Translations under genes and position numbers: made by a program
Notes under the pieces: generated by a model
Seen by the model: the letters and a program-made list of their open reading frames with translations, nothing else
Told to the model about the DNA's origin: nothing
Database searches by the model: none
Source of the DNA: Nodosilinea sp. FACHB-141
Lineage (GTDB): Bacteria > Cyanobacteriota > Cyanobacteriia > Phormidesmidales > Phormidesmidaceae
DNA: 64,000 bases
Assembly (NCBI RefSeq): GCF_014696135.1
Contig: NZ_JACJPP010000002.1
Location: 124,001-188,000, forward strand
Direction: 5' to 3'
Shown: one piece after another, positions 1 to 64,000 of the stretch
Layout: the number at the start of each line of letters is the position of its first letter
Position numbering within the stretch: position 1 is the first letter of the stretch

Positions 1-3000
1 TGACTTCGCCGATGCCGCGAGCCAGATTAAGAGCCTGTTCGTAAAGAACCTGAGCCTCAGAGGCTTGATTTTGCCAGAGGTATGTTCTGGCCAAATTGCC
101 CATAGCCAAAGCCTCTTTTGACCGTTGCCCGACCACTCGGCTGAGATCTAGCGCTTGCTGATGAAACTCGCGGGCTTTGTTGTACTGGCCTAGGTTGTGA
201 TAGCTGATTCCTAAGGAAATGAGACCGCCGATTTCGCTCGATCGCGCCCCAATTTCTTGGTAAATAGCTAGCACCTGCTGCCTGAGATCAATCGCTCGGC
301 TATAGTTACCTTGTGCGCCATAAATATCGGCTATGTTACCTAGCACAGTAGCCTCAGAGAGGCGATCGCCTGATGCCTGAGCGATCGCTAGGGCTTGCTC
401 CAGTTTCTCTAACCCTTCCGCACCGAGCCCTTGGTCAGAATCCAAGACAGCAAGATTATTGAGGCTAGTCGTCAGGTCTAGCCCTAATTGCTGGTTAATA
501 GCTAAGGCTTGTTGATAAGCCTCGCGAGCTTCGTCTACTCTGCCTTGGGCACTGTAAACCACACCAAGGTTGCCCAGCACCGTTGATGCCGAGTATGGGC
601 TATCGATTGCTTGAGCTAGTTGCAGACTGCGCTGATAAGCCTCTAGGGAAAGAGGATACTGCCCTTGCTCACTGTAGGTGCGCCCTAGATTATTGAGAGC
701 AACAGTCTGATTAGGACGACTGTTAGTAGACTCAGCAATTTCCAAGGCTCGCTCGTAGGAATCTATAGCCTCGGCATAGGTGCCCATCTCATCATAGACA
801 CCTCCGATGTTGAGTAGTAACGACGTCTCTAGCTCAAGATTTTTGTACTCTTGGGCAATTGCCAATGCCTGGTTGTATGCAGCGATCGCCTCTGGGTAGC
901 GCCCCAAGGTTCGATAGTGAGAGACTTGATTGTTTAGGCCCACAGCCATGCCATAGCGGTAGGTGCCTAGGCACTGCTGCCGAATGACAGCACCTACATC
1001 CTTGGCATAGCCACTGCAAAACTGCTCGAAGCTTTCAGGGGTGTTGGTCTCTAGCGCATCGATCGCCTCCTGCTGTTGGTCGATCGCCTGCTGCTGAGTC
1101 TCTAGCGCCTGCCGATAGTTGCCCTGAGCCGAATAAGCCGTAGCGGTGTTGTTCAGTAGACTAATTTCAGTATCAATATCTCCAAGCGATTGTGCAATGG
1201 GTAGAGCCTGTTTGTATTGTTCTAGTTCAGCAGGGTACTGTCCTAGATTGCTGTAAGCTCGCCCTAAAACCATCAGTGCCGATAATTTTGCATTAGCATC
1301 GTCAAGCAGTTTCTCGGCAGTAATTTTCAAAACTTGCTGGGCTACAGCTAATGCCTCAGCGTAGTTGCCTAGATAGCCATGATTGATAGAAACAAACCTT
1401 AGGGCTTGCAACTGTTGGGTTGGCTCATTGAGCTGCTCAGCAACTTTCGCAGTCTCTTCGAAGGCAGCAATGGCTTCGACATACTGGCCATTGTCGGAAT
1501 AGCCAAGCCCAAGCTGCATCAGTGCACCTCGGCGCTGCACCAGATACTCAACCTCGGGCATGCGATCGCGGTAGGTGTCTAAAATTTCTAGGGATTGCCG
1601 ATGGGCCGCGATCGCCTCAGGAAACTGGCGCAGTTGATCAAACGCATGCCCTTGAGTGGAATAAACAACGTGGGCAGAGGTAATTAGGCTTCCATCCTGC
1701 TCCAGATTAAACCTGCCGCCCTTAGCCAGATTGATAGCTTGCTGGTAGGGGGCTATTGCTTGCTCAGCAATAGCCACTGACTCTGAGTAGGCTTCATCGG
1801 CGTAGAGTCGCTGGGCTTGGCCGAGGTACGTTGAACCAACTCCCCAAAAACCAAAGGCTTCTTGAGTCACGTTATTGACTTGCTGTGCAAGCTCAATCTG
1901 CCGCCGAAAGCATGATCTTGCCTGCTCGTATTCCCCAAGCGTTTCGTAGGTGTAGCCAATCGTATTCAGCGTGCTCAGCTCGCCAACAGAATTTCCATCG
2001 GCCTGAAACAGACCTAGCGCCTGCTGATGAGCCTCAAGGGCCTGGGAATATTGCTGCTGCTGTTTATAGATATAACCAATATCAAACAATCTCCATGCCT
2101 GAGCTTCTCGGTTGCCTAAAGCTTCATAAAGAGCCAGCGCCCTTTGATAGGCTTCTCTCGCGTCATCGTACTGCTCTTGCTCATAGTGCAGATTGCCAAT
2201 TAAGGTATGCCCATAGGCCTGAGCCGAGGGATTGCCTAGATCCTCGGCTGCGGTCAATGCAGCTTGATAAGTGACTAACGCCTCGGCAAACTGGCCCTGC
2301 TCCTTTTGTACGTCACCCAAAAACACCAGCGATAGCCTTTCAACTGAGCGATTCCCCACGGATCGCCCTAAGGCGATCGCTTCCTCTAGTGCCTCTAGTG
2401 CTGCCGCGTAGTTTTCCTGTAGGCCATTGACGTAACCAATCCACGCCAAAATCACGCCGCGTCGGTGCTGCTGGCGTTGCTCTAAAGCAGGGGCAACGGG
2501 TTGGTTGAGAATGGCGATCGCCTGCTGCATCGTAGTCAAACCCTCGGCGGCATCACCCTGTTTTACTTGTCCAATGCCCAACAGGCCCAGAGTCCACCCT
2601 TCACCTTGACGATCTGGCAAGGTTTGGCGCAGGGCTAGGGTCTCTTGCAGAGTGGCAACGCCGTTGTCATAGTCATCTAAATTGAGCTGAGCATCGCCCA
2701 CCAGTTGCAGAGCCTCAGCCTCCCCAGCGCGATCGCCCAGTTCTCTGTAGATCGCTAATGCTTGCTGAGCTGTTTCTAACTCTTGCTCAAATTGGAACGA
2801 CCACAGGTAAGTTTCCGACAGCCCTAGCAAGGCAGCAGCTTCACCCGCGCGATCGCCTGTCTGTTGAAACTGAGCTACTGCCTGCTGAAACCAGGCGATC
2901 GCCTCCTGTAGCTGGCTGTTATAGAGCTGCTGATAGCCCTGGGTCATCAGAGCGGCGGCGGTGGTAGGCGATTGAGCCAGGGCGGGCTGCTCGGCGAGCG

Positions 3001-3088
3001 GTGGTTGAGCCAGGGTGGGTAAGGTGGGGGCGATCGCAGCCAATAGTCCAGAAGCAGCTAATAAGCCGAACAGGTAAAGGCGTCGCAT
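1..3088 (-). CDS. Secreted TPR-repeat protein, C-terminus cut by window edge
   Basis: The frame is open from an ATG at 3088 to the left edge, 1029 codons without a stop. The N-terminus (MRRLYLFGLLAASGLLAAIA) is a typical signal peptide, cleaved near an Ala-Gln site before a short low-complexity linker. The rest is a run of roughly 40-residue TPR units with the pattern A-L-x-x-x-G-N-L and Y-x-x-A-I/L-x-x-Y-x-x-A-L. The last visible codons still read as TPR (EALAMGNLARTYLWQNQASE), so the protein continues. The two other secreted TPR proteins in this window end in a CHAT protease domain, so a CHAT domain beyond the edge is likely but not seen. The gene lies 73 bp after the second ABC transporter gene on the same strand and may be the last gene of the peptide-export operon. 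Its role is unknown; a protein-binding scaffold is the general expectation for TPR arrays. Confidence 0.85.
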   Translation of the reverse strand, partial: MRRLYLFGLLAASGLLAAIAPTLPTLAQPPLAEQPALAQSPTTAAALMTQGYQQLYNSQLQEAIAWFQQAVAQFQQTGDRAGEAAALLGLSETYLWSFQFEQELETAQQALAIYRELGDRAGEAEALQLVGDAQLNLDDYDNGVATLQETLALRQTLPDRQGEGWTLGLLGIGQVKQGDAAEGLTTMQQAIAILNQPVAPALEQRQQHRRGVILAWIGYVNGLQENYAAALEALEEAIALGRSVGNRSVERLSLVFLGDVQKEQGQFAEALVTYQAALTAAEDLGNPSAQAYGHTLIGNLHYEQEQYDDAREAYQRALALYEALGNREAQAWRLFDIGYIYKQQQQYSQALEAHQQALGLFQADGNSVGELSTLNTIGYTYETLGEYEQARSCFRRQIELAQQVNNVTQEAFGFWGVGSTYLGQAQRLYADEAYSESVAIAEQAIAPYQQAINLAKGGRFNLEQDGSLITSAHVVYSTQGHAFDQLRQFPEAIAAHRQSLEILDTYRDRMPEVEYLVQRRGALMQLGLGYSDNGQYVEAIAAFEETAKVAEQLNEPTQQLQALRFVSINHGYLGNYAEALAVAQQVLKITAEKLLDDANAKLSALMVLGRAYSNLGQYPAELEQYKQALPIAQSLGDIDTEISLLNNTATAYSAQGNYRQALETQQQAIDQQQEAIDALETNTPESFEQFCSGYAKDVGAVIRQQCLGTYRYGMAVGLNNQVSHYRTLGRYPEAIAAYNQALAIAQEYKNLELETSLLLNIGGVYDEMGTYAEAIDSYERALEIAESTNSRPNQTVALNNLGRTYSEQGQYPLSLEAYQRSLQLAQAIDSPYSASTVLGNLGVVYSAQGRVDEAREAYQQALAINQQLGLDLTTSLNNLAVLDSDQGLGAEGLEKLEQALAIAQASGDRLSEATVLGNIADIYGAQGNYSRAIDLRQQVLAIYQEIGARSSEIGGLISLGISYHNLGQYNKAREFHQQALDLSRVVGQRSKEALAMGNLARTYLWQNQASEAQVLYEQALNLARGIGEV

Positions 3089-3160
3089 AGGTTAAATCCT
3101 GAGGGTGGCTAAGGCACATATCACTGGGGCCAAAGGACTTATTCACACTTGTGCGATGTT

Positions 3161-6085
3161 TCAAGAATCCACCTGCTGGCGCTTAGTGAGTTGGCTAAAC
3201 AGCCCCTCTTCAGCGGCCAGTTCATCAAAGCTGCCCTGCTGAATTAGACGGCCTTTTTCGAGTACGTAGATGCGATCGGCATTGCGAATGGTGCTGAGCC
3301 GGTGGGCCACCACAATGCGCGTTACCCGCAGCCGCTCCAGGCTTTCGCTGACGATCGCCTGGGTGCGGTTGTCCAGGGCGCTGGTGGCTTCGTCAAACAG
3401 CAAAATGCGGGGGCGCAAGGCCAGGGCTCGGGCAATCAGCAGCCGCTGCCGCTGGCCGCCCGAGAGATTCGTGCCCCCCTCGCTCACCACCGTGTGCATG
3501 CCCATCGGCATCGAGAGAACGTCGTCGGCCAGCCCCGCCATCGAGGCCGCCTCCCAAGCTTCTTCCATGGTGATGCGGGCACTGCTGGCGATGTTTTCGA
3601 AAATTGAGGCCGACATCAGACGACTGGTTTGCAGCACCACGCCAAACTGCCGGCGCAGGGCGTTGAGGTCTAGGCCTGCCATATCCTGCCCGTCGAAGTA
3701 GACCGTGCCAACTTCTGGTGCATCGAACCCTAGCAGCAGGCGAAATAGCGTAGACTTGCCGCTGCCCGAGGGGCCAACCAGGGCGACAAATTCCCCCGGT
3801 TCAATGGCGAGGGTGACACCGTCTAGAATGAGATCCCCGTCGGAGCGATAGCGAAAGCCCACGTTGCTCACCGTCACCTGGCCCGAGATTCGTCCTGGGT
3901 CGGCCTTGTGGGGGTCAACCTCGGGCTGGGCGGCGAGAATAGGTTCCGCCCGCTGCCAGATGGGCAGCACATCGAGCACGTCGATAACGGTGCTACTGAG
4001 ACTGGTGGCCCCGCCGATAAAGGTGCCAAAGGCCGCATTAAAGGCCAAAAATGTGCCGGTCGAAAAGCCGCCCTCCCCCGTCTGTGACTGCTGAATCATG
4101 CCCGTGGCGAAGGCGAATAGCACCGCGGGGGTGAGAGCCGCCAGCAGGTTATTGATCACCGTCAAATTGTCTTCGATGCCCTCCGAGGCCAGGGTCAGTC
4201 GCAGCTCTTGACCATACTGGCGACCCCAGTAGGCAAAGGCGCGGGTTTCGGCCCCAGCTACGCGAAACTTGGCTACGCCATTGATCATCTGCACCATCAT
4301 CCCGAAGAGCTTGCCCTGCTGGTCGTGGAGGGGGCGAATTTTTTTCAGGGTCAGCATCCCAGAGACCACGGTGACAGCCATATTGAGCAGGGCCACCCCG
4401 GTGGCAATCAGCGCTAGGGGCATGCTGTAGTAAAACAGCAACCCCAAATTCAGAAGCGAGAACAGGCTTGAAAACAGGCTCTTGAGCAGGGTATTGCCCA
4501 ACCGCTGGCGAATCTGGCTAATCGACGACACCCGAGCGCTCAGATCGCCAATGGAGTAGCCGCGAAAGAAGGAGGTTTTCAGCTTCAGCAGCCGATCCCA
4601 CACGGCGGCCTGGGTGCTGCTGTCGGCAAAGGATTCGATCCGCATCAGGGCAATGCCTTGGGTGAGCTGAAACAGGGTGGCCCCAAAGGTGGTGGCCAGC
4701 AGCGCAAAGGCAATCTGCAACAGCAGGGTTTGGTCTGCATTGGGAATTGCCTGGTCAATGAGAATGCCCGTAGCCTGAGGAGTAACCATGCCCAGTAGCG
4801 TGGCGGCAATGCTGGCTACCGCCACTACCACCAATTCCTGACGGTGCCCCTGTAGCGCGAACTGGAGCAGCTGTACCGGCTTGAGTTGGTAGGGCAGCGG
4901 GCGATAGAAGGTGTGTGCCGTGGGTGAAATCCCGTCTGCGATGGCTCGGCTGCACGGCAACCGGGTGTCCTGCTGTGGGTCAACCACCTCGTAGCGGGTC
5001 GCCCCCACCGGCAGCAGCGCCAGCGGGCGACCATCCTCGCGAGCGTAGGCTAGCAATGGGCCACCATCACGCCGCCACCAATCGTCGCGCAGGGTCACCT
5101 GGCGGGTCCGAATTTGGGAGGAGCGGGCGATCGCCTCCAACGGATCTCTCACCCGCCGCAAATCCTCAGACTGGGCCGGAGGCTGAATGGCAATGCCTAG
5201 GGCATGTCCCACCGCTCCAGCGGCAACTAATAAACTATTTTCAGTACCAGGTTGCTGTCCCTGAGATTCCTGAACGGCAGTGGATCGTTCAAATACCCCC
5301 GCCAGCTGCGTCAACGTTTGGCTAACAGCCTGTGTATTCAGCCGCTCGCGGGCCTCAAACCGCTGATATTCTTGCACCTGTTGTTGTGCTTCAAGATGCT
5401 GAATGCCTCTGAGTACAACAGTTTGCAGATGACCGAGGCCAGATAGACTGGCCTCCGCCCCCCGCAGTCCCTGGGGCTCCCAAATCTCCAGCTCGGTCAT
5501 CGCTGTCGCCTGTAGCCACAGGTGGCTGCTGAGAGGGATAGGGCCAACTGCCGGAGTGAGCGTTAAATGCTCCAGCCCCAGTAGCCGCCCTTCTCCAGCC
5601 AGCAGTCGCAGCCAGGTAATGCGTCCCTGGCAAGGTTGATACACTTCCCCAGCTGCCAGCAGCCCACTGGTTTCAATCGGCGTCGCCAACCGGGCCGATA
5701 CGGTGTCAGATAGCGCCGCCCCCAGCCGATGCACCCAGTTTTCTAAAGCGGCCAGGGTGGTTGCTGCCGTCCCGCTACCCGCTAATTCGTCTGCCAGCGC
5801 CGTCAGGGCAATTGGCTTCAAAGTCACCGACTCCAGCGGCATCGCCAGCAGTTGGCAGGGGGTCTCTTGCCCCAGCAGCGCTGCCGGAAATAGCATTGCC
5901 CCTGGCTTAACGCTAAACAGATAGCGCCGCCGACTGGTCAACGCCGTCGATTGCACACTGACTGCAAACAGTGCCAGCGTACCCGATTCAACCCGCCAGC
6001 AGGTTTGGGGAGCATCGAGGAAGAGGGGTTCATTGCTGCGGAGATAGTGGAGGGGGGAGGTGATGGGGGTGTGGGTGGTGAGCAT
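3161..6085 (-). CDS. NHLM-type bacteriocin export ABC transporter, second subunit (no peptidase)
   Basis: This is a full-length half-transporter. A long N-terminal region of about 400 residues is followed by a six-helix ABC membrane domain and a C-terminal ATPase with Walker A GPSGSGKST, signature LSGGQRQR, Walker B ILLFDEATSALD and the H-loop AHRLS. It lacks a C39 peptidase domain. The layout matches the NHLM_micro_ABC2 family, which partners a peptidase-bearing ABC subunit to export double-glycine peptides. The frame is open upstream to a GTG at 6220, overlapping the preceding gene, but the first 45 residues of that version are Ser/Thr/His/Pro repeats encoded by GGATGGGT mini-repeats. I chose the ATG at 6085, about 15 residues before family-like sequence begins; neither start has a clear ribosome binding site. 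Subunit pairing with the gene upstream is inferred from order and family knowledge. Confidence 0.85.
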   Translation of the reverse strand: MLTTHTPITSPLHYLRSNEPLFLDAPQTCWRVESGTLALFAVSVQSTALTSRRRYLFSVKPGAMLFPAALLGQETPCQLLAMPLESVTLKPIALTALADELAGSGTAATTLAALENWVHRLGAALSDTVSARLATPIETSGLLAAGEVYQPCQGRITWLRLLAGEGRLLGLEHLTLTPAVGPIPLSSHLWLQATAMTELEIWEPQGLRGAEASLSGLGHLQTVVLRGIQHLEAQQQVQEYQRFEARERLNTQAVSQTLTQLAGVFERSTAVQESQGQQPGTENSLLVAAGAVGHALGIAIQPPAQSEDLRRVRDPLEAIARSSQIRTRQVTLRDDWWRRDGGPLLAYAREDGRPLALLPVGATRYEVVDPQQDTRLPCSRAIADGISPTAHTFYRPLPYQLKPVQLLQFALQGHRQELVVVAVASIAATLLGMVTPQATGILIDQAIPNADQTLLLQIAFALLATTFGATLFQLTQGIALMRIESFADSSTQAAVWDRLLKLKTSFFRGYSIGDLSARVSSISQIRQRLGNTLLKSLFSSLFSLLNLGLLFYYSMPLALIATGVALLNMAVTVVSGMLTLKKIRPLHDQQGKLFGMMVQMINGVAKFRVAGAETRAFAYWGRQYGQELRLTLASEGIEDNLTVINNLLAALTPAVLFAFATGMIQQSQTGEGGFSTGTFLAFNAAFGTFIGGATSLSSTVIDVLDVLPIWQRAEPILAAQPEVDPHKADPGRISGQVTVSNVGFRYRSDGDLILDGVTLAIEPGEFVALVGPSGSGKSTLFRLLLGFDAPEVGTVYFDGQDMAGLDLNALRRQFGVVLQTSRLMSASIFENIASSARITMEEAWEAASMAGLADDVLSMPMGMHTVVSEGGTNLSGGQRQRLLIARALALRPRILLFDEATSALDNRTQAIVSESLERLRVTRIVVAHRLSTIRNADRIYVLEKGRLIQQGSFDELAAEEGLFSQLTKRQQVDS

Positions 6086-6140
6086 GGGTGGATGGGTGGA
6101 TGAGTGGATGGGTGGATGGGTGGATGGGTGGGTGAGTAGG
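6083..6140. repeat. GGATGGGT-type mini-repeat array at a transporter gene start
   Basis: Seven to eight degenerate copies of an 8-bp unit, GGATGGGT (complement ACCCATCC), lie across the 5' end of the second ABC gene. The same family recurs at 6951-6997, 7060-7112, 8543-8710 and 24321-24486, mostly between genes. Confidence 0.8.
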
Positions 6141-6206
6141 CAGGGAGCAGATGGAGATTTTTCAGAAGAAGAAGAAATGAAACTTCCTCTAAACCCATCC
6201 CCCCTC

Positions 6207-8540
6207 CTACCCTTCTTCACTGCGAATCAACTGCAAATACGGCCCTTCTTGCCCGCGCAAGTCGTCGTGGCTGCCGCGCTGGACGACTTTGCCGTGGTGC
6301 ATGACGATGATTTCGTCACAATCGCGGATGGTGCTGAGGCGGTGGGCAACGATTAAACAGGTACAGCCGCGCAGGCGCAGGTTGTAGTCGATGGTGCGCT
6401 CAGTTTCGGTGTCGAGGGCACTGGTGGCTTCGTCCATGACCAGAATGGCGGGGTTGTTGACCAAGGCACGGGCAATTTCGAGGCGCTGGCGCTGGCCGCC
6501 ACTAAGGTTGGCAGCCCCTTCAAGCAGTTCAGCGCTGTAGCCGCCGGGCATGGAGAGAATAGTGTCGTGGATGGCGGCATCGCGGCAGGCTTGGATCAGA
6601 TTGGTGTCGGGGATGGTGGTATCCCACAGGGTGAGGTTATCGCGTACGGTGCCCGCAAACAGCAGAATGTCTTGCTCAACCATGGCTAGAGAATTCGTCA
6701 GAACCGGGCGCGGAATTTGGTGGCGAGGCTGACCGTCGAAGCAGATATCGCCCGACCATGGCTGGTACAGGCCACACACCAGCTTGGCGACGGTAGATTT
6801 GCCGCTGCCGCTGCCGCCCACTAGAGCTACTCGCTGCCCCGGCTTGAGGGAAAGGCTGAGGTTGTCAATCAGCGGCGGCGCGGTGCGGTTGTAGCCAAAG
6901 GTGAGGTGGTGGAGGTCGAGGAAACCGTGGAGTTTGGGGGAGAGGGGGGAGGGTGGATGGGTGGATGGGGAGGTGGGTAGGTGGGTAGACGGGTGAGCAG
7001 TGGCAGTTATTAGGCCAGAAAGCTTGGGTTCTCTCTCAATAAATTCTTGCGGCTCCACGTTTTGCCCACTCGTCCGCTCATCCACTCGCCCACTCCCCAC
7101 CTCCCCACCCGGCAGCAGCGGATCAATGGGGTTCTGAAGCACATCGTCGAGGCGATCGAGGGTGCCACCGAGTTCTTGGAAGTCGCCTGCGAGCTTGAGC
7201 AGCTGGTTGACGGGCTGCATAAACTGCTGAATGAGTGACTGGAAGGCGACGAGCATACCGATGCTGAGGGCTCCGTCGATGACGCGAAAGCCGCCGATGG
7301 TGAGGAGCAGCATGGCGCTGAGGCCGGAGAGAAAAGCGGGGAGCATACCCAGGCGCTGGTTAATGCGATCCATCTCTTGGCGGGCATTGAGGGACTTGGC
7401 ATAGTACCCAGCCCAGCGGTTGAAGAAGTCGGATTCTAGACCTGAGGCTTTGAGGGTTTCGATACTTTGCAGGCCGGCGATCGCAACCCCGCTGACCTTA
7501 CCCTGCTCCTGCATTAGCCGGGTATTAGTATCCGATCGCTGGCGAGCTACCCAGCGTAGAGCGATCAAATTTACCGCTACCGAGCCAATGCCGATTAGCG
7601 TCAGCACCCAGTCGTACTGCCACATCACCAGGCCATAGAAAACCACCATGACGCAGGAAATCGCGGTGGTGGCCAGTTCGCCGGAAAGCAAGCTCGCAAG
7701 GCGATCGTTGAGCTTAATGCGGTTGCTGATTTCGCCCGCAAACCGCTGGTCGTAGAAACTCACCGGCAGGTGCAGAATGTGCCACAAAAAGCCGCTCGAC
7801 ATACCCATGGCCAGCTTAATCCGCAACCGCCGCAAGATTTGTAGCTGCAACCGGGTCAGCAGCCCGGTGAGGACAGACGTGACCAACATACCCAGTAGTA
7901 AAGGTCGCAACCAGCTACTGCGGCCCTGGATCAAGATCTGATCCACAAACACCTGAGAAAAGGCGGGCATCGCCAACCCCGGCAGCACCAGCAGCAGACC
8001 CGCCAGCAGGCAAAAGGCCAGAGCCCGAAAGGAACCACGCAGACGCAGGCGGAGTGATTGCACCAAGTCCCGCCTTTGTCCGCCGGTTGCAAACTCGGCA
8101 TCGGGAGCAAAGGTCAGCACCACCCCCGTAAACCCCTCGCTAAATTCGTCGAGGGAGACCGTGCGCGGGCCAGTGGCCGGGTCATTCAGGTACACCTTCT
8201 GCCGGTGAAACCCTTCTACTACTAAGAAATGGTTGAAATTCCAAAACACAATATAGGGCCGCTCTAGCTGCTGCACAGCTTCTAGGGAAACCTTCAGCCC
8301 TTTGCCCTGGAGGTGGTAAAGCCGCGCCGCGTTGAGCACATTTGACGCTTTGCTGCCATCCCGCGAAATACCGCAGGCTTGCCGCAGATCGGCCAGCGAT
8401 ACAATTCGCCCGTGGTAGCCGAGGATCATTCCCAAAGAGGCGGCCCCGCATTCCACCGCTTCCATTTGCAGCAGGGTCGGCGTACGCCGCAGGTCAGGAC
8501 GGCGGAGGCGGTCTTTGAGTTTGGCGATAAGGTGTTGCAT
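6207..8540 (-). CDS. Peptidase-containing ABC transporter (C39 peptidase, NHLM type)
   Basis: The 777-residue protein has an N-terminal C39 peptidase that cuts leader peptides after double glycine. Cys31 (in VECGAASLGM), His104 (NHFLVVEG) and Asp120 (LNDPATG) form the expected catalytic set. A six-helix membrane domain follows at about 160-440, and an ATPase domain at about 540-770 with Walker A GGSGSGKST, signature LSGGQRQR and Walker B ILVMDEATSALD. This matches NHLM_micro_ABC1. Between the membrane and ATPase domains, at about 480-530, lies a Pro/Ser/Thr/His insert (HPSTHLPTSPSTHPPSP) coded by GGATGGGT mini-repeats; family members normally have a short linker here. The ATG at 8540 begins just after another mini-repeat block and has no Shine-Dalgarno. 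The likely substrates are the two double-glycine peptides encoded upstream at 11.4-12.2 kb. Confidence 0.93.
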   Translation of the reverse strand: MQHLIAKLKDRLRRPDLRRTPTLLQMEAVECGAASLGMILGYHGRIVSLADLRQACGISRDGSKASNVLNAARLYHLQGKGLKVSLEAVQQLERPYIVFWNFNHFLVVEGFHRQKVYLNDPATGPRTVSLDEFSEGFTGVVLTFAPDAEFATGGQRRDLVQSLRLRLRGSFRALAFCLLAGLLLVLPGLAMPAFSQVFVDQILIQGRSSWLRPLLLGMLVTSVLTGLLTRLQLQILRRLRIKLAMGMSSGFLWHILHLPVSFYDQRFAGEISNRIKLNDRLASLLSGELATTAISCVMVVFYGLVMWQYDWVLTLIGIGSVAVNLIALRWVARQRSDTNTRLMQEQGKVSGVAIAGLQSIETLKASGLESDFFNRWAGYYAKSLNARQEMDRINQRLGMLPAFLSGLSAMLLLTIGGFRVIDGALSIGMLVAFQSLIQQFMQPVNQLLKLAGDFQELGGTLDRLDDVLQNPIDPLLPGGEVGSGRVDERTSGQNVEPQEFIEREPKLSGLITATAHPSTHLPTSPSTHPPSPLSPKLHGFLDLHHLTFGYNRTAPPLIDNLSLSLKPGQRVALVGGSGSGKSTVAKLVCGLYQPWSGDICFDGQPRHQIPRPVLTNSLAMVEQDILLFAGTVRDNLTLWDTTIPDTNLIQACRDAAIHDTILSMPGGYSAELLEGAANLSGGQRQRLEIARALVNNPAILVMDEATSALDTETERTIDYNLRLRGCTCLIVAHRLSTIRDCDEIIVMHHGKVVQRGSHDDLRGQEGPYLQLIRSEEG
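6951..6997. repeat. GGATGGGT mini-repeat inside the PCAT reading frame
   Basis: GGTGGATGGGTGGATGGGG and AGGTGGGTAGGTGGGTAG stretches lie within the ABC coding sequence and keep the frame open. A related CCCACTC/CCACCTCCCCACC block lies at 7060-7112 in the same linker. Confidence 0.75.
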
Positions 8541-8542
8541 GG

Positions 8543-8710
8543 GAGGATGAGTAGGTGGGTGTCGGGTGTTGGGTATTGGGTCTTGGGAGAGATAGGGTTG
8601 GGTTGGGTATACGGTTCACGGTTTGCGGTATATGGTTCACGGCTCGAATCTTGCACCTTGCACCCGATACCTTGTACCTGCCCCATCCACCCCCTACCCA
8701 TCCACCCCCT
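8543..8710. repeat. Intergenic mini-repeat block between HlyD and PCAT genes
   Basis: The block contains GTAGGTGGGTGTCGGGTGTTGGG, a GGTTCACGG unit used twice (near 8609 and 8635) and CCCATCCACCCCCTA units near 8682-8710. It fills the whole HlyD-PCAT spacer and its last copy overlaps the HlyD stop. No promoter or terminator is recognisable in it. Confidence 0.65.
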
Positions 8711-10172
8711 TCACTGGTTCATCGCCAAACCCAGCCCACTGCTTGAGAATCGGTAGCACATAAGAAATGGGACGGCGCTTTTCGACGGTGATGCGCACGG
8801 TGGTGGTCATGCCGGGGGTCATGGGCTGGTCGGGGCCTTGGGGGGAGGCCGACCAGCGCAATCGGCTGGGGTTGTTGGGGCTGTAGTCGGTTTGCAGGGT
8901 GGCGAAGACGGCAATATGCGGCCCCTCGCCCATGATGCCGGGCAGAATGTCAGGATGGCCGACCAGACGGGCGGCCCCAGCCTGGGTGACGGGAAAGCTC
9001 GACACCTCGTCAACCGTACCGAGAATACCGCCGTACTCTTCGCGCTTGACGGTGGTGGGGGTTGCCTGGAGCGTCATACCGACGCTGATTTTTTTGCCGT
9101 CGCTGACAGGTAGAAAGGCGACGCTGGTCAGGGGGGTGTTGCTGTCCTGGGCTGCAATCATCGCCACGGGCATGCCTGGGTCAAGACGCTGGCCGGGCTG
9201 GGCCATCACCTCGATCACCTGACCGTCGTGGTTGCTGGCGATCGTCCGGTTGCGGCCGAGCTGCTCGGTGAGTTGAGCGATCGTGGCTTCGGTGTCTTTG
9301 ATTTCTTTTTGGCGCTGGGCCAGGGTAGTGCTATCTTGCTCGCGCTGGGTGGCGGCGCGGGCGTCGAGATCTTGAAGTTGGGCTTGGAGGTCGGCGATAC
9401 GGTTGAGGTTGTCAAGGTAGTCGCGCTGGGCTTCGGTGTCGCGCAGATCTAGGGACTCAAGCTGAGTTTCAACATCGTTGACTTCGTTTTGCAGCTCTTG
9501 GTATTCCAGCTGTACGCTCAGCACCTCTTCTTGGGACATGGCTCCCTCGTCAGCCAAACGCTGCCAGTTCTCCCAGCGGGTTTGATAAATGGGCAGGCGG
9601 GCTTGCAGAGTTGTAAGCCGCTGCTGAAGGGTTCGGCGCTCCTGGCGTAGCGATTCTTCGGCGCGGGCTTGCAGGGTAGGGGTGAGGGATTGCTGCGATC
9701 GCAAATTCTGCTCCAGTGCCCGCCGCTGCTGGGCGATCGCCCCCTCATCTAGCCCACTGCGCTCGCTGTTTAACCGCTGGGCAGTCTGGTCTTGGATCTG
9801 AAGCTGAGTCAATTTCTCCTGGGCCAGCCGCAGCTGGGTCTCTATCTCAGACTGATCGAGCACCGCTAGAATATCGCCTGCCTTTACCCAGTCCCCCGGC
9901 TTCACCTCGATCGAGCGCAAGGGGCCAGCACCGGGCGATTGGGCCGTCACCACATCGCTGGGATAAACCAGCACCCCCTGCCCAGTGACAGTTAAGGGAA
10001 TTTGACCCAGCACGCTCCAGGCGGCCCCGGCACTGACCAACAGGCCCAGGGCCGTCAGCGCTAGCCAGCGCTTGGGGCTAACCACTTGCACCAGCTGATC
10101 GAGCTGTTCGGGAGAGGCGCTGCGCTCTAGCGCCTGAGGGCGAAATAGGTTGCTATGCTTTGCCGGTACCAT
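8694..10172 (-). CDS. HlyD-family membrane fusion protein of the NHLM export system
   Basis: The 492-residue protein has a cytoplasmic N-terminus, one transmembrane helix (WLALTALGLLVSAGAAWSVL), a lipoyl half-motif, a long heptad-rich coiled coil at about 120-310 and a C-terminal beta-barrel region (IEVMAQPGQRLDPGMPVAMI). This is the adaptor that joins an inner-membrane ABC exporter to an outer-membrane channel, and the layout matches NHLM_micro_HlyD. I chose the ATG at 10172 (MVPAKHSN) because GGAG lies 7 nt before it. A longer version starting at 10253 would add 27 residues with no supporting site. No TolC-like gene lies in the window, so the outer-membrane channel must be encoded elsewhere or not be needed. 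Confidence 0.88.
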   Translation of the reverse strand: MVPAKHSNLFRPQALERSASPEQLDQLVQVVSPKRWLALTALGLLVSAGAAWSVLGQIPLTVTGQGVLVYPSDVVTAQSPGAGPLRSIEVKPGDWVKAGDILAVLDQSEIETQLRLAQEKLTQLQIQDQTAQRLNSERSGLDEGAIAQQRRALEQNLRSQQSLTPTLQARAEESLRQERRTLQQRLTTLQARLPIYQTRWENWQRLADEGAMSQEEVLSVQLEYQELQNEVNDVETQLESLDLRDTEAQRDYLDNLNRIADLQAQLQDLDARAATQREQDSTTLAQRQKEIKDTEATIAQLTEQLGRNRTIASNHDGQVIEVMAQPGQRLDPGMPVAMIAAQDSNTPLTSVAFLPVSDGKKISVGMTLQATPTTVKREEYGGILGTVDEVSSFPVTQAGAARLVGHPDILPGIMGEGPHIAVFATLQTDYSPNNPSRLRWSASPQGPDQPMTPGMTTTVRITVEKRRPISYVLPILKQWAGFGDEPVKGVDG

Positions 10173-10354
10173 GGTCAAACTCCGGGAGAAAGGCAGAAGA
10201 ACGAAAAGTGAAGAACGAAGCAAGCGTAGGGTGAACACTGCCCACCAGCCCAAATCGTTCCTTGAGCAGTGGCGGGAGTGTTCATGGTTTTGGGGATAGC
10301 TGTCTCGGCTGTACAGTCAGCGCAGGCCCCTAACCAGAGGCGCAAATCCAAAAT

Positions 10355-11386
10355 CTAAAACTGAGCCTGGGTTTGCAGCCGCTGCACCAGCCATTCGAAA
10401 CGGGCCTCAGCCAGGGCCACCCGTTCTAGAAGCTGGCTATCGAGATCACTGTTAGGGGCCAAAGCGCCCAGTTTTTGCAGCATGAGCTGCTGTTTGCTGG
10501 CTAGCAGCAATGCCAGCAGTCGGTAGAGACGAGCGGCAAAGGGGCGATCGTAGAGCAGTTTGGCCAGCAGCCGCCAGCGAGGGATGGTCAGCAGGGTAGA
10601 CTCTCGCAAGGTGATCGCCCCTACCGCCGCCGGGGCCGAATCCAATAGCAGGGTTTCACCCACTAAATCGCCCCGTGACAGCCGGGCAAATTCGGTCTCT
10701 GCTCTATCTGGATCTGGCATGAGGGCGGTCACTACTAGGTTGGGCGGCTGCTCAGCGGCATTTAGGCCCACCGCCCCTTCTAGCAACAAATGCAGTGCAT
10801 CGACCGGATAGCCGCAGCGGAATAGAGGCGTACCGGGTTTTACAGATTCGACTTGCCCAACCGCCATCATCCAGTCCAGATCGCTGTCGGCCAGTTCGGC
10901 AAACACCGTCGCCGCTTCTTTAAGCTGAAGCTGGCCGAGCAGGGCCACGCTGTAGCCCATCTGCGCCGCCCACTGGGTAAGCTGTTGCCGTAGGGTCAGA
11001 GCTACAACTCGGTAGAACGGGGCGGCGAAGTCGGCATCGTCGGCCAGCTTTTGAGTGAGAGCGGTTAGGGGAAGCGCCAGAACGGTGGCATCGGTGAGGG
11101 CAAACAGGGCAGATTGGGAGAGGTAGGTCGTTACGGCAGGTAGTGCGCCAGTTAGATCCCCAGTGGATAATCGCAGGATTTCTTTAGGGATAGCTTTACC
11201 ACCCTCATCAGCTGATGGGGCCTCTAGCACCACCGATAGCTGACCGCTCACCACAATCCACAGATGGTTAAGAGGCTGGTTGGATGTGTGGAGGCGATCG
11301 CCTGCCTGAAGCGATCGCAGTGTACTGGCCTGTACCAGCCAATCCACATGTTGCTGGTTAAATTCTCGAAGTAGGGGCGTCGTCAT
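10355..11386 (-). CDS. Tandem cyclic-nucleotide-binding-domain protein of the export operon
   Basis: The 343 residues carry two Crp-like beta-roll domains, at about 15-140 and 160-300. Features include LWIVVSGQLSVV with LSTGDLTGALPA in the first and LLLEGAVGLN with LSRGDLVGETLLLDS in the second. The glycine-acidic phosphate-cassette pattern is better kept in the second. There is no helix-turn-helix, so it is not a Crp-type transcription factor. The ATG has AGAGGA 7 nt upstream. It sits between the peptide genes and the HlyD gene, spaced 31 bp from the upstream peptide stop. Proteins of this type recur in NHLM export clusters. A role in gating the exporter or chaperoning the peptides is inference. 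Confidence 0.8.
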   Translation of the reverse strand: MTTPLLREFNQQHVDWLVQASTLRSLQAGDRLHTSNQPLNHLWIVVSGQLSVVLEAPSADEGGKAIPKEILRLSTGDLTGALPAVTTYLSQSALFALTDATVLALPLTALTQKLADDADFAAPFYRVVALTLRQQLTQWAAQMGYSVALLGQLQLKEAATVFAELADSDLDWMMAVGQVESVKPGTPLFRCGYPVDALHLLLEGAVGLNAAEQPPNLVVTALMPDPDRAETEFARLSRGDLVGETLLLDSAPAAVGAITLRESTLLTIPRWRLLAKLLYDRPFAARLYRLLALLLASKQQLMLQKLGALAPNSDLDSQLLERVALAEARFEWLVQRLQTQAQF

Positions 11387-11417
11387 GGCGAGATCCTCTT
11401 GTTAATACTTAAAGCGG

Positions 11418-11693
11418 CTACCGACCAAACAGCCGCGATAGCCCGGCAAACACAGCAAAAATTTGGTCTACCGACTCAAAGCCCAACCCAGCAAACTGAA
11501 AGGCTCCTGAGGATGTATTAGAGGTTTGAGCCAGCGTAGACCCTGGGCAACCACAGCCGCCCGACTGACCCAAAAGGCTTTCACTTTGATCGAATATGGA
11601 ACCCGAAATAAAAATATCTAACCCGCCAGAAACCTCTTCTAATTCTGTTAGTGACAGCTCAACGGGGGCGAGATCTAAATCATGCTCTTTCAT
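11418..11693 (-). CDS. Double-glycine leader peptide 1 (bacteriocin-like precursor)
   Basis: The 91-residue protein has an acidic leader ending in LTELEEVSGG, the classic C39 cleavage motif with hydrophobic residues at -4, -7 and -12 relative to the cut. Cleavage would release a core of about 66 residues rich in Gly, Ser and Phe. The core holds a short GGCGCPG motif with two Cys residues and an aromatic C-terminus (FAVFAGLSRLFGR). It is adjacent to the cyclic-nucleotide-binding and exporter genes. There is no lanthipeptide, radical-SAM or cyclodehydratase gene beside it, so an unmodified or disulphide-containing product is the simplest reading. It could alternatively be a signalling or self-recognition peptide. 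Confidence 0.82.
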   Translation of the reverse strand: MKEHDLDLAPVELSLTELEEVSGGLDIFISGSIFDQSESLLGQSGGCGCPGSTLAQTSNTSSGAFQFAGLGFESVDQIFAVFAGLSRLFGR

Positions 11694-11760
11694 GGCTTAC
11701 GAAATCCTGTCTCTAGATCAATAACTGGGTCAATCTTGGCCCACTCAAACTTAGGAAACA

Positions 11761-11791
11761 TGCAGAGACATGGTGGAGCCATATCTCTGCA
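11761..11791 (-). promoter_or_regulatory. Hairpin between the two precursor-peptide genes
   Basis: TGCAGAGA pairs with TCTCTGCA around an inner ATGG/CCAT stem and a 5-nt loop, with one mismatch. On the minus strand there is no U-tract after it. It looks more like an intercistronic processing or stabilising hairpin, or a weak attenuator, than a strong terminator. Confidence 0.55.
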
Positions 11792-11871
11792 TGGAAGCCC
11801 TGTAGACTAGTACGCCGAGTGGTTAGAGGGTTGATGTCTAAGGGGCACTCGTCGTTTGGACAGGGGCTTTT

Positions 11872-12159
11872 TTACAGCCCGAAGCTAATCACATCGGAGT
11901 TACCAGAGGCGGTATCAAAGCCAGTGAGAGAGCTAATGCTGCCAGCACCGTTAGGGCCAGCAAAGCTCACCTGATCCATCTTGATACCCGACTGCTCGAA
12001 GAAGCTGCTCGCCCCTTTGAACAGGCTGCTGATATCGCCTAGGCCGCTGACACCCCCACTGCAATCGTCGAGTTCGCCTGCGGAAAGCTCAGTGATGGCC
12101 AGGTTAGCGGCCTCTTCAGCTTCGGCAATGATGTCGTTGGGCTTGATCATGTCAGACAT
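11872..12159 (-). CDS. Double-glycine leader peptide 2 (bacteriocin-like precursor)
   Basis: The 95-residue protein has an acidic leader ending in ITELSAGELDDCSGG. The predicted core of about 60 residues is Gly/Ser/Phe-rich, lacks Cys, and ends in SDVISFGL. The leader itself contains one Cys at -4. A strong AAGGAG lies 7 nt before the ATG, the best ribosome binding site in the operon, which fits high expression of a precursor. It is the first gene of the export operon. The leader shares the E-L-x-x-V/C-S-G-G end with peptide 1, but the cores differ, so the pair may be a two-component product or two independent substrates. No modification enzyme is visible. Confidence 0.82.
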   Translation of the reverse strand: MSDMIKPNDIIAEAEEAANLAITELSAGELDDCSGGVSGLGDISSLFKGASSFFEQSGIKMDQVSFAGPNGAGSISSLTGFDTASGNSDVISFGL

Positions 12160-12465
12160 GGAAGTTTCTCCTTTTGAGAAGTTGTTTTTTCCGAGTTAGG
12201 AAGGTAGGTTTATTTGCCTTCCTGTTCTTACCTATGTCTGACGAAGATGAGCTTATTCACAACGTGAGCGGGGATTTTAAAAATTTTAGGTGTATCTTTA
12301 AGCCTGCTTGGCTGGCCTCGATCTACGCAATGATGGAGGCAATTCATTCATAAAATTGTAGAGGCATAGCATGCTATGCCTCTACAGGGATACAGATAAG
12401 AATTGGGGCTAAACCAACAGAATTTGGAGCGATAGTGGCAGTATCCAGCCTACGGAGTATTTGAC
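12160..12465. other. Gene-free stretch upstream of the peptide operon
   Basis: About 306 bp without a supported gene. It holds a 7-bp hairpin (AGGAAGG/CCTTCCT, 12198-12223) in the probable 5' leader of the peptide operon, AT-rich sequence near 12273-12300 where a promoter could lie, and the 30-bp palindrome listed separately. No clear -35/-10 pair could be assigned. Confidence 0.5.
12357..12386. repeat. 30-bp perfect palindrome, cyanobacterial interspersed repeat type
   Basis: GTAGAGGCATAGCATGCTATGCCTCTAC read with one flanking T and A is its own reverse complement over 30 bp, centred on GCATGC. Palindromes of the GTAGAGRCGT-GCATGC-ACGYCTCTAC style are common small dispersed repeats in filamentous cyanobacteria. 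It lies between the peptide operon and the next minus-strand gene and could form a cruciform or RNA hairpin. Confidence 0.75.
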
Positions 12466-13389
12466 TTAGTAATAGCCTTCTTCTGTGGGCTGTAAGGATA
12501 TTGGAGTAGGGGCATCATTTTCACTAGCTTTGGGCTTTGCAGACTGCTGCAACTGTCGCGCCTGCTGGTGATAGCGCAGGGCAATTTCGTTTTGCCGTAA
12601 ACCTTCGTGCAGGCTGGCGAGATCGGTTAAGATTTCGGCGGCCAATGCGCGATCGCACTTTTGGCACAGCATCAGGGCAGCTTCAAAATGGGCGATCGCC
12701 AAATCAGTGTGACCTGCACCGCTGGCCAGCCGGGCAATGCGCCTGCGAATCATGATTTCGTAGCTGTTGCCTTCTAGCTGGTGCTGGTGCTGACGATAGC
12801 CATCGAGAGCGGCTTCGTAGCAGGAAAGAGCGCACCAGTGCTCGCCCCGTACGGCATAGACTCGCCCCATGCAGCCCAGGGTAATGGCTTCACCCAGTTC
12901 GTCGCCCAGTTCGTGGCGCAGGGCGAGGGCTTTCTCTAGGGTTCTAAGCGCCAGGCGATAGCGGCGACGATAGTAGAGGCCCATGCCTAGGGTGTGAAGG
13001 GCAGCAGCATAGCCTGCATCGTCTGCTGTATTGTGCAGATGCTGCACGGCTTGGGCGGCGTAGTCGTAGGCCCAGCGGTACTGCTGACGTTGGGCAAACA
13101 CCACGCTGAGGTGGGTGAGGGTGTGACCTAGGGAAACGGCATCTTCGGCGTGGCTAAAGGCGTTGAGCGATCGCAGATAGGCCCCGGCGGCGCGATCCCA
13201 TTCGCCCAGTTGGCAGTAGAGCTGGCCCAGGGCACTCTGGGTTTTGCCGGTTTCGAGCAAGGCAGGTACAGACCGTAACCAGGAGAGGTGATAGCGCTGT
13301 TCAATGGTCTGTACTACCGGAAAAGTCTGCATCAAAATTACCGGGCGGCTCTGGGTCAGGTAAGCGATCGCAAAGCGGGGACTAAGCAT
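12466..13389 (-). CDS. Soluble TPR-repeat protein
   Basis: The 307-residue protein contains about six TPR-like helix pairs, for example ALGQLYCQLGEWDRAAGAYL, ALHTLGMGLYYRRRYRLALR and ALRYHQQARQLQ near the end. There is no signal peptide and no enzymatic domain. The ATG at 13389 gives the full frame; a second in-frame ATG at 13332 (MQTFPVV) is possible and neither has a clear Shine-Dalgarno. It is the last gene of a same-strand run with the caspase-fold protease and another TPR protein, which suggests that it binds proteins in the same process. Specific function is not recognisable. Confidence 0.75.
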   Translation of the reverse strand: MLSPRFAIAYLTQSRPVILMQTFPVVQTIEQRYHLSWLRSVPALLETGKTQSALGQLYCQLGEWDRAAGAYLRSLNAFSHAEDAVSLGHTLTHLSVVFAQRQQYRWAYDYAAQAVQHLHNTADDAGYAAALHTLGMGLYYRRRYRLALRTLEKALALRHELGDELGEAITLGCMGRVYAVRGEHWCALSCYEAALDGYRQHQHQLEGNSYEIMIRRRIARLASGAGHTDLAIAHFEAALMLCQKCDRALAAEILTDLASLHEGLRQNEIALRYHQQARQLQQSAKPKASENDAPTPISLQPTEEGYY

Positions 13390-13481
13390 AGGAATGGGGT
13401 TGAACTCATCTACCTTCTCTTATGTCTGGAGCAGCCAAACCTATGCAGTGGCGGCTAGTTAGCGATCACTCCGCCGAGCGC

Positions 13482-15764
13482 TCATTTTTCTACTACCTGA
13501 ATCAGGGTAGACAGGGCCGCGAGCTGGGTGGTGTCTACCCCGCGCACATCACCGCGCAGGCTGTTCGAGCTTCGGGTGCTGCGATCGATGTCGCCCAGTA
13601 GGGTTTCTATCACATTGACAGGGTTATCGTTTTGCAAGCCGATGGGGTCGCCGCTACGGGTGTTGTTGGCGACGGCAATTTGCTGAAGACCGCGTAGGGC
13701 ATCACGCAGGGGACTGGTGCTCACCAGAGTTAGAATTTCAGCATAACCAGAGCTGCTCAAACACAGGTGAAAGGCTTCGCTGGGGTTGCTACAGTAACTG
13801 CGGTTCGGGTCGCGCCCTGCCTCCTGACGGGGAATATCTAGCTGCTGACCCGGTTCTAAGAGTGATTCACTTTCAGGAGCATCCCAATCGGTAGGGTGCA
13901 GCACTGACATACTCCCTGAGCTGCCGATGGCTAGCACGGCTATGTAGAGGCTACGAAATTCACCATTGGTCACCGTCACCACAATTTCGCTGCCCGATCG
14001 CAACGTCTGCCCCGAGCCCTCTAACCGCTGGGCGATCAGCTCACTCTGACCACCCCGGCCGCTGGCACTGCGACCTACAGCCACGGTACTATTGACCGGC
14101 TGCACAACGACATCGACATTGAGGTGAGAGGTGTCGCTGTTGAGCACCGATCGCAGCACCTGCCCCGCTAGCAGCAGCTTGAGCGTAGGGTTAAGCCGTT
14201 GAATTGCCGCTGCAATGGGCTCATTAGGCTCGCCAAAGCTGTCGCGAATGGCTGACAATCCCGGCGTAAACAGGCCAACGCTGCCTAACTGGCCTACATT
14301 CTGCACAGCCTCGGTAGCGGCGATCGCCAGCCCCTGCTCAGTCATACGCCCCAGCAGGTAGTGGGGACTTTGGCCACTGTCTATTGCGACGGGCTGAATG
14401 CGGTTGAAGGTGGCTAACTGCGATCGCGCCGTCTCCAACTCTGCCCCCAAAGAGTTATCTAGACCCACTCGCAGGGTCAGATCGGTCGGCACTCCTCGCA
14501 CCCGCTCCCGCAGTAGTTGCCCCGCTGCGATCTGCCCCCGAGTGCCATCCGCCAGAGTACCGTAGCCCTCCAGCCCTACCCGCCGGGTTTGCTCAACTTG
14601 GCCAATCTCATTGCCATTGCTATCTACGACCGAAAAAATGGCTCCACTCTCAAAGGCTGATAGGCTTTGGGATGACACGCCCCCCAGCCAGAACTTGACC
14701 TCGCCACTGGCCTCGGTGCCCACCACCACGGCCTCTGCTGCCGGGGACTGGGGACGGCTAAAAAAGAGTGGCTCTTGCCCAAAGTTGCGCCCTGGCTCTA
14801 CCTCGTAGATGGGTGACTGCACAATGCGAGCGCTGTTGGCCACATCCCGCGTGCTGCGGGATAGGTCGACAAACACGCGATCGAGCGGCAGGCTACCGGG
14901 CTGCTGCCACAGATAGCGGGTCAGCGCGTAGGTAAATGCCCCCGCGTAAAACTGCCCCACCCCCTCACCAAAGGAGGCATCGGCGGCCAGCTGGTTGGCC
15001 TGGGCTGACCCGAGCGCTACCCCTCGGGCAATGCCTTTACTGCGCTCGGTCTTGAGCTGAGCATGTGACCAGCCCAACCGCGTCAGCCAGCGATCCTGTT
15101 CAGCCAGTTCTAGAGCACTGGGTGCCGCATCGCCTAGCGCTACCTGTGATTCAACGGCTCGCATGATCAGCTCGCCTCGGGTGCCACCGCCGGAGTGGCA
15201 GCTGTCGAGCATGACGGTCACCTGGTCGGTTTTGAGGTTTGCCATCAGCAAAAACAGGGTTTTGCCCATGATGTCGTTGACTTGGTTGCCCTGTAGGTTG
15301 AGCCGAGCGTCGTGGGGTAGCAGGCTGCCGTTGTAGCCCGATGCCCCATTGGCGATCGCAATCGGGTCGGGGTCGCGCACTAAAGAGCCGTGGCCCGAGA
15401 AGTGAAACACCACCACATCCCCCGGCTGGGCCTGGTCGATTAGGTGAGTCTCAAAAGCATCTAGCAGGTTCTGGCGTGTGGCGGCCTGGTTTTCTAGGGT
15501 GAGAATATTGGCTGGGTCAAAGCCAAAGCGATGTACCAGCAGCTCTTTTTGCATACGCACGTCGGTGAGGCAGCCTCGCAGGGAAGTGACCCCGGCAGGG
15601 TACTGGTTGACGCCCACTAGCAGGGCCAGTTTGCGGGGAGTGGGTTGGGCTAGGGCGCGGGCGTAGCGATCGCCCTGCTGCCGCACATTCATCTGGCTGA
15701 GGCCTATGGCGGCCAGGGCAGACCCGGCGACCTGCAAAAACCGACGCCGTTTAAAACTTGACAT
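13482..15764 (-). CDS. Tat-exported caspase-fold protease (peptidase C14, orthocaspase type)
   Basis: The 760-residue protein begins with a twin-arginine signal (SSFKRRRFLQVAGSALAAIG). A caspase p20-like domain follows at about 43-330, with the first strand LALLVGVNQYP, catalytic His125 in FHFSGHG and catalytic Cys189 in VMLDSCHSGG. Both dyad residues are intact, so it should be an active Arg/Lys-type cysteine peptidase; substrate preference is inferred from the family. The C-terminal half (about 350-760) is a large beta-rich region of DUF4384 style (GQQLDIPRQ, ILTLVSTSPL). The ATG at 15764 has AGGA 9 nt upstream and starts the Tat motif directly; a longer frame to 15848 adds unsupported residues. 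Export through the Tat system places it outside the cytoplasm. TPR genes flank it on both sides. Confidence 0.88.
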   Translation of the reverse strand: MSSFKRRRFLQVAGSALAAIGLSQMNVRQQGDRYARALAQPTPRKLALLVGVNQYPAGVTSLRGCLTDVRMQKELLVHRFGFDPANILTLENQAATRQNLLDAFETHLIDQAQPGDVVVFHFSGHGSLVRDPDPIAIANGASGYNGSLLPHDARLNLQGNQVNDIMGKTLFLLMANLKTDQVTVMLDSCHSGGGTRGELIMRAVESQVALGDAAPSALELAEQDRWLTRLGWSHAQLKTERSKGIARGVALGSAQANQLAADASFGEGVGQFYAGAFTYALTRYLWQQPGSLPLDRVFVDLSRSTRDVANSARIVQSPIYEVEPGRNFGQEPLFFSRPQSPAAEAVVVGTEASGEVKFWLGGVSSQSLSAFESGAIFSVVDSNGNEIGQVEQTRRVGLEGYGTLADGTRGQIAAGQLLRERVRGVPTDLTLRVGLDNSLGAELETARSQLATFNRIQPVAIDSGQSPHYLLGRMTEQGLAIAATEAVQNVGQLGSVGLFTPGLSAIRDSFGEPNEPIAAAIQRLNPTLKLLLAGQVLRSVLNSDTSHLNVDVVVQPVNSTVAVGRSASGRGGQSELIAQRLEGSGQTLRSGSEIVVTVTNGEFRSLYIAVLAIGSSGSMSVLHPTDWDAPESESLLEPGQQLDIPRQEAGRDPNRSYCSNPSEAFHLCLSSSGYAEILTLVSTSPLRDALRGLQQIAVANNTRSGDPIGLQNDNPVNVIETLLGDIDRSTRSSNSLRGDVRGVDTTQLAALSTLIQVVEK

Positions 15765-15935
15765 AGGGCATGATCCTAAAAAGTTAAACAACACAGATGG
15801 GCCAGATATGACTGCCATGAACGGTTCTATTCGCTCGATTGGATACAAAGTTATCGGCCTGATTTCCTATTGAGCTAATTGAGCCGATTGAGCAAAGGCG
15901 ACAGATCTAGAAATTTCTTCGACTGAGTTAAAAAA

Positions 15936-16841
15936 CTACGTAATTAACCTCTGATAAAATGCTTTTTGCCTAACCGAATCCAGGAGATTATTGACGGACT
16001 CTTCTCCTTGAGAGTCGCTTATTTGTTGATAAACCAGTAACCCTTGTTGATAGCAGCTCGTTGCCTGTTCATACTGACTCAATTCTTCATAGGCTTTACC
16101 CTGCCCAACCCATGCGTAGGCTATTTCACATTGGGGTATAAAAGCATTTAAGTCGCGGGCCTGCTGATAGTGCGACGCCGCTCTAGAGTAATCGCCGGTA
16201 ACTAGAAAGATATCACCTAGATTTAACAATGCAAACGCAGCCTCCACAGGCAAGTGATCATTCGCAAAGGAAAAGGCCTGTTCGTACCATTCAATCGCCT
16301 GGCCGTATTCACAGCGATCGCGGTAGAGATTGGCTAGGTTAAAAAATGTCAATGTGATTTGCTGTTGCTGCCCAAAGAGCAGCCGATAAATGGATAATGC
16401 CTGTTGAAAACATTCATAGGCTAATTGAGGTTGATCAATTGCTCCATGGGCTCGCCCCAAATTGTTTAGAATATTAGCTTCACTCTCGCGACGGGAAGCT
16501 AATTCACGAGCATCAGAATCGGTAAACTGTCGGATAGCCTGTAACGCTTGCTCAAAGCAGTCAAGCGCTTTCTGAAATTCCTTCAAGTTCCGATAGGTAA
16601 CCCCTAAGTCATTAAGTGATGCGGCTTCGTTTTTGATATCCTTGAGCGTTAGAGCCAGCGATAAGGCTTTTTCTAGTGTTTCAATTTCCTGTGTAGTCTG
16701 ACCTTCACTTCGAAATAGCGAAATTGCTTGCCAATAAGATTTGGTAGCTGATTGAAGATCATGAGTTTGAACCTGGCTATCGCCTGTTCGCAGGTATGTA
16801 ACAGCTAAGGAAACCAGAGCATTATGTTGCTTCTGATTCAT
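15936..16841 (-). CDS. Soluble TPR-repeat protein
   Basis: The protein is 301 residues from the ATG at 16841 (MNQKQHNALVSLAV); the frame is open four codons further to a TTG. It holds about six TPR units, including ASLNDLGVTYRNLKEFQKAL and NLANLYRDRCEYGQAIEWYE. The DNA is clearly more AT-rich than the neighbouring genes, which hints at a different history or relaxed constraint. No signal peptide or catalytic domain is seen. It lies between the Tat-exported caspase-fold protease and a secreted protein, all on one strand. Function beyond protein binding is not recognisable. Confidence 0.75.
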   Translation of the reverse strand: MNQKQHNALVSLAVTYLRTGDSQVQTHDLQSATKSYWQAISLFRSEGQTTQEIETLEKALSLALTLKDIKNEAASLNDLGVTYRNLKEFQKALDCFEQALQAIRQFTDSDARELASRRESEANILNNLGRAHGAIDQPQLAYECFQQALSIYRLLFGQQQQITLTFFNLANLYRDRCEYGQAIEWYEQAFSFANDHLPVEAAFALLNLGDIFLVTGDYSRAASHYQQARDLNAFIPQCEIAYAWVGQGKAYEELSQYEQATSCYQQGLLVYQQISDSQGEESVNNLLDSVRQKAFYQRLIT

Positions 16842-16864
16842 AGAGATTACCAAATTAGTAGTGG

Positions 16865-17446
16865 CTAAAAATTATCTTCATCCAAGGCTTCGGTTTGAGC
16901 ATTGCCGCCTTCTACCGGATGCAACGTGACTTCGAGGGTGGTCCAGTATTCGGTGTTGCCTTCGCGCTTGACTACAAACTCTGTGGGGTCGCTAAAGGCA
17001 GATAGGGCCATATCGCGGCGAAATTTTTGCTGGTCAGCATCCCAGTCGATGCCGGTAGCAAAGCGCAGATCGCAGGTACAGGTACCCACATCGTCTAGGG
17101 TGACGTCTTCATTGGCCCGCACGTACACAAACCGCAGAGCTTGGCCAGAATTAGCATCTACCAGCTTAAAAACCGCATCGAAAGCATTGCCGTTTTTGAC
17201 GGTGAGCTGGCCGTAGCCGCTGCCTACGGGAGGCGTAATTTGGGTGCCCGTGGGTAGCGAAACCGGCAGCCGCAGACTGGGCAAAGTTGCTATCCCCGCC
17301 ACAGACGTGGATAGGGGAGTGAACGCTGTGCTCGGAGGGCTGGAGGTCAACGACGACAGTATTGCGGCTAAACCACATAGCCCGGCCAGGGCCGTCATTT
17401 GTAGCCGTCGAGTGGTGGGGCGAAGCGCGGTGGATGTAGAAGTCAT
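16865..17446 (-). CDS. Small secreted protein of unknown function
   Basis: The protein is 193 residues from the ATG at 17446. A basic N-terminus and hydrophobic segment (MTALAGLCGLAAILSSL) form a signal peptide. The mature part is beta-rich, with LTVKNGNAFDAVFKLVDA, RFVYVRANEDVTL, a CTCDLRFATG segment with two Cys, and an acidic end (ALDEDNF). The pattern of a ligand-like beta-sandwich with a conserved acidic tail is one I have seen in hypothetical secreted proteins, but I cannot name a family with confidence. The frame is open to 17662, overlapping the divergent TPR-CHAT gene, so the shorter start is preferred. It probably heads the minus-strand run that includes the caspase-fold protease. 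Confidence 0.7.
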   Translation of the reverse strand: MTSTSTALRPTTRRLQMTALAGLCGLAAILSSLTSSPPSTAFTPLSTSVAGIATLPSLRLPVSLPTGTQITPPVGSGYGQLTVKNGNAFDAVFKLVDANSGQALRFVYVRANEDVTLDDVGTCTCDLRFATGIDWDADQQKFRRDMALSAFSDPTEFVVKREGNTEYWTTLEVTLHPVEGGNAQTEALDEDNF

Positions 17447-17623
17447 GGGAGAAGTTTTCTGCGGTGGGGGAAAAGAGGCCCTAGGGTCTCTCTGCAAGGT
17501 TCTATGGCCGAGACTTGGGAACTTATTCACTAGAACTGTAGATTTACTGCCCTGCCAAACGGGGACGCAAAGCTGACGTTGTCTTTGCAGAAAACTGAAT
17601 AAGTTCACTTCAACCAGCCATAT

Positions 17624-20600
17624 ATGCTGATGTCGTCCCCTAGAGGGTTGCTCATGCGTCATTCCGCGATGTGGTTTTGGTTGATCGCTGCTACTGCGCT
17701 AGTTGCTGCTGTGCAACAGCCATGTTTATCGGCAGAGGCGCAAAATCCCCACCCGGTTAAGGCTGATGTAACTGTCGCTCAGCAGGATCGAAAAGCCGAG
17801 GCTGATGCCCTTCTCCAACAGGGCATTCAACAATTTGAGCAGAGCCAGGTTCAAGCCGCATTGCAGTCCTGGGAAGCTGCGCTAGCCCTCTACCGAGAAA
17901 TCGAAGACCCTCAAGGGCAAGCGAAAGTGCTGGGTAATCTGGGCAATGTCTACAGTTCATTGAGTGACTATCAAAGGGCGATCGCCTACTACGAGCAAGC
18001 CCTACCGCTGTTCCAAGTCCTCGAAAACCAGCAGGGACAAGCCAGGGTGCTGAGCAATCTGGGTGATGTTTACTGGTCATTGAGCGACTATCGAGGGGCG
18101 ATCGCCTACCACGAGCAAGCCCTGCCACTGTTCCAAGCCATCGAAGATCGGCAGGGGCAAGCCCATGCACTAATAGGTTTGGGTAATGCCTACAGTTCAT
18201 TAAGCGACTATCGCGGGGCAATCGCCCACTACGAGGAAGCCCTACCACTGTTCCAAGCTATCGAAGATCGGCAGGGGCAAGCCTATGCACTAATAGGTTT
18301 GGGTAATGCCTACAGTTCATTAAACAACTATCGTGGGGCAATTGCCTACTACGAGCAAGCCCTGCCGCTGTTCCAAAACCTCGAAGACCGACAGGGGCAA
18401 GCCAATGTACTAATAGGTTTGGGTAATGCTTACAATTTATTAAACGACTATCGAGGAGCAATCGCTCACTACGAGCAAGCTCTGCCCTTGTACCAAGCTC
18501 TCGAGAACCGGCAGGGGCAAGCCGATGCGCTGAATAATTTAGGTAGCACCTATTGGTCATTGAGTGACTATCGAAGGGCGATTTCCTATCACGAGCAAGC
18601 TCTGCCCCTGTTCCAAATCCTCGAAAACCGGCAGGGGCAGGCTAGTGTTCTGAATAATTTGGGTAACGTCCACTGGTCGTTGAGCAATCCTCGAGTGGCA
18701 ATCACCTACTACGAGCAAGCCCTGCCCTTGTACCAAACCATCGAAAACCGGCAGGGGCAAGCCAATGTGTTGAATAATTTGGGTACCGCCTACGGGGAAT
18801 TAGACGATTACCGAGAGGCGATCGCCTACCTCGAGCAAGCCCGGCCTCTGTTCCAAGCTCTCGAAGACCGACCGGGGCAAGCCGGTGTGCTGCTTAATCT
18901 GGGTACCGCCTACGGGTCATTAAGCGACTATCGAGAGGCGATCGCCTACCTCGAGCAAGCCCTGCCCTTGTACCAAACCATCGAAAACCGGCAAGGACAA
19001 GCCAAAGTGCTGGTTAATCTGGGTATTATCTACGGGGAACTAGGCGATTACCGAGAGGAGATCGCCCACTACGAGCAAGCCCTGCCCTTGTATCAAGCTA
19101 TCGAAGACCGGCAGGGGCAAGCCAGTACGCTAATGAGTCTTGGTAATGCCTATTTGTCATTGAGCGACTATCGAGAGGCGATTGCCTACTACGAGCAAGC
19201 CCTGCCCTTGCACCAAGCCATCGAAAACCGGCAGGGGCAAGCCAATGTGCTGGTTAATCTGGGTAGCGCCTATTGGTCATTGAGTGACTATCGAGGGGCG
19301 ATTGCCTACTACGAGCAAGCCCTACCGCTATATCAAACTATCGAAGACCAACAGGGGCAAGCCAGTACGCTAATGAATTTGGGTAATGCCTATTTGTCAT
19401 TGAGCAACTATCGGGGGGCGATTGCCTACTACGAGCAAGCCCTGCCTCTGTTCCAAGCCATTGAAGATCGTTCAGGAGAGAGTCTTTTACTGAGCAATTT
19501 TGGAGCATTGCTAGCTGCACAAAATCAGCCTGAGCTGGCGATCGCATTCTACAAAGCCTCCGTCAACCTCCGCGAAAGCATTCGTGCAGACCTCCAAGAG
19601 CTACCCGAAACCCTCCAGGCGTCTTACACCGAGTCTATTTCAGAGGACTACCGCGAACTGGTGCGGTTGCTGCTAGAGCAAGACCGCGTGCTAGAGGCCC
19701 AGCAGGTTTTAGAGCTGCTGCGCGTGCAAGAAATTGATGAGTACCTGCGCGACCTGCGGGGCAACGCCCAAACCGCCCAGGGTCTTGACCTGTGGGATGC
19801 AGAGCAGCAGCTCTTGTCTATCTATGTGGAGATGGTAGAGGCAGGGCAAGGTTTCGATGCCTTTCTCAATCGTCCTGAGGTGCAGGCCTTTACCCAACAG
19901 CTTCAGCGCAACGCGCGCGGGCAAAACCTCAACCCCGAAACCCTGGCCCGCCTGCAAACCAACCTTCAGCAGCTCGACAATGCCGCGCTGCTATATCCAC
20001 TGATTCTGGATGACCGCCTAGAGCTGGTGCTCGTCACCCCCGACGGGCTAGAGCGCCAGACCGTGCCCGTCGATCGTGTGCAGCTCAACCAGCTCATTGC
20101 CACCTTTCGCACTGACATTACTGGCCGCAGGCCCGAGGTAGAGCAGTCGGCGCAGCAGCTCTACGACCTGCTAATTCGCCCGCTAGAGCCCTATCTCACC
20201 GATACCCAAACTATTCTCTACGCCGCCGATGGGCAGCTGCGCTACATTCCGTTGGCGGCGCTGCACGATGGCGAGCAGTGGCTAGTGCAGCGCTTTGGCG
20301 TCAATCTCATTACGGCGGCTTCGTTGACCGACTGGGGGCGATCGCAGACCACCGCTCTCTCCGTGCTGGCCGGGGCTTTTTCTGAAGGATACTACCAGGT
20401 CAAAGTGGGTGACGAACTGCTGGACTACAACGGCTTGCAGTATGCGGGCTTAGAAGTCGAGCGCATCGCCACCGATATTCCCGCCACCAAAGCCTATTTC
20501 AATCAAGACTTTAGCCGCGCCGCCGTGGAGCCTGAGCTGGCAGAGCACTCGATTGTTCACTTCGCCACCCATGCCGAGTTTGTTGCTGGGGCACCCCATG

Positions 20601-21055
20601 AGTCATTTATTTTGTTTGGCAACGGCGATCGCGTTACCCTGCCCGACATCGCCGAGTGGTCGCTACCGGGGGTAGATTTGGTGGTGCTGAGCGCCTGCCA
20701 AACGGCAGTCAGCGGCGAACTAGGACAGGGGGAAGAAATTCTCGGCTTTGGCTACCAGATTCAGCGCACGGGGGCGCGGGCGGCGATCGCCTCACTGTGG
20801 TCTGTTAATGACGGCAGCACCCAAGTGTTGATGAATGCGCTGTACGTCGCTCTGCAAGCTGACTATAGCCCCAACGCAGCCCTGCGTCTGGCCCAGCAGG
20901 CCATGATCGAAGGCGACTCATCGGTCTTAGGCGTAGATATTCGCGCCGATATTGACCTGGTGACCAATTCTTCAGTATCACCTAATTCAGAAAGCACCAA
21001 GCTTAGCCATCCCTACTACTGGGCTCCGTTTATTGTGATTGGCAACGGTTTGTAG
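17624..21055 (+). CDS. Secreted TPR-CHAT protease-like protein
   Basis: The 1143-residue protein has a signal peptide (MWFWLIAATALVAAVQQPC; an ATG at 17654 is an alternative start). Thirteen near-identical 40-residue TPR units follow, each of the form QGQAxVLxNLGxAYxSLSDY then AIAYYEQALPL. A linker and a C-terminal CHAT domain end the protein. CHAT is a caspase-related cysteine peptidase fold; the dyad His983 (HFATHA) and Cys1025 (LSACQTA) is intact. The family is separase-like and often paired with TPR arrays that recognise partners. The gene is divergent from the caspase-fold run and starts a plus-strand series leading to two-partner-secretion genes. Periplasmic action on an exported partner is inference. 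Confidence 0.92.
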   Translation: MLMSSPRGLLMRHSAMWFWLIAATALVAAVQQPCLSAEAQNPHPVKADVTVAQQDRKAEADALLQQGIQQFEQSQVQAALQSWEAALALYREIEDPQGQAKVLGNLGNVYSSLSDYQRAIAYYEQALPLFQVLENQQGQARVLSNLGDVYWSLSDYRGAIAYHEQALPLFQAIEDRQGQAHALIGLGNAYSSLSDYRGAIAHYEEALPLFQAIEDRQGQAYALIGLGNAYSSLNNYRGAIAYYEQALPLFQNLEDRQGQANVLIGLGNAYNLLNDYRGAIAHYEQALPLYQALENRQGQADALNNLGSTYWSLSDYRRAISYHEQALPLFQILENRQGQASVLNNLGNVHWSLSNPRVAITYYEQALPLYQTIENRQGQANVLNNLGTAYGELDDYREAIAYLEQARPLFQALEDRPGQAGVLLNLGTAYGSLSDYREAIAYLEQALPLYQTIENRQGQAKVLVNLGIIYGELGDYREEIAHYEQALPLYQAIEDRQGQASTLMSLGNAYLSLSDYREAIAYYEQALPLHQAIENRQGQANVLVNLGSAYWSLSDYRGAIAYYEQALPLYQTIEDQQGQASTLMNLGNAYLSLSNYRGAIAYYEQALPLFQAIEDRSGESLLLSNFGALLAAQNQPELAIAFYKASVNLRESIRADLQELPETLQASYTESISEDYRELVRLLLEQDRVLEAQQVLELLRVQEIDEYLRDLRGNAQTAQGLDLWDAEQQLLSIYVEMVEAGQGFDAFLNRPEVQAFTQQLQRNARGQNLNPETLARLQTNLQQLDNAALLYPLILDDRLELVLVTPDGLERQTVPVDRVQLNQLIATFRTDITGRRPEVEQSAQQLYDLLIRPLEPYLTDTQTILYAADGQLRYIPLAALHDGEQWLVQRFGVNLITAASLTDWGRSQTTALSVLAGAFSEGYYQVKVGDELLDYNGLQYAGLEVERIATDIPATKAYFNQDFSRAAVEPELAEHSIVHFATHAEFVAGAPHESFILFGNGDRVTLPDIAEWSLPGVDLVVLSACQTAVSGELGQGEEILGFGYQIQRTGARAAIASLWSVNDGSTQVLMNALYVALQADYSPNAALRLAQQAMIEGDSSVLGVDIRADIDLVTNSSVSPNSESTKLSHPYYWAPFIVIGNGL
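17912..19471 (+). repeat. Thirteen tandem 120-bp units encoding TPRs
   Basis: The units start at CAAGGGCAAGC and repeat exactly every 120 bp. Conservation is high at the DNA level too (for example CGAGCAAGCCCTGCCC and ATCGCCTACTACGAGCAAGC), which points to recent duplication or gene conversion and predicts copy-number change between strains. Confidence 0.9.
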
Positions 21056-21217
21056 GCAGAAAAGCGACTCGCAAGCTAACTCAGCCGCTAGTCAACTACT
21101 TCAATTTGTACGACATATCTGTAGATAACGAACCACTACAGATCGCTATTAACAGTAAGAGAGTACACGCTCTTTCTGACTTTTTCAGCTCACCTCAACC
21201 ATTTGGAGACTTAAATT

Positions 21218-21451
21218 ATGCGATGCCCGCGATCTAACCACTGGTTGTTAGCCCTGTGTACCCAGGTGTTGAAATACTTTTTGCTGAGCGTGGCTGGCTG
21301 CACTGTGGCCTATATCGCTGCGATCGCCCTCAGCTGGGGGCTGCTGGCCGAAGTTGCAGCATTTATTTTGGCTTATTTGCTGCGGGAGGGATTTCTGCTG
21401 GTGAGCTGTTTAGTCGCCATTACCATCATTAGCGAGTCGATCCAGCGGTAA
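21218..21451 (+). CDS. Small two-helix membrane protein
   Basis: The 77 residues include two strongly hydrophobic segments, LSVAGCTVAYIAAIALSWGLL and EGFLLVSCLVAITII, with a basic N-terminus (MRCPRSNHW). There is no recognisable domain. It lies 162 bp downstream of the TPR-CHAT gene on the same strand. Length, codon use and a clean ATG support a real gene, but function is unknown. Confidence 0.55.
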   Translation: MRCPRSNHWLLALCTQVLKYFLLSVAGCTVAYIAAIALSWGLLAEVAAFILAYLLREGFLLVSCLVAITIISESIQR

Positions 21452-21580
21452 TCGGTTTTTACCCATTCATTCGTTCACCCATTCGCACCATGTATTACAG
21501 CCGCAGACCAGCCCACCATCCCCTCGTTGAATAAGCTTCCTTGGCCCAGATATCCGTAAAGATAGCGCGTCGAATCTCCC

Positions 21581-23116
21581 ATGATGCAGTGTAACACTAG
21601 TCGCGACTCAGCCTCTAAGACTATGGATAAAGTTTCTCGCTATTGGCACCTTATGCGCCTGTACAGTGCAGGTCACAGCCAAGCTGAACGGCTGCCCCAC
21701 ATACATAACTGGCTTTTGCAAACCTATGGGGCGCTGCTTAGCCAAGCAGAGGACGGTCTGCCAGAGTTACAGAAGGCGTTGCTTCAGCTTTGGTGGTCAG
21801 AGGCTAATCAAGCCGACCGAGCCCTGTTGAGCTTGCGCTGCTTCGTTAGCCACCACATTCGAGACGCCTGTGCGCATTTGGCGCGGCAATTTGGTGAGGC
21901 CTATGGTTTTACCACCGCCGATCTGCTGGTTAAGGTCTTAGACGACCATGGCCGGCCGCTGCCGCTGCGCCCCTCAGAACCGCTCCTACCGGGCGATTCC
22001 TCCAGCGCTAGCAAGCCGCCCTACCGCCCCTTCACTGCCAAAATTTTAGACAGCTATGTCCCAGACCTGGTTGCTGAAGGACAGCCTAAAGACCCCTCCG
22101 ATACTGCCTCTGAAAACACACTGGAAAAAAAGAAAAAAAAGGCTGCCTTGAGCACATGGTGCAGCCGACTCACCTGCAACCACCCAGGCCTCAATCAGCT
22201 GCTGATCAGCAAGGGGCTCTACCGCGTCAGCGATTGGGCCATTTTGAACGACACCAGCCCGGCCCAGATGCAGCGCATTTTGCGCACCTACCACCTGTGC
22301 AGCGAGTACGAAGTGGCGACGGCGACGACGCTGCTAGAGCAGTACCAGGCAGTATATCGGCGCGATCGCCTAAATGAGCGCGAGAAAGAAGACAAGAAAG
22401 AAGGCGAAAATGAGAGATCTCGCCGCTGCCAGCCCCCCACCCCCGAGCAGCTAGCCAAAATCAACCCCAAAGTATCGGACGAAGCTCTGCTGGCCCAGCT
22501 CAGCCAGTTGGCTAGCCAGCTGCGCCAGTACCGCATTCACATCCGCGGTGGCACCCCGACAGTAGGCCCGTCTGAGCCTATCGACTGGGAGCAGGTACCT
22601 GCGGCAAACCCGGTCCCCGACGAGCAGGATGAGTTTTTGCAGGGCTACCGTCAGGTGCTCAAAACCGAGCTGAAGAATGCGATCGACCAGACCATTCGCA
22701 CCAACGTTGACCGCCTCAGCCAAAAAGACGCGATGAAAGCCAAAGCCTACATTCAGGGGCTACATCTGTTTCACTGCAAGGGCATGGCCATGGGCAAGCT
22801 GGCCACCCACCTGGGCCTCAACAGCCAGGTGCAGGTGAATCGCTTGCTGGAGCTCAAACGCCTGCGCGCCGATGTGCGTCACCAGCTGATCGCCCAGATC
22901 TATCCGCAGGTGCGCCGTCAAGCCCTCGACTACATTTCTGCCGATCGGCTGCACGCTATCGATCAAACCTTAGAGCAGCTACTGACTGAAGATGTCGACC
23001 AAATTATCGAAGCTGCCGCTGCCGAAAGCCAAAGCCCCAAACGCGGTATTCCCAAGAGCCTATTTGCCCGCCAGCTCTGCCGAACCATCGACCAATTTAT
23101 GCCCGATTCGGAGTAA
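21581..23116 (+). CDS. Uncharacterised protein with C-terminal helix-turn-helix-like region (sigma-factor-like?)
   Basis: The 511-residue protein has an N-terminal helical part, with ALLSLRCFVSHHIRDACAHL resembling a sigma-70 region-2 style helix. A lysine-rich low-complexity segment follows (A7-G-A8 in the DNA at 22125-22140), then a charged linker and a C-terminal helical part with GMAMGKLATHLGLNSQVQVN, which looks like a helix-turn-helix. Its stop is 4 bp before the DUF1822 gene, and cyanobacteria often have such a protein before DUF1822. A role as a regulator of the downstream CHAT-CHASE2/exoprotein genes is inference. An in-frame ATG at 21623 (MDKVSRYW) is an alternative start. Confidence 0.65.
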   Translation: MMQCNTSRDSASKTMDKVSRYWHLMRLYSAGHSQAERLPHIHNWLLQTYGALLSQAEDGLPELQKALLQLWWSEANQADRALLSLRCFVSHHIRDACAHLARQFGEAYGFTTADLLVKVLDDHGRPLPLRPSEPLLPGDSSSASKPPYRPFTAKILDSYVPDLVAEGQPKDPSDTASENTLEKKKKKAALSTWCSRLTCNHPGLNQLLISKGLYRVSDWAILNDTSPAQMQRILRTYHLCSEYEVATATTLLEQYQAVYRRDRLNEREKEDKKEGENERSRRCQPPTPEQLAKINPKVSDEALLAQLSQLASQLRQYRIHIRGGTPTVGPSEPIDWEQVPAANPVPDEQDEFLQGYRQVLKTELKNAIDQTIRTNVDRLSQKDAMKAKAYIQGLHLFHCKGMAMGKLATHLGLNSQVQVNRLLELKRLRADVRHQLIAQIYPQVRRQALDYISADRLHAIDQTLEQLLTEDVDQIIEAAAAESQSPKRGIPKSLFARQLCRTIDQFMPDSE

Positions 23117-23120
23117 GACC

Positions 23121-24332
23121 ATGCATTTCCCTACCTTCCATTCACCCGCTACCCTAAACCCTATGAGTGATGCCCTTGACCCAATCAATTTTGAGTTTGA
23201 CCCGCTGCGGTCAACTACCGTCACCCTACCAAGTGAGGCCGTGACCTGGGCAGTGCAGATCGCGCAGCGGGTGCCCGATTCTACCCAGCAATGGTCTACC
23301 TTCTTGCGGGCCATGGCGCTGCAAGGGCTCCAGCAGTGGTTAGAGTCTGGGGCTGTCGATCTCGCCCTAAATTACGACCGTTACCAGCCACCTGACCTGG
23401 AGATTGCGGGCCGGGTGGGCAACTATCGCCTGTGTCTAGTAGCCCAAGGCAGCCTCAGCGAGGAGGTAATCACGATTCCCACCGCCACTTTGGATGATGC
23501 CAGTGAATTTGCCCACCTCTATATCTTGGCGGAGGTACAGGAAGAGGTAAACCAGGTGACAATTTTGGCCGGGCTGCGGCGCGATCGCCTGCTCGCCCAG
23601 CGACGAACTCTGGGCCTTGTCTCCCAGCCCAACGGCACCTACCGCATCCCCATCCACTGCTTCAACACTACCCCGGAAGATCTGCTGCTCTATCTCACCT
23701 GTCTCAACCCAGCCCAGATCAGTGGCCCGCAAGTCAGCGGCACAGAGACCGCTACCGCCCCCCTTTTCACCGTGCCCCAAACCAGCCCTCTGCCTACACA
23801 AACCCGTGACTCGATCAATGTCGGTCGCTGGCTACTCAACCAGCTCGACGCCGTAGCCGACAGCCTGGCCTGGACACTGATGCCGCCGCTGGCCCCTGCT
23901 ACCGCATTGCGATCCATGAGAACTCCTGTGGAGCAACTCGAAGATATTCTGCGGGACTTGCGGCCCACAGGCGTTACTATTCCGCCTAATGCGCGTGGTG
24001 CCTACACCGACCTGCAAACCATGGGGCTGCCCTTCCGTCTCTATGCCTTGACCTGGACGTTAGTTGAGCCTCATCCCCCAGAATGGACGCTGTTTTTGTT
24101 CTTAGGCCCTGCCCCCGGCGAGCAGCTACCCCCTGGTACCCGTTTGATTATGCGTGACGCCACCGCCGTGCTGGCCGAGCAAACCTTAGCCCAGGGCAAT
24201 AAAAGCGGCTTTCTCTACGCCCAAGCGATCGGCACTTGGGATGAAGCGTTTACCGCCACCGTTGAGCTGCCTAACGGCAACACCCTCAACTGGCCCCCGT
24301 TTGTGTTTCAGCCAGAAGGGGCAGATGGGTAG
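23121..24332 (+). CDS. DUF1822 family protein
   Basis: The 403-residue protein has the DUF1822 layout: a Trp-rich N-terminus with FLRAMALQGLQQWLE, a long middle with VNQVTILAGLRRDRL and LLLYLTCLN, and a C-terminal domain ending in a beta-rich part (RLYALTWTLVEP, EWTLFLFLGP). I chose the ATG at 23121 because GGAG, overlapping the upstream stop, lies 7 nt before it; the frame is open further upstream inside the previous gene. DUF1822 is restricted mostly to cyanobacteria and has no known biochemical role. It is translationally close to the upstream regulator-like gene and precedes a CHAT-CHASE2 gene, a neighbourhood seen repeatedly in this phylum. Confidence 0.82.
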   Translation: MHFPTFHSPATLNPMSDALDPINFEFDPLRSTTVTLPSEAVTWAVQIAQRVPDSTQQWSTFLRAMALQGLQQWLESGAVDLALNYDRYQPPDLEIAGRVGNYRLCLVAQGSLSEEVITIPTATLDDASEFAHLYILAEVQEEVNQVTILAGLRRDRLLAQRRTLGLVSQPNGTYRIPIHCFNTTPEDLLLYLTCLNPAQISGPQVSGTETATAPLFTVPQTSPLPTQTRDSINVGRWLLNQLDAVADSLAWTLMPPLAPATALRSMRTPVEQLEDILRDLRPTGVTIPPNARGAYTDLQTMGLPFRLYALTWTLVEPHPPEWTLFLFLGPAPGEQLPPGTRLIMRDATAVLAEQTLAQGNKSGFLYAQAIGTWDEAFTATVELPNGNTLNWPPFVFQPEGADG

Positions 24333-24486
24333 GGTGTGTGCAGGTGGATGGGTAGGGGGTGATGGGGTAACAAGTCGCCCACCTTCCCACTCCCTGAATC
24401 CTCCACGCCCCATCTCTCCCACTACCCATCTCTCCCACTACCCATCTCTCCTACCCATCCACCCATCCACGCCCCTCCCCCTCCCA
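24321..24486. repeat. GGATGGGT and CATCTCTCCCACTACC repeat block
   Basis: The gap between DUF1822 and the CHAT-CHASE2 gene holds GGTGGATGGGTAGGG units and about 2.5 tandem copies of a 17-bp CCATCTCTCCCACTACC unit (near 24410-24456), then CCCATCCACCCATCCACGC. It leaves the downstream ATG without a Shine-Dalgarno. Confidence 0.8.
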
Positions 24487-26900
24487 TGTCCTACCGCCTC
24501 ACGGTTCATAAAATCGACCAGAGCTGCCTGTTTGAGCTGGCCTGGGGTCAGGGGCAGCGGCTGACGGCCAGTCTGGCGTTTCCGGCTCAGCTCTTTGATC
24601 TGTACGAGAGCTGGCGACGGGCCTATCTGGGCTACTACAAACAGTCGCTGCGGGGGCGGGCTGGAGCTATGGGTCAGGTCGCTGTGTTAGAGGTCGATTG
24701 GCACAGCCAGCTGGTGCAAGCCGAGGCGCGGCTGCTGTCGGAGTTTCACACCTGGCTCAAGCACGGCGACCTGTTTGACCTGCGGGAAAAGTTGCGGCGA
24801 ACGGCCCAGAGTAAGGGCAAAGGCCAGGCGCTATTTTTGACCTGCACGCCGCTGGAGCTGGCCCGGCTACCCTGGGAAACCTGGGAGTTTGGTCCCCAGA
24901 TGCAAATCGTGCGATCGCCCGCCACCATTCGCTCTGCTACGGGCGATCGCAATGAGTTTCGCCGAGGCAAAGCCCGAGTGCTGGCTATTTTAGGAGATGA
25001 AACCGGGCTGAATTTTTCCGCAGAGCGCAGCGCCCTCAATGCCCAAAAGCCTTTGATGGACATTCACTACGTGGGTTGGCAGCCGGGCGAAAATGCCGTC
25101 GACCTAAAGCAGCGCATTTGCCAAACCATTGCCGACCCCCAGGGCTGGGACGTGCTGTTTTTCGCCGGACACAGTAACGAGGAGGCGCTGCTGGATGGGC
25201 AAGTTTTCATTGCTCCCAACACCGCCATTTCGATTAAGGAGCTTAGCCCTTATCTACAACAGGCCGAGCAGCGGGGGCTGCAATGTGCCTTATTCAACTC
25301 GTGTAGCGGCTTGGATATTGCCCAGGGGCTAGTCAATCTCGGCCTCAGCCAAGTAGTGATTATGCGCGAGCCCATTCACAATGAGGTGGCCCAGGCGTTT
25401 CTGGTGCAGCTGGTGCAGCGCTTGGCCCGCTACGAAAATGTGCAGGAAGCGGTGAAAGGAACCTGTGAGTTTCTCAAGCTGACCAAGCACCTCACTTACC
25501 CCTCGGCCTACCTGTTGCCCTCGCTATTTTATCATCCCCAGGCGGTGCCCTACCAGCTTCAGCCGGCGGGGTGGCGCGCGATTCGGCGACGATGGCGACC
25601 TACGCAACGGGAAGCGATCGCCCTCGGAGCGTTAGCCTTACTTAGCTTGCTGCCCCTACATCAGCAGTGGCTGCTTGATCAGCGGGTAGCCATGCAAGCT
25701 AGATATCGAGACATCACCGGCCAGGTGACCGATGGTGCTACCCCGCCCGTAGTGCTGGTGCAGGTCGATCAGGCTACCTTTGTGCAGCAAGGCATCAGCG
25801 ACTTTAAGCCCATCGATCGCGCTCTGCTGGCTGATATCATTACCCGCTTAAACGAACTCAATGCCCCAGTCATAGGCATCGACTACCTGCTCGACCTGGC
25901 CCAGGCCGATTACGACGCCACCCTCAACCAGGCACTGGGGGCAGCTATGGCCAACCAGGTTTGGCCCGTTTTTATCACAACCCAAAACCCTGGTGGTGAT
26001 TGGGCTGAGCTGTACTTCCAGGTGGCTGACCCCTACCGGGTGCTGCACGGCGATGCTTGGGTGCCCCAGTGGCACATTCTGCCGTTGCGAGCTTCGCCTG
26101 ACTATCGCGCCCCCTTTAGCTACCAGCTAGCTTTGGCCCACCGGTTGAGTCAGCAATGGTCGGAGACCGGCACTGAAGGGCGATCGCGCCCCAACCTTCC
26201 CCAGCCCGGACTCCCTGGCCCCCCGCTCGAAGCTCAGGTGCAGGCCTACCTGAGAGAGCACAACGATGTCACTCCATCCTCCTGGGTCAAACTGCACCCC
26301 ATTACGCACATGTCCTATCGGTTCAGGCAGCGCTGGTTGCAACCCCTGCTCGATTTTTCGATTCCCCCTGAGCAGGTCTACAGGTCAGTTTCCGCCGCCG
26401 CGCTGCTGGCCGACCCAGAGGGTGAGGTGACACAACTCGATGGTGTTCGCCTAGAGGAAGCCGTGGTGATTGTGGCGGCGGGGGGCTACTACGCTGCCGG
26501 GGTTGCCGCCGACGGCGATGACAACCTGCCGATGCCCCCGGCCCTTGGCTATTGGTTTGGGCAGCAGGGCGACAATCGCATCGACCTAACCGGCGGCGAA
26601 GCCCATGCCTACATGACCCACCACTTTTTGACTGACCGGCTGGTGGTGCCCATCCCCGACCTGTGGCTGATTTTGGCCGCAGCCCTGGGGGGCAAGGCCC
26701 TGGTTCTGTATCTCAGCGATCGCCCTAAACTCGGGCGATCCAGTCTGGGGGCTGCCCTGGGCACAGCCACGGCAGGCTATGGCTGGCTGAGTCTACAGCT
26801 TTACATCGGCGGAGCGGTGCTGTTGCCCTGGCTGCTGCCGTCGCTGATGGTTTGGAGTTACGCACTACCGCATTTTAAGGAGGCTAACCGTGAGCAATAA
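24486..26900 (+). CDS. CHAT-CHASE2 membrane protein
   Basis: The 804-residue protein joins an N-terminal CHAT domain (about 1-350) to a membrane-anchored CHASE2 sensor. His229 (FFAGHS) and Cys273 (FNSCSG) form an intact CHAT dyad. A transmembrane helix near 380-400 (ALGALALLSLLPLHQQW) is followed by the extracytoplasmic CHASE2 domain (VVLVQVDQATF, VIGIDYLLD). Two to three C-terminal helices (LWLILAAALGGKALVLYL) end the protein. This topology puts the protease domain in the cytoplasm and the sensor outside, so ligand binding could control proteolysis; that is inference. It ends by overlapping the next gene by 11 bp, so the two are co-translated. Confidence 0.88.
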   Translation: MSYRLTVHKIDQSCLFELAWGQGQRLTASLAFPAQLFDLYESWRRAYLGYYKQSLRGRAGAMGQVAVLEVDWHSQLVQAEARLLSEFHTWLKHGDLFDLREKLRRTAQSKGKGQALFLTCTPLELARLPWETWEFGPQMQIVRSPATIRSATGDRNEFRRGKARVLAILGDETGLNFSAERSALNAQKPLMDIHYVGWQPGENAVDLKQRICQTIADPQGWDVLFFAGHSNEEALLDGQVFIAPNTAISIKELSPYLQQAEQRGLQCALFNSCSGLDIAQGLVNLGLSQVVIMREPIHNEVAQAFLVQLVQRLARYENVQEAVKGTCEFLKLTKHLTYPSAYLLPSLFYHPQAVPYQLQPAGWRAIRRRWRPTQREAIALGALALLSLLPLHQQWLLDQRVAMQARYRDITGQVTDGATPPVVLVQVDQATFVQQGISDFKPIDRALLADIITRLNELNAPVIGIDYLLDLAQADYDATLNQALGAAMANQVWPVFITTQNPGGDWAELYFQVADPYRVLHGDAWVPQWHILPLRASPDYRAPFSYQLALAHRLSQQWSETGTEGRSRPNLPQPGLPGPPLEAQVQAYLREHNDVTPSSWVKLHPITHMSYRFRQRWLQPLLDFSIPPEQVYRSVSAAALLADPEGEVTQLDGVRLEEAVVIVAAGGYYAAGVAADGDDNLPMPPALGYWFGQQGDNRIDLTGGEAHAYMTHHFLTDRLVVPIPDLWLILAAALGGKALVLYLSDRPKLGRSSLGAALGTATAGYGWLSLQLYIGGAVLLPWLLPSLMVWSYALPHFKEANREQ

Positions 26901-27606
26901 CAACTGGATACTGGCCGGGTTGATGACAACGGCAATGGTGAGCAACCTGGGGCTGCCGGTGGCGATCGCCCAGCCCGCCCCCGAGCCATCCCTGGCGTTT
27001 GAGCAGGTGTTTGACTTCTTTCGCGGCGAGGTTCGAGACCGTCGCCGGGGCCAAATCAGCGGCTCTAGACCGGTGAGGGATATCGAACCTCCCTGTCTAA
27101 TCAACCCTGGCGATAGCGAAATCCTCTGGTACCAGAAGCCGTTGTTTGTGCTGCGGGGAGACATAGCTCAGATTGAGGTGCAACCCCAGGGTAACGCTGT
27201 CGCATCACCCTGGAATGCCGAACCAACGGCAACCGAGTCAGGCCTGCTGACCGCAGCCTACGATGGCGAGCCCCTGCGGCTGGGCAGACTCTACAACCTG
27301 CTGATCTATGAAAACCAGCCGATCTTCGGCCCAGTGCAAACAGTGCAAATTCCCTTTCGGGTAATGGCCGCGGGGGAGGAGCGCGATCGCGTTGCCGCCG
27401 ATCTCGACCAGCTCACCGCTGAGCTAGCTACTGAGGAAGCCGATGCTGAGGCGATCGCCCAGGCCAAAGCCAACTACTTTCTCGAAAATGAGCTGCCCGC
27501 TGATGCCCTGCAAATTCTTTTCACCGTTGCAGCCCCCTCCGAAGAACTGGTCGCTGCCCGCGAAGCCCTAGCCGCCGATATTTGCAGTGAGGAGTTACGG
27601 CCCTAA
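26890..27606 (+). CDS. Secreted DUF928-like protein
   Basis: The 238-residue protein starts at a GTG with AAGGAGG 7 nt upstream, inside the end of the CHAT-CHASE2 gene. The N-terminus (ILAGLMTTAMVSNLGLPVAIA) is a signal peptide. The mature part has an Arg-rich segment (RDRRRGQISGSRP), a beta-rich middle (PLFVLRGDIAQIEV) and a helical C-terminus, AANYFLENELPADALQILF in style. The order matches DUF928 proteins and its position after CHAT-CHASE2 fits, but the sequence is divergent. A clearer DUF928 member is at 31954-32742. Function is unknown. Confidence 0.7.
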   Translation: MSNNNWILAGLMTTAMVSNLGLPVAIAQPAPEPSLAFEQVFDFFRGEVRDRRRGQISGSRPVRDIEPPCLINPGDSEILWYQKPLFVLRGDIAQIEVQPQGNAVASPWNAEPTATESGLLTAAYDGEPLRLGRLYNLLIYENQPIFGPVQTVQIPFRVMAAGEERDRVAADLDQLTAELATEEADAEAIAQAKANYFLENELPADALQILFTVAAPSEELVAAREALAADICSEELRP

Positions 27607-27780
27607 CGCACGCCATCCCTATCATCTGTCCAAACCGCTGGTGTAAGAGGCCTCACCAGTAGCGATAAAGTCTGTTTACAGAGGTTATACCGCTGTCATG
27701 TTGCTCGATCGTTAAGAGTGAGCCGGACTCAGCTTAGGCCTGTGGTAGGGTTGCCATGAACTATGCTCTAAACCGCATCT

Positions 27781-30700
27781 ATGGCTATTTTTCCTGCTTT
27801 GAGCAAAACCTTGCTGACAAGGTCACTCCCGCTGACTACGACCCTGGTTTTGCTCTCAATAACAGGAGCACCGCCAGCCCAGGCGCAAGTTACGCCCGAT
27901 GTCACCCTGGGTAATGAGTCTTCTACCGTGACCCCTAATGTGCCGGTGCGCGGCAGCGAAGCTGACCTGATTGAAGGCGGTGCCCTGCGCGGCAGCAACC
28001 TGTTCCACAGTTTTCTAGAGTTCAACGTCGATGCCGGGCAGCGGCTTTACTTCGCTAACCCAGTAGGGGTCGAGTCCATTCTCAGCCGCATTACTGGGGG
28101 CAACCCCTCGGCCATTTTTGGCACCCTGGGGGTCGATGGCGCGGCAGATTTATTTTTGATCAACCCCAACGGGCTGGTGTTCGGCGAAACCGCCACCCTC
28201 GATATCCAAGGTTCGTTCTACGCCAGCACTGCCGAGGCCATTCCTTTGGGCGACGGGGTCTACAGCGCCACGGCCCCAGAGCAGAGCAGCCTGCTGACGG
28301 TGAACCCCAGCGCTCTATTTAGCAACTATTTAAGCGAGTCGTCTGGCAATATCGAAAGCCGAGCACCGCTGGCTGCAGGCGAAAACCTCACCCTGGCCGC
28401 CAACCAACTTGACTTGCAGCGGCAGGTAGCAGCAGGAGGCGATTTAACCCTGCTAGGCAATACCGTGCAGATTCGCGATGCGGTAGATGCGCCGTTTGTG
28501 GGGTTTGCCGGGGGCGATCTGCTGGTGCAGGGCAATGAGCAGGTGGATATTGTGGCCCTCAGCCACCCCGACAGCGGACTGTATAGCTATGGCAATATGG
28601 TGCTGCGATCGCAAAACCCCGTCGGCGGCGACGCCCACTACTGGAGCGGCAGCAACTTCACCGTAGAAACCCTCAACGGCAGCGGTGGCAGCCTCTACAG
28701 CCCCATCGACCCAGTTATCCGCACCTTTGGCAATGTCTTTATTGAGACCTACGTGGGCAGTTCACTGCACATTTTGGCTGGGGGTAACGTTACTCTTGGC
28801 ACTGTCGCAATCACGGCTCCTGATCCAGGGAATTTGGGAATTGATTTTTTGCAAGAGACCGTTACGCTCTCAGATGGCACAGTAGTCCAAGTTGATGGCG
28901 GTGCTCAGCCTACATTAGACGTGCGATCTGGGGTACGCCCAGAAATACTCGGGACACCGCCCTTGGATATATTGACAGGTTTTGATCAATCTACTGACAG
29001 AATCTTTGGCGAACAATTCGTCACAAATTTTCCTTCAAGTGCAGACATCAATATTGGTGATGTTTTGATTACAGCACCAAACAGTTTGGTACTGCTAACA
29101 AACCAATACCAATTCAACACGGACTTGGCTAAAGGCAGCATCACAGTCACAGGTGAGGGAATTTTGGGCCGTGGCATTGATGTCAGCAATCCTATCGGGC
29201 AGGGGGGGTTAGTATATTTTGATGCTCGCGCAGATGTTTCTTTAATTAATAGTTTTATTAATACTACCTCTATAGAAAACGGAGGGAATGTGGTGATTAA
29301 TGCTGGTAATAATGCTCGTTTTGATGGTGCCAACGGCAACCGTCTTACAGGGATATTTGCTAACCTCAATGTAGGAGGGAAAGGCGCTGGCGGTAACATT
29401 CTCATCAATGCGGATAATCTAGAAGTTTTGAATGGTGCACGAATAAATGCGCTAGTTTTGGGTGCAGGGCGAGGGGGTAACGTTTTATTTGATATTCGTG
29501 ACACTGCCCAGTTTATTGGTGCTAACCCCTTTAACGGCAGAGCTAGCGGCGCATTAAGCAGTATTGAAGCTGGGGGGCAGGGTCAAGGCGGCAGTGTGCA
29601 GATCAGCGCTCGTAACCTCGAAGTGCTTGATGGAGCACAGTTGTTTGCCAGCACCTTAGGGCTAGGCGATGCAGGCAACGTAGTTTTAAAGATTGAGGAA
29701 CTGGCTCGGTTTTCTGGATTCAATGCCTTTAATAGCAGACCTAGTGGTGTATTTAGCCGTATTGAACCTGACGGGGAAGGTCAGGGTGGCAATGTGCAGA
29801 TCAGCGCTCGCAACCTTGAAGTTCGTGACGGGGCGCAGTTAAGTGCCGGTACTTTTGGATTGGGAAATGCAGGTAACGTAATTTTGGATGTTGAGGAGCT
29901 GGTTCAGTTTGTTGGTGTTAACCCCCTTAATAACAACCCTAGCGGCGCATTTAGCAGTATTGAGCTTGATGCAAAAGGCCAAGGGGGCAACGTGCAGATT
30001 AGCGCTCGTAACCTTGAAGTTCTTGATGGGGCACGGTTGTTTGCCGGTAGTTTGGGGCTAGGAGATGCAGGCGATGTGATTTTGGAGATTGAGGAGCTGG
30101 CTCAGCTTAGTGGTTCTAACCCCCTCAATAGTATTTCTAGTCGCGTTGATAGCAGTGTTGGATCTAGCGGAGAAGGCCAAGGTGGCAATGTGCAAATTAG
30201 CGCTCGCAACCTCGAAGTCCTTAACGGGGCGCAGTTATTTGCTGGTAGTTTAGGGCTGGGTGATGCAGGCGATGTGATTTTAGAGATTGAAGAACTGGCT
30301 CAGTTTAATGGTTCTAATTCTCTCAATGGCAGACCTAGCGGCGCATTTAGCAGTATTGAGATTGATGGAGAAGGCCAAGGTGGCAATGTGCAAATTAGCG
30401 CCCGCAATCTCGAAGTCCTTAATGGAGCGCAGCTAAGTGCAGGTGCTTTTGGGCCGGGGGATGCAGGTAGCGTCATCCTCAAAATTGAAGAACTGGCTCA
30501 GTTTAATGGTTCTAATTCTCTCAATGGCAGACCTAGCGGTGCATTTAGCAGTATTGAGCTTGATGGGGAAGGCCAAGGCGGCAATGTGCAAATTAGCGCC
30601 CGCAATCTCGAAGTCCTTAATGGGGCATTGTTAAGTACTGCAACATTAGGGTTAGGAGATGCAGGCAGCGTGATTTTGAATATCGAGGAGCTAGCCAGGT

Positions 30701-31979
30701 TTGCTGGCTTTGACCCTGTTGACGGTAGCTCGGGGGGCGTTTTTAGCAGTGTTCAAGTTACTGGAGAAGGTAAGGGTGGTAATGTGAAAATTAGTGCCCG
30801 TAATCTCGAAGTTCTCAGTGGAACACAATTAGTCACTGGTACTTTGGGGCTAGGAGATGCAGGCAATGTGATCCTAGAGATTGAGGAATTAGCTCTGTTT
30901 GTCGGTTCCAACCCCTCAATAGAAGAACCAGTGGTGTATTCAGCAGTGTTGAGCCTAGTGGGCAAGGCCAAGGCGGCAATATAGAGATTAACGCCCGCAA
31001 CCTCGAAGTCCTCAGCGGGGCGCAGTTGGTTGCCGGTATTTTTGGGGTAGGGGATGCGGGTAATATAATTTTAGGGATTAAGGAATTAGCTCATTTTGGT
31101 GGTATTGGCTCCATTAATGGCAACCCTAGCGGAGCTTTTAGCAACATAGCACCCGGAGGAGAAGGTCAGGGTGGAAATGTACAGATTTCTGCTAGAAATT
31201 TAGAGGTTTTTCAAGGAGCAGCCTTAGTCGCTAACAGCTTCGGCAGTAATGATGCTGGAGATATTAGTTTGTCAATTCTAGAGAGCCTATTAGTTGATAA
31301 CGGAACTATTACAACTAGTGCGGAGGCAGCATTGGGAGGACAAGTAAATATTCAGGCAGGCCGGGTCATTCTTAGGAATGATGGAGATATTCAAACTTTT
31401 GTGGGTCGAGGTGATGGGGGTGGCGGCAACATTACGATCGCATCCAATTTCCTCATCGCTCTCGAAGACAGCGATATTCTGGCCTTTTCTTCCGATGGTC
31501 GCGGCGGCATCATTGACCTCAGCCGCACCACCTTTTTTGGGCAAAATCCCAGCATTTCTGTAAGCAACCTAAGCCTAAACGAGCTGCTAGATTTAGACGG
31601 CAACGATCGCGTCGATATCAACGCCACCGGCGGCATCGAGTCGGGGCAAATCTTTGTAGGCAACGCCACCTTTGTCGAAAACAGCCTGACGGCCCTGACC
31701 GACGCCCTTGTTGACACCAGTGCCCTCACCGCTGGGAGCTGCATTGCCCGCAGCCAGGACAGCTTAGGCTCCTTCGTGGTTACCGGGGGTGACGGGTTGC
31801 CCTCTACCCCTGGCGATGGGGGCATCTCAGCCTATCCTACCGGCACGGTGCGTGCCCTAGACGAGCCTACGGCCACCAGCATTCAAGAGCCCGATGGCGT
31901 GTACCAACTCCCCGACGGTCGCCTGGTGCTGGGCCGGGCCTGCGACCAGGGCACTACTCTTGCTCGGCCAAGTAGCTGA
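27781..31979 (+). pseudogene. Two-partner-secretion exoprotein (TpsA, filamentous haemagglutinin type), frameshifted
   Basis: A signal peptide (LVLLSITGAPPAQAQ) leads into a TPS domain (NLFHSFLEFNVDAGQ, DLFLINPNGLVFG) that directs export through a TpsB pore. A beta-helix of 66-residue repeats follows, then a cyanobacterial C-terminal module (SCIARSQDSLGSF, EPDGVYQLPDGRLVL). The frame breaks at 30912-30915, where CCCC replaces the CCCCC found in sister repeats. Translation then stops at 30982-30984, and the rest continues in another frame to 31979. All other repeats are 198 bp while this one is 197 bp, so one base has been lost, or the assembly has an error. Restored, the protein would be about 1400 residues. 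As read, a 1067-residue exoprotein without its C-terminal module is made. Confidence 0.88.
29383..31361 (+). repeat. About ten tandem 198-bp units in the TpsA gene
   Basis: Units begin at the Gly-Gln-Gly-Gly codons at 29383, 29581, 29779, 29977, 30175, 30373, 30571, 30769, 30966 and 31164. Spacing is 198 bp throughout except 197 bp between 30769 and 30966. Two units share long identical stretches (near 30290-30400 and 30490-30600), so recombination between them is likely. Confidence 0.88.
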
Positions 31980-32742
31980 GGCGATCGCTAAATAGAGAGA
32001 TGCCGTCGTTGGGGTTCAAAGCCTCCTGATCGGCCAACCCTGCCAGCAGGTCGCGGCGATAGGCGGCGGCCTCTGTAGAAACTGGAGTCTCAGAGAGTAG
32101 GGCGATCGCATCGTACCAGAGCCCGTCTGCGATCGCCTGCTCGGCGCGATCGACCAGATTGCCCTGCCCCATCGCAGCCCCACTCGTTGCGGCCACCACC
32201 TGTAGGTCGGCCTCATCTAGCGCCACCTGGGAAGGTCGTCCTGGGTTGCACTGCAAAATCACCTTCCAGCGGTAGGTGCTGCCCACCGTTAGCGCGGGTT
32301 CGTCATCAGGCAGAGTAAACAACTTGTAACCGGGCTGGCTTTCTCCCAGATTGAAGGTTTTGACCGGCGTTAACTCGTCACCCTCGGCTGCCGCATACTG
32401 ATAGAGCTGAAGCTGCATTTGGTAAGGGGTTTCGTCGGGCACGTACCAGACCAAAGTGGGGCGACTCGCCGCCGTTGCGCCAATGTGTGACTGAGGGGCC
32501 AGCGCCGTGAGGTTGATGGGGGCACTGCCATCGCAACCGCCTCGGGTGCCGCCGCCTACCGTGCGGCGAGGTGCTCGAGACGTGGGCGGCGGCTCATAAC
32601 CACGGCGATTTGAGCTTTGAGCGATCAGAAGGGGAGCATTTAAGGTCACCTCATTGCCCCAGCTGGGGTTGCCCACCGATAGAAAAATGCCGGTCAGGCT
32701 GCTGACAGTCAAAAGTGCCGCCGCGATCGCTGGTTTGTGCAT
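31954..32742 (-). CDS. DUF928 family secreted protein
   Basis: The 262-residue protein has a signal peptide (AIAAALLTVSSLTGIFL) and an Arg/Gly-rich linker (RAPRRTVGGGTRGGC). The DUF928 core contains LTALAPQSHIGATAASRPTLVWYVPD, YQMQLQLYQY, and a beta-rich section with TYRWKVILQCNP. The C-terminal helices (AEQAIADGLWYDAIALLSE) are TPR-like. The family is nearly confined to cyanobacteria and has no known activity. It is convergent with the frameshifted TpsA gene, overlapping its end by 26 bp. Exported location together with neighbouring TPS and CHASE2 genes suggests an envelope role. Confidence 0.85.
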   Translation of the reverse strand: MHKPAIAAALLTVSSLTGIFLSVGNPSWGNEVTLNAPLLIAQSSNRRGYEPPPTSRAPRRTVGGGTRGGCDGSAPINLTALAPQSHIGATAASRPTLVWYVPDETPYQMQLQLYQYAAAEGDELTPVKTFNLGESQPGYKLFTLPDDEPALTVGSTYRWKVILQCNPGRPSQVALDEADLQVVAATSGAAMGQGNLVDRAEQAIADGLWYDAIALLSETPVSTEAAAYRRDLLAGLADQEALNPNDGISLFSDRLSYLAEQE

Positions 32743-32902
32743 CCCTAATTACCGTTCTGTAGGTGTGCTCCTAAGATTAAATGAGCGGCCCAGCGAATCA
32801 GCAAAATTTTGCGCCAGTTCATCGACGCTTAACGGTCACTGGCGTTGCCGGTTTCGGTAAAGGGCGATCGCCCTTGGGCAAGGTTTACCTCTCGTCACCT
32901 CA

Positions 32903-34789
32903 TCAGGTCAGGCCCCTAAACCCCAGACGACGCTGAACGACCAGGGGCCACCGCAGTTCGCAACAGGTGCCCGCGCTGCTAAACTCGCGCTTAAACTGCC
33001 CGTTCAATCGCTGGGCCAGCTGTTTGGCCTGGCGGGTGCCCCAGCCCGTACCCGCAGGGGAGGTGTTGAGAGAGTAGGGCCCCTGGCCGTTGTCGATCAC
33101 CTGAATCAGGTTTTCGGTGTCGGTGGCCTGGCAGACGACAGTGAGGCGGGTCACGTTCACGCCGTGCTTGCCGACATTGAGCAGGGCCTCTTCTAAAAAC
33201 TGACAGAGGCCCTGCCGGTCGTCAGCCGAAAGGCCCAGGGTGCTGAGGGGTTCAAAGGTGACCACCTTAAGCTTGAGCGATCGCAGCCCTGGAAAGTCTT
33301 GCTCGCCCCGCGCCAGAGTCGCTGTGTAGGTGTTCCAAAGCTGCTCGTGCAGGGGAATGGCCTCGCTTTCCGGCGGCGCGGCAGCGGGCAGACTTTCGCG
33401 AATATCGCGCAGCTCCTGATTGAGGCGCTCTAGCCTGGGTCGGGCTTCGGCCCAGGAGGCGGGTTCGGCCTCCCGCAGTAGCAGGGCCAGGGTTTGCAGG
33501 GGACCGTTGTGAATGGCGCTGTAGGTTTGGTCAATAATTTGCTGGCGCTCTGCAATGCTCGATCGCAGGGTTTGGTCATACAGATAAAACCCCGGCAGCA
33601 CCAGCCCATTGACGCTAAACACTACTAGCGTTGGCACCAGCGGTATCCACCAGCCCCCCAGCCACAGCAGGCCAAAGCTCACCCCCACCAGACCCAAACC
33701 AATCAGGCCCATCGTCAACAGGTACCAGGAGGGCGATCTGACTCCCCAGATCAGCACCGTGCCCACCCCGCCCCACAGCACGATCCATAGATACTCCAGG
33801 CCGTCGGGCCAGGGGCGCAGCAGGGGGCGATCGTCCAACACTGCACTCACCAATTGGCTGGTGGCGTGGGCCTGCATCACTACTCCATACACCAGCCCTG
33901 GACTGTCCACCGCCACCGCTACCGAGTTGAGAAAGTCCTTCGCGCTCGACGAGGTAATGCCCACCAGCACAATGGCATCCTCAATCCAGGTAGGGTCTAC
34001 GCTGCCATCGAGCACCTGCTGCAATGACACCCGCCGAAAGGGCTGAGGGCCACTGCGCCCGTTGAGCAACACCTGGTGCCCCCCGGCATCGGTCCTCACA
34101 TAACCGCCCGCATGGGGAGAAATCTGAGAAAATTCCGTAGCCCCAAAGCGCATAGCCCAGGGGTCACGCAGGCCATTTTCCAAAGTTAGCCCCTCTGCCT
34201 GCAAATAGGTCTCCGCCAGCCGCAGCGCCAGCGAAAACCGAAACTCTCCTACTGCATTAGGCGACCCCAGCAGAACCCGGCGCACAAACCCATCGTCGTC
34301 CTGGGGAAAATCCACAAACCCCACCTGCTCCGGGGGCAGGTAGGCTGGCCCCGCCACCGGCGGATTGCTCAAAATATTCTCAATGGCGATCGCATAGGGC
34401 AGAGTCGCCAGAGTTTCGACCAAGGCCGCATGACCCGGCTCCACCGCCATATCGCGGTAAATGTCGATGCCCACCGCACGGGGCCGATGCACCGCCAGGG
34501 TTTGCAGCAGCTCGGCCAGCACGCCATCGGGCACAGGATAGGTGCCCAGCCGCTGAATATCAGCTTCGTCAATGCTGACAATCAGTACCCGCTCGTCTGT
34601 AGCTTCGGCCGGTCGCCAGCGTAGCAGCTGGTCCAACATCTTCAGCTCCAGACCCTGAAACAGCCCCAGCAGTCGAGCACCTACCACCAGCCCCAGCACC
34701 ACCACACCGGGCACCACCTGCCGCCACGGCAGTTTCCCTGCTGGGGAACGGCGCTGCCAACTGTGCCGAAGTTCGTCAAAGGGTTTCAT
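32903..34789 (-). CDS. CHASE2-domain histidine kinase
   Basis: The 628-residue protein has an N-terminal membrane helix (VVPGVVVLGLVVGARLLGLF), an extracytoplasmic CHASE2 domain (VLIVSIDEADIQRLG, AVGIDIYRD), and two to three helices at about 330-400. The DHp segment carries His427 in SAIHNGPLQTL. The C-terminal ATPase has N538 in EEALLNVGKHG, DNGQG at 566-570 and GTGWGTRQAKQLAQRL. The His and ATP-binding boxes are intact, so it should autophosphorylate. The likely partner is the NarL-type regulator at 41939-42598; this pairing is inferred from family habit, as kinases with this short DHp usually act on NarL-type regulators. The gene is divergent from the second TpsA gene. Confidence 0.88.
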   Translation of the reverse strand: MKPFDELRHSWQRRSPAGKLPWRQVVPGVVVLGLVVGARLLGLFQGLELKMLDQLLRWRPAEATDERVLIVSIDEADIQRLGTYPVPDGVLAELLQTLAVHRPRAVGIDIYRDMAVEPGHAALVETLATLPYAIAIENILSNPPVAGPAYLPPEQVGFVDFPQDDDGFVRRVLLGSPNAVGEFRFSLALRLAETYLQAEGLTLENGLRDPWAMRFGATEFSQISPHAGGYVRTDAGGHQVLLNGRSGPQPFRRVSLQQVLDGSVDPTWIEDAIVLVGITSSSAKDFLNSVAVAVDSPGLVYGVVMQAHATSQLVSAVLDDRPLLRPWPDGLEYLWIVLWGGVGTVLIWGVRSPSWYLLTMGLIGLGLVGVSFGLLWLGGWWIPLVPTLVVFSVNGLVLPGFYLYDQTLRSSIAERQQIIDQTYSAIHNGPLQTLALLLREAEPASWAEARPRLERLNQELRDIRESLPAAAPPESEAIPLHEQLWNTYTATLARGEQDFPGLRSLKLKVVTFEPLSTLGLSADDRQGLCQFLEEALLNVGKHGVNVTRLTVVCQATDTENLIQVIDNGQGPYSLNTSPAGTGWGTRQAKQLAQRLNGQFKREFSSAGTCCELRWPLVVQRRLGFRGLT

Positions 34790-35042
34790 AGGGCTAAGGG
34801 ATTACGTGACGGTCAGGACGGGTGAAATCACCGCTAAGCCAAGCCTACAAAACCTTAGCGCTAGAACGTTGCAGAGTTACGTTAACCCGCTTGCTGAAAC
34901 CTACGCAATGTCGTCTAGGGCAGGACAAGTTCGTCAGGTTCGCAGATTCAACCCCGTTAAACCATGCGCTGATCTCAAGGTTCGACCGTCTCAAAACTGA
35001 GACAGATGCTAAAGTTTGGGTGCTTTTTCTCTGCCCCTGGTT

Positions 35043-38000
35043 ATGCCCTACTCTCCCCTTCCTGTCTGCGGCATGTTGGTGTTAGGGGCGATCGCCATCC
35101 TCCCCGCTGCTCCCCCCGCCCTGGCGCAGCTGGTGCCCGACGCCACCTTGGGGGTCGAAAGCTCAACGGTGACTCCCAATGCCCCCGTGCAAGGCAATCT
35201 CGTCGAGCTGATTGGCGGCGGCGCTGTGCAGGGCGACAATCTGTTCCACAGTTTTTTTGAGTTCAATGTGGATGCCGGGCAGCGGGTCTACTTTGCCAAC
35301 CCTGCCGGGGTTGAAGCCATCTTTAGCCGCATCACCGGGGGCAACCCGTCGAATATCTTTGGCACTCTGGGGGTCGATGGCGCAGCCGATTTGTTTTTGA
35401 TGAACCCCAACGGGCTGGTGTTTGGCCCCGGTGCTCGGCTGGATGTGCAGGGAGCATTTACCGCGACAACGGCCAGCGCCATTCAGTTTGGCGAACAGGG
35501 CAGCTTTGGTGTCGCAGATCCAAACCCGCTGCCGATTCTCACCGTTGCCCCCTCAGCCCTCTGGTTTAATCAGCTCAATCAGGGATCTATCACTAGCCAA
35601 GGAATCCTAGGGGTCGAGGCTGGACAAAATCTTGTGTTGGCAGGCGGAAATCTTACGCTGGATGGCAGCATTTTAGACGTAGGTTCTGCGGTTGGGGGCC
35701 GCATTGAGCTAGCTGCTGTGGCCGGGAACGGTGCCGTAGCATTCGCCCCTAACGGTAGCTTGATTTTTCCAGAAACCATGGGACGGGCCGATATTCTGAT
35801 TGGTAATGATTCAGTGCTGGATGTTACCGCTAATGACGGCGGCAGTATTGCCCTAACTGGACGCAACATTACTATTTCTGACAGTCAGCTGAGTGCAGGT
35901 ATCCCCCCCGGGCTAGGCACTAGCCAAAGCCAAAGCGGCAATATACAGATCAGGGCAACTGAAACTATACGTATTGAGGACAATAGCTTAGTCAACAATG
36001 TTATTTTTACAGACGCGATAGGCAAGCTTGGCGATATTGAAATTGAAGCTGGTACACTCACTGCTCAGCGATCGCAAATTAGCAACAGCACCATCGGTTC
36101 TGGCAATGCCGGTAATATCAACATTCGGGTTGCGGAAAACATTGTCTTAGATGATGCCAATGTGTTTAGCCTTGGGGGCGAAGACGTAGCCGCCAATGGA
36201 GGGAATATCACGATTGATACGACCAATCTTTCACTGATTAATGGTGCTCAGATTAGTGCCAGCACATTTGGCATCGGAGTGCCTGGCAATGTAGTGGTTA
36301 ATGCTCGCGATCGCGTTAGCCTAGACGGTTTTCCCAGCGCCATTTTTAGCTCAGTTTTTGGCAGATCTCAATCCCCAGGAGGTGACATTCAAATCACAGC
36401 CAGGGAGCTATCTCTGACAAACAGCGCCAAACTAGATACGAGCGTCAATGGTCAGGGCAGTGGCGGCAACGTCGTCATTGATGTTCAAGATGGCCTAATT
36501 ATTGACGGAATTATTCAAGGCAGGCCCGGCAGTGCCATTTTTAGTACTATTGAGGAAGAAGGTACGGGCACAGCAGGTGATGTTAGAGTCACTGCTGGTT
36601 TTGTAGCATTGACCAACAGCGGTACTATTCAATCCCTAACACGCGGTCAGGGCAACGCTGGCAATATCTCTATCCAAGCTCGTGATTTCGTTTTATTGGA
36701 TGGCTTTGGCATTCGGGGCACTACAACTGTTCCAGGAACTGGCGAACCTAATTTTCTCATAATTCCAAGTTCGATTCAAAGTATCGTTACTGACGATGAA
36801 AATGCTTCAGGCAATGGTGGAGATATTTATGTTCAGGCTGGTAACTACATTTCGTTAAGCAACACCGCAAGAATTGAAAGTAGTATTGATTCGGAAACGG
36901 CGATCGGCAATGCTGGCAACATCACGTTGGAATCCGGCTCAGTTCTTATGGATAGGGGTCGGATTAACACGACGACTTTTGCTCAGGGGAATGCGGGAGA
37001 AATTATGATTAATGCTCGCGATCGCATTGCAGCAAATAATAGCTCTCGCATACAGTCCTCTACGTTTGGTGCTGGCAACGCTGGCAGTATTGAAATTTTG
37101 GCAATTGGCGAGGTTTCATTCGATAATGACTCAACTATCTTTAGCACAGTAGAACGCAGTGGTAGGGGTTCTGCTGGCAATGTTTTCATAGATTCAGCCT
37201 CACTGTCAATTACCAGAGGCTCTCAGTTTCTTGCCTATACTCTGGGTACAGGAAACGCTGGAAATATCTTGATTTCTGTGGCAGATTCAGCAGTATTCAA
37301 TGGGAAAAGCCCTGGTAATTTTTCGAGTGGAATTTTTGCATTTGCAGGAGAAGGAAGTGTCGGGGACGGAGGCGATATTCAAATTACGGCTCGATCACTT
37401 TCTCTCTCAGAAGGTCAGCTAACAGCTGTGACATCAGGAAACGGAAACGGAGGAAATATTTTACTCAATATTCAGGAAGAAACAGCTTTAGATAACGAAA
37501 CGCTTGTTTCAACAGCAGTGTACACCGATGCCAGGGGGGATGCGGGCAACATTCAGGTAAATACCGGAACGCTAACCGCTACCAATTTCGGGGCGTTTGA
37601 GTCGGATACTGATGGGTTTGGGAATGCAGGTAATATTACGTTGAACGTTCGCGGTGATGCCCAATTCTCCGGTGCGATCATCGCTGACAATCGCATTCGC
37701 TCGAGTGGGGCTAGCAGTTCTGTTAACAGAAACGGAGTCGGTGATGCTGGAACGATTCGATTGACGGCTAATTCAGTGTCGTTGACCGATTTAGCCGCTC
37801 TACAAACCAGCACTTTTGGCCAGGGAGACGGCGGCGATATTGTAGTGGAAGCCGCAGGTCGTGTCTTTCTAGATGACGCCCGGCTGGTTGCCATTGTGGG
37901 CGACGGAACGGGTCGATCTCGCATAGGCAATGGGGATGGCGGCACCATTCGCATTCAGGCTCAAGATTTGTCTTTGGTAAATGGCGCACAGCTTCAGACC

Positions 38001-39287
38001 AGCACCTTTGGCAACGGCGATGCTGGGAATATTGAAATTGATGCCGCAAATACAGTGTCTCTAGAGGGCGAAGTTCTCTTTCAGGATGATGATTTTTTTC
38101 GTAGTGCATTCTTCAGCACTGTGGGCATTACTGGCATTGGCGAAGGTGGCGATATTGCGGTGCGAACAGGAACTTTATCGGTGGCTGAGGGAGCCGTTAT
38201 TAGCGCCACAACCGTGGGACGTGGGCCAGCGGGCAATATTCAGGTGGAGGCGCGCGATCGCATCACAGTCGATGGCTATAGTACGCGATCGGGCTTCCCC
38301 AGCAGTCTCCAATCCTCTACCGAGTTTTCCCTCAGTGGGGCAGGCGGCAACATTGATCTCTCGGCCAACCAGGTACAGGTGCTCAACGGTGGTCAAGTCT
38401 TAGCCAACAGCGAAGGCCGAAGTTCGGCGGGCACCGTGCGGGTTAATGCCACCGACAGTATTTTGGTGTCTGGCAGCAACCCAACCTTTGCGGCCCAAGC
38501 CGCTAACAGGCCCAGCATCGCCCGCCTTTTTATTCCCCAAAGCACCATTTCGGTGCGCTCTAGTGCAGCGGGCGCGGCAGGCAACTTGATCATTGGCGAT
38601 CTGGGCAACACTCCGCGCCTGGTGCTCGACGGCGGCCAGCTAATTGCCGAGTCGGCAGCGGTCGATGGCGGCAACATTGTCATCGACCTGAGTCAGGTGC
38701 TGCTGTTGCGCAACGGTGGCCTCATTTCGACTACAGCGGGCACTGCCCAGGCCGGGGGCAACGGCGGCAACATCACCGTTCGAGCACCTTTTATCGTCGC
38801 CATCCCTAGCGAAAACAGCGACATTCGCGCCGATGCCTTTGCTGGGGCGGGGGGCAATGTGTCTGTCACCGCGCGGGGCATCTTTGGCATTGAGCCGAGG
38901 CGCGATCGCAGCCCTCTCAGCGACATCACCGCCACCTCAGAACTGGGGGTAAGCGGAGTGATCGCCGTAGATACGCTCGATACCAGCTTTATCGAAAGCG
39001 GCCTTACAGCGCTCGAAGATACCTTGGTAGATACGGCAGCGCTGACTAGCGGTAGCTGCATTGCCCGCACTGAGCCGGGGCTGGGGTCTTTTACCGTCAC
39101 GGGCGGTGGCGGGCTGCCGCTTAGCCCGGGGGATGGAGCAATTTCGGCCTACCCCACCGGCACCGTGCGCACGGTAGATGAGCCTACCGCATCCGTTATT
39201 CGAGAACCAGACGGGGTGTATCAACTGCCCGATGGCCGCCTGGTACTCAGCCGTCGCTGTGCAGATCGCTCAGCCCCCAGTAGCTAG
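35043..39287 (+). CDS. Two-partner-secretion exoprotein (TpsA, filamentous haemagglutinin type)
   Basis: The protein is about 1414 residues. The signal peptide (MLVLGAIAILPAAPPALA) is followed by a TPS domain (NLFHSFFEFNVDAGQ, DLFLMNPNGLVFGPGA). A long beta-helix contains repeated G-N-A-G-N-I and L-T-N-S-A-x-L strands (for example STFGQGDGGDIVVEA). A C-terminal module (TSGSCIARTEPGLGSF, REPDGVYQLPDGRLVL) is closely related to that of the frameshifted paralogue at 27781-31979. The reading frame is intact. I chose the ATG at 35043; the frame is open to a TTG at 35016. It precedes the TpsB transporter gene by 150 bp, so it is the natural substrate of that pore. A role in adhesion or sheath formation is inference. 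Confidence 0.9.
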   Translation: MPYSPLPVCGMLVLGAIAILPAAPPALAQLVPDATLGVESSTVTPNAPVQGNLVELIGGGAVQGDNLFHSFFEFNVDAGQRVYFANPAGVEAIFSRITGGNPSNIFGTLGVDGAADLFLMNPNGLVFGPGARLDVQGAFTATTASAIQFGEQGSFGVADPNPLPILTVAPSALWFNQLNQGSITSQGILGVEAGQNLVLAGGNLTLDGSILDVGSAVGGRIELAAVAGNGAVAFAPNGSLIFPETMGRADILIGNDSVLDVTANDGGSIALTGRNITISDSQLSAGIPPGLGTSQSQSGNIQIRATETIRIEDNSLVNNVIFTDAIGKLGDIEIEAGTLTAQRSQISNSTIGSGNAGNINIRVAENIVLDDANVFSLGGEDVAANGGNITIDTTNLSLINGAQISASTFGIGVPGNVVVNARDRVSLDGFPSAIFSSVFGRSQSPGGDIQITARELSLTNSAKLDTSVNGQGSGGNVVIDVQDGLIIDGIIQGRPGSAIFSTIEEEGTGTAGDVRVTAGFVALTNSGTIQSLTRGQGNAGNISIQARDFVLLDGFGIRGTTTVPGTGEPNFLIIPSSIQSIVTDDENASGNGGDIYVQAGNYISLSNTARIESSIDSETAIGNAGNITLESGSVLMDRGRINTTTFAQGNAGEIMINARDRIAANNSSRIQSSTFGAGNAGSIEILAIGEVSFDNDSTIFSTVERSGRGSAGNVFIDSASLSITRGSQFLAYTLGTGNAGNILISVADSAVFNGKSPGNFSSGIFAFAGEGSVGDGGDIQITARSLSLSEGQLTAVTSGNGNGGNILLNIQEETALDNETLVSTAVYTDARGDAGNIQVNTGTLTATNFGAFESDTDGFGNAGNITLNVRGDAQFSGAIIADNRIRSSGASSSVNRNGVGDAGTIRLTANSVSLTDLAALQTSTFGQGDGGDIVVEAAGRVFLDDARLVAIVGDGTGRSRIGNGDGGTIRIQAQDLSLVNGAQLQTSTFGNGDAGNIEIDAANTVSLEGEVLFQDDDFFRSAFFSTVGITGIGEGGDIAVRTGTLSVAEGAVISATTVGRGPAGNIQVEARDRITVDGYSTRSGFPSSLQSSTEFSLSGAGGNIDLSANQVQVLNGGQVLANSEGRSSAGTVRVNATDSILVSGSNPTFAAQAANRPSIARLFIPQSTISVRSSAAGAAGNLIIGDLGNTPRLVLDGGQLIAESAAVDGGNIVIDLSQVLLLRNGGLISTTAGTAQAGGNGGNITVRAPFIVAIPSENSDIRADAFAGAGGNVSVTARGIFGIEPRRDRSPLSDITATSELGVSGVIAVDTLDTSFIESGLTALEDTLVDTAALTSGSCIARTEPGLGSFTVTGGGGLPLSPGDGAISAYPTGTVRTVDEPTASVIREPDGVYQLPDGRLVLSRRCADRSAPSS

Positions 39288-39437
39288 AAACTTGAACCGC
39301 AACGCAGATCGCTAAACTGGCCGGTTTCTACATTGACTCCCTCATCAACATGCTGGATAGTTGGGCAGCCAAGGCAATTGCCGCTCACCCACATTCTTCC
39401 TCTGGTCGCCGTTGCTGTGATTGAGAGACGCTATTCT

Positions 39438-41123
39438 ATGATGCATCTATTTCCTGCCGGGCTGGGTGCCCTGATAGTGGTGCTGGCCTTCAACCTAGGG
39501 GCTCAGGCCCAGACGCCGCCCGACCTGCCAGAGCCGACTGGGCCCAGCCGACCAGCCCCCCTTAACCCACCCCTGCCCGAGCCGATTCCGCCCGAGGAAC
39601 CGCTGCTGCGCCCCGAACCCAACCCTGAGGAAGCCAGTCCTCCGGCGGGTGAACTCGTGTTTACCGTCAACCGCATTGAGGTGGTGGGCAACACTGTTTT
39701 GGAGGATGAGATCGCCGCTCTAGTGGAGCCCTGGGAGGGGAATGCCCTATCACTGGCCGATTTGCTCGAGCTGCGTACCGCCATTACCGAGCTGTACCAG
39801 ATCCAGGGTTACGTCACCTCTGGGGCCTTTTTGCCTACCAATCAAGACTTAGGTAACGGGGTGGTGCAGATTCAGGTGATTGAGGGTGGGGTCGAGACCA
39901 TTCAGGTAAATGGGTTGGGCCGACTGCGAGAGGGCTATGTGCGCGATCGCATTGCTCTAGCTACCCAGTCGCCCCTGCAAATTGCCCAGGTCGAAGATGC
40001 CCTGCGCCTGCTGCAAATCGACCCCCTGCTGGAGCGCGTCGATGCCGAACTCACCGCCGGCAGCCGTCCAGGGCAAAACATTCTGATTCTCGACGTGGCG
40101 GAGGCCGACCCCTTCTCAGCAGCGGTTACCCTCGACAACTCCCAGTCATCGAGTATTGGCTCGTGGCAAGCCGAAGCCCAGGTGCAGCACCGCAACGTGC
40201 TGGGTCTAGGGGATGCCGCCAGTTTGCGCTACGGCCACACCCAGGGGCTAAACCTCTACGAGCTGCGCTACGGTCTGCCCCTCAATGCCCGCGACGGCAC
40301 CCTGCAAGTGCGCTACGAAAACGCCAGCAGCCGCATTGTCACGCCCCAGTTTGTCGATGCGGGCATTCGCAGCAACAGCCAAACCCTGGCGCTGAGCGTA
40401 CGTCAACCCCTGAGCCGCTCCATCAGCCAGGAGTTTGCCCTGGGTTTGGCCTTCGACCTGCGCCAAAGTCGCAGCTTTATTCTCAACGACATTCCCTTTT
40501 CGTTTTCGGTGGGGCCAGAGAATGGGGTGGCGAAGGTAAGCGCCTTGCGGTTTTCCCAAGACTGGCTGGCGCGGGATCTGCGGCGGGTGGTGGCAGCGCG
40601 ATCGCAGTTTAGCCTAGGTCTGGGTCTGTTCGATGCCACCGTCAACGACACCGGCACCGATGGCCGCTTTTTTGCTTGGCTGGGCCAATTTCAGTGGGTC
40701 GAACGGGTGTCGCCCAACCTGCTGCTAGTCAGCCGCGTCAACGCTCAACTCACCCCCAACTCGCTGCTGCCCCTGGAGCGCTTTAGCGTCGGCGGGCAAG
40801 ACACCGTACGTGGCTATGCCCAAAACCAAATCGTCACCGACAACGCCGTGGTCGGCTCGGTCGAGCTGCGTATTCCCCTGTCGGCCACCCCCAACCAGCT
40901 CTTGCTGATTCCCTTTGTAGATGCAGGCACCGGCTGGAACACGCTGACCGAAAGCCCCACCCCCTCTGTGCTGCTCGGCACTGGTCTGGGGGTGCAGTGG
41001 CAGCCCATCCCCGCCGCCAGCCTGGGCTTCACCTACGGTATTCCCCTGATCGGCGTACCGAACCGGGGCAGCTCTTGGCAAGAAAACGGGTTCTACTTCA
41101 CCTTTACCTATCAACCGCTTTAG
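39438..41123 (+). CDS. TpsB outer-membrane transporter (ShlB/FhaC/HecB family)
   Basis: The 561-residue protein has a signal peptide (GLGALIVVLAFNLGAQAQ), a proline-rich linker (about 27-75), and two POTRA domains. The first contains FTVNRIEVVGNTVL, the second VQIQVIEGGVETIQVNG. A 16-strand-type beta-barrel follows from about 230, with the diagnostic loop-6 motif VRGY in GGQDTVRGYAQNQ and a C-terminal strand ending in an aromatic (YFTFTYQPL). The ATG at 39438 starts the signal peptide; the longer frame from 39333 adds nothing recognisable. It should export the two TpsA exoproteins; only one TpsB gene serves both here. Confidence 0.92.
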   Translation: MMHLFPAGLGALIVVLAFNLGAQAQTPPDLPEPTGPSRPAPLNPPLPEPIPPEEPLLRPEPNPEEASPPAGELVFTVNRIEVVGNTVLEDEIAALVEPWEGNALSLADLLELRTAITELYQIQGYVTSGAFLPTNQDLGNGVVQIQVIEGGVETIQVNGLGRLREGYVRDRIALATQSPLQIAQVEDALRLLQIDPLLERVDAELTAGSRPGQNILILDVAEADPFSAAVTLDNSQSSSIGSWQAEAQVQHRNVLGLGDAASLRYGHTQGLNLYELRYGLPLNARDGTLQVRYENASSRIVTPQFVDAGIRSNSQTLALSVRQPLSRSISQEFALGLAFDLRQSRSFILNDIPFSFSVGPENGVAKVSALRFSQDWLARDLRRVVAARSQFSLGLGLFDATVNDTGTDGRFFAWLGQFQWVERVSPNLLLVSRVNAQLTPNSLLPLERFSVGGQDTVRGYAQNQIVTDNAVVGSVELRIPLSATPNQLLLIPFVDAGTGWNTLTESPTPSVLLGTGLGVQWQPIPAASLGFTYGIPLIGVPNRGSSWQENGFYFTFTYQPL

Positions 41124-41267
41124 AACAGGTCGTCAAGGAAAGAAAACCGGATTGCAGAAAAGTGCAAGGTCTCTGGCGGCAAATGCGGTTTAATTCTGGT
41201 TGAGTCGCCCTAGAGTTGAGAGCAGCTAGGGAATCCATCTCGGCTAGCACAGCGAGGGAGAACTTGT

Positions 41268-41888
41268 TTGACAAAGCTTGTTAAGCCCGTTATTGACTCA
41301 GCCTGGCTGTTGTGCTGGTGGCACCGGCACCAGGCCCAGTGGCTAAACCGGGAAGCCGATGCCATTCGCAACGGTCTGCTGCAAGACCTGTTCGCGGTGC
41401 GGCGGCAGCTTGAGTTGCTGCCTGGCGACGGCAGTTTGGCTGCGGTCGAGCACTTGTACCACTCGCTTGAAGCCTTGGGCAACCGGCTCAGCTCTCCTTA
41501 CCTGCACGACTCGCTGCCTTTGGCGATTCAGCAGGCGTTGTCAGACTGGCCGCCGCAGGTAGCCACCAGAGCAGAGTCACCTAGCCAATGGCCTACTGAA
41601 CCGGTCGAGCACACCATGCTGCTGCTGTCAGTTTTAAAGCATTTGGGGCAAACCCTGGCGGCCCAGCCCAGCCTGCCTCAGAGCTGCGTTGTGAGTCTCG
41701 CAGAATGCTCCGACGGCAAACGTTTGACGGTCTCTGTTGAGTACGAAATTGCCGTTCCTCCTGCCCTGCTAGACCTAGATCAATCGGAGGCTTGGCGGGC
41801 TTACCTCACCACCTTTGACCTGTTCAGCCAGGGTCGGGCCAGCGCTACCCACGGGGTCGCCACCCTCCGCTGGTTCTTTGACTGGTAG
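41268..41888 (+). CDS. Histidine-kinase-like protein lacking the phosphoacceptor His
   Basis: The 206-residue protein starts at a TTG with AGGGAG 7 nt upstream. Residues 31-46 (DAIRNGLLQDLFAVRR) line up with the DHp segment SAIHNGPLQTLALLLR of the CHASE2 kinase at 32903-34789, with Arg34 in place of the His. The second half (LLLSVLKHLGQTLAAQ, then a beta-rich part) resembles an ATPase domain without clear N, G1 or G2 boxes. It has no membrane segment. It lies 50 bp upstream of a NarL-type response regulator. It may be a pseudokinase, an adaptor or a phosphatase-like modulator of that regulator; this is inference from the alignment made by eye. Confidence 0.7.
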   Translation: MTKLVKPVIDSAWLLCWWHRHQAQWLNREADAIRNGLLQDLFAVRRQLELLPGDGSLAAVEHLYHSLEALGNRLSSPYLHDSLPLAIQQALSDWPPQVATRAESPSQWPTEPVEHTMLLLSVLKHLGQTLAAQPSLPQSCVVSLAECSDGKRLTVSVEYEIAVPPALLDLDQSEAWRAYLTTFDLFSQGRASATHGVATLRWFFDW

Positions 41889-41938
41889 CGGATCACCGCG
41901 ATCGCCCATCTAATTTGTTGCTGCATTCCCCAAACCCT

Positions 41939-42598
41939 ATGACTACTCCCCAACGCCAACAACTGCTAGTCGTTGATGACCACGACGCCGTGCTCAGTGG
42001 CACCGTGAGCGCTCTGCAAAAAGATTATCCCGATGCCAATATTCGCACCGTGCGCACTGCCCACGAGGCTGCGACCAGTGTGGCGACGGTTTTGCCCGCT
42101 CTGCTGGTAGTCGATCTGTCTATTCCAGAAAAAGCCGGGGCACCCTCGCTGCCCGAGACAGGAATTGGCCTGCTGCGATCGCTCATGCAACAGCACCCCG
42201 AGCTCAACATCGTGGTACAGAGCGCCCATGTCAAATCGCTGGTGCGGCTCAAACCAGCGATCGACGCTCACCAAGGGGGCTTTACCATCGTCGATAAAAG
42301 CCTGCCCCTGCATGAAATGCTGACCAAGGTGAGCTGGGCTATGCAGGGGTTAATTTACACCCCGAAAGATATGCGCAGCGGTCTGGAGGTCAAGCCTGAG
42401 TGGCTGCACGTGTTGCAGCTCGCCTTTAAAGAAGGGCTACAAGATAAGGCCATTGCTGATCGCATGAATGTCTCAGAACGCACGGTGCGCCACTACTGGA
42501 GTAAGGTGCAAGATGCCCTGGGGGTCTACCCCGACCCCGGCAAAAATATTCGCATTCAAACCGAAATTCGCGCCCGCGAGGAAGGGCTGATCGACTGA
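41939..42598 (+). CDS. NarL/LuxR-type response regulator
   Basis: The 219-residue protein has a receiver domain with acidic Asp13-Asp14 (LVVDDHDAV), phosphoacceptor Asp59 (LLVVDLSIPEKAG) and Lys120 (TIVDKSLP). A C-terminal LuxR-type helix-turn-helix follows (GLQDKAIADRMNVSERTVRHYWSKVQDALGV). I chose the ATG at 41939 (MTTPQRQQ), since residues upstream add nothing. It follows the kinase-like gene at 41268-41888 and is closed by a strong terminator. The CHASE2 kinase in this window is a plausible partner, and the TPS and RTX genes plausible targets; both are inference. Confidence 0.88.
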   Translation: MTTPQRQQLLVVDDHDAVLSGTVSALQKDYPDANIRTVRTAHEAATSVATVLPALLVVDLSIPEKAGAPSLPETGIGLLRSLMQQHPELNIVVQSAHVKSLVRLKPAIDAHQGGFTIVDKSLPLHEMLTKVSWAMQGLIYTPKDMRSGLEVKPEWLHVLQLAFKEGLQDKAIADRMNVSERTVRHYWSKVQDALGVYPDPGKNIRIQTEIRAREEGLID

Positions 42599-42654
42599 GC
42601 GATCGCACATTCTTTCCCACCTCTAATCGTCTGCAATAGTAGGTGATTTCTATC

Positions 42655-42682
42655 GGCGGCTCCACTGTGGGGCCGCTTTTTT
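42655..42682 (+). terminator. Rho-independent terminator after the response regulator
   Basis: GCGGC-t-CCA pairs with TGG-g-GCCGC, followed directly by TTTTTT. It lies 57 bp after the regulator stop. Confidence 0.8.
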
Positions 42683-42924
42683 ATTGCTGTAGTTTTCGGC
42701 AACTTACTTGACGGGTTCAAACCATTTTGTTGGCATTTATACCCCCTGACTAGAGAGTTTGAAGACTCTAATCTAATAACCATAGAGAGCCAAGTCGTTC
42801 AACAAAACTTCTGAATAAGGCTTCTCTTCATTGTCATCTCATGACTGCATTGAGCCCTGAAAGAGTTACGAAACTCAACCACAAGACGGCTTAGACATTT
42901 CATTCTTATTCTTTGGAGAAACCT
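42683..42924. other. Leader region before the RTX gene
   Basis: The stretch between the terminator and the RTX gene is AT-richer than its surroundings. No convincing -35/-10 pair or operator could be assigned. It ends in a good Shine-Dalgarno (GGAG, 6 nt before the ATG at 42925). Confidence 0.4.
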
Positions 42925-43824
42925 ATGGCTATCATCAACGGCAGTGTTTTTGGCGATGTTGTGACTGGTACCATTGGCAATGATTCTATTGCATCATTTG
43001 GGGGTAACGACTACATTTACGGCAGTTTTGGCAATGACTTAATCAAAGGCGGCTCTGGCATTGATACAGTCGACTACAGCATGCTTGGCCAGCCCATAAC
43101 CCTAGAAGCCGGTGGATTCGTCGGCAAGGGAGCTGCCGGAGTTGACAAAATTGTGTCTGTCGACAACGTTATTGGTGCGATTGGACAATTTAATACTATT
43201 GATGCGTCTTCGGGCAACAGCGGCATTGTATCGATTAACGTGGATCTTTCTATCAACAATTTAGTGGTTAATGATATTCCCGGCATTGGCACTATTGGGC
43301 TAGGAGTTCAAAATTTCATTGATGTTGTTGGCACAACCCAGAATGATGTTATTGCTGGTGATTTTCAAAACAATATTCTTAACGGCAACAGCGGCGATGA
43401 CTTTTTATTCGGCAACTCCGGCAACGATTGGATGATTGGCGGCAAGGGCAGCGACATCGTCCTGGGGGGCAGCGGCAGCGATGCGCTGAGCGGGGGTTCT
43501 GGCAACGATTTCCTCAATGGCTTCGGCTTTACATTCGGCGAGTTTGATGTGCTTGAGGGTGGCTCGGGGGCCGATGTATTTGCTCTCGGCGATGCCAACA
43601 GCCTCTACTACCTCGACAATGGTTATGCCACTATTACCGACTTCAACTATTTAGAGGGCGACAAAATTCAGGTTACGGGTAGCGCCAGCAATTACGGCAT
43701 CGCGTTCCAGGATCTTTCTGGAGGGCTAGCTACCGATACTCTGATCTTCTTTGGCGGTGATCTGATTGGCGTTGTGCAAGATACGACAAACGTGGTGCCT
43801 ACGTTTGATTTCATTGCTGCCTAA
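42925..43824 (+). CDS. RTX calcium-binding secreted protein
   Basis: The 299-residue protein has RTX nonapeptides of the form G-G-x-G-x-D, in two groups. The N-terminal group has GGNDYIYGSFGNDLIKGGSG and the middle group has GNSGDDFLFGNSGNDWMIGG, then GGSGSDALSGGSGNDFL. These bind calcium and form a beta-roll. A C-terminal beta domain resembles the serralysin-type secretion region (VFALGDANSLYY, YATITDFNYLEGDKIQV), so type I secretion is expected. No enzymatic domain is seen. The ATG at 42925 has GGAG 6 nt upstream. A strong terminator follows, so it is probably transcribed alone. An S-layer-like or surface role is possible but unproven. Confidence 0.87.
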   Translation: MAIINGSVFGDVVTGTIGNDSIASFGGNDYIYGSFGNDLIKGGSGIDTVDYSMLGQPITLEAGGFVGKGAAGVDKIVSVDNVIGAIGQFNTIDASSGNSGIVSINVDLSINNLVVNDIPGIGTIGLGVQNFIDVVGTTQNDVIAGDFQNNILNGNSGDDFLFGNSGNDWMIGGKGSDIVLGGSGSDALSGGSGNDFLNGFGFTFGEFDVLEGGSGADVFALGDANSLYYLDNGYATITDFNYLEGDKIQVTGSASNYGIAFQDLSGGLATDTLIFFGGDLIGVVQDTTNVVPTFDFIAA

Positions 43825-43862
43825 CGTTGGGCGATCGCCCTAATTTTCGCTGATGCTTTCCC

Positions 43863-43902
43863 CTCTAGCAGTGCGGTCGCTCCGCGTTGCTAGAGTTTTT
43901 TT
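43863..43902 (+). terminator. Strong rho-independent terminator after the RTX gene
   Basis: CTCTAGCA pairs with TGCTAGAG and continues through two G-U pairs into GCGG/CCGC, giving a stem of about 14 bp with a 5-nt loop, followed by seven T. Confidence 0.88.
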
Positions 43903-44064
43903 GGGGTCATAGCCGCAGCGCTGGCGACTCTCTATGCCATTCCTGAGAAGAACGGGCTGGTGCCCTGCCTGAGATCCTCTGGTACCCTGGGGCTTAGCTG
44001 TTGCCAAGCTTCGGTAAAACCAGCCCAACAGGCTACTTTGCTATGTAAATAGGGGTGTGTCTCG

Positions 44065-46704
44065 ATGCCAAACCATCTGCGTCGTCGCCTAAGGGGCTTG
44101 TGGGGCCTACTGTTTTTGGTGGGGCTGGTGCTGGCAATCTGGGGCGGCCAGGGTTGGTCGTCACTGGGGCTGGCGAACGATGCGATCGCGACTCAGGCTG
44201 GCACCCCAGAGCAGCTGGTGCTAACAGGGGTTTCCTTTTACCAAGCTGGCGACTACCGGAGCGCCATCGATCGCTGGCAACGGGCGCTACAGAGCTATGG
44301 CTCTGGCGCTGAGCCATCGCAGCGGGTGCTAGTCTACGAAAATCTGGCCAGAGCCCATCAGCAAGTGGGGCAACCCGCAGAGGCGCTAGACGCTTGGGCG
44401 GCGGCGACGACCCTCTACCGCAAGCTGGGCGACCCGCTGCACCTGGGGCGCACCTTAACTGAGCAGGCTCAGGTGCATTTGAGTCTGGGGCAGCACCGGC
44501 GGGCGATCGCCCTGCTCTGCCTACCCCAGGCCGAGGCCCCCGCAGACTCCTGCACCCCCGGTTCGGCCCTTGCTCTGGCCACCGCTACTGACGACGCCCT
44601 GGGTGAAGTGGCGGCCCTGGGCAGTCTGGGTGAAGCCTATCGTCTGCAGGGCGATTACCCAGAGGCCGAAGCTATTTTACAGCGTGGGCTGAAGCTCGCT
44701 CAGGCGTCGGGGTATGGTCAGTTTGAGGGGCCATTGCTCAACAGCCTAGGCAGCATTTTTCAGCGGCGATCGCGCCTTGACTTCCGCCGAGCAGAGGCGG
44801 CTAGCCAGCTAGGGCTAACCGGCATTGCCAACACCTTTAGCGGCCAGGCCCAGGGGCAAGCGCAGCAGGCCCGACAGCTTTTAGAACAAGCGCTTGCATG
44901 GGCTCAGCAACAGGCCAACCTGGCCGCAGAATGGCAAACCCGACTCAACCTGCTGCCCCTCTATCGCCAGCAAGACGACCCAACAGCTGTGAATGCGACC
45001 CGCCAGCGGCTGGGCGAGTTGGTAGCTCAGCTGCCAGCCAGTCGAACCCTGGCCTACGGAGCGATCGCCGTCGGTCGGTCGTATCAGCCGGTGGGCACCA
45101 CCTTTCGCTGTGCCTTGTCCGGCGACGAGGCCCAAGCTCAGACCTGGCTCGACCGCGGAGCGGCGATCGCCACCCAAATCAGCGACCACCGCGCCCAATC
45201 CTTTGCTCTAGGAGAGCTGGGCCACCTGCGCGAGTGCCAGAGTCAGCTGGATGCCGCCGTGGCCCTGACCCAGCAAGCCCAGGTAGCCGCCACTCAAGGT
45301 TTAGCGGCCGCCGATAGCCTCTACCTGTGGCAGTGGCAAGCAGGCCGCATCGCTCGCCTCCAGGGCGACCCTAGAGCAGCGATCGCTGCTTATACCCAAG
45401 CTGTAACCACCTTAGAGAGCATTCGTACCGAAATTTTGGTGGCCGATCGCGACGTGCAGTTTGACTTTCGAGATACCGTCGAACCCCTCTACCGCGAGCT
45501 GATTGAACTCCAACTGACGGGGGTGACCAGTCTTCAGGCAGCGGCTAAGCAAAACCTGCTCCCATCCGCCTCTGCCCTAGAGTCGGCCCTGGTCACCGCC
45601 GATGCCCTGCGGCTAGCCGAGTTGCAAAATTACTTTGGCAACGACTGCATTCTCAACCCCATCGCCCAGGCCCGAGTCGATCTGCTGGCTCAAAGCACTA
45701 ATACCGCCGTTATTAGCTCGGTCGTCCTGCCCCAGCGCACGGCCTTAATCGTTAACCTGCCCAATCAACCTCCACAGCTCGTCTGGATTGACAACAGCTC
45801 CCAGTTGAGAGACACCGTTGTGCAGTTTCGCCTAGGGTTAGAGGCCTTCTACACCGAACCCTACGCCACCACCGTGGCCGAACAGCTCTACGGTCAGCTG
45901 ATCAAGCCGTTAGAACCGGCTCTCACAGCAGGCAACATTACGACCCTGGTATTTATCCACGACGGTTTTTTGCGCAGCGTGCCCATGGCGGCGCTCTATG
46001 ACGGCGGCCAGTTTCTAATTGAGAAATATGCCATAGCTACTACCCCCGCTCTCACCCTGACCACCGCTGCACCCTCGCGTCCTGAGAATTTGCAGGCTCT
46101 GGTGTTGGGCAGCAGCCAGGCGGTGGTTGCTGCGGGGCGGCGATTTCCGCCTATTCCAGCGGTACCGACGGAGGTGGCCTCGGTCTTGGCAGCGCTGCCG
46201 GGCAGTCAGGCGCTGCTCGATGAGGCCTTTAGCCAAGCCCAACTGAAGCAGGCCCTGCAAGAAACCCCCTTTTCCATTCTACACTTTGCCACCCACGGGC
46301 AGTTTAGCCCCGACCCTACGGAAAATTTCATCATCACTGGGCAGGGGGAGACCGTCACCTTTGGCCAGCTAGAGGCGTTCATTCAAGCGGGGAACCCCAA
46401 CAACCCACAGATTGACCTGGTCATGCTCACAGCCTGCGACACTGCCGCCGGGGATGATCGCGCCACCTTGGGTCTGGCTGGAGTGGCGATTCGGGCTGGG
46501 GCTAGAAGTGCGATCGCCTCCCTTTGGCAGGCCGACGATGCCATCACAGCTCAAATCAGCCAAGATTTTTATCGGTTTTTGAAAGAGCCCCATCTCAATA
46601 AAGCCCAAGCGCTCCAGCAAGCTCAAATTCAAGCTATTCGGCGGGGCCCTAGTGTTACCCCCGGTAAGTGGGCACCGCTAATCTTAGTGGGCAACTGGCT
46701 TTGA
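44065..46704 (+). CDS. TPR-CHAT protease-like protein
   Basis: The 879-residue protein has an N-terminal signal or anchor helix (GLLFLVGLVLAIWGGQGW). An array of about eight TPR units of low mutual identity follows (TGVSFYQAGDYRSAIDRWQR; ALGSLGEAYRLQGDYPEAEA), then a linker and a C-terminal CHAT domain. His744 (HFATHGQF) and Cys791 (LTACDTAAG) form an intact dyad. Unlike the protein at 17624-21055, its TPRs are diverse, so the array is older. It starts at an ATG with AGGGG 9 nt upstream. A terminator separates it from the RTX gene. Export and proteolytic activity are inferred from the family and signal segment. Confidence 0.9.
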   Translation: MPNHLRRRLRGLWGLLFLVGLVLAIWGGQGWSSLGLANDAIATQAGTPEQLVLTGVSFYQAGDYRSAIDRWQRALQSYGSGAEPSQRVLVYENLARAHQQVGQPAEALDAWAAATTLYRKLGDPLHLGRTLTEQAQVHLSLGQHRRAIALLCLPQAEAPADSCTPGSALALATATDDALGEVAALGSLGEAYRLQGDYPEAEAILQRGLKLAQASGYGQFEGPLLNSLGSIFQRRSRLDFRRAEAASQLGLTGIANTFSGQAQGQAQQARQLLEQALAWAQQQANLAAEWQTRLNLLPLYRQQDDPTAVNATRQRLGELVAQLPASRTLAYGAIAVGRSYQPVGTTFRCALSGDEAQAQTWLDRGAAIATQISDHRAQSFALGELGHLRECQSQLDAAVALTQQAQVAATQGLAAADSLYLWQWQAGRIARLQGDPRAAIAAYTQAVTTLESIRTEILVADRDVQFDFRDTVEPLYRELIELQLTGVTSLQAAAKQNLLPSASALESALVTADALRLAELQNYFGNDCILNPIAQARVDLLAQSTNTAVISSVVLPQRTALIVNLPNQPPQLVWIDNSSQLRDTVVQFRLGLEAFYTEPYATTVAEQLYGQLIKPLEPALTAGNITTLVFIHDGFLRSVPMAALYDGGQFLIEKYAIATTPALTLTTAAPSRPENLQALVLGSSQAVVAAGRRFPPIPAVPTEVASVLAALPGSQALLDEAFSQAQLKQALQETPFSILHFATHGQFSPDPTENFIITGQGETVTFGQLEAFIQAGNPNNPQIDLVMLTACDTAAGDDRATLGLAGVAIRAGARSAIASLWQADDAITAQISQDFYRFLKEPHLNKAQALQQAQIQAIRRGPSVTPGKWAPLILVGNWL

Positions 46705-46817
46705 ACCCAAAGGTTGTTGGCCTATAGAGTGGCAACTATGGAAACAAGGAGTTCATGCAGCCACTCTCATTCTAGAAATTTAACTGCTGTTCGACACTCC
46801 GTACTAAACAGGAAATA

Positions 46818-46903
46818 GACGTAGGGATAGTAGTGGACGTAATAGTAATATTAAATCTGTGACGTAGGGATAGTAGTGGACGTAATAGTAATATTAAATC
46901 TGT
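46818..46903. repeat. Perfect 43-bp tandem duplication next to the IS630 remnant
   Basis: The 43-bp unit starting GACGTAGGGATAGTAGTGG occurs at 46818-46860 and again, identically, at 46861-46903. The second copy abuts the transposase stop codon. The unit is AT-rich and ends in AATATTAAATCTGT. Confidence 0.9.
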
Positions 46904-47957
46904 TTAGATAGGCACAATTAGCCCACAGCCTTCATCCAGCAGTGAAAGCCCGTCAGTCCTCGAATTGAACGCCGGTCGGTTGAGCAAGACTCGACACCGC
47001 TGGGCTACGACCGCTTCTAATTGGTCTAACGACTCGAAACTTCGATTGGCGATGGCCTCATTGGTCGCTGGCCAGAAACGCTCTGAGGGCTGCAACTCGG
47101 GGGACTTAGGGGGCAGAAACAATAAATGGATGCCCTCAGGGACAACGACGTTGGCGGTTGTGTGGAAGGCCGCTTGATCCAACACCAGGACAACGCGCTT
47201 GTCGGGACTAAGGTCAAAATGGGCGGCGAAATCAGCGAGGACTTGGTTGAACATTTGCCCGTTGAGTTTTGGCACGATCCACTAGTAGGTCTGCCCTGTC
47301 ATGGGCTCAACAAAGCCCATGAGCCATAGCCATTGGTATTTCCAGTTGACCTGAGCAATGGGGATGTGACCCAGCGGTACCCAGACCATGCGGTTGACGG
47401 GGTGAAGGCCAATTCTGTGCTCATCTTCTGCCCAAGCCTCAACCTGGGCTTGGTAATGAGCGGCTTGGACGTCAGCTACGGTTTAGGCGAGTTTTTTTCC
47501 ACGCTTCCTAAGTGTCGAGGTCACTCTCGACGTGCTCAGGGCGAGGACGACGGCGGCGCATCTCCAGACTCTTGAGGTACTCCTACCCGCGTTGAGGATG
47601 AATGGGGCAGCCCAGCACCTCACTCATCCAACGAGCTACTTTAGGACCATCCGACAGGTCGCCATCTCCAGGCGGCATTTAAAGGGCTTGCTAGAGTTGA
47701 GCCTGCTGAACCGCATTCACCAGGGGGGCTTGCCCCGGATTATGACGCCGTTGGTCGCCAAGGGCACTAAGGCCTTGCTCGTTGTAGCGCCTCAACAGTT
47801 TGTAAATCCGGTCACGGCTGTAGCTCGTTGAGGCTGGTACGTCTGCTGGAGAGCGACCTTGAGCTAGAAACCAGATGATTTGGTAGTGGGAGCGCTTGAT
47901 GCCCCCTTTGGCGTCTCGGTAGCGACGCTCTAGCTCATCTACTGCCAGATAATCCAC
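46904..47957 (-). pseudogene. Decayed IS630-family transposase
   Basis: The 5' part (47691-47957) encodes the helix-turn-helix region (HYQIIWFLAQGRSPADVPAS, RIYKLLRRYNEQGLSALGD). The 3' part (46904-47275) encodes the DDE end (VLVLDQAAFHTTANV; LLFLPPKSPELQPSERFW). Between them the reading continues (DGPKVARWMSEVLGCP; WAEDEHRIGLHPVNRMVW), but with TAG in place of a likely Trp in QRGW and in TYWW, a TAG in EAWKK context, and at least one frame change. The gene would have coded for about 350 residues. It is therefore dead. Terminal inverted repeats could not be fixed. It marks past transposition at the junction between the exoprotein locus and the downstream island. Confidence 0.85.
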
Positions 47958-48111
47958 AACTTGTACTTAGTTAGGCATTGCACAGTCCTAATTGCAATCC
48001 CCCTAGTTATGCTCCTCCAAGCGGACTTGGATATAATCGCCCCTAAAGGTTTCCAAAATTTCTGCACCATTGGAACCTCTGTTGCGTAGTGGTTTGAGGT
48101 GTTTTTGAGAA

Positions 48112-48158
48112 TGGGGAATAGGAGATTCGAACTCCTGACCTATGCGGTGCGATCGCAG
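48112..48158 (-). pseudogene. 3' half of a tRNA-Ala(CGC)-like gene (probable att remnant)
   Basis: Read on the minus strand, positions 48158-48142 form an anticodon arm (TGCG/CGCA with loop ATCGCAC, anticodon CGC, U33 and A37 as expected). The variable loop AGGTC, a T-arm AGGAG-TTCGAAT-CTCCT and the 3' acceptor strand ATTCCCC plus discriminator A follow. The sequence to the right (48159 onward) has no D-arm and no GGGGAAT acceptor partner, so the 5' half is missing. A tRNA 3' fragment is the usual scar at one end of an element integrated into a tRNA gene. The Ala assignment rests on the anticodon and variable loop. Confidence 0.7.
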
Positions 48159-48216
48159 CGTCCCTAACCCCTAAAGCCTTTACCGCAGGGGCTTTGCAGC
48201 TTCCACGTCAAAATCT

Positions 48217-48257
48217 GAGTGCCCAAACGAGTGCCCAAACCACTTTTTGAGTGCCCA
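48217..48257. repeat. Three GAGTGCCCA direct repeats
   Basis: GAGTGCCCAAAC occurs at 48217-48228 and 48229-48240, and GAGTGCCCA again at 48249-48257. They lie about 60 bp inside the island from the tRNA fragment, a position typical of arm-type recombinase sites. That role is inference. Confidence 0.6.
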
Positions 48258-48587
48258 GGTAGAAGCTTGCGATACCTGGAAACAAAGGTAGGTGAGCTTT
48301 TCACTCGCCGAGTAAAGTTATGTAAAAGTACCCAATGCGGTACCCAAAATCCTTGTCGTTAGGTGCTTTTGGTCATTATTGGACGTGCCCTTCGGTAAGC
48401 AAAATGACGGTGTAGAAGGGGTGCTGAAGCAAAAATAATGCTTGATTCCGCACTGAATCCGCTCGGCTAGTGAGTGCTGAGCAAGTCTAAGAAATAGGCA
48501 GCATCACCTCAGCTTTGAGGCGCTACAATTCACTCAGAAAGGTGCTCTAGTTAAAACAAGAACCTGCACTATCTGTAAAAGAACACC

Positions 48588-49031
48588 ATGCCTAGAAGGC
48601 CTTCTGCATCATCCTCCGACGGCTCTTCCAAAAATAAACCCAGAGTGCGCTTCATCTTTGAGCCCGATCGCACTTCCCCAAATGGCATCACCTACTTCTG
48701 GCTCATCCACGACACTTACAACGGTAAGGAGAAAGCGGCCACAGCGACCCGCGCCTTCTGGTTGCCCTTCGCCTACCGGCACTCCGGCAATTACTCAGAG
48801 GCCGAGTTGCGCGACCTGGCGCAGCAGTCCATCTGGCAGATGGAAGCTCAGATTCAACACTTGCGCGAGGAATTTGAGCTGGGCCTGGTTCGGCCCGACG
48901 CTACTGAATTGGTAGGGGCCACCGAGGCGGAGAATCTACAGCCCGAGACAATCAGTGGATCCGCTTTGGTACAGCCCATGACCGTCGCGGCTCCGGCTGA
49001 CTTGCTCGACGAGTTCACCGATGCCCTATGA
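48588..49031 (+). CDS. Hypothetical protein, first gene of the island
   Basis: The 147-residue protein starts with a basic Ser-rich stretch (MPRRPSASSSDGSSKNK). A compact section (VRFIFEPDRTSPNGITYFWL) and a helical part (EAELRDLAQQSIWQMEAQIQ) follow, and the C-terminus is acidic. There is no signal peptide or known domain. Its stop overlaps the next start in ATGA, so the two are co-translated. Function is not recognisable. Confidence 0.65.
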   Translation: MPRRPSASSSDGSSKNKPRVRFIFEPDRTSPNGITYFWLIHDTYNGKEKAATATRAFWLPFAYRHSGNYSEAELRDLAQQSIWQMEAQIQHLREEFELGLVRPDATELVGATEAENLQPETISGSALVQPMTVAAPADLLDEFTDAL

Positions 49032-49699
49032 GCGACTTCCAGTTGCCGAAGGAGCCAGAGACCGAGAAAGGGCGATTGATGCGCCAGCAATACCTGGCGC
49101 TAGCCAAGGCCTCGCTCAAGGATGCCAAGGACTACGACAGCCTATACACCCGCTACAGTGACAGCCCCACGTCAGCCCAAGGGTTGGATCAGGAGGTGGC
49201 CAGAACCGCGCTACAGAACGGCAAGGCTCCCCGGCAGGTAATTCAACTCTTGGCTCAAGGGCCATTTACCCAGCAGCAGATTTTGGGATTGTCTGATACG
49301 GAGAAGAAAGAGGCACTACCCAAACTGCTTCAGTACGCCCAGAGGACGGTGGATAGTCTCCAGCAGCAGCGGTATCTGGAATATGCCTGCTCGGTGACAG
49401 GAAAAATTCAGAGCTACCCGGATCTCTATCGGGACTATGTGGGCAGTGACCTGACCGCAATTCAGCTGGATCAGAAGGTGACGGCGGCAGCGCTGGGGGC
49501 TGGGGAATCAGGAGAATCCGTAGCGGCACTGCTGCACCAAGGGCCGTATGCTCGCTTTCAGCAGGATGTGCAGGGGATGGCCCCGCCAACGATTGAGCAG
49601 TATGCCCGAGGGACGGTAGCCCAGGTGCAGGCGATTCAGTCGCTCCAGGTAGGGCAATCGCAGCGAATGCCGCCTCGGGCCAGGAACTTGGAGCGCTAA
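49028..49699 (+). CDS. Hypothetical protein with an internal duplication
   Basis: The 223-residue helical protein contains two related halves. LYTRYSDSPTSAQGLDQEVA then VIQLLAQGPF in the first match LYRDYVGSDLTAIQLDQKVT then VAALLHQGPY in the second. Each half ends in a helix of the form YAQRTVDSLQQQ or YARGTVAQVQ. There is no transmembrane or enzymatic motif. It is translationally coupled (ATGA) to the preceding gene. Gln-rich helical repeats of this kind could be a protein- or DNA-binding module, but I do not recognise a family. Confidence 0.65.
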   Translation: MSDFQLPKEPETEKGRLMRQQYLALAKASLKDAKDYDSLYTRYSDSPTSAQGLDQEVARTALQNGKAPRQVIQLLAQGPFTQQQILGLSDTEKKEALPKLLQYAQRTVDSLQQQRYLEYACSVTGKIQSYPDLYRDYVGSDLTAIQLDQKVTAAALGAGESGESVAALLHQGPYARFQQDVQGMAPPTIEQYARGTVAQVQAIQSLQVGQSQRMPPRARNLER

Positions 49700-49720
49700 G
49701 GTTGAGCAGCTAGTGACATG

Positions 49721-49954
49721 TTATTCGTCAATTTCGCGACCGATGTACTGACTGACAAACGCTTCAGCAGCATCGGGGTTCATGGTTTTGAGAACCTGCA
49801 CAATTTCTAAGATGGTGTCGCCTGTGGGGTCAATTTTGCCGCTACACCAGCGATAAACACTGTTGCGCCCAACGCCCATAGTTGCCGCGAAACGATATTG
49901 AGTGATGCCGTATTGCTCCAGCACCTGTTTGAGAACATAACCTGCTTTGCCCAT
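49721..49954 (-). CDS. XRE-family transcriptional regulator
   Basis: The 77-residue protein is almost entirely a helix-turn-helix: ITQYRFAATMGVGRNSVYRW is the DNA-binding part and DTILEIVQVLKTMNPDAAEAF the following helices. This size matches small Cro/C-protein-like repressors. Start is the ATG at 49954, which has only a poorly spaced AGGA. The gene is divergent from the small gene at 50058 and the shared region holds a perfect palindrome inside a promoter. Control of that gene, of itself, and perhaps of the defence-like genes downstream is inference. Confidence 0.82.
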   Translation of the reverse strand: MGKAGYVLKQVLEQYGITQYRFAATMGVGRNSVYRWCSGKIDPTGDTILEIVQVLKTMNPDAAEAFVSQYIGREIDE

Positions 49955-50000
49955 ATCCTCATCATTTCAGAGGACGGATGGTCATGCGAATCCATATGTG

Positions 50001-50029
50001 TTGACGTATCCATATATGGATACTAATAT
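50001..50029 (+). promoter_or_regulatory. Promoter with a palindromic operator filling its spacer
   Basis: TTGACG (50001-50006) and TAATAT (50024-50029) are separated by exactly 17 bp. The perfect 18-bp palindrome GTATCCATATATGGATAC (50006-50023) fills that spacer. A half-site TCCATATG lies at 49991-49998. The layout is that of a repressor-controlled promoter, with the adjacent XRE protein the obvious binder. The predicted start of transcription is near 50036. Confidence 0.7.
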
Positions 50030-50057
50030 GGCGATAGGACTATCTGAGGTTCGTGTT

Positions 50058-50369
50058 GTGTTAACCCCTACAGCTTTCATCGGTTCAGAGGTGAGTGGTG
50101 CTGACCATAACCTGCTAGTCAGCGTTGAAATCAGACAGAAGCTGAGCAATTACCCAAGGCCTGATCGGGAGCCTGTAAAGCTTTTGGTAATCGGGTCTCG
50201 GGAAGCGATCCAAGCGATGCTTCAGCAGATGCATATGTGTGGCTTTGCTGAAATCTTTGAGTGGACTGACTTCATGCCAGCACCTACGCCTGAAAGGCCG
50301 CTGCAATGTCAACCGGGCGAATTGATGAGGATGTTGGTGAAATATTTCTCTAAACCTCACGCTATGTAG
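50058..50369 (+). CDS. Small hypothetical protein under the XRE operator
   Basis: From the GTG at 50058 the protein is 104 residues, with GAGG 8 nt upstream and a start downstream of the predicted transcription start. Upstream in-frame ATGs at 50016 and 50028 overlap the promoter and would need another promoter. The sequence is a compact alpha/beta protein (VKLLVIGSREAIQAMLQQMH; GFAEIFEWTDFMPAP) with no recognised motif. Its size and divergent XRE neighbour recall toxin-antitoxin or control-gene pairs, but nothing shows toxicity. Confidence 0.55.
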   Translation: MLTPTAFIGSEVSGADHNLLVSVEIRQKLSNYPRPDREPVKLLVIGSREAIQAMLQQMHMCGFAEIFEWTDFMPAPTPERPLQCQPGELMRMLVKYFSKPHAM

Positions 50370-50443
50370 GCTGTGGACTATAGCCCTATGATGATGTCCT
50401 AGGGTTGAATTAAGTAGACATAAGGCATGAACCGCCTCATTTC

Positions 50444-53400
50444 CTAATCAGCCTCGTCGTTGTCCTCTAAAAGGATTGTGTTTAACAAGTTAAGCTCGCT
50501 GGATGCCATAAAGTATCGGTTGTCAAATACGGTTTCTAGCTGGCTGATAGTTCGTTGACCAACAACAGCTGCCCAGGGAAAATCTTGATAAATAGGTAGA
50601 ACTGGCATAACCAGCCCCTGGGATGTCAACGCAGTTCCTAAGGCATTGCGCCAAGTTGTTGGGTCTTCTAGCAGTTTTTTCCTGCCACCATCTTCGGGCT
50701 GGATCTTCCAAAAATGTGGATAGTCTAGCGGTAGCGCAACCACAATGTTATCGGTCTTAGTGTCTTGTAAGGTCGAGTATTCTCTGACAGGTGTTTCTTT
50801 CTCCCGAATGAGCAGTCGGTGAAGCTCTTTGGCCGGTTGCCGCAGCTTAGGTGGAAAGCTAGTGTTGTCAGCAATTGAGTTTAAAAGCCCTAGCAAATTG
50901 AGGCTACCTTTATCAACATCGGTACGCCAGGTCTCGAAACTAAATCTCTCTTCGGATGTTCTTCCGCGCCAGTCTTCTATCCAGAAGGGGCCGACACAAG
51001 TCAGCTCCTGGGGAATGGTTAAGCTTTCATCGGTAAGCGCTCCTAGTAGGCGACTGGTGGGGCGTGAGATCGTTTTGGCCAAGGCTTCAATGGCGGTGTA
51101 GTCCACATAGGAGGCTGTGCCTACCTCCGGAGAAAATCCCTTTAGATTGAAGTGGGCAAAAAGCCCTTCCACCAGCTGCTGAGCTTTTCCTATCAGGGCT
51201 TTATCATCTTGGGTGTGGTCATCACATAGAAACACCTGAGCCTCCCGCAGAAAGTCTCGCAGGTCATCAGACATGAGGCTTAGCAGTTCTTCGTCGCCGA
51301 CAAACCCCACCGGTACAAAGGCAATGCGCTGCCGCTGAAGCCCGGCGTCTCCTTTAATGCGGGTATGGATAGTGGAGCGTAGCATCAACAACAATGTCAG
51401 TAGGTCAGTTGACTGCCGTAGCCAACGGCGATCGCGGTCTTCAGAACCGTCTACGATCATAAAGTCGTTAATGAGCATCACCAGACGGCGAGCCTTATGG
51501 TCGCCTGATACCTTTTGGCCTGTTACTACATCAGTGTATAGGCCGCGACCTCGATAAATGAGTTGGGCTACCTCCATGAGAGCTGCTTCTATATTGAATC
51601 GGGGAATGGAGGCAATGATCCAATCGGTTTTTGGGAAAGAGACCCCTCTGGCCCCGGAGGAAGTCATGAGAAAGACACGAACTTGGTCGCGCTGAGGCTC
51701 TTGAACCAGCTTGAGGCGCTGGTCTTCCCGCACGCTTTGATCCAAGATTTTTACATCATCAGGGGTGAGCTGCGGCGCTTCGCCTGCCGTTAGGGTTTGC
51801 CGCAGTTGTCTCAAGAAAGCTTTATCTTGGGCAAAAAAGATAATTTGCTCAGCCCCCTGCTTCAGCGCCGTCTCGATTTCGATCTGAGCATTTCTGAGCA
51901 ACTCCTCATCAGACTGCTCACGCACGGCCTGGCGGATGGGCTGAGGCTGCCCATCACTGGTAAGGCCTGGGGTAATAGACGCTAGCCGAATGCTGTAGTT
52001 GATATCGAGGGTAGACGCCGGATAACTGTTGGTCATGATGTGCAGGGTGGGATGCAGACCTGACCCGACTTTCAGGGTTGTGCCGGTGACACGAAACGCA
52101 CTGCTGCCAGCGGTTGGGCTAATCAACACCTTATCTGGGGCACGGTCGCCAGAGTTTAGATAGCTGTTGAGCACCACTTCGTTACTTAACGAGGCATCCG
52201 AAATGATCAGCACTACCCGAAAGGGACAGTGCTCTCCTTCAAAGGGTTCGATGAACTGCTGGGTGAGCCATTCTGCTAGCCCGTGGCAGAAGAGTGCTCC
52301 AGCCCCATCACCGGCTACTTCATCGACCATGGCGATAACAGTCGGAATTTTTTTGGCAAAGTTTCGCCGCTCCTGCTTGCCTGCGGTGGTATTGGCTTTT
52401 TTGGTAAACAACTGGCTGAGGGCATCAATGGTTGTCTGGTTCCTGAGGGAGCGGTATCCCTGGATGGCAGCGGTCAGCACCAGCCGGTTGACCTGGGGAT
52501 TCACATCAAGCAACTTGCGGGCCGCGATCGCGAGTGTCCTCAAAACCCCTGGGCGAGTCTTTGACTGCATACTGTCTGCTCGCTCGGTACGGGCACGCTT
52601 GTACCGCCTTGAAGCGACAATTTCGGTATCAATATCCTGCTCTTCCTGGGGCGTGACAAATAGGGTGTTGCAGATGGGATGATTCAGTTCAGCGACGCCG
52701 TCTGCGACAACAGCGCTGTCAATTTGCAGTTTTTTGGTGCCTGGGGTATGAATCTTTTGCTCGTACCACGAAGCCGCTGAGCTGATCAGCTTTGCGTTTG
52801 AGGTTAGGGTTAAAATGCCGCTCGGCTGGCCCTCGTCATTGTGGGCGAGTTTGGCGGTCACGTCTCGGTTGATGACGACTCGGGGACTGACATAGAGAAA
52901 GCAATAGCCTTCGTCTTGCTGGGATAGAAATTGAGTGACCGCAGTGGTCTTGCCGATCCCCGGATTCCCCTCTAGCGCGATCACATTCAGCCTGCCGGGT
53001 TGCGCTGCGGTAAGCCCAGCCACTACCGCAGCGGCGTGGGTATTTCTGAGGGTCACGTCACCGGTTGGAGACAGACGCTGTTTGAGAGCGGTGGTAATGG
53101 CTGGTCGGGGATCGCCGTCGAAAAAATCCTCCAGGGCATCTGTGGACTCCAGGGAAGAGAGGGCATCTTCTACCGATAGCGCCTGCATCGGTGTATAGAA
53201 GTCTTTGACCTTTTCTGAAAGAGACAGGTGCAGTGAACTGCCTAGGTCGGGGGCGTCGCCGATGGTTTTGGCCTGTTTTCTGAAGTCTGATGGGAGCGAT
53301 CGCACCAGCTTGTTAAACACAATCCGAATTTCTTTATCTAGATCATCGCGGGCACCATCCTTTAGTTTGTGGGCCTTACGGTAGGCTTCGCCTAGGGATG

Positions 53401-54328
53401 CCATGAGCTGAATGCGAGGGTCACTCCCCTGGACACCGTCGTCAAACTCGGCGGTTAGGCTTTCTAACCCGTTGGAGGTGACTGCGATCGCGCTAGCCCT
53501 GCACCCTTTGGTCAGACGTTCCTGCTTAACTAACAAGTTGACTAGTCGTTCAGTGTAAGAGGAAGCCTGGCAGAGCTTGAAGAGAGGCTTGTCGCTACCG
53601 CTAAAGGCCACCAGATGATCAGACAGCTGTTGGCTGATCTCTAGCCCACTGCCTTCAACCTCAGCACAGACACGGGCGAATACGCCGCGCGACTCAATGT
53701 AACGGGCATAGCGGTGAACTTCGTTACAGTGGGGCTCCTCGGTTCTAAAATCTGCCAGCTTAGGGGGCGCGTTGTAGGAAAACTCTAGGCAAAGGATGAC
53801 ATTCTCGGGTCGCTTACTTTTGCGTCGAGTAGAAGCCTCAACAGCCTTCAGCCAAAGTAAAAAGTCGGCACGTCCAGGGCGACCGCGCTGGAGTAGCCCT
53901 ACATCGACGGGGCCAGGTAGCTTAAAGGCCTGCTTAAAGGCAAAGGCAGTTTTCTCAATCTCTTCATCGTAGGATTCTTCAACCCCAGGCAGTGATAGTG
54001 GAGCCCAAATAGCCTCGATTTGGTAATGTTTGAGGGCATTGCGCTTTAGGTATTCGCGCATGGTGCTCCACCCTAGCCCATAACCGAAAACCAGCAGATG
54101 TCGAATGTTGGACTCTACCCACTCTCTGACATTTTGATCGGTGACGTGGAGATCCCGGACGACACCCTGGGTTACGTCAGCAACCTTATACTCTTGCCAC
54201 CCTTCTAAGGATGGATGCCTTAAGGACAGCAGATCTTGCTGCACCAGGTAGGCAATGACGCCACGCTGAACTGCGATCTCAAACACACGGCCCCAGGTCG
54301 AGGCCCGCAACAGAAAGTCAGGTTCCAT
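50444..54328 (-). CDS. Large P-loop helicase-like protein of a putative defence operon
   Basis: The 1294-residue protein starts at the ATG at 54328, which overlaps the upstream stop as TAATG and has AGGAGG 8 nt before it. Residues 451-462 form a Walker A (EGNPGIGKTTAV), VAMVDEVAGDGAG-type sequence gives a Walker-B-like motif, and AQLIYRGRG resembles helicase motif VI. The region RQAVREQSDEELL to FFAQDKAFLRQL looks like the second RecA fold, so this is a superfamily-2-like ATPase of divergent type. The first 230 residues contain GRADFLLWL and ILCLEFSYN, which resemble the D and E-x-K strands of PD-(D/E)XK nucleases, though the Lys appears to be Ser. I cannot name a family. It is translationally coupled to the 1061-residue protein. 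Confidence 0.8.
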   Translation of the reverse strand: MEPDFLLRASTWGRVFEIAVQRGVIAYLVQQDLLSLRHPSLEGWQEYKVADVTQGVVRDLHVTDQNVREWVESNIRHLLVFGYGLGWSTMREYLKRNALKHYQIEAIWAPLSLPGVEESYDEEIEKTAFAFKQAFKLPGPVDVGLLQRGRPGRADFLLWLKAVEASTRRKSKRPENVILCLEFSYNAPPKLADFRTEEPHCNEVHRYARYIESRGVFARVCAEVEGSGLEISQQLSDHLVAFSGSDKPLFKLCQASSYTERLVNLLVKQERLTKGCRASAIAVTSNGLESLTAEFDDGVQGSDPRIQLMASLGEAYRKAHKLKDGARDDLDKEIRIVFNKLVRSLPSDFRKQAKTIGDAPDLGSSLHLSLSEKVKDFYTPMQALSVEDALSSLESTDALEDFFDGDPRPAITTALKQRLSPTGDVTLRNTHAAAVVAGLTAAQPGRLNVIALEGNPGIGKTTAVTQFLSQQDEGYCFLYVSPRVVINRDVTAKLAHNDEGQPSGILTLTSNAKLISSAASWYEQKIHTPGTKKLQIDSAVVADGVAELNHPICNTLFVTPQEEQDIDTEIVASRRYKRARTERADSMQSKTRPGVLRTLAIAARKLLDVNPQVNRLVLTAAIQGYRSLRNQTTIDALSQLFTKKANTTAGKQERRNFAKKIPTVIAMVDEVAGDGAGALFCHGLAEWLTQQFIEPFEGEHCPFRVVLIISDASLSNEVVLNSYLNSGDRAPDKVLISPTAGSSAFRVTGTTLKVGSGLHPTLHIMTNSYPASTLDINYSIRLASITPGLTSDGQPQPIRQAVREQSDEELLRNAQIEIETALKQGAEQIIFFAQDKAFLRQLRQTLTAGEAPQLTPDDVKILDQSVREDQRLKLVQEPQRDQVRVFLMTSSGARGVSFPKTDWIIASIPRFNIEAALMEVAQLIYRGRGLYTDVVTGQKVSGDHKARRLVMLINDFMIVDGSEDRDRRWLRQSTDLLTLLLMLRSTIHTRIKGDAGLQRQRIAFVPVGFVGDEELLSLMSDDLRDFLREAQVFLCDDHTQDDKALIGKAQQLVEGLFAHFNLKGFSPEVGTASYVDYTAIEALAKTISRPTSRLLGALTDESLTIPQELTCVGPFWIEDWRGRTSEERFSFETWRTDVDKGSLNLLGLLNSIADNTSFPPKLRQPAKELHRLLIREKETPVREYSTLQDTKTDNIVVALPLDYPHFWKIQPEDGGRKKLLEDPTTWRNALGTALTSQGLVMPVLPIYQDFPWAAVVGQRTISQLETVFDNRYFMASSELNLLNTILLEDNDEAD

Positions 54329-57300
54329 TACGGTTGCCTCCTGTGCAGGGTCTGCGACACATGGGTGAGAAGGGCAGGATAGCTGAGATGAACCAGCCCT
54401 CGACGGCGAGAGTGCAAAATTTCGACTTCTCCGGTAGCTTCCCGAGTGGCAGGGGAGATCCACCGAAAGGGATCTAACACGGGGATGAGCTGCCCACCTT
54501 TGACCCCTCGCTCAGCTTCAATAAAGTGCAACCCCCGCAGTACCGCTATCAGACAGGGATGGATCTGGGAATCGCCCTCTGGGTCAAGCAGGTGCTGGCG
54601 GCCACGCTCTGCCCTAATGTCTCGCACCCGATGGTCAGACACCAAGAAGTACACACAGAACCCGGACTGGGGCCGCTTTTCTTCATCGACGGCATGCAGC
54701 GTGGCAAAGGTGTAGACCGGAATGATGTCTCGCACCACATCCATGGCGGTATTGGGGAGAAAATTGACGTGGTCTTCAGCTTTTAAAATTTCAAAGGCGG
54801 CTTCTTTGCGGTCCCGCTTCCGCAGGCGGGTAGCGGGGAAAACATCTCGTAGTAGGGGGTAAAGGATCAGGTCTGGAAACGATTGAAAGACCTCTTCGAG
54901 AAAGGTGACTGGGGTCAAAGGCGAGTTGTGGTCAGCAATGCGGTTGAGATGTCGCCCCCCATAGGCATGGGACAGCAAAATGATGTGCTTGCAGCCGAGC
55001 TGGCGAAGATGTCCGATTTCTTCTCGAACGAGGCGTTGGTTTTGCATCTCCTCGTGGGATCTGACAATGTCAGATTGGGTGCGCTCTGGCTTTAGCTCGT
55101 ACCCGGAAAAGGGTTGGGCGATCGCTGAGGCGATATAGCTCTGGGTAAAGAACAGGTGGCTTCTGTTGTCGCCATTTGAAGTGGGGGCCTCATCACAGGG
55201 GCGCGTGGAGTAGGAAATCAGGCCGATTGTCTCGACATGAGGTTGAGACGGGGTGGTCAGCGCCAGGGGAAAAGCACTGACTAGGGCATCAAACGCGCCA
55301 GACTTAACATACCGAGCTGAATCAGAGGCCAGATTATCTAGGGTGATCCCTTGCATGCGGACTGGACCATCTTGAGCCAGTAGTGCCTCTATGGACTGGG
55401 CAGCTCCGTAGACGTATGCTTCGCCTTCGCTATCGCTGTTTTTGCCAGTCTGCTGAAGACGCAGCATCAGGGTCGTAAAGTCTGTCGGCGACTCCGCCGC
55501 ACCCTCTCGCAATCGCTGAATGATTCGCCACAGGCAGCAGTAAATTAATAGGGGAAAGGCGGCGATCGCGGCAGCATGCCACTGTTGGGTGTCTGCCCCT
55601 CCTTTTTGAGCCCTACTCTGACGGGTCAACGTGCGCAACTCATACTCAACTAGCACTGACGACGATAGCGCCCATGCTTTAGCCTGCTTGGCTGTTGGGG
55701 TTAAATTGTAGGGCTGGTCTTTACCCGACTCGCAGGGTACCCAGATAACCTGAAGTAGCTGCCCCGGAAACAAGCGCTGGGCCTGCATGATGTGGGGGTC
55801 TGCGCCCTTGTTGGGTACCAGGTTGTGCTCTGTTAGCTCGGTGGTGACTTTGAGGGAAAACAGCAGTTGAGTCACATCGGGAGTATCAGAAATTTCGATG
55901 TGGTTAAACCATTCCACTGACTCCTGATTCTGAGTTGGGGCACTCACCAACAGGTCTTTTACCCCTGGTTCAGCCCCTTCCAACCGGCTCCAGGCGACAA
56001 CGCCCCGTTTCACGCAAATAAATTGTTGCGCTGTGCGGCGCTGGGCCTGAGCCACAATTTTGTTGCCTTTGTCTTGCAGCAGCTTAATCATCGCCCGCGA
56101 AACGGCCTGCATGGCTCCGGTGCGATCCCTAAGATCTTGAATCAAGGTTTGGATGCCAGGTCTGCCGTCAGCCATTAAGGTCGCCAGGCGTGTTTGGAGA
56201 GTCTGGGTAATTGTGGTCGTCGAAATCTCCTGAGCTTCCCCGGAGAGTTTAGGGATGACGGCGTCCAGCACAATTAGCTCAGCCAGGCGTCGGCACAGGC
56301 TGTAGGGTGACACGCTTAGCGGATCTTCCGCCAGCAGAGTTTCGCTGATGAAGTCTAGGCGAGCGTCAAAGGCCGGTTTCCCTTTTTCAGGATTATTGCC
56401 ATTGATGCGGAAGCGATAGCTGACTCCTCGCTGCACACCATAGCTGTCTTTACTGCTGACCTTCTCCTCAAAAATTTGAGTTTTCCATTCGGGCCATACC
56501 GCTAGGCATGTGTAGAAGGTGGCTTGGTTTAGGTAGGTGGCCAGGTCAAACTCAGCATTCTGACCGTAATGAGCGGTCAGGTCAACAGATAGGCCATCCG
56601 CTTTAACCGTTTCCACCAGCGCTAGAGCCCTGTCGATATACTCTACCAGGTATTGATTATCGCGCTGGGTACTGCTACGAGCCTGCTCGGCAACGGTCTC
56701 CATGATTCTGAAGGCGACGTTTAGCCGCACGCGGGACAGCGCTGCGTCGTCTAGAAAATTGAGGAATCGCGTAATCTGGCTATCGGCGCGATCGCGTTCA
56801 GCCTCCAGGCTGTCGATGGCATCACCGATATCATCTTCGTCAAAGCCGCGCTGCTCAAGGCGAGATGCGATCGCTTCTTTCATGCGGCCAAAGCAGTTAT
56901 CGGCCTCGACCTGTTCGACCGCCACCAAAACCTTGGCGACTGCCGCAGAACGGTTGCGATCGCTGGAGTCAAACGCCAGGGGCTGAAGATTAGCCTGGTA
57001 AACCTGATCTTTGAAAGTGGCTCCTACAGAGGAGGCCAGGGTTTGAAGCTGCTGGGCCGGGCGATCTAGCAACAGCTTGGGCAGGTCAGACTCATCTGGT
57101 AGAGCAGCGTCCAGAGCCTGATCGATAGCCGCGATCATTTTGTCGAGGTGCCCCGGTAGCTTGGCTGGGTTGCCCTCGGGTAGCTCTCCGCCCAGCTTGG
57201 CCCTGAGGCCAAAGGGAGGCGCATTAAAATCTTGGACAAAACCGCCTGTATCCGAGGGTTTGAAGGCGTCTTTGAACTTGGTGTGGGAGAAAAGCCTAAG

Positions 57301-57513
57301 CAAGACCGCTGAGGTACAAACCCGCAGACGGGTCTTGTTTGTTGCTGGGTCGGCGCTGAAGAGAAACAGCGATCGCTTTTTTGGGTCGGAATCCTGAGAT
57401 GGATCCTGTTCGGTAACGATTGAATCGGCAAGTAGCTCTAGGAGCTTAGCCAGATCGACAGATGGCCGAGCTGAAGGTGCCTGAATCTTGGCACCCCGAT
57501 CTTGGGTAGTCAT
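54328..57513 (-). CDS. Large uncharacterised protein, partner of the helicase-like protein
   Basis: The 1061-residue protein starts at the ATG at 57513 (MTTQDRGAK), with AGGAGG 10 nt upstream; a longer frame begins inside the promoter at 57624. The first 350 residues are helical (RFLNFLDDAALSRVRLNVAF). The middle has mixed structure with a short basic strand (QFICVKRGVVAWSRLEG). The C-terminal 350 residues alternate strands and helices: ETIGLISYSTRPCDEA, CKHIILLSHAYGGRHLNR, FCVYFLVSDHRVRDI, GLVHLSYPALLTHVSQTL. I recognise no catalytic motif with confidence. A divergent RNase-H/PIWI-like fold is one possibility, from strand order only. It has a separate promoter and is translationally coupled to the next gene, so the pair probably acts together. 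Confidence 0.78.
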   Translation of the reverse strand: MTTQDRGAKIQAPSARPSVDLAKLLELLADSIVTEQDPSQDSDPKKRSLFLFSADPATNKTRLRVCTSAVLLRLFSHTKFKDAFKPSDTGGFVQDFNAPPFGLRAKLGGELPEGNPAKLPGHLDKMIAAIDQALDAALPDESDLPKLLLDRPAQQLQTLASSVGATFKDQVYQANLQPLAFDSSDRNRSAAVAKVLVAVEQVEADNCFGRMKEAIASRLEQRGFDEDDIGDAIDSLEAERDRADSQITRFLNFLDDAALSRVRLNVAFRIMETVAEQARSSTQRDNQYLVEYIDRALALVETVKADGLSVDLTAHYGQNAEFDLATYLNQATFYTCLAVWPEWKTQIFEEKVSSKDSYGVQRGVSYRFRINGNNPEKGKPAFDARLDFISETLLAEDPLSVSPYSLCRRLAELIVLDAVIPKLSGEAQEISTTTITQTLQTRLATLMADGRPGIQTLIQDLRDRTGAMQAVSRAMIKLLQDKGNKIVAQAQRRTAQQFICVKRGVVAWSRLEGAEPGVKDLLVSAPTQNQESVEWFNHIEISDTPDVTQLLFSLKVTTELTEHNLVPNKGADPHIMQAQRLFPGQLLQVIWVPCESGKDQPYNLTPTAKQAKAWALSSSVLVEYELRTLTRQSRAQKGGADTQQWHAAAIAAFPLLIYCCLWRIIQRLREGAAESPTDFTTLMLRLQQTGKNSDSEGEAYVYGAAQSIEALLAQDGPVRMQGITLDNLASDSARYVKSGAFDALVSAFPLALTTPSQPHVETIGLISYSTRPCDEAPTSNGDNRSHLFFTQSYIASAIAQPFSGYELKPERTQSDIVRSHEEMQNQRLVREEIGHLRQLGCKHIILLSHAYGGRHLNRIADHNSPLTPVTFLEEVFQSFPDLILYPLLRDVFPATRLRKRDRKEAAFEILKAEDHVNFLPNTAMDVVRDIIPVYTFATLHAVDEEKRPQSGFCVYFLVSDHRVRDIRAERGRQHLLDPEGDSQIHPCLIAVLRGLHFIEAERGVKGGQLIPVLDPFRWISPATREATGEVEILHSRRRGLVHLSYPALLTHVSQTLHRRQP

Positions 57514-57594
57514 ATTGGGTGGTCCTCCTTTTCTCGGTCTTGCGACCGCTTCACTCTCCCAGGCGACCAACCCAGAGGAGTGGGAACTAAACAA

Positions 57595-57624
57595 TGAATA
57601 ACTTAGTATTTCCCAAAATGTCAA
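57595..57624 (-). promoter_or_regulatory. Candidate promoter for the 1061/1294-residue gene pair
   Basis: On the minus strand TTGACA (57624-57619) is followed after 18 bp by TATTCA (57600-57595). A start near 57588 would give a leader of about 75 nt to the ATG at 57513. The -35 is perfect; the -10 is a moderate match. Confidence 0.55.
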
Positions 57625-57777
57625 GTCCAGCTAAGAATCTTCGATGAAGTCTAGCTTTTCCTATTACCTGGCCAGCCGACCTGATAGCAAAAATTTCGGT
57701 ATGGCCAGACTTTTAGCGAACAGAAAGATAGTAGTTCAAAATTCATTATGGTATTTTGCTAGCAGGCTTTAGATTAG
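57625..57777. other. Gap between the two gene blocks of the island operon
   Basis: 153 bp, AT-rich, with no gene and no clear terminator for the upstream genes, so read-through from the DUF6884 gene is possible. TGGCCA-containing motifs at about 57668-57675 and 57702-57708 are the only local symmetry. Confidence 0.4.
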
Positions 57778-58194
57778 CTAACTATGGCCATTAAACCAGG
57801 ACAGTTGTTTCCCGATGGCTAATCCCTTCAGAGGAATAACTACAACATATTCAGCGTCGTTAAGTTTTGGGGCAAGATTTTCACGGTACGTCTCTCCAGC
57901 AAAAATATGGATTTCACTAGAGTTATTGGTCAATCTTTTAATTTCATCAAGCACATTCTGAGCCCATTCGTTTCTAGCCTCTGAAGGAATTGACTTCAAA
58001 GTCTTATCATAGGGAGAAATAACATCAGAAGGCTCGACAAGCCCATGCTGAGCTGAAAGAATAAACCAAATTGAGTAGTGTTTCTCAACGTAAGCCTTAG
58101 CTTTAATGAACCAGGTTGACTGGTAAAGGTCTTTAGCAGCGCAAGGGTAGTATTGCTTTTTGCTAACACAAGAGACTAATGCAATTTTATCCAT
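57778..58194 (-). CDS. DUF6884 protein
   Basis: The protein is 138 residues from the ATG at 58194. It shows IALVSCVSKKQYYPCAAKDLY and FILSAQHGLVEPSDVISPYD, the two hallmarks of DUF6884. The S-A-x-H-G-L-v-x-P motif resembles the core of YaaA-fold proteins, which bind DNA; that link is inference. It begins 6 nt upstream of the GIY-YIG stop's end, so the two are coupled. In this context it is likely a recognition or accessory component rather than an enzyme with known chemistry. Confidence 0.8.
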   Translation of the reverse strand: MDKIALVSCVSKKQYYPCAAKDLYQSTWFIKAKAYVEKHYSIWFILSAQHGLVEPSDVISPYDKTLKSIPSEARNEWAQNVLDEIKRLTNNSSEIHIFAGETYRENLAPKLNDAEYVVVIPLKGLAIGKQLSWFNGHS

Positions 58195-58199
58195 GCAAG

Positions 58200-59108
58200 T
58201 CAACCCATGAATTGAGCGGAGGGAAGCTGCTCAGTCACTAGCAAATGCGAGGCAATCAAGTCGTTTTCAAGCTCTAACCGGTGGTGCTCTTTCCAAATAG
58301 GGTTTATTACCCAAGAAAACTCAAGCGGGCAAGCCTCTTGAAAGACTAAGTCTTGTGCTCTCCTGGCTCTACTGACTTTACTTAGATGGGCCTTTAGCCT
58401 GGCCTGCAATTGACCTTGCCCAATATAAACCAGGTTTTTTCTACCTTGGCTGCGAATTCGATATAAGCCCTGAGCTTCTTGAGGAATTTTCAAAATAGCT
58501 TCTGGTGGTAGCCACTCTGACCACTGATGACCAGCCCAGTTTGCCCTGTCTGGAATGCTCATCAAAGACCCAGTTGGTTGAATACCAAGAACATGACTGT
58601 TATCCAATGCTAATGTCAATCCGCCTCTATTGCGCTTCCCTAAAGCTGTCAGGCGGGCGTTATTGGCTGTGGACATTTGGTACCCAGTTGGCATTCTGCC
58701 GAAGTTAACCTCTGGAGACCTTTGATGAGTATATCGGTACAAGCTAATGGATAGCGCCTCTAGCCCCTTACGCCAGGGAGTACTCCACTCTCCGTCTAGA
58801 ATAGACACTTCAAAGTTGCAGCCTTCGGCATGCCTAATAGACCAAAGCGCGGGTGCAGCAGTATGAGGGTCTCTGTATGGCATTTCTACAGCGTATATAC
58901 CTCTCAACATTCCCATACGCTTTTTGAGATTCATGTTGCCTGCACCGGTTTGACCAATGTAAGCCAGTTCTTGCTGCCCTGCTCGGCGGATGCGATAGAG
59001 CCCTGGCAATGAAGGAATCCGATTACCCCTCCAACATTCGTACAGAGGTTGCCAATCCGACCAATGAGCTAACTGCTGAACCACCCAGCCAGAGAAATTT
59101 TCAAACAT
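58200..59108 (-). CDS. Protein with two GIY-YIG nuclease-like domains
   Basis: The protein is 302 residues from the ATG at 59108 (MFENFSGWVV). It contains two GIY-YIG motifs: GLYRIRRAGQQELAYIGQTG near residue 36 and GLYRIRSQGRKNLVYIGQGQ near residue 215. Each is followed by a basic helix (LKKRMGML; LQARLKAHL) that usually carries the catalytic Arg. A later Glu (HHRLELENDLIA) could serve as metal ligand for the second copy. The longer TTG start at 59156 lies inside the helicase gene and is unlikely. The start overlaps the UvrD stop, so translation is coupled. Two copies in one chain could cut both strands or dimerise internally; this is inference. Confidence 0.82.
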   Translation of the reverse strand: MFENFSGWVVQQLAHWSDWQPLYECWRGNRIPSLPGLYRIRRAGQQELAYIGQTGAGNMNLKKRMGMLRGIYAVEMPYRDPHTAAPALWSIRHAEGCNFEVSILDGEWSTPWRKGLEALSISLYRYTHQRSPEVNFGRMPTGYQMSTANNARLTALGKRNRGGLTLALDNSHVLGIQPTGSLMSIPDRANWAGHQWSEWLPPEAILKIPQEAQGLYRIRSQGRKNLVYIGQGQLQARLKAHLSKVSRARRAQDLVFQEACPLEFSWVINPIWKEHHRLELENDLIASHLLVTEQLPSAQFMG

Positions 59109-61134
59109 GGAGCGAAAGAAACTGTGTGGGCTTTCCCTGCCAGCAAAGATAGGCAAAGTCGCGGGCGCGGGTGATGGTGACGTAGAGCAGATGTCGTTCT
59201 AGTTCGATAGATTCTGCCTTGGCCTCATCATCGGAGGCTTCCGAAAGAGCTTTCGGGAGCGGCAGAATGTTATGTGACAAATCGATGGCAAATACCGCTT
59301 TGAACTCTAGGCCTTTGGCACGATGCATGGTGCCGAGGCGAACGGCGAAACCTGACTCGTTGTCTTGACTGTTTAGGTTGATGTAAGGGATTTGTAGGCT
59401 CTGTAAATGCTCTTGAACTGGGGATAGAAGATAGCGAGTTCTAGCAAATATACCGACTTCAGATAGCAAAAGCCCTCGCTCGGTCAGATTTTGAATTTCT
59501 TTAGCAACAAATTGGGCTTGCTGTTCGGGGCTGTCAAAGGCGGTGAGAACAGGTTCTGGGCCTTGAAGCAAACTGACGGTGCCCTTGCGGGTTTCGCGGC
59601 TACCGTCTAAGTCATCGCTTTCGAGGTCGGTAATGCGGTCGGCAAAGCGGCGAATTTGCTCGGTGGTGCGGTAGTTGATCTTCAGCGTGCGCGATCGCCC
59701 TTGAACGTTGATACCCAGAGACTTGAGGGAGAATTTGCCTTGATAGATACGCTGCCCCCCATCGCCTACCATCATGAAGCTGTTAGGGCCATCTCCAGCT
59801 AGAGCGGCGAGGAACTTGAGCTCTTGGGGGCGGAGGTCTTGGACTTCATCGACAATAACGGCGTCATAGCCCTGGCTGACTAACCCATGGGCTAGAACGT
59901 CGCTGGCGCGGCGAAAGTAGTGACCCCAATCGGCTTTGTGGTCGTTGTCGAGGTGGGCCAAGACTTTTTCGAGCACCTGCCAGACCTGGCGACGATCGCG
60001 CACGGTGAGGGGAGTGCCACGTCCTTTTCGGCTAACGGAGCGAAATTCATCCCAGGTCAGAATGCCGTGGGGTTGAATGACTAAACGCCACTCTTGCCAG
60101 AGGGACGTAATGTCTAGAGGGCAGGTGGGCGAGCTGTAGAGTTCGAGGAGCGGTTTGATGTCGCTATCGCCGACGGTACGACAGCCTTGTTTTGCTTTGC
60201 CCAAAACTGAACTGGCTTGGCTGGCTACGGAGGTGACGGTGATATTGTCTGACTCTTCTGGGGTGCAGAGGAGTTGGAGGTTGTGCTTTAGGTTGTCGCA
60301 CAGGGTGTTAACGAAGGTCGTTAAGAGTACCTTTTTGCCTTGGCGGGCTAGGTGCCGGGCGCGATGGAGGGCGACGACGGTTTTGCCCGTGCCTGCAGAA
60401 CCTGTCACTTTGACAGGGCCATTGAAATTACCGGTCACTAGCCGCCGCTGAGAGGGATGGAGAAAACCAATCCAGGTGGCTAGCGGGGCCTGGAGCATTT
60501 TCTCCAGTTCGCCCTGGCTTTTCACGGTAATAAAGCGGCGCTGGGTGTCGGCATTGTCAGCCACAGCCTTGGATGTGGGTGCAACAGGAGGAGCCACCAA
60601 TTCCCCTGAGGCCACTTGCAGCAGTCGTTCTGAGACTTCTTCGGGAAGTCTCTCGATGATGTTGAGCAGGTCATCGGCGGTGATCAGCTGCCGCAGCACG
60701 GGCAGCCAGTCGTTGGGCAACCCCAAACTCAGCAAGTAATCGTCTTCATAGGCATCAAACAGACCAACTTGCCAAGATTCTCGCCTGGGGACAATTTCTT
60801 CGACAGACTCAACGACTTCGACGATCTGTAGGGCTCCTGTCTTGTCATTAAACTCGACCTTGCGGTTGCTGGCCCAGTGGTAAGCGTCGTCGTGGTGCCC
60901 GGCATGGAGCAATGCCCAGGTATCGCCATCTTTATAGACGATTGCTCTCAGATCTTGGGTAATGCGTGCTGACCAGAGGTTATCGTTTTTGATTTTGGTA
61001 AGGCGCTCCAAACTGAGGCTGGGTTGGGCTGGGTTGTCCTGAAATTTGAGAATAAAGTCGTTGGCCCGTTTGACTTCTGCGCCACTCAAGCTAACCAAGG
61101 ATTGAAATAGAGATTTGCAGATCAGTACATTCAT
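59101..61134 (-). CDS. UvrD/Rep-type helicase with RelE-like N-terminal domain
   Basis: The 677-residue protein starts with about 100 residues of RelE/ParE-like fold (LTKIKNDNLWSARITQDLRA; IVYKDGDTWALLHAGHHDDA). The superfamily-1 helicase follows: Walker A GSAGTGKT (245-252), motif II VIVDEVQDL, motif III FMMVGDGGQRIYQ, motif IV KINYRTTEQIRRFA, motif V LGTMHRAKGLEFKAV and motif VI LYVTITRARDF. All motifs are intact, so it should be an active 3'-5' DNA translocase. The ATG is 8 bp after the stop of the DUF1998 helicase gene. RelE-UvrD fusions are found in defence islands; here the fold may sense or bind rather than cleave RNA, as no RelE catalytic residues can be assigned. Confidence 0.9.
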   Translation of the reverse strand: MNVLICKSLFQSLVSLSGAEVKRANDFILKFQDNPAQPSLSLERLTKIKNDNLWSARITQDLRAIVYKDGDTWALLHAGHHDDAYHWASNRKVEFNDKTGALQIVEVVESVEEIVPRRESWQVGLFDAYEDDYLLSLGLPNDWLPVLRQLITADDLLNIIERLPEEVSERLLQVASGELVAPPVAPTSKAVADNADTQRRFITVKSQGELEKMLQAPLATWIGFLHPSQRRLVTGNFNGPVKVTGSAGTGKTVVALHRARHLARQGKKVLLTTFVNTLCDNLKHNLQLLCTPEESDNITVTSVASQASSVLGKAKQGCRTVGDSDIKPLLELYSSPTCPLDITSLWQEWRLVIQPHGILTWDEFRSVSRKGRGTPLTVRDRRQVWQVLEKVLAHLDNDHKADWGHYFRRASDVLAHGLVSQGYDAVIVDEVQDLRPQELKFLAALAGDGPNSFMMVGDGGQRIYQGKFSLKSLGINVQGRSRTLKINYRTTEQIRRFADRITDLESDDLDGSRETRKGTVSLLQGPEPVLTAFDSPEQQAQFVAKEIQNLTERGLLLSEVGIFARTRYLLSPVQEHLQSLQIPYINLNSQDNESGFAVRLGTMHRAKGLEFKAVFAIDLSHNILPLPKALSEASDDEAKAESIELERHLLYVTITRARDFAYLCWQGKPTQFLSLHV

Positions 61135-61142
61135 AGGGTTGC

Positions 61143-64000
61143 CTACAGCGCCTGGAGAATGGTTTCGATGGCCTGAGGGACTTTGGGGTTAATGGCGAGC
61201 ACTGATTTACCCTGGGCGGTTAAAGCCGTTTGGAGGTCGTCCACATCGTCTGCTCTGGCATCGACCAGGTAAATGAGCGCGGTGCCTCGACAGACTTGGG
61301 CGGTGTAGGTACCAACAACTTGACCGTTGACTTCCACATCACTGCCACCATCGACTTGAATATCACTGTGCTGGGCCAGGGCTTTGATTAGGGATCGCCA
61401 GTCTGGCTCAAAGAGTTCAAGGGGTTCTTGTAAGTCGGAAGTGTCTGAACCTGCTGAGCCCCCCTCAGGGGGTTCAGACACTTCCGGTTGGGTAACAAAC
61501 CAATCCGACGAATTGCGAATGGCATCGGCCCTAGGCCTGTCTAGTAAAAGTCTGCCCAGGCGGAAGAAATATTTAGCCATCCGGTCGCGATCCTCTAAAT
61601 CGCCTGCGGGGATAGCGATCACTTCGTAGCCTTCGTTGCTCAGATCCTCGCGAATGGCTTGGTCTTTGGCCTGGCGCTCGGTATTGCCGTGGAGAGGGCG
61701 GCTCATGCCATCGAGATAGATACAGACTCCTTCTTTAATGTCGGTGGGATCGGGGTAGAAGAAGTCTGGGGTGGTGGTGCCTAAGGGCTTGCCCAGGTCA
61801 ATGCTGTGCTGGGGGATGGGGTCAGGAAACCCAGCTCGCCTCAGCATGGTCTGGAGCAAGGCTTCAGCATGGTTGACCGGGCGGTGTTCGTCGTCCTCTT
61901 CATTCCTGGGCAGGTTGGCTGGAATGGTGTGACTTCTGGTGAGAATGTCTTCCCACTCCCGCAATTTTTTCAGCGCTGTATGCCGGTTGAGGTGCCTGTG
62001 GTAGTAGGCATTGCGAAAATTAAACAGACAGTCGATACAAGCGGTCTGGCAGCGAGATTTGCAATCGCTGAGCACTGAAATGGCCGCTTCAACTACCCCT
62101 GTCCACTTGGTCAGCAATTGCTCTAGCAAACCAGAACCGCCCGGCATGGGGTCGTAGAGCAACACGTCTACCCGTTCACTGCCGGGATGGCCAATGGTGA
62201 GGATTTGAAGATCTTCTAGCTCCATTTCTAGAACGTTGCTAGCCCCGTGGCGAATGGCTTCCATAATGCTGTAAGCTACTTCGCGGTTTTCGCAGTCTTG
62301 GAGACTGAAGGCATCGGCAATGATATCGGCAAAGAAACCAACAGGCTCAATTTTGGTGCGGCAGCGATTTTCGTGATCCTCTTTGAAGAGATTTAGGTCT
62401 TGCTCGGACGTGAAGGGGGAACGGCTGCGACCACAGACCAGACAGACGGTGTAGCCCAGGTCTCCAGTTCGCACTAGGTTAGCGGGGCCAACGTTGACCA
62501 GTCGCAGGTGAACTCCTCGGCGGAGTTGAACCGATTGGTCTTTCCACTGAAATGCGAGGCCGCCGCTGTGACGCCCTTGCTCGTAGCCCATGATGGTAAC
62601 CGGCATCTGGAAGCGGTTGTCTTCGTCGTCGGAAATGTTTGACTGGTGGGATAGATCCACGTCGCACATGGGGACGGCTTTGATAGAAGCTGAAGACAAG
62701 CTGGACGAGAGCTGTTGCCCGCTGCCGATTTCTTTAATAGCTTCGCTGGCAACATCGACCTGGAAGTAGGTGGGGTCTTCGGGCTCTAGGTGGAAGTAGC
62801 GGGGCACGAAGCGCTGGCCGTTGGCATAGATTAAATTGCCGGGGACGTATTCGCGCAGGGCCACACTGGGGGGCCGAGGCAGGTCAAAGTCTGACATCCA
62901 GGTGATGCTGCGGGGCATCTGGGCTGTCCCCTGGATGTGTCCACCATCGAGCCCGTAGCCAGGAAGAAAACTCTCAGCGGCGAGGACGCTGTAGGTGATG
63001 GTGTCGTCCACGCCTTCGGCATCGCTTCCCTTTCTAAAGGTTTGCCCTTTGAGTCGTTTGACCAGGCGATCGCAGCGGCGAAACAGGGCATCATCTTCTG
63101 GATCGAGTGCCCCCTTGAGAATGCGTTCTTCACTGAGCCGCCGGAGCTGGCCCATGGCCCACTGTAGACGTTTCCACAGAGTCAGAATGACCTTGGCTAA
63201 CTCATCGCCCATAATGGCAATGTGGTGCTTTAACTCAGCTTCCTTAACGGCCATGGCGTCGCTCTCGGGCCAGGCTTTAGCAAAGGCCTGATCGACGTGC
63301 CCATACAGGGCGATCGCATGTTTTTGAATCAGCCCGTTCAGGCTGCTGACATCCAGAGGTCCGGAACGCACAAAGCCACTGTCATCAAACAGGTAGTTTT
63401 TGACCTGGCCGGGGAAGCAGGTCTCCAGGACGGATTGAATTTCGTCGCGATCGCCCTGGGGGATGCCGTGGCCGGTGCGGGACATCTGGTGCAGCGTGGT
63501 CAGCACCGCTGCCCGTACATGCTTACCCACCATCAGGGTATTGCGGAGGTTGAGCTTGGGGGGCTCGATCAGCCCATCCAATAGGCGCAGGGGATCGGCA
63601 AAATAGGAGCGATCGTGGCTGGCTCCTCGGGCGTAGGTGAGGTTGACCGCCATGCGGTAACGACGCCCAGCTCGGCCCGCTCGCTGCCAGTAGTTGGCCG
63701 GGAGCGGCGGTACATTGCGCATGAGGACAGAATCTAGGGAGCCAATGTCGATACCCATTTCGAGAGTGGGGGTACAAACCAGGGCGTTGATCAGTTCGCT
63801 GTCGCCTTTGAAAATGCGCTCAATGCGATCGCGGGTTTCGTGGGGCACCTGGGCCGAGTGTTCTTCAGGCCGCAGCATGGCAAACTGCTCGTCTAAAACG
63901 CGCAGGTCGTAATCGTCGGTGCTCTCGGGTTCAAAGGCAATGGTGCCATCACAACGCCAGGTGGTGCAGGCCAAACGCGGCGTGGGGCGCGGGTGAGCCC
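61143..64000 (-). CDS. DUF1998 helicase with C-terminal Vsr/DUF559-like nuclease (5' end outside window)
   Basis: The frame is open through the right edge, so the N-terminal helicase half is missing. The visible part begins near a Cys pair (LACTTWRCDGT). Helicase motifs V and VI follow (LVCTPTLEMGIDIGS; NYWQRAGRAGRRYRMAV). The DUF1998 domain has CLVCGRSRSPF and the four-Cys cluster CKSRCQTACIDC. The last 200 residues hold TPDFFYPDP, CIYLDGMSRPLHG and REDLSNEGYEVIAIP, the pattern of Vsr/DUF559 nucleases. DUF1998 helicases are central to DISARM, Druantia and related systems. It is followed, 8 bp on, by the UvrD helicase. Confidence 0.88.
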   Translation of the reverse strand, partial: AHPRPTPRLACTTWRCDGTIAFEPESTDDYDLRVLDEQFAMLRPEEHSAQVPHETRDRIERIFKGDSELINALVCTPTLEMGIDIGSLDSVLMRNVPPLPANYWQRAGRAGRRYRMAVNLTYARGASHDRSYFADPLRLLDGLIEPPKLNLRNTLMVGKHVRAAVLTTLHQMSRTGHGIPQGDRDEIQSVLETCFPGQVKNYLFDDSGFVRSGPLDVSSLNGLIQKHAIALYGHVDQAFAKAWPESDAMAVKEAELKHHIAIMGDELAKVILTLWKRLQWAMGQLRRLSEERILKGALDPEDDALFRRCDRLVKRLKGQTFRKGSDAEGVDDTITYSVLAAESFLPGYGLDGGHIQGTAQMPRSITWMSDFDLPRPPSVALREYVPGNLIYANGQRFVPRYFHLEPEDPTYFQVDVASEAIKEIGSGQQLSSSLSSASIKAVPMCDVDLSHQSNISDDEDNRFQMPVTIMGYEQGRHSGGLAFQWKDQSVQLRRGVHLRLVNVGPANLVRTGDLGYTVCLVCGRSRSPFTSEQDLNLFKEDHENRCRTKIEPVGFFADIIADAFSLQDCENREVAYSIMEAIRHGASNVLEMELEDLQILTIGHPGSERVDVLLYDPMPGGSGLLEQLLTKWTGVVEAAISVLSDCKSRCQTACIDCLFNFRNAYYHRHLNRHTALKKLREWEDILTRSHTIPANLPRNEEDDEHRPVNHAEALLQTMLRRAGFPDPIPQHSIDLGKPLGTTTPDFFYPDPTDIKEGVCIYLDGMSRPLHGNTERQAKDQAIREDLSNEGYEVIAIPAGDLEDRDRMAKYFFRLGRLLLDRPRADAIRNSSDWFVTQPEVSEPPEGGSAGSDTSDLQEPLELFEPDWRSLIKALAQHSDIQVDGGSDVEVNGQVVGTYTAQVCRGTALIYLVDARADDVDDLQTALTAQGKSVLAINPKVPQAIETILQAL

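Follow-up and report, generated by a model that had tools for sequence, protein, structure and literature searches.

A probable composite defence island in Nodosilinea combines an ARMADA Type II-like operon with a separate gene pair for a predicted inactive PIWI-fold protein and a helicase

The window, a 64,000-nucleotide (nt) stretch of genomic DNA from Nodosilinea sp. FACHB-141 (positions 124001–188000 of its contig, in a genome of 5.9 Mb and 31 contigs), contains six long minus-strand open reading frames (ORFs) at its right end, which ORF calling recovers as originally listed. We designate them A to F, running from right (5′) to left along the minus strand (Table 1). The genes are closely packed. 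A and B are 8 base pairs (bp) apart, the stop of B overlaps C by 8 bp if C begins at the ATG at 59108, C and D touch (low end of C at 58200, high end of D at 58203), and the stop of E overlaps the start of F. A preliminary description made from the letters and ORFs of this DNA had placed a 153-bp gap with its own promoter between D and E. That length is true only for a TTG start of E at 57624. The ATG at 57513 has the support of the homologues and of an AAGGAGG ribosome-binding site, and from this start the gap measures 264 bp. The promoter is unsupported, since a scan of the gap found no minus-strand sigma-70 site, despite the presence of a TTGACA hexamer. The domain assignments of that description are largely right. 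Profile matches support DUF1998 in A, UvrD in B and DUF6884 in D, whereas the GIY-YIG assignment of C comes from motifs only.

Table 1 Features of the locus. Positions refer to the window unless a locus handle is given.
Feature	Position	Strand	Remarks
A: ArmC-like YprA/DruE-type DUF1998 helicase	61143..64000, continues right of the window	minus	C-terminal 951 of 1,915 aa
B: ArmD-like GajB/UvrD helicase, weak RelE/ParE-like N terminus	59101..61134	minus	677 aa
C: double GIY-YIG-motif protein, probable insertion cargo	58200..59108	minus	~302 aa from ATG 59108; motifs only
D: DUF6884 (YaaA-like; PADLOC PDC-M57A) protein, probable insertion cargo	57778..58203	minus	profile matches
E: predicted catalytically inactive PIWI/Argonaute-fold protein	54328..57513	minus	1,061 aa; predicted structure
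F: SF2 helicase (core ~residues 425–1010) with conserved, possibly nuclease-like N-terminal domain	50444..54328	minus	1,294 aa
Mokosh Type I (MkoA–MkoB)	L003:8925-13903 (window-equivalent 68925-73903)		between ArmB-like and ArmC-like genes

We followed the contig rightward as far as it goes, called ORFs in that flank and searched their proteins with PADLOC and Pfam. With the right flank included, A attains its full length of 1,915 amino acids (aa). It matches DruE (PADLOC, 402 bits) and contains a Helicase_C domain and an MrfA Zn-binding (DUF1998) domain (MZB, 44.9 bits; Pfam). The Vsr-type nuclease of ArmC was sought in its C-terminal 951 residues, and Pfam gave no nuclease match there. B matches UvrD_C (Pfam, 78.6 bits) and GajB (PADLOC, 131 bits), and its N terminus shows a weak RelE/ParE-like match (Pfam ParE_like, 15.5 bits, under the model cut-off). 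Rightward from A, the genes encode a 388-aa protein, a Uma2-family protein, the PLD protein MkoB, the kinase-helicase MkoA and a 1,749-aa DrmMI/IIG methyltransferase, followed by a 142-aa ORF and a 971-aa DrmD/BrxHII-like helicase. The apparent lack of methyltransferase and PLD genes, remarked on earlier, was an effect of the window edge, as a methyltransferase, a PLD protein and an SNF2 helicase lie directly to the right. Beyond the DrmD/BrxHII-like helicase are a PDC-S11-like fragment, a transposase-like ORF and a CBASS Type III-like operon. This last operon, at the right-hand contig end (L004:5428-9949), is complete and encodes a phosphorylase-SAVED effector, a CD-NTase, a HORMA protein and TRIP13. 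Transposase-like ORFs occur on both sides of the island region (window 46904-47275 and L004:3685-4596).

The families and the order of these genes match those of ARMADA Type II, a system of three helicases and one methyltransferase encoded in the strict order ArmA (BrxHII-like), ArmB (a PglX-like methyltransferase), ArmC (YprA-like) and ArmD (a GajB-like UvrD helicase with an N-terminal RelE domain), which acts directly and non-abortively against phages in Escherichia coli (Bell et al. 2025, PMC12458937). The 971-aa protein has the features of ArmA (DrmD, 639.5 bits; BrxHII, 261.5 bits; SNF2-rel_dom), and the 1,749-aa protein has those of ArmB (DrmMI, 441.8 bits; IIG, 1340 bits; Eco57I, 80.6 bits). 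A corresponds to ArmC as a YprA-like helicase with DUF1998, and B to ArmD as a GajB-like UvrD helicase. The order ArmA–ArmB–ArmC–ArmD is kept. Thus, as judged from gene families and order, A and B are the end of an ARMADA Type II-like operon, the first two genes of which lie to the right of the window. The operon differs from ARMADA Type II in that Mokosh Type I, the Uma2-family gene and the gene for the 388-aa protein separate ArmB from ArmC, and in that C–D and E–F come after ArmD; E and F are not parts of ARMADA. The MkoA kinase-helicase (832 bits) and the MkoB PLD protein (251 bits) have overlapping genes and the expected kinase, AAA_11/12 and PLDc_2 domains, and constitute a separate known system inside the ARMADA-like operon. 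Both ARMADA and Mokosh have been described already.

Three other systems share components with this part of the locus. DruE of Druantia is homologous to A, DrmD and DrmMI of DISARM class 1 are homologous to right-flank genes, with the PglX-like ArmB methyltransferase being common to DISARM class 1 (PMC12458937), and GajB of Gabija is homologous to B. However, PADLOC found no match to DruH, the Druantia Type III partner of DruE, among the scanned neighbours, and no GajA was found at the locus. The stretch read has no separate drmA, drmB and drmC genes and no DrmA/DrmB pair, and instead encodes one fused YprA–DUF1998 protein. E had also been considered as a DruH candidate, which we dropped because it does not match DruH.

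The A–B unit recurs in other cyanobacteria. We mapped 11 cyanobacterial loci with a B relative (33–58% identity), and an A-type gene adjoins B in 10 of them, the eleventh beginning at a contig edge. Six of the 11 loci have DrmD and/or the methyltransferase nearby, and none has E–F. The arrangement A–B–DrmD–IIG is found in three loci (L248, L252 and L257), and the order methyltransferase–Mokosh–A–B reappears in another genus (L247:7435-19998). In this same locus, McrBC genes (L247:2048-5357) lie directly behind the ArmD-like gene, in the slot that E–F occupies in the window, which suggests a cargo hot spot downstream of ARMADA.

A comparison with the nearest relative that we met, Nodosilinea sp. 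LEGE 07298 (locus L106), sets C and D apart from the other four genes. A, B, E and F are 97%, 97%, 93% and 95% identical, respectively, between the two strains, whereas LEGE 07298 has ~31 unaligned bases in place of the ~1,474 bases that carry C and D in the window, leaving an empty site in the arrangement A–B–E–F. C is absent from the 372 other cyanobacterial genomes searched, and a relative with 38% identity lies beside transposase-type genes in Ramlibacter. D matches DUF6884 (Pfam) and PDC-M57A (PADLOC). On this comparison of sequences, C–D is probably a recent cargo inserted behind B. Its loss from LEGE 07298 is possible and less likely, because C is so rare.

E has no Pfam, NCBIfam or PADLOC match, and its relatives give chance-level hits only. 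The Pfam Piwi model finds no match in 28 E members at E-values of up to 0.1, PF02171 has no match in the genome of this strain, and PDB sequence profiles yield only chance hits. Comparisons of E with classical pAgos and with pPIWI-RE proteins by hhalign were negative and are uninformative, as the control comparison of pAgo with pPIWI-RE failed too. An AlphaFold2 model of E, built from a 28-row alignment, is of middling confidence (pLDDT 77, pTM 0.77). The top 48 Foldseek matches of this model are all Argonaute or PIWI proteins (best E-value 5.8e-7), with low TM-scores of 0.15–0.22 by query length. In the comparison with the 404-residue Archaeoglobus fulgidus Argonaute, 335 residues are aligned (4.7 Å, Z 10.9; VIA), and longer stretches align to full-length Argonautes (VIA). 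The modelling predicts that E is a divergent PIWI/Argonaute-fold protein with a MID–PIWI lobe at approximately residues 573–1057. Alternatively, the match to Argonaute could come from an error of the modelling or from likeness to RNase H-type folds in general, with E being an unrelated large scaffold protein, and the pLDDT value, the low TM-scores and the lack of sequence evidence linking E to Argonaute are all compatible with such an origin. However, the uniformly Argonaute top matches and the extent of the A. fulgidus alignment, which spans MID and PIWI and thus reaches beyond an RNase H core, make it quite improbable.

Among 101 E relatives, no substitution occurs at Q721–G722, Y955, H996, L1013 or P1015, and R685, G840, G951 and E1001 are nearly invariant. 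By contrast, an acidic residue is present at the PIWI strand-1 position (767) in two of the 101 relatives and at the strand-4 positions (848–852) in at most one, these catalytic positions being assigned from the order of the strands and from motifs, not from a residue-level superposition. E is predicted to have lost PIWI catalysis (DEDX) and not to cleave, because the strand-1 and strand-4 acidic residues are absent. From the place of Q721–G722 in the MID-like region, we infer that it contains the glutamine of the Argonaute 5′-end pocket.

F is an SF2 helicase, with a Walker A motif (GNPGIGKT), a DE box and an RGRG motif VI in its core. The fold of a model of residues 1–1200 (42 rows, pLDDT 86) matches DEAH, DEAD, RecQ and Ski2-like helicases, and PDB sequence profiles give weak SF2 helicase hits. 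The preceding region (residues 1–420) is highly conserved, with D155, K247, K251, Q254 and Y258 present in 94 of 94 F proteins, glutamate or aspartate at position 182, and S184 in 93 of 94. Its sequence pattern might be that of a derived PD-(D/E)XK domain, in which 93 of the 94 proteins carry serine where lysine is expected. A RecB/Cas4-like reading of the N terminus (D155, [E/D]182-x-S184, Q254-x3-Y258) has non-canonical spacing and a serine for the lysine, and is only noted here. A DinG-like cysteine cluster was considered and rejected, as no cysteine of an Fe–S set is invariant in the 94 F proteins, the commonest cysteine columns reaching 60–76%. XPD/DinG and DdmD are not among the best fold matches listed for F, although a relationship to them is possible.

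F-like genes are present in 53 of 386 sampled cyanobacterial genomes and fall into a close group (~55–70% identity) and a distant group (~25–30%). A scan of 84,980 species genomes yielded 230 F relatives. The 80 retained come from Cyanobacteria and Proteobacteria, apart from one metagenome bin each under the names Chlorobiaceae, planctomycete and Propionibacterium. Of 117 records, 108 have E on the same strand as F and upstream of it, and in 91 the two genes are no more than 30 bp apart; some loci are represented by two records, and the nine exceptions are mostly explained by contig ends or truncated stretches. The pairs mostly occur without ARMADA, and their remaining neighbours vary between loci. 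Among the E–F loci examined, four have ARMADA-type genes immediately upstream of E: the window, LEGE 07298, L122 and L105. B is missing in L122, and a B relative lies ~5 kb upstream of E in L117. The A and B genes of L105 are distant relatives, with only 25–29% identity, and stand in swapped order, so the adjacency of A–B and E–F arose at least twice.

This distribution bears on the central claim of the preliminary description, that the six genes form one undescribed defence system. In such a system, A–B (with C–D) would sense or process invader DNA and E–F would be the effector module of the same operon. The tight gene packing, the four loci in which A and/or B immediately precede E, the fifth with a B relative nearby, and the repeated origin of this adjacency speak for such a system. 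However, the vast majority of over 100 records have E–F on its own, the A–B relatives lack E–F in all 11 mapped loci, C–D is missing from the nearest relative, B is missing from L122, and A–B has well-defined partners of its own. A single integrated system is therefore very improbable. The six genes are not one system, as A–B, C–D and E–F separate in relatives. The two blocks do co-occur in three further loci (L105, LEGE 07298 and L122), so the co-occurrence that a single system would predict is not wholly lacking, yet they are clearly separable. Other parts of that description hold: the DNA is of defence type, A and B belong together, and E and F are coupled and could not be assigned from sequence alone. 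The gene order, the recurrence of the blocks and their separability are directly observed. On balance we favour, as reasonably probable, the interpretation that this region of the cyanobacterial genome is a defence island of composite make-up, in which an ARMADA Type II-like operon with a nested Mokosh Type I system is joined by the recent C–D cargo and by an independent module of an inactive PIWI protein and a helicase, E–F. Tight packing within a defence island is not a system definition, and the nearest relatives can tell the parts apart.

E–F is best read as an independent, horizontally spread two-gene module, separate from ARMADA. Plasmid copies occur in Cupriavidus, Acetobacter, Acinetobacter and Nostocales. 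In a survey conducted without a control set, the nearest genes of the proteobacterial pairs include type I, II and III restriction–modification (R–M), MADS, CBASS, Shango, Lamassu, McrBC and GmrSD genes and integrases. Broken or truncated copies of E or F in several Nostocales (L110, L111, L152 and L171) are consistent with repeated loss. Many pairs of the distant cyanobacterial clade, by contrast, sit among housekeeping genes. These would suit a housekeeping or replication-repair module, for example for R-loop resolution or replication completion, in which the inactive PIWI protein marks structures, not invaders, by binding them; PsPIWI-RE and pAgos are reported to affect cell division and sensitivity to gyrase inhibitors (PMC10991935; PMC10269773). 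Such a role is unlikely for E–F, given its patchy presence (the 53 of 386 genomes), its plasmid and broken copies, and the R–M and other defence genes that often adjoin it in Proteobacteria.

Among known PIWI systems, the closest in composition is the pPIWI-RE/DinG/REase triad, in which a PIWI-fold protein is encoded with an SF2 helicase and an REase in the gene order REase, DinG, pPIWI-RE; many members are inactive, their spread is patchy, and an arginine and a glutamate in a β-sheet extension are invariant (Burroughs et al. 2013, PMC3702460). E–F shares the PIWI fold, the SF2 helicase and possibly an REase-like domain, and R771 (93 of 101 relatives) and E1001 (100 of 101) of E are conserved and may correspond to the invariant pair. 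E–F could accordingly be a divergent pPIWI-RE branch with the helicase and REase-like parts fused in F. However, E–F consists of two genes with the PIWI-like gene first and the helicase gene second, PF13032 has no match in 28 E members or in the genome of this strain, and F has no invariant DinG Fe–S cysteines and has DinG/XPD outside its best listed fold matches. We regard this origin as improbable, and membership of E–F in pPIWI-RE is not supported. A search of 239 proteobacterial genomes for pPIWI-RE proteins, intended for a deeper set, gave no hits. True pPIWI-RE (PF13032) genes are present in a few other cyanobacteria (L185, L187 and L188), including one Nodosilinea species, and are located apart from E–F.

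In the second comparable system, DdmDE, the inactive pAgo DdmE acts with one large SF2 helicase-nuclease, DdmD, to remove plasmids. E–F, by its predicted fold, likewise pairs an inactive Argonaute with a large SF2 helicase, possibly with a nuclease, but E is larger (~1,060 aa) and the extra domain of F is N-terminal. PADLOC, the library of which may not include DdmD and DdmE models, gave no match to them for E or F, and DdmDE proteins are not among the 50 fold matches listed for E and F. In the accessible literature, which is incompletely covered, pPIWI-RE and DdmDE were the only PIWI–helicase arrangements that we found, with no earlier description of a pair such as E–F. E–F may nevertheless work like pPIWI-RE or DdmDE.

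We tentatively propose, as a possibility that falls a little short of an even chance, that E–F represents a type of prokaryotic immunity not described before, founded on another bacterial PIWI family in addition to the classical pAgos and pPIWI-RE, in which a catalytically dead PIWI protein of 1,000–1,200 aa directs a dedicated SF2 helicase, possibly also a nuclease, to the DNA of plasmids or phages. In the mechanism that we consider most likely, E, whether or not it uses a guide strand, would recognize an invader-specific nucleic acid, such as a guide–target duplex, an R-loop or a replication intermediate of a plasmid or phage. It would then recruit or switch on F, which would unwind, displace or degrade the invader DNA, a logic that would parallel DdmDE and the prediction made for pPIWI-RE with DinG and REase (PMC3702460). 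We infer guide binding by E, an E–F complex, nuclease activity of F and a defence role. If the proposal is true, E–F would add a large PIWI family that is recognizable by structure, lacks annotation and has a fixed helicase partner, carried by about one in seven of the sampled cyanobacterial genomes and also by Proteobacteria, and unseen by Pfam, NCBIfam and PADLOC. A further family that combines an inactive PIWI protein with a helicase would reveal whether bacterial PIWI proteins generally act by recruiting helicases. The pair comprises two genes, is easily cloned and suits asking which guides or structures are recognized. Within the six genes, E–F is the part worth studying, the ARMADA part having been described already.

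Two further loci show the pair in unusual settings. A Leptolyngbyaceae bin contains a solitary F without a recognizable E (L137:9989-13708), so F may occur by itself or beside a partner that escaped detection. On an Acinetobacter plasmid (L103:8384-21582), E–F is followed by a gene for a large DUF4011-domain protein, with toxin–antitoxin genes nearby.
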